Part shown: piece after piece, positions 1 to 5,300 of the stretch
Numbering within the stretch: position 1 is the stretch's first letter
How the letters are laid out: every line of letters starts with the position of its first letter
Assembly: GCA_002790315.1 (NCBI GenBank)
Contig: PFUW01000016.1
Location: 21,622 to 26,921 of the forward strand
Length of the DNA: 5,300 nt
From: Huberarchaeum crystalense [NCBI: Candidatus Huberarchaeum crystalense]
GTDB lineage: Archaea; Huberarchaeota; Huberarchaeia; Huberarchaeales
Reading direction: 5' to 3'
The notes under the pieces: generated by a model
What the model was told of the DNA's origin: nothing
Databases searched by the model: none
The model's input: only the letters and a program-made list of their open reading frames with translations
Position numbers and translations under genes: made by a program

Positions 1-359
1 ATTAGGTGTGTTTTTGGAACTACTAATAATAATGAGTTTTGAAGAACAACCATGTCTCCGCCAGTTACTTCTGCGGTTTTCTTTATTCTATCGATTGCGC
101 GCTTAAGATCCTCGAACTTTTCTTGTTGAATTTGCACAATATCAATAAGTAAAATTGTCTTTCCATCTCTGAATAAATTTATAACATTTTGAGTATCATT
201 ATAGCTCTTTAATTGATCGTAAATTATTCGGTACTTTCCCGCGCGCTTAATATCTCGGGTAAGTTCCTGGCCCTCATCTAAAGTTTGAGCAATATTTTCA
301 GCGTCAACATATTCTTCTTCTCTTTTTTTATTTCCAAAGAGCATTTCTATTATTCCCAT
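1..359 (-). CDS. sepF: SepF-like cell division protein (partial, C-terminus beyond window)
   Basis: SepF anchors the FtsZ ring to the inner face of the membrane in many archaea and in Gram-positive bacteria. The visible 119 residues start at ATG 359-357 and stay open to the left edge. The first residues (MGIIEMLFGNKKRE) form a short amphipathic stretch like the SepF membrane-targeting helix. A charged linker follows (about 15-45). From about residue 46 comes the SepF/DUF552 pattern: a beta strand GKTILLIDIV (66-75), a helix rich in K, E and R (about 79-97), then TGGDMVVLQNSLLLVVPKTH (99-118), which matches the family's conserved 'GGD...P' end. Only a few C-terminal residues should be missing, since archaeal SepF is usually about 120-150 residues. 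No Shine-Dalgarno is visible, and a TATA-like element sits about 30-40 bp upstream, so the mRNA may be nearly leaderless. It lies downstream of the ribosomal operon on the same strand but 194 bp away, so it is probably a separate unit. The family call rests on pattern memory only. Confidence 0.72.
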   Translation of the reverse strand, partial: MGIIEMLFGNKKREEEYVDAENIAQTLDEGQELTRDIKRAGKYRIIYDQLKSYNDTQNVINLFRDGKTILLIDIVQIQQEKFEDLKRAIDRIKKTAEVTGGDMVVLQNSLLLVVPKTHL

Positions 360-387
360 AATGTATTTAGTAAGTAGTTTAAAAACC

Positions 388-399
388 CTATATTTAAAG
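388..399 (-). promoter_or_regulatory. TATA-like promoter element for the SepF-like gene
   Basis: Read on the minus strand this is CTTTAAATATAG, close to the archaeal TATA-box consensus TTTAWATA. It is centred about 35 bp upstream of the sepF ATG (359), which would put transcription start some 5-12 nt before the ATG. That agrees with the lack of a Shine-Dalgarno sequence and suggests a very short leader. The whole gap is AT-rich, so chance matches are easy. Confidence 0.4.
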
Positions 400-460
400 A
401 AACCAAATACAAAGATATTCTTCGTTAAGACCTATAAAAAATATATATTTTCATAAATTA

Positions 461-474
461 CAAAACAAAAAAAC
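461..474 (-). terminator. T-rich tract, possible terminator after the ribosomal operon
   Basis: On the minus strand this reads GTTTTTTTGTTTTG, about 80-90 bp beyond the uS9 stop. Archaeal RNA polymerase often terminates at U-rich tracts without needing a hairpin. Other T-runs lie nearer the stop (about 522-550), so the exact end point is uncertain. Confidence 0.3.
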
Positions 475-543
475 AATATATAGAAATTAACAGTACGATT
501 TTTGTTGTGCGATTTGTATATGTAAATAAACTACAAAAGCACA

Positions 544-571
544 CAAAAATCTACTAACGATAAGATTTTTG
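544..571 (-). terminator. Inverted repeat spanning the uS9 stop codon
   Basis: A perfect 9-bp inverted repeat, CAAAAATCT and AGATTTTTG, flanks a 10-nt loop that contains the uS9 stop codon (556-554). On the transcribed strand the second arm ends in a five-U run and more T-rich sequence follows. It may be an operon-end terminator or an RNA-stabilising hairpin. The stem is mostly A-U pairs and so weak, which keeps confidence low. Confidence 0.35.
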
Positions 572-997
572 CTGTTTTTTTGCTCTTGCTTTGTATCCAA
601 AATGCCTTGGTTGTTTAGCGCGCACGTCAGAAATAAATAAATATCGAGCATACTTGCTATAAATTTCTTTAAGTTGCTTTGCTTCGATGGTTGGAATAGA
701 TTTAAGCAAAAGTTGGCCTATTGCTGTGCGAGCTGCCTGAGCTTGCCCCATAACACCACCTCCAACAACAGACACATATATATCTTTATCTTTTAAAAAA
801 TTATCTACAATCTCTCTGCCAACAAATATTGGTTCTAAAATTATTTTAGATATAATCTTTGGAGTTAAACTCTCAGCAAGTACATTGTTGACAATTACTT
901 TTCCTGAACCCTTTTTCAAATAAGTGCGCGATACTGCTGATTTTCGTTTTCCAGTTCCTATATTTGTTTTTGTTTTTTTAGAGTGTTTAGCAATCAT
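554..997 (-). CDS. rps9: 30S ribosomal protein uS9
   Basis: uS9 is a head protein of the small ribosomal subunit whose C-terminal tail reaches the P-site tRNA. The 147-residue product shows the family core: NIGTGKRKSAVSR near the N-terminus (12-24), the signature GGGVMGQAQAARTAIGQLL (79-97), and a basic tail ending K-S-Y-R with the universally conserved terminal arginine (147). The 'RAKQPRHFGYKARA' segment (126-139) is typical of the archaeal/eukaryotic version. It is slightly longer than most archaeal uS9 proteins (about 130-137), with the extra residues in a lysine-rich N-terminus. The ATG follows the eL41 stop after one nucleotide. AAAGG inside the end of the eL41 gene can serve as its ribosome binding site, and coupled translation is likely. 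It is the last gene of the operon. In many archaea uS9 follows uL13; here uL13 is not adjacent. Confidence 0.96.
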   Translation of the reverse strand: MIAKHSKKTKTNIGTGKRKSAVSRTYLKKGSGKVIVNNVLAESLTPKIISKIILEPIFVGREIVDNFLKDKDIYVSVVGGGVMGQAQAARTAIGQLLLKSIPTIEAKQLKEIYSKYARYLFISDVRAKQPRHFGYKARAKKQQKSYR

Positions 998-998
998 T

Positions 999-1133
999 TT
1001 ATAGCGCCTTTAGTTTGAGCAAACGTCGCTTTCGCTTTCTCGCTCTGATTCTTTTTTTGAGCCATTTCCATCGCATTTGTCTTCTTTTGCCTTTTCGCAC
1101 ATTTTTCTTCCATTTTCGCGGTTTTGCCTTCAT
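999..1133 (-). CDS. rpl41e: eL41-like ribosomal mini-protein, 44 codons (25-residue core from internal Met)
   Basis: eL41 is a tiny, nearly all-basic single-helix ribosomal protein that sits at a bridge between the subunits in archaea and eukaryotes. The reading frame runs from ATG 1133-1131, overlapping the eS24 stop as ATGA, to TAA 1001-999. It gives 44 residues of which about half are Lys or Arg. From the internal Met20 (ATG 1076-1074) the sequence is MRWKWLKKRIRARKRKRR followed by LLKLKAL. That is 25 residues, the usual eL41 length, and matches the family pattern M-R-x-K-W-x-K-K-R-x-R-x-x-K-R-K-R-R. The first 19 residues are therefore either an N-terminal extension or outside the real gene. 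The upstream ATG has the coupled position; neither start has a clear Shine-Dalgarno. It fills the space between eS24 and uS9 exactly, with 1 nt before uS9. I am confident of the core and unsure of the start. Confidence 0.8.
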   Translation of the reverse strand: MKAKPRKWKKNVRKGKRRQMRWKWLKKRIRARKRKRRLLKLKAL

Positions 1134-1567
1134 TTTGTGCTTATATTTGCAATAGTTTTGGTTGTTTGTTGAATGTCATTTGTTTTTTTGTTATCTTCAT
1201 CAATAGTATTTTGTTGAATGTCATTTGTTTTTTTGTTATCTTTATTAATAGTATTTTGTTGAATGTTGTTTGGCTTTTCATTATCTTTAATTTTATTTCT
1301 GGTTTTTATATAATCTTGCTCTGTTTGTTTAAGCGCATCTAAGGAAACATAATAATATAAAGTAGATAGCAAAGTACTCTGTCCAAAGTGTGTTTCCACT
1401 TTTCTCACAAGTAATTGCTCTTTTATCAAAGAGCTATCATTTGCAAGCAGATGATCAATAATACTTTGCTTTGACGGAATTGGCTCTCCTTTAAAAAATG
1501 CTTTAATTTCAATTTTTTCTCTTTTAAGATTTGGTTCTTTTACTCTTGAAATAATATCTAATTTCAT
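1130..1567 (-). CDS. rps24e: 30S ribosomal protein eS24 with a repetitive C-terminal tail
   Basis: eS24 is a small-subunit protein found in archaea and eukaryotes but not bacteria. Residues 1-94 carry the family fold: an N-terminal strand MKLDIISRVKEPNLKREKIE, the PSKQSIIDHL helix (31-40) and the VRKVETHFG segment (54-62), matching the family's 'vVrki.t.FG' core, then the closing strand and helix. The usual archaeal protein ends near here at about 100 residues. This one adds about 50 residues (95-145) rich in N, Q, K, D and T, made of a 15-residue unit (N-D-I-Q-Q-N-T-I-x-x-D-N-K-K-T) repeated about 2.5 times. The tail should be disordered. The start overlaps the Spt4 stop as ATGA, and AAGGGT about 7 nt upstream (1579-1574) is a good Shine-Dalgarno. 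Its own stop overlaps the upstream ATG of eL41. The conserved glycines of the family signature after FG are partly replaced here (FGQSTLLSTLYYY). Confidence 0.92.
   Translation of the reverse strand: MKLDIISRVKEPNLKREKIEIKAFFKGEPIPSKQSIIDHLLANDSSLIKEQLLVRKVETHFGQSTLLSTLYYYVSLDALKQTEQDYIKTRNKIKDNEKPNNIQQNTINKDNKKTNDIQQNTIDEDNKKTNDIQQTTKTIANISTK
1154..1270 (-). repeat. 45-bp tandem repeat inside the eS24 tail
   Basis: A 45-bp unit is repeated in tandem, easiest seen as plus-strand GAATGTCATTTGTTTTTTTG beginning at 1171 and 1216, with a diverged copy starting at 1261. The two best copies (1171-1215 and 1216-1260) differ at only two positions. The period is a multiple of three, so the frame is kept and each unit adds 15 residues to eS24. 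Confidence 0.9.
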
Positions 1568-1764
1568 TTTGCTACCCTTAATGCATATTCACCTTTTAAA
1601 CTTGCGTGAATAATTTGAGCAAATACAGATTTAGATGCATCAATAATAAATAAATATCCTTCAAAATCAGATGTTAATTCCCGACCTCCACAACCCGGAC
1701 AAATCTTTTCAGAAACAAGCCGCTTGCAACTTTTGCATGCTTTAACTGCAACTATCTTATTCAT
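1564..1764 (-). CDS. spt4: Transcription elongation factor Spt4 (RpoE'')
   Basis: Spt4 is a small zinc protein that binds the NusG-like domain of Spt5; the pair clamps RNA polymerase on DNA and raises processivity. The product is 66 residues, normal for archaeal Spt4. The zinc ligands are C10-x2-C13 and C22-x2-C25 (ACKSC ... CPGCGG). After them comes the conserved FEGYLFIIDASKSVFAQ segment (34-50), which matches the 'w.G.viiidpe.S.iA' strand and loop, and the C-terminal GEYALRV strand. The ATG lies 8 nt inside the end of the eS8 gene, with AGAGGT about 6 nt upstream (1775-1770) as a clear Shine-Dalgarno; that supports this start despite the overlap. In many archaea spt4 sits beside the polymerase subunit gene rpoE' and near eS24. 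Here eS24 follows directly, but no rpoE' is present upstream. Confidence 0.94.
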   Translation of the reverse strand: MNKIVAVKACKSCKRLVSEKICPGCGGRELTSDFEGYLFIIDASKSVFAQIIHASLKGEYALRVAK

Positions 1765-2146
1765 TTTTTACCTCTAACAAAACACCATTAAGCACTGGTT
1801 GTTGCCCTGGTCTGCTTGTAATTTTTACATCCCCTAAATCTGTTTCAACTATTGCTCCTTTTGTAAGAATCTTATTTTTTAACAACTTAGGATTAGCTTT
1901 GTTGTCAACAAACGCAATTATTTTTGCTTTTTTATATGTTTTATTTTTTAAAAGAACATTGACTTCATCTATTGATTTTATCTTAATTTTTAAATTATCT
2001 CCGCGCACTTGCTGTTTTTTTAATAATTTGCGCTCTATGATCGTAGAAATTGGCGGGCGTCCTGTGCGCGCTTTTTTCTTTTTGCTGTGTGGTTTGTACT
2101 TTTTTCCTGTTTCAGTTCTCCCTTGGCGACCTTGATAAATTACCAT
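1757..2146 (-). CDS. rps8e: 30S ribosomal protein eS8
   Basis: eS8 is a small-subunit protein shared by archaea and eukaryotes. I chose ATG 2146-2144, giving 129 residues that begin MVIYQGRQGRTETGKKY, the expected eS8 N-terminus ('...wqGrs.rkptGgryr'). The longer frame from 2200 would add 18 residues with no family counterpart and overlap the RNase HI gene by 47 nt. The basic patch HSKKKKARTGRPP (20-32) is followed by the diagnostic C-terminal block ILTKGAIVETDLGDVKITSR (93-112) and PGQQPVLNGVLL (113-124), corresponding to the family's 'ItKGaiieTelG.arvTsRPGQdgvvna.l'. No strong Shine-Dalgarno is visible before the chosen ATG. The 7-nt gap from the RNase HI stop suggests reinitiation or coupling. 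The gene ends 8 nt inside spt4. Confidence 0.94.
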   Translation of the reverse strand: MVIYQGRQGRTETGKKYKPHSKKKKARTGRPPISTIIERKLLKKQQVRGDNLKIKIKSIDEVNVLLKNKTYKKAKIIAFVDNKANPKLLKNKILTKGAIVETDLGDVKITSRPGQQPVLNGVLLEVKNE

Positions 2147-2153
2147 ATATTTT

Positions 2154-2576
2154 TTAAGAAGAGACAACTTTTTGTTTGCTTGAATTATCAAGAACTTCAT
2201 TTACTAGCGCATCTGCTTCGCTGTTCTCTGCGCGCGGAATATGCAAAAACACAATATTTTTGAATCTGCCACCTATTTGCATAACTTTAAAATACAATTC
2301 TTTAAGATCATGATTTTTAACTCTATATTCTTTTGTTAATTGCTTAACTATAAGTTCGCTGTCTAAAAAGCATTTAATTTGCGTTGCTCCTAATCCTTTC
2401 GCTGCTTCTAAACCCTCAATCAATGCCAAATATTCTGCTTGGTTGTTGGTCTTTATGCCAAAGAAAAATCCATTTTTAAAAATAATCTTGCCTTCCTTAT
2501 CTCTAATGATAACACCACCTGCTGCTGGTCCTGGATTTCTGCGCGCCCCCCCATCTGTAAAAATAGATATTTCCAT
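2154..2576 (-). CDS. rnhA: Ribonuclease HI
   Basis: RNase HI cuts the RNA strand of RNA/DNA hybrids, such as R-loops and leftover primers, using two metal ions. The 140-residue product from ATG 2576-2574 starts MEISIFTDGGARRNPGPAAG, the standard first strand and turn of the fold. The four metal-binding acidic residues are all visible: D8 in TDGGARRNPG, E48 in NNQAEYLAL, D72 in CFLDSELIV and D122 in NSEADALVN. LHIPRAENSEAD (111-122) is the usual C-terminal catalytic block. There is no tryptophan-rich basic protrusion of the E. coli type, so this resembles the short archaeal/Bacillus form. The frame stays open upstream to an ATG at 2654, but those 26 residues lie before the fold and would overlap the divergent gene, so the shorter start is preferred. 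It is the first gene of the ribosomal/Spt4 operon, and the last residues (about 131-140) are a non-conserved tail. Confidence 0.93.
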   Translation of the reverse strand: MEISIFTDGGARRNPGPAAGGVIIRDKEGKIIFKNGFFFGIKTNNQAEYLALIEGLEAAKGLGATQIKCFLDSELIVKQLTKEYRVKNHDLKELYFKVMQIGGRFKNIVFLHIPRAENSEADALVNEVLDNSSKQKVVSS

Positions 2577-2583
2577 ACATTTT

Positions 2584-2597
2584 TTATTTAAATTTTG
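2584..2597 (+). promoter_or_regulatory. TATA-like element for the divergent membrane-protein genes
   Basis: TTATTTAAATTTT lies about 45-55 bp upstream of the ATG at 2640. Initiation about 25 bp downstream would fall near 2615-2622 and leave a leader of about 20 nt. It faces the minus-strand candidate in the same gap, making a small divergent promoter region. This is inferred from position and composition only. Confidence 0.3.
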
Positions 2598-2626
2598 AAA
2601 TTGTTGGGGTAGAAAATTGTAATTTT

Positions 2627-2641
2627 GCTTAAATAATATAT
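2627..2641 (-). promoter_or_regulatory. TATA-like element for the RNase HI-ribosomal operon
   Basis: Read on the minus strand, ATATATTATTTAAGC lies about 50-65 bp upstream of the RNase HI ATG. Initiation some 25 bp downstream of it would give a leader of roughly 25-35 nt. It is the best TATA candidate in the 63-bp divergent intergenic gap, but the gap is AT-rich throughout. Confidence 0.33.
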
Positions 2642-2783
2642 GGAAAGTGAGCAAATTATTTTATTAATTATTGTAGTAGTATTTTTGGTTCTGGCCGCAC
2701 TCTTTATATTTGGCAATCTTGGCAGCTCTTTTATTAATTCACTAAAAGATATGTTTGGTGGCCTATTTCCTGGAAGCAACTAA
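2640..2783 (+). CDS. Small single-helix membrane protein, 47 residues, unknown function
   Basis: I do not recognise this protein. It starts MESEQ and then has one long hydrophobic stretch (about residues 6-25, IILLIIVVVFLVLAALFIFG) that must be a membrane helix. A short amphipathic tail follows, SSFINSLKDMFGGLFPGSN. The frame is only 144 nt, but strong hydrophobicity bounded by polar ends, a clean ATG and its place just upstream of a second membrane-anchored gene on the same strand support it. There is no Shine-Dalgarno; if a promoter lies in the divergent gap the leader is short. The next gene starts 47 nt after its stop, so the two probably form an operon. The opposite strand also has an open frame here (2588-2779), but it lacks a sensible composition. 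It could be a subunit, chaperone or anchor for the larger protein, which is inference. Confidence 0.6.
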   Translation: MESEQIILLIIVVVFLVLAALFIFGNLGSSFINSLKDMFGGLFPGSN

Positions 2784-2820
2784 AATGATTAAATATAAAA
2801 TAACTAATAAAATTCTGCAC

Positions 2821-2824
2821 GGAG
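2821..2824 (+). promoter_or_regulatory. Shine-Dalgarno GGAG before the 518-residue gene
   Basis: GGAG lies 6 nt before the ATG at 2831 and fixes that start. It is one of the clearer ribosome binding sites in the window and shows that internal genes here can use leadered translation. Confidence 0.65.
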
Positions 2825-2830
2825 AAACAA

Positions 2831-4387
2831 ATGGTGCAATATGAAACAATAGCAAAGCTATTTCTTGCTGTTTTGCTGCTTACTATATTATTTTATATTA
2901 GTATAGTTGTTCTTGGTGTGTGGAAACCTGTTATGCCTTGGTCAGAATATATTGAAAAGTTTGCGATTATAGGATATACTAATGAAAAATATATAGAGCC
3001 AGAAAAAGAATTTAAAATTATAGTTGAGCCAAACCCAGATCTAACAAAATATAAAAACAAAAACTACCTTGATTTGTGGATATGTGTTGACAATGTTTAT
3101 CAATATTATAAACCGCTTTATGTTGAGAAAAAGGCAGATTATGCTTTTGTAGAACAAGAAAAAAGAGATTCAAAGGGTAACATTCATACTACAAATAAAT
3201 TTCTATATATGAAAATTTTTGCAGGGGAGGAGGACGGAGAAGAATATAAAGATAAAAGTGAGAAAGATAAAATAATAAACTATATTTTAAATATGAAAAA
3301 ATATTCACAAAGTGGAGAGTGTTATTTTACAGTTCCACTTGGAGGCAAGGCTGAAGGCCATTATTATTATCCTTGCAATGGAAATGATGGAAGCCCTATA
3401 ATTAAAAAAATATCTTCATCAGAATACAATGAATATAGCCTAGCCTTATTTGCAAAGTGGCTTAGTGTTGATTTTTTTAGCAGAACAACTTTGGTAGAGG
3501 ACTTTGATCGCAATTCTTCAATATCACCAAAGGATAATATTAAAGGTAAATGTTGGCCTGGAGATTGTGGAAAAAAATATTTTGATGTTAATGATAGTGG
3601 AAAAAAATTTGATTGTGATACAGCATGCAAAGGAAATTCTATCTGTAATGATATATGTAATAAAATTCCATCAAAAATTGTTAGGGGTGATACACCAATA
3701 TTGACTTCGCTTTCATATAAAGTAAACTCCTCAAGTGTTGATGACAGCCAATGCGTGCCTTATGATCCTGAAAAACAACTTAATTTTAATATGATGCTAA
3801 CAACAAAAGATAGCAGTGGAAGTAATATTCCACACGCAGAAGCATACAAACCTGTTTATGGACCAGTGTACATTTACTTTAGACTTTATGACAAAAAAAA
3901 AGATGAAATGACTCAATTATGGCCTATAAGTAAGGATTCAGCAATGTTAGTGACATCTGGCATGCCATATTCAAGAGATATGCCTACTGCTGGACTTATT
4001 CCAGGTATAATTCAATTCGCGCAAAAACGCGGGGAAAATGTTGTTCACCTTTTAGCTGCTATTCCTCACTCACCTTTTAATAAAGATTTTGATGTGACAA
4101 AAAACTATATAACAGCAAAGTTGCCGTTTGTTGTTAGTAATAGTAACTCCCAAACCTTTAAAGATAATTTTGGAAACAATTTAAGATATGGTAAAAAATA
4201 TGATGATGTTTCTTACATATCTCCAATGTGTGCAACAGGTTTTGGTAGGTTTTGGTATTATTCTACGATGATGCGAATTCCGCCGAGTGTTATGGGACAA
4301 AGCTCAAATGATAATTTTATTAAAAGTGATGATGGCTGCAAACACGAGCAATGGCTTACTGAGGATGGGTATTATAATTTGTGGTAG
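2831..4387 (+). CDS. Membrane-anchored, cysteine-rich surface protein of unknown function
   Basis: I do not recognise the family. The 518 residues begin with a short polar start (MVQYETIAK) and one hydrophobic helix (about 9-30). A long hydrophilic region follows, most likely outside the cell with the N-terminus inside. There is no lipobox and no classical class III (pilin) cleavage motif. The outer region has an acidic/lysine-rich loop (about 132-150, EEDGEEYKDKSEKDK) and a cysteine cluster, C241, C246, C262, C266, C272 and C276. Six more cysteines are spread along the chain (85, 164, 182, 308, 467, 503), twelve in all. DVNDSGKKFDCD (252-263) within the cluster resembles a calcium loop. The middle and C-terminal parts look like folded beta-rich sequence with many aromatic residues (e.g. 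PVYGPVYIYFRLYD, 341-354). It follows the 47-residue membrane gene and has a GGAG ribosome binding site. Likely a cell-envelope protein; its specific role is unknown. Confidence 0.85.
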   Translation: MVQYETIAKLFLAVLLLTILFYISIVVLGVWKPVMPWSEYIEKFAIIGYTNEKYIEPEKEFKIIVEPNPDLTKYKNKNYLDLWICVDNVYQYYKPLYVEKKADYAFVEQEKRDSKGNIHTTNKFLYMKIFAGEEDGEEYKDKSEKDKIINYILNMKKYSQSGECYFTVPLGGKAEGHYYYPCNGNDGSPIIKKISSSEYNEYSLALFAKWLSVDFFSRTTLVEDFDRNSSISPKDNIKGKCWPGDCGKKYFDVNDSGKKFDCDTACKGNSICNDICNKIPSKIVRGDTPILTSLSYKVNSSSVDDSQCVPYDPEKQLNFNMMLTTKDSSGSNIPHAEAYKPVYGPVYIYFRLYDKKKDEMTQLWPISKDSAMLVTSGMPYSRDMPTAGLIPGIIQFAQKRGENVVHLLAAIPHSPFNKDFDVTKNYITAKLPFVVSNSNSQTFKDNFGNNLRYGKKYDDVSYISPMCATGFGRFWYYSTMMRIPPSVMGQSSNDNFIKSDDGCKHEQWLTEDGYYNLW

Positions 4388-4526
4388 ATTTAAGTTTTTT
4401 TGTAAATCAAAATAAAATAGAAATTGCTAAAAGGAGACGGATTTACTAAAAGCAATTGATAAATTTAAAAGTGCTAAAATAAAGTAGAAACTAATTTTTA
4501 GAATTGTTGCAGGAAAAGTTAGATGT
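4388..4526. other. Gap between convergent genes, no convincing gene
   Basis: This 139-bp stretch separates the plus-strand 518-residue gene from the minus-strand repeat-bearing gene. It is AT-rich with several T- and A-runs that could end transcription from both sides. A strong Shine-Dalgarno-like AAAGGAG (4430-4436) is not followed by an ATG, GTG or TTG at a usable distance with an open frame. A short open frame (about 4431-4484) lacks a start. Confidence 0.6.
4389..4401 (+). terminator. T-tract just after the 518-residue gene
   Basis: TTTAAGTTTTTTTG begins 1-2 nt after the TAG stop and contains a seven-T run. Such a tract fits intrinsic U-rich termination in archaea. No strong hairpin precedes it. 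Confidence 0.4.
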
Positions 4527-5300
4527 TTAAAGTGTGGGAGAATTTTGTGTGGTGCATTTTATAGGGGGGCCTACCCAATAATTAATATCCTCATTACCCT
4601 CATTATCAAAATACATATACAAATCCCCATCTTCAACTTTAAATGGATTATCATCATCACCATTATCATCACCACCATCACTTAATTCATTTGGATATAT
4701 AGTAACACTTTCATCATTACCAATTTTATCCATAATATTTAAAACACCAGAGATAGAGGGTCCTCCTTTTATATAAACATACTTCTTTAAAAAAAGCATA
4801 TAATCTTGACTTCCCGGATCGGCTGTATTTATCTTTTTTTTCGTAAGATCTATTTCTCCACTCAAATGTTCAAGAAGAAGAACAGCACAATATATATTTG
4901 GTTTAAATGAAATATTACCTTCACTCCCTACAATTTGTACTTTTGGATATTTACCACAATACTTTACATCATTAAGGTTAGCAGTAAGTTTATTACTATC
5001 ACTAGCAGTATAATTATTACTATCACCAACAGTATAATTATTACTATCACCAACAGTAGATACAATTTTAATTTTGTTTTGGCTAACATCAAACATATTA
5101 TCATCACCACCAACACCACCTATCAACATTGCTCCTCCTATTGCAATCGTAGCAGCAGCAGTTTTATAGGGTGATAATCTCTTTTTTAGAGGTGTTACTA
5201 TTTTTCCTATGTCTTCTAAATATACTAACAACCCCCCATAAAGCATATTAAGACGACAAAGTTCAGACATACGCTCTTCTTCTGTTTGTATTTTTTCTTG
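4527..5300 (-). CDS. Single-pass protein with acidic, repeat-bearing outer domain (partial, N-terminus beyond window)
   Basis: I do not recognise this protein. The frame is open to the right edge, giving 257 visible residues. An internal Met (ATG 5270-5268) exists, but the charged residues before it (QEKIQTEEER) look like coding sequence, so the true start is probably outside the window. Counting from that Met: residues 1-34 are amphipathic and basic; 36-55 are Ala/Gly-rich and hydrophobic (TAAATIAIGGAMLIGGVGG), a likely membrane helix of glycine-zipper type; the rest is polar. The polar part has an eight-residue tandem repeat VGDSNNYT (73-88, with a degenerate third copy to 96), a possible folded region with C105 and C128 (about 100-190), and an Asp/Gly-rich acidic stretch (198-217, DGGDDNGDDDNPFKVEDGDL). 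The sequence ends CTTQNSPTL before TAA. Three N-x-S/T sequons (N78, N86, N119) fall in the outer part. It converges with the 518-residue gene and is probably also a surface protein. Confidence 0.8.
   Translation of the reverse strand, partial: QEKIQTEEERMSELCRLNMLYGGLLVYLEDIGKIVTPLKKRLSPYKTAAATIAIGGAMLIGGVGGDDNMFDVSQNKIKIVSTVGDSNNYTVGDSNNYTASDSNKLTANLNDVKYCGKYPKVQIVGSEGNISFKPNIYCAVLLLEHLSGEIDLTKKKINTADPGSQDYMLFLKKYVYIKGGPSISGVLNIMDKIGNDESVTIYPNELSDGGDDNGDDDNPFKVEDGDLYMYFDNEGNEDINYWVGPPIKCTTQNSPTL
4991..5058 (-). repeat. 24-bp tandem repeat in the surface-protein gene
   Basis: The plus-strand unit TATTACTATCACCAACAGTA plus TAAT begins at 4991, 5015 and 5039. The copy at 4991 differs by two bases (CACTAG for CACCAA), and the third copy is cut short near 5058. 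The 24-bp period keeps the frame and encodes the eight-residue unit VGDSNNYT. Confidence 0.9.

What the first reader, a model, noticed from the sequence alone, without database searches (positions are those of the whole stretch)
999..1133. Overlooked eL41 ribosomal gene between eS24 and uS9
A 44-codon frame fills the space between two ribosomal genes exactly, with an ATGA overlap on one side and 1 nt on the other. Its last 25 residues match the eL41 pattern (MR-x-KW-x-KKR-x-R-x-x-KRKRR). eL41 is often missed by gene callers because of its size, and its distribution among archaea, especially small-genome lineages, is poorly charted.
Basis: partly seen in the sequence, partly recalled or inferred. 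Interest (0 to 1): 0.6.

Follow-up and report, generated by a model that had tools for sequence, protein, structure and literature searches.

The report
Stretched ribosomal protein eL41, small-genome archaeon
The tiny gene is real: it encodes eL41 (now also called eS32), a ribosomal protein that sits beside the decoding site, and in this archaeon it carries six extra residues at a joint that rarely varies, while the ribosomal RNA has changed close to the same spot.

Summary
The 44-codon frame at 999-1133 (minus strand) is an archaeal eL41/eS32 gene. All 10 PDB sequences it matched at E<=10 are eL41/eS32. It is the only match in its genome for profiles built without it, and none of 5000 shuffles scores as well. 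Similarity covers the N-terminal hook as well as the 25-residue core. Pfam's L41 model misses it, but that model also falls short on real archaeal eL41, so its silence refutes nothing.

Two things are unusual. The joint between hook and helix has nine residues; 142 of 168 other genomes read have three, and none of the 164 parsed has nine. The genome's 16S rRNA differs near the hook's site: U1404-A1497, A1405-U1496, U1516. A1405 goes with altered hooks (14 of 15 genomes, against 2-4 of 96), but after allowing for descent this is not significant, and U1404-A1497 also occurs with ordinary eL41. The eS24-eL41-uS9 order was seen only here among the loci examined.

In passing: in two archaeal families eL41 appears to start at AUA or AUC (21 of 21 genomes). 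Whether this copy is unannotated was not testable.

The parts
999..1133 (-). eL41/eS32 gene, 44 codons plus stop, ATG start
1104..1133 (-). N-terminal hook MKAKPRKWKK, 8 of 10 residues as in the archaeal eL41 of solved ribosomes
   Evidence: hook position in the ribosome from PMC7005279 passages
1077..1103 (-). nine-residue joint NVRKGKRRQ where most others have three (KGR type): six extra residues
1002..1076 (-). 25-residue core helix MRWKWLKKRIRARKRKRRLLKLKAL; R21 aligns with P. abyssi R15
   Evidence: R15 contact
554..997 (-). uS9, starts 1 nt after eL41; C-terminal KSYR tail
1130..1567 (-). eS24, ATGA overlap with eL41; C-terminal tail of 45-bp repeats
1564..1764 (-). Spt4 (RpoE''), ATGA overlap with eS24
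1757..2146 (-). eS8 (start chosen at the ATG at 2146; the open frame begins at 2200), overlaps Spt4 by 8 nt

Best explanation
The frame is a functional single-copy eL41 (eS32). It lies in a tight cluster, eS8-Spt4-eS24-eL41-uS9, and is probably translated by coupling to eS24 through the ATGA overlap (inferred; no clear Shine-Dalgarno sequence precedes it). The peptide is expected to sit as in Pyrococcus: the PRKWKK hook buried between 16S helices h27, h44 and h45 against modified bases under the P site, the MR arginine on the h45 cytidine, and the basic helix running on toward the aIF2-gamma site at the subunit interface. Identity and architecture are shown here by sequence; position and role are inferred from solved ribosomes. 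The six extra residues lengthen the joint between hook and helix; whether they fit a changed pocket (I give about 0.3) or are drift (about 0.5) is open. The confidence below is for identity and role as eL41.
For: Only eL41/eS32 among PDB matches of the peptide. 71-72% identity outside the insertion, hook included. Sole match in its genome with profiles that exclude it. Shuffle test 0 of 5000. The family is single copy: one match in each of the 115 of 242 archaeal genomes that match. ATGA and 1-nt packing between ribosomal genes. The h45 CCG cytidine and the loop GAA, contact partners in P. abyssi, are present in the genome's 16S.
Against: No Pfam L41 or NCBIfam hit. The best single-sequence E-value is only 0.021, the peptide being short and very basic. 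No close relative to show the frame conserved or under selection; no expression data. For the pocket idea: the eL41 and 16S contigs differ (C65, C31), so linking them relies on binning (contamination 0.07, similar flanking G+C); the hook-1405 link is not significant after allowing for descent (2 independent pairs for, 0 against, 2 without difference, p=0.5); U1404-A1497 also occurs in G051 and G114, whose eL41 has ordinary spacing; G194 has A1405 with ordinary spacing, and G103 and G141 have a +2 joint with G1405.
Confidence: 0.95

Rival explanations
1. Translation starts at M20 and only the 25-residue eukaryote-like core is made; the upstream part is untranslated or chance.
For: M20 to L44 is exactly 25 residues, the usual eukaryotic length (PMC7005279 passage). 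An in-frame GTG at codon 12 and the ATG at codon 20 exist.
Against: The hook MKxxPRKWKK matches archaeal eL41 at 8 of 10 positions, and the ATG at 1133 makes the ATGA overlap.
Confidence: 0.03
2. A chance or decaying open frame rich in lysine and arginine between two ribosomal genes, not eL41.
For: Short, basic frames give misleading matches; no curated L41 model matches it.
Against: Position-specific match far beyond shuffles; PRKWKK and MRWKW in the right order; only eL41 among PDB matches; sole match in the genome.
Confidence: 0.02
3. It is eL41, but the six extra residues are neutral drift in a fast-evolving lineage, unrelated to the 16S changes (compatible with the best explanation).
For: The lineage's 16S has a long end branch (0.6) and at most 68% identity to a sampled row. 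G103 and G141 have a +2 joint with G1405 and G194 has A1405 with ordinary spacing. G051 and G114 have U1404-A1497 with ordinary spacing. The tree test is not significant.
Against: Three residues are kept in 142 of 168 other genomes; the parsed exceptions are 14 FKK-type and 8 five-residue genomes, which form few clades in the tree. The 16S changes fall at or next to a base that the hook contacts in P. abyssi (numbering mapped by me).
Confidence: 0.5

Closest known systems
Archaeal eL41/eS32 in solved ribosomes (PDB 6skf, 6sw9, 9fny, 6tmf; Thermococcus and Pyrococcus, organism names recalled)
   Same: hook MKxxPRKWKK, MRWKW start of the helix, basic helix; 71-72% identity outside the insertion
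   Different: six extra residues at the joint; 44 residues instead of 36-37; located between eS24 and uS9
Eukaryotic eL41/eS32 (mostly 25 residues)
   Same: basic core helix
   Different: the window protein has the archaeal hook, which eukaryotic cryo-EM structures do not show (PMC7005279 passage)
bS22 of actinobacteria and mitochondrial mS38, said to occupy the same site (PMC7005279 passage)
   Same: occupy the eL41 site of the small subunit
   Different: not compared by sequence here

Membership tests
eL41/eS32 | Sequence homology to eL41 of solved ribosomes | tested here: met
   10 of 10 PDB sequences at E<=10 are eL41/eS32, best E=0.021; 71-72% identity to three of them outside the insertion
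eL41/eS32 | Match to Pfam PF05162 or an NCBIfam model | tested here: not met
   no hit. PF05162 is below cut-off (4) or unlisted (4) for all 8 other archaeal eL41s scanned, so I do not treat it as defining for archaeal members
eL41/eS32 | Archaeal N-terminal hook xxPRKWKK plus MRWKW helix start | tested here: met
eL41/eS32 | Three residues between WKK and MRW (usual, not universal, in the family) | tested here: not met
   nine residues; of 168 other genomes 142 have three, 14 have the FKK type, 8 have five, 4 were not parsed
eL41/eS32 | Single copy per genome | tested here: met
   one match in G000; the genome is rated about 75% complete
eL41/eS32 | Present in the ribosome between h27, h44 and h45 | not testable with these tools
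   needs cryo-EM or ribosome mass spectrometry

The most novel reading that the evidence does not exclude
eL41's hook and the decoding-site base pairs 1404-1497 and 1405-1496 of 16S rRNA evolve together. This lineage has a rebuilt decoding-site pocket into which the lengthened eL41 joint reaches, so that eL41 is a variable part of start-codon and tRNA control in small-genome archaea. A related suggestion: eL41 controls its own synthesis through poor start codons (AUA/AUC in two families), as bacterial IF3 does (recalled).
Probability: 0.25. Interest if true: 0.7.

Novelty: new variant of a known kind. Interest (0 to 1): 0.45.

Why it matters
The conservation of eL41 in archaea has been called puzzling and its distribution uncertain (passages of PMC7005279 and PMC9258230). 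This case suggests two reasons why it is missed: the Pfam model fails on archaeal forms, and some genes appear to have no ATG, GTG or TTG start. It also shows that the part of eL41 near the P site can change length in a genome whose 16S has changed nearby, so that eL41's proposed role in start-codon selection can be approached by comparison.

Tried and rejected
Pfam and NCBIfam as arbiters: set aside, because PF05162 fails on other archaeal eL41s. Using an eS24-uS9 neighbourhood as proof: not found elsewhere. Neighbours were checked only by phmmer (E<=1e-3) with six window proteins, within about 1.5-2.5 kb, in the 89 loci L032-L120, and eL41 by the narrow profile A1 in 29 other uS9 loci; divergent neighbours or eL41s could have been missed.

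Naming the organism: not achieved. The pattern scan of genome contigs may leave out the window's own genome, and the phylum search returned this genome alone. That scan, for WKK-(4 to 13 residues)-MRWKW, gave 54 stretches. On translation only L164 (Woesearchaeota, one extra residue) reads as an eL41 with a longer joint, and L140 as an eL41 of ordinary spacing caught in another frame. The pattern requires exact WKK and MRWKW codons, so it cannot find the FKK and most five-residue types.

One search's automatic start was wrong for the window (GTG at codon 12) and is superseded. One search scored L118 as one residue longer; one search places it (G196) in the FKK type. AlphaFold gives one helix, residues 6-43, which says nothing of the bound hook. 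The sigma-70 scan does not apply to archaea. The hook-1405 link failed the tree test and is kept only as a hypothesis. Rows dropped before counts: L117, L310 and L311 (weak, taken as false) and L309 (G232, truncated); L058 and L224 are the same genome and count once; genomes that matched but were not fetched are not in the table. For the tree, 45 of 52 16S rows were used: five under 1000 nt (G250, G114, G167, G020, G047) and two of one family (G332, G152) were left out.

Full report
Observation. The minus-strand frame 999-1133 is as described: 44 codons and a stop, an ATGA overlap with eS24 and 1 nt before uS9. The neighbours are uS9, eS24, Spt4, eS8, an RNase H and a SepF-like protein. eS8 and Spt4 overlap by 8 nt, Spt4 and eS24 by ATGA, so eL41 sits in a packed chain of five genes. 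The window lies in a 0.5 Mb, 74-contig genome rated 75% complete, the only one the tool returned for its phylum.

Identity. A phmmer search of 177,635 distinct PDB sequences returned 10 matches up to E=10, all eL41/eS32, best E=0.021. Alignment to three of them gives 71-72% identity with one block of six extra residues. Profiles without the window sequence find this frame and nothing else in its genome: E=0.013 with three near-identical sequences, E=9.4e-4 with 25 diverse archaeal ones. None of 5000 shuffles reaches its score, with or without null2 correction. A 14-row profile that includes the window matches 30 PDB sequences at E<=1, all eL41/eS32 or so named apart from one whose first name is 'Unknown 60S wheat germ ribosome protein 1' (also named L41). 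Pfam and NCBIfam give no L41 hit. But PF05162, a 25-position model, scores L037 at 21.9 against a cut-off of 22.3, lists three more of eight archaeal eL41s below cut-off and four not at all, so I do not count its silence as evidence against. Seven of those eight are called eL41 by my own profiles.

What is known of eL41. From passages of PMC7005279: in P. abyssi eL41 has 37 residues; [quoted passage not shown] R15 contacts ac4C1479; the C-terminal part meets aIF2-gamma; its phylogenetic conservation is called puzzling. [quoted passage not shown] Passages of PMC11724365 describe the renaming to eS32, the eukaryotic bridge eB14 and the hook. Passages of PMC3353972 map L41e to Eury- and Nanoarchaeota; one of PMC3655853 lists it in Nanoarchaeota; one of PMC9258230 finds it sparse in DPANN. 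So eL41 in small-genome archaea is not itself new. Library searches for eL41 with DPANN and for DPANN, decoding center and 16S rRNA listed no paper.

Distribution. With the 25-row profile 165 of 394 sampled archaeal genomes match at E<=0.01. With a profile that includes divergent members and the window, 115 of 242 match at E<=0.001, each once. Non-matches are not proof of absence: six of the genomes that first failed were later found to have eL41 or part of it (G104, G250, G019, G372, G389, G214, and also G159 and G356).

The joint. Among 169 genomes whose eL41 I fetched and classed (not all that matched), 142 have exactly three residues between WKK and the next motif. Eight have five (families f19, f55), 14 have an FKK-type hook (such as RFKKTxARQRWKW), four were not parsed (two of these, G008 and G224, keep the spacing with Y or R for the tryptophan by eye), and the window has nine. 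The insertion can be drawn as one block of six or two of three.

The pocket. The genome's 16S (contig C31) reads CCTATCA and AAGTTATAAC where the usual form is CCCGTCA and AAGTCGTAAC. In E. coli numbering, assigned by me from recall, that is C1404 to U with G1497 to A, and G1405 to A with C1496 to U: two pairs changed on both sides. The h45 loop is TGAA instead of GGAA (base 1516), unlike every other row that shows this segment. By the same mapping C1404 is P. abyssi C1378, which the hook contacts. Changed pairs are not confined to this lineage: G051, G026 and G114 also have U1404 with A1497; G051 and G114 have ordinary eL41 spacing, and G026 gave no eL41. The eL41 and 16S contigs differ; low contamination (0.07) and flanking G+C of 24-31% against 31% for the window fit one organism but do not prove it.

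Is there a link? A1405 occurs in 22 of 394 genomes and G1405 in 184 by exact 19-base patterns; the others have neither exact string. Of 15 A1405 genomes with a complete hook, 12 have the FKK type, one +2, one (the window) +6 and one, G194, ordinary spacing. Of 96 G1405 genomes, 92 have ordinary spacing, two +2 and two the unparsed hooks named above. Six A1405 genomes gave no eL41 and one (G232) a truncated one. On a 16S tree of 45 of the 52 rows held, these reduce to 3 hook changes and 6 changes at 1405; independent pairs go 2 for, 0 against, 2 without difference, p=0.5. The raw contrast is mostly one clade of 13 rows, so the link stays a hypothesis. The window's own place in the tree is unsure (long branch, nearest row 68% identical).

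Place of the gene. By the limited checks, eL41 was not beside uS9 in 29 other uS9 loci, nor were uS9, eS24, Spt4 or eS8 found in the loci L032-L120. In 7 of the 12 FKK genomes with A1405 it lies about 2-7 kb from the 16S decoding-site motif. Placing eL41 with uS9, whose C-terminal tail also reaches the P site (PMC7005279 abstract), could keep two P-site proteins in step; this is inference.

Start codons, in passing. In families f22 and f42 the codon at the homologous start is ATA (19) or ATC (2) in 21 of 21 genomes. A Shine-Dalgarno-like motif lies just upstream in 20, and 13 have no ATG, GTG or TTG in frame between the previous stop and the gene; the other 8 do have one upstream, in four cases an ATG five codons before, and could start there. 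CTG appears at the same position in three more genomes and ATC in one. uS9 in three genomes of these families starts with ATG, ATG and GTG. Bacterial infC, with its AUU start and autoregulation, is a recalled parallel; a search on it listed one paper, which I did not read. Searches for L41e with 'start codon' and for archaeal non-AUG starts listed 1 and 3 papers, not read for this point, so I claim no priority.

Verdict. It is an unusual form of a known protein, with an unexplained longer joint in a genome whose decoding-site RNA has changed nearby.

Noticed in passing
L059, L060, L070, L079, L086, L093, L097, L100, L120, L177-L188 (families f42, f22): eL41 genes have ATA (19) or ATC (2) at the homologous start in 21 of 21 genomes, a Shine-Dalgarno-like motif in 20, and no ATG/GTG/TTG available in 13. 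Resembles IF3 autoregulation (recalled) and could explain missed annotation.
   Followed up: partly
L175 and L271 (G000:C31, 16S gene): Decoding-site pairs 1404-1497 and 1405-1496 read U-A and A-U, and base 1516 is U, in this genome's 16S.
   Followed up: partly
L266-L270, L332-L334, L336, L337: Genomes in which one search found no eL41 have a different h45 stem (GTACCGGAAGGTGC or GTACGGGAACGTGC and the like) instead of GTAGGGGAACCTGC.
   Followed up: no
L262 (G114), L252 (G311), L253 (G051), L331 (G026): Other decoding-site swaps in archaeal 16S: U1404-A1497 in G114, G051 and G026, C1406-G1495 in G114, G1406-C1495 in G311.
   Followed up: no
window 1165-1299: Three tandem 45-bp units code a hydrophilic repeated tail at the C-terminus of eS24.
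   Followed up: no
window 2831-4387 (+) and 4527-5270 (-): A 518-residue protein with an N-terminal hydrophobic segment and a 247-residue protein, neither with a meaningful Pfam match.
   Followed up: no
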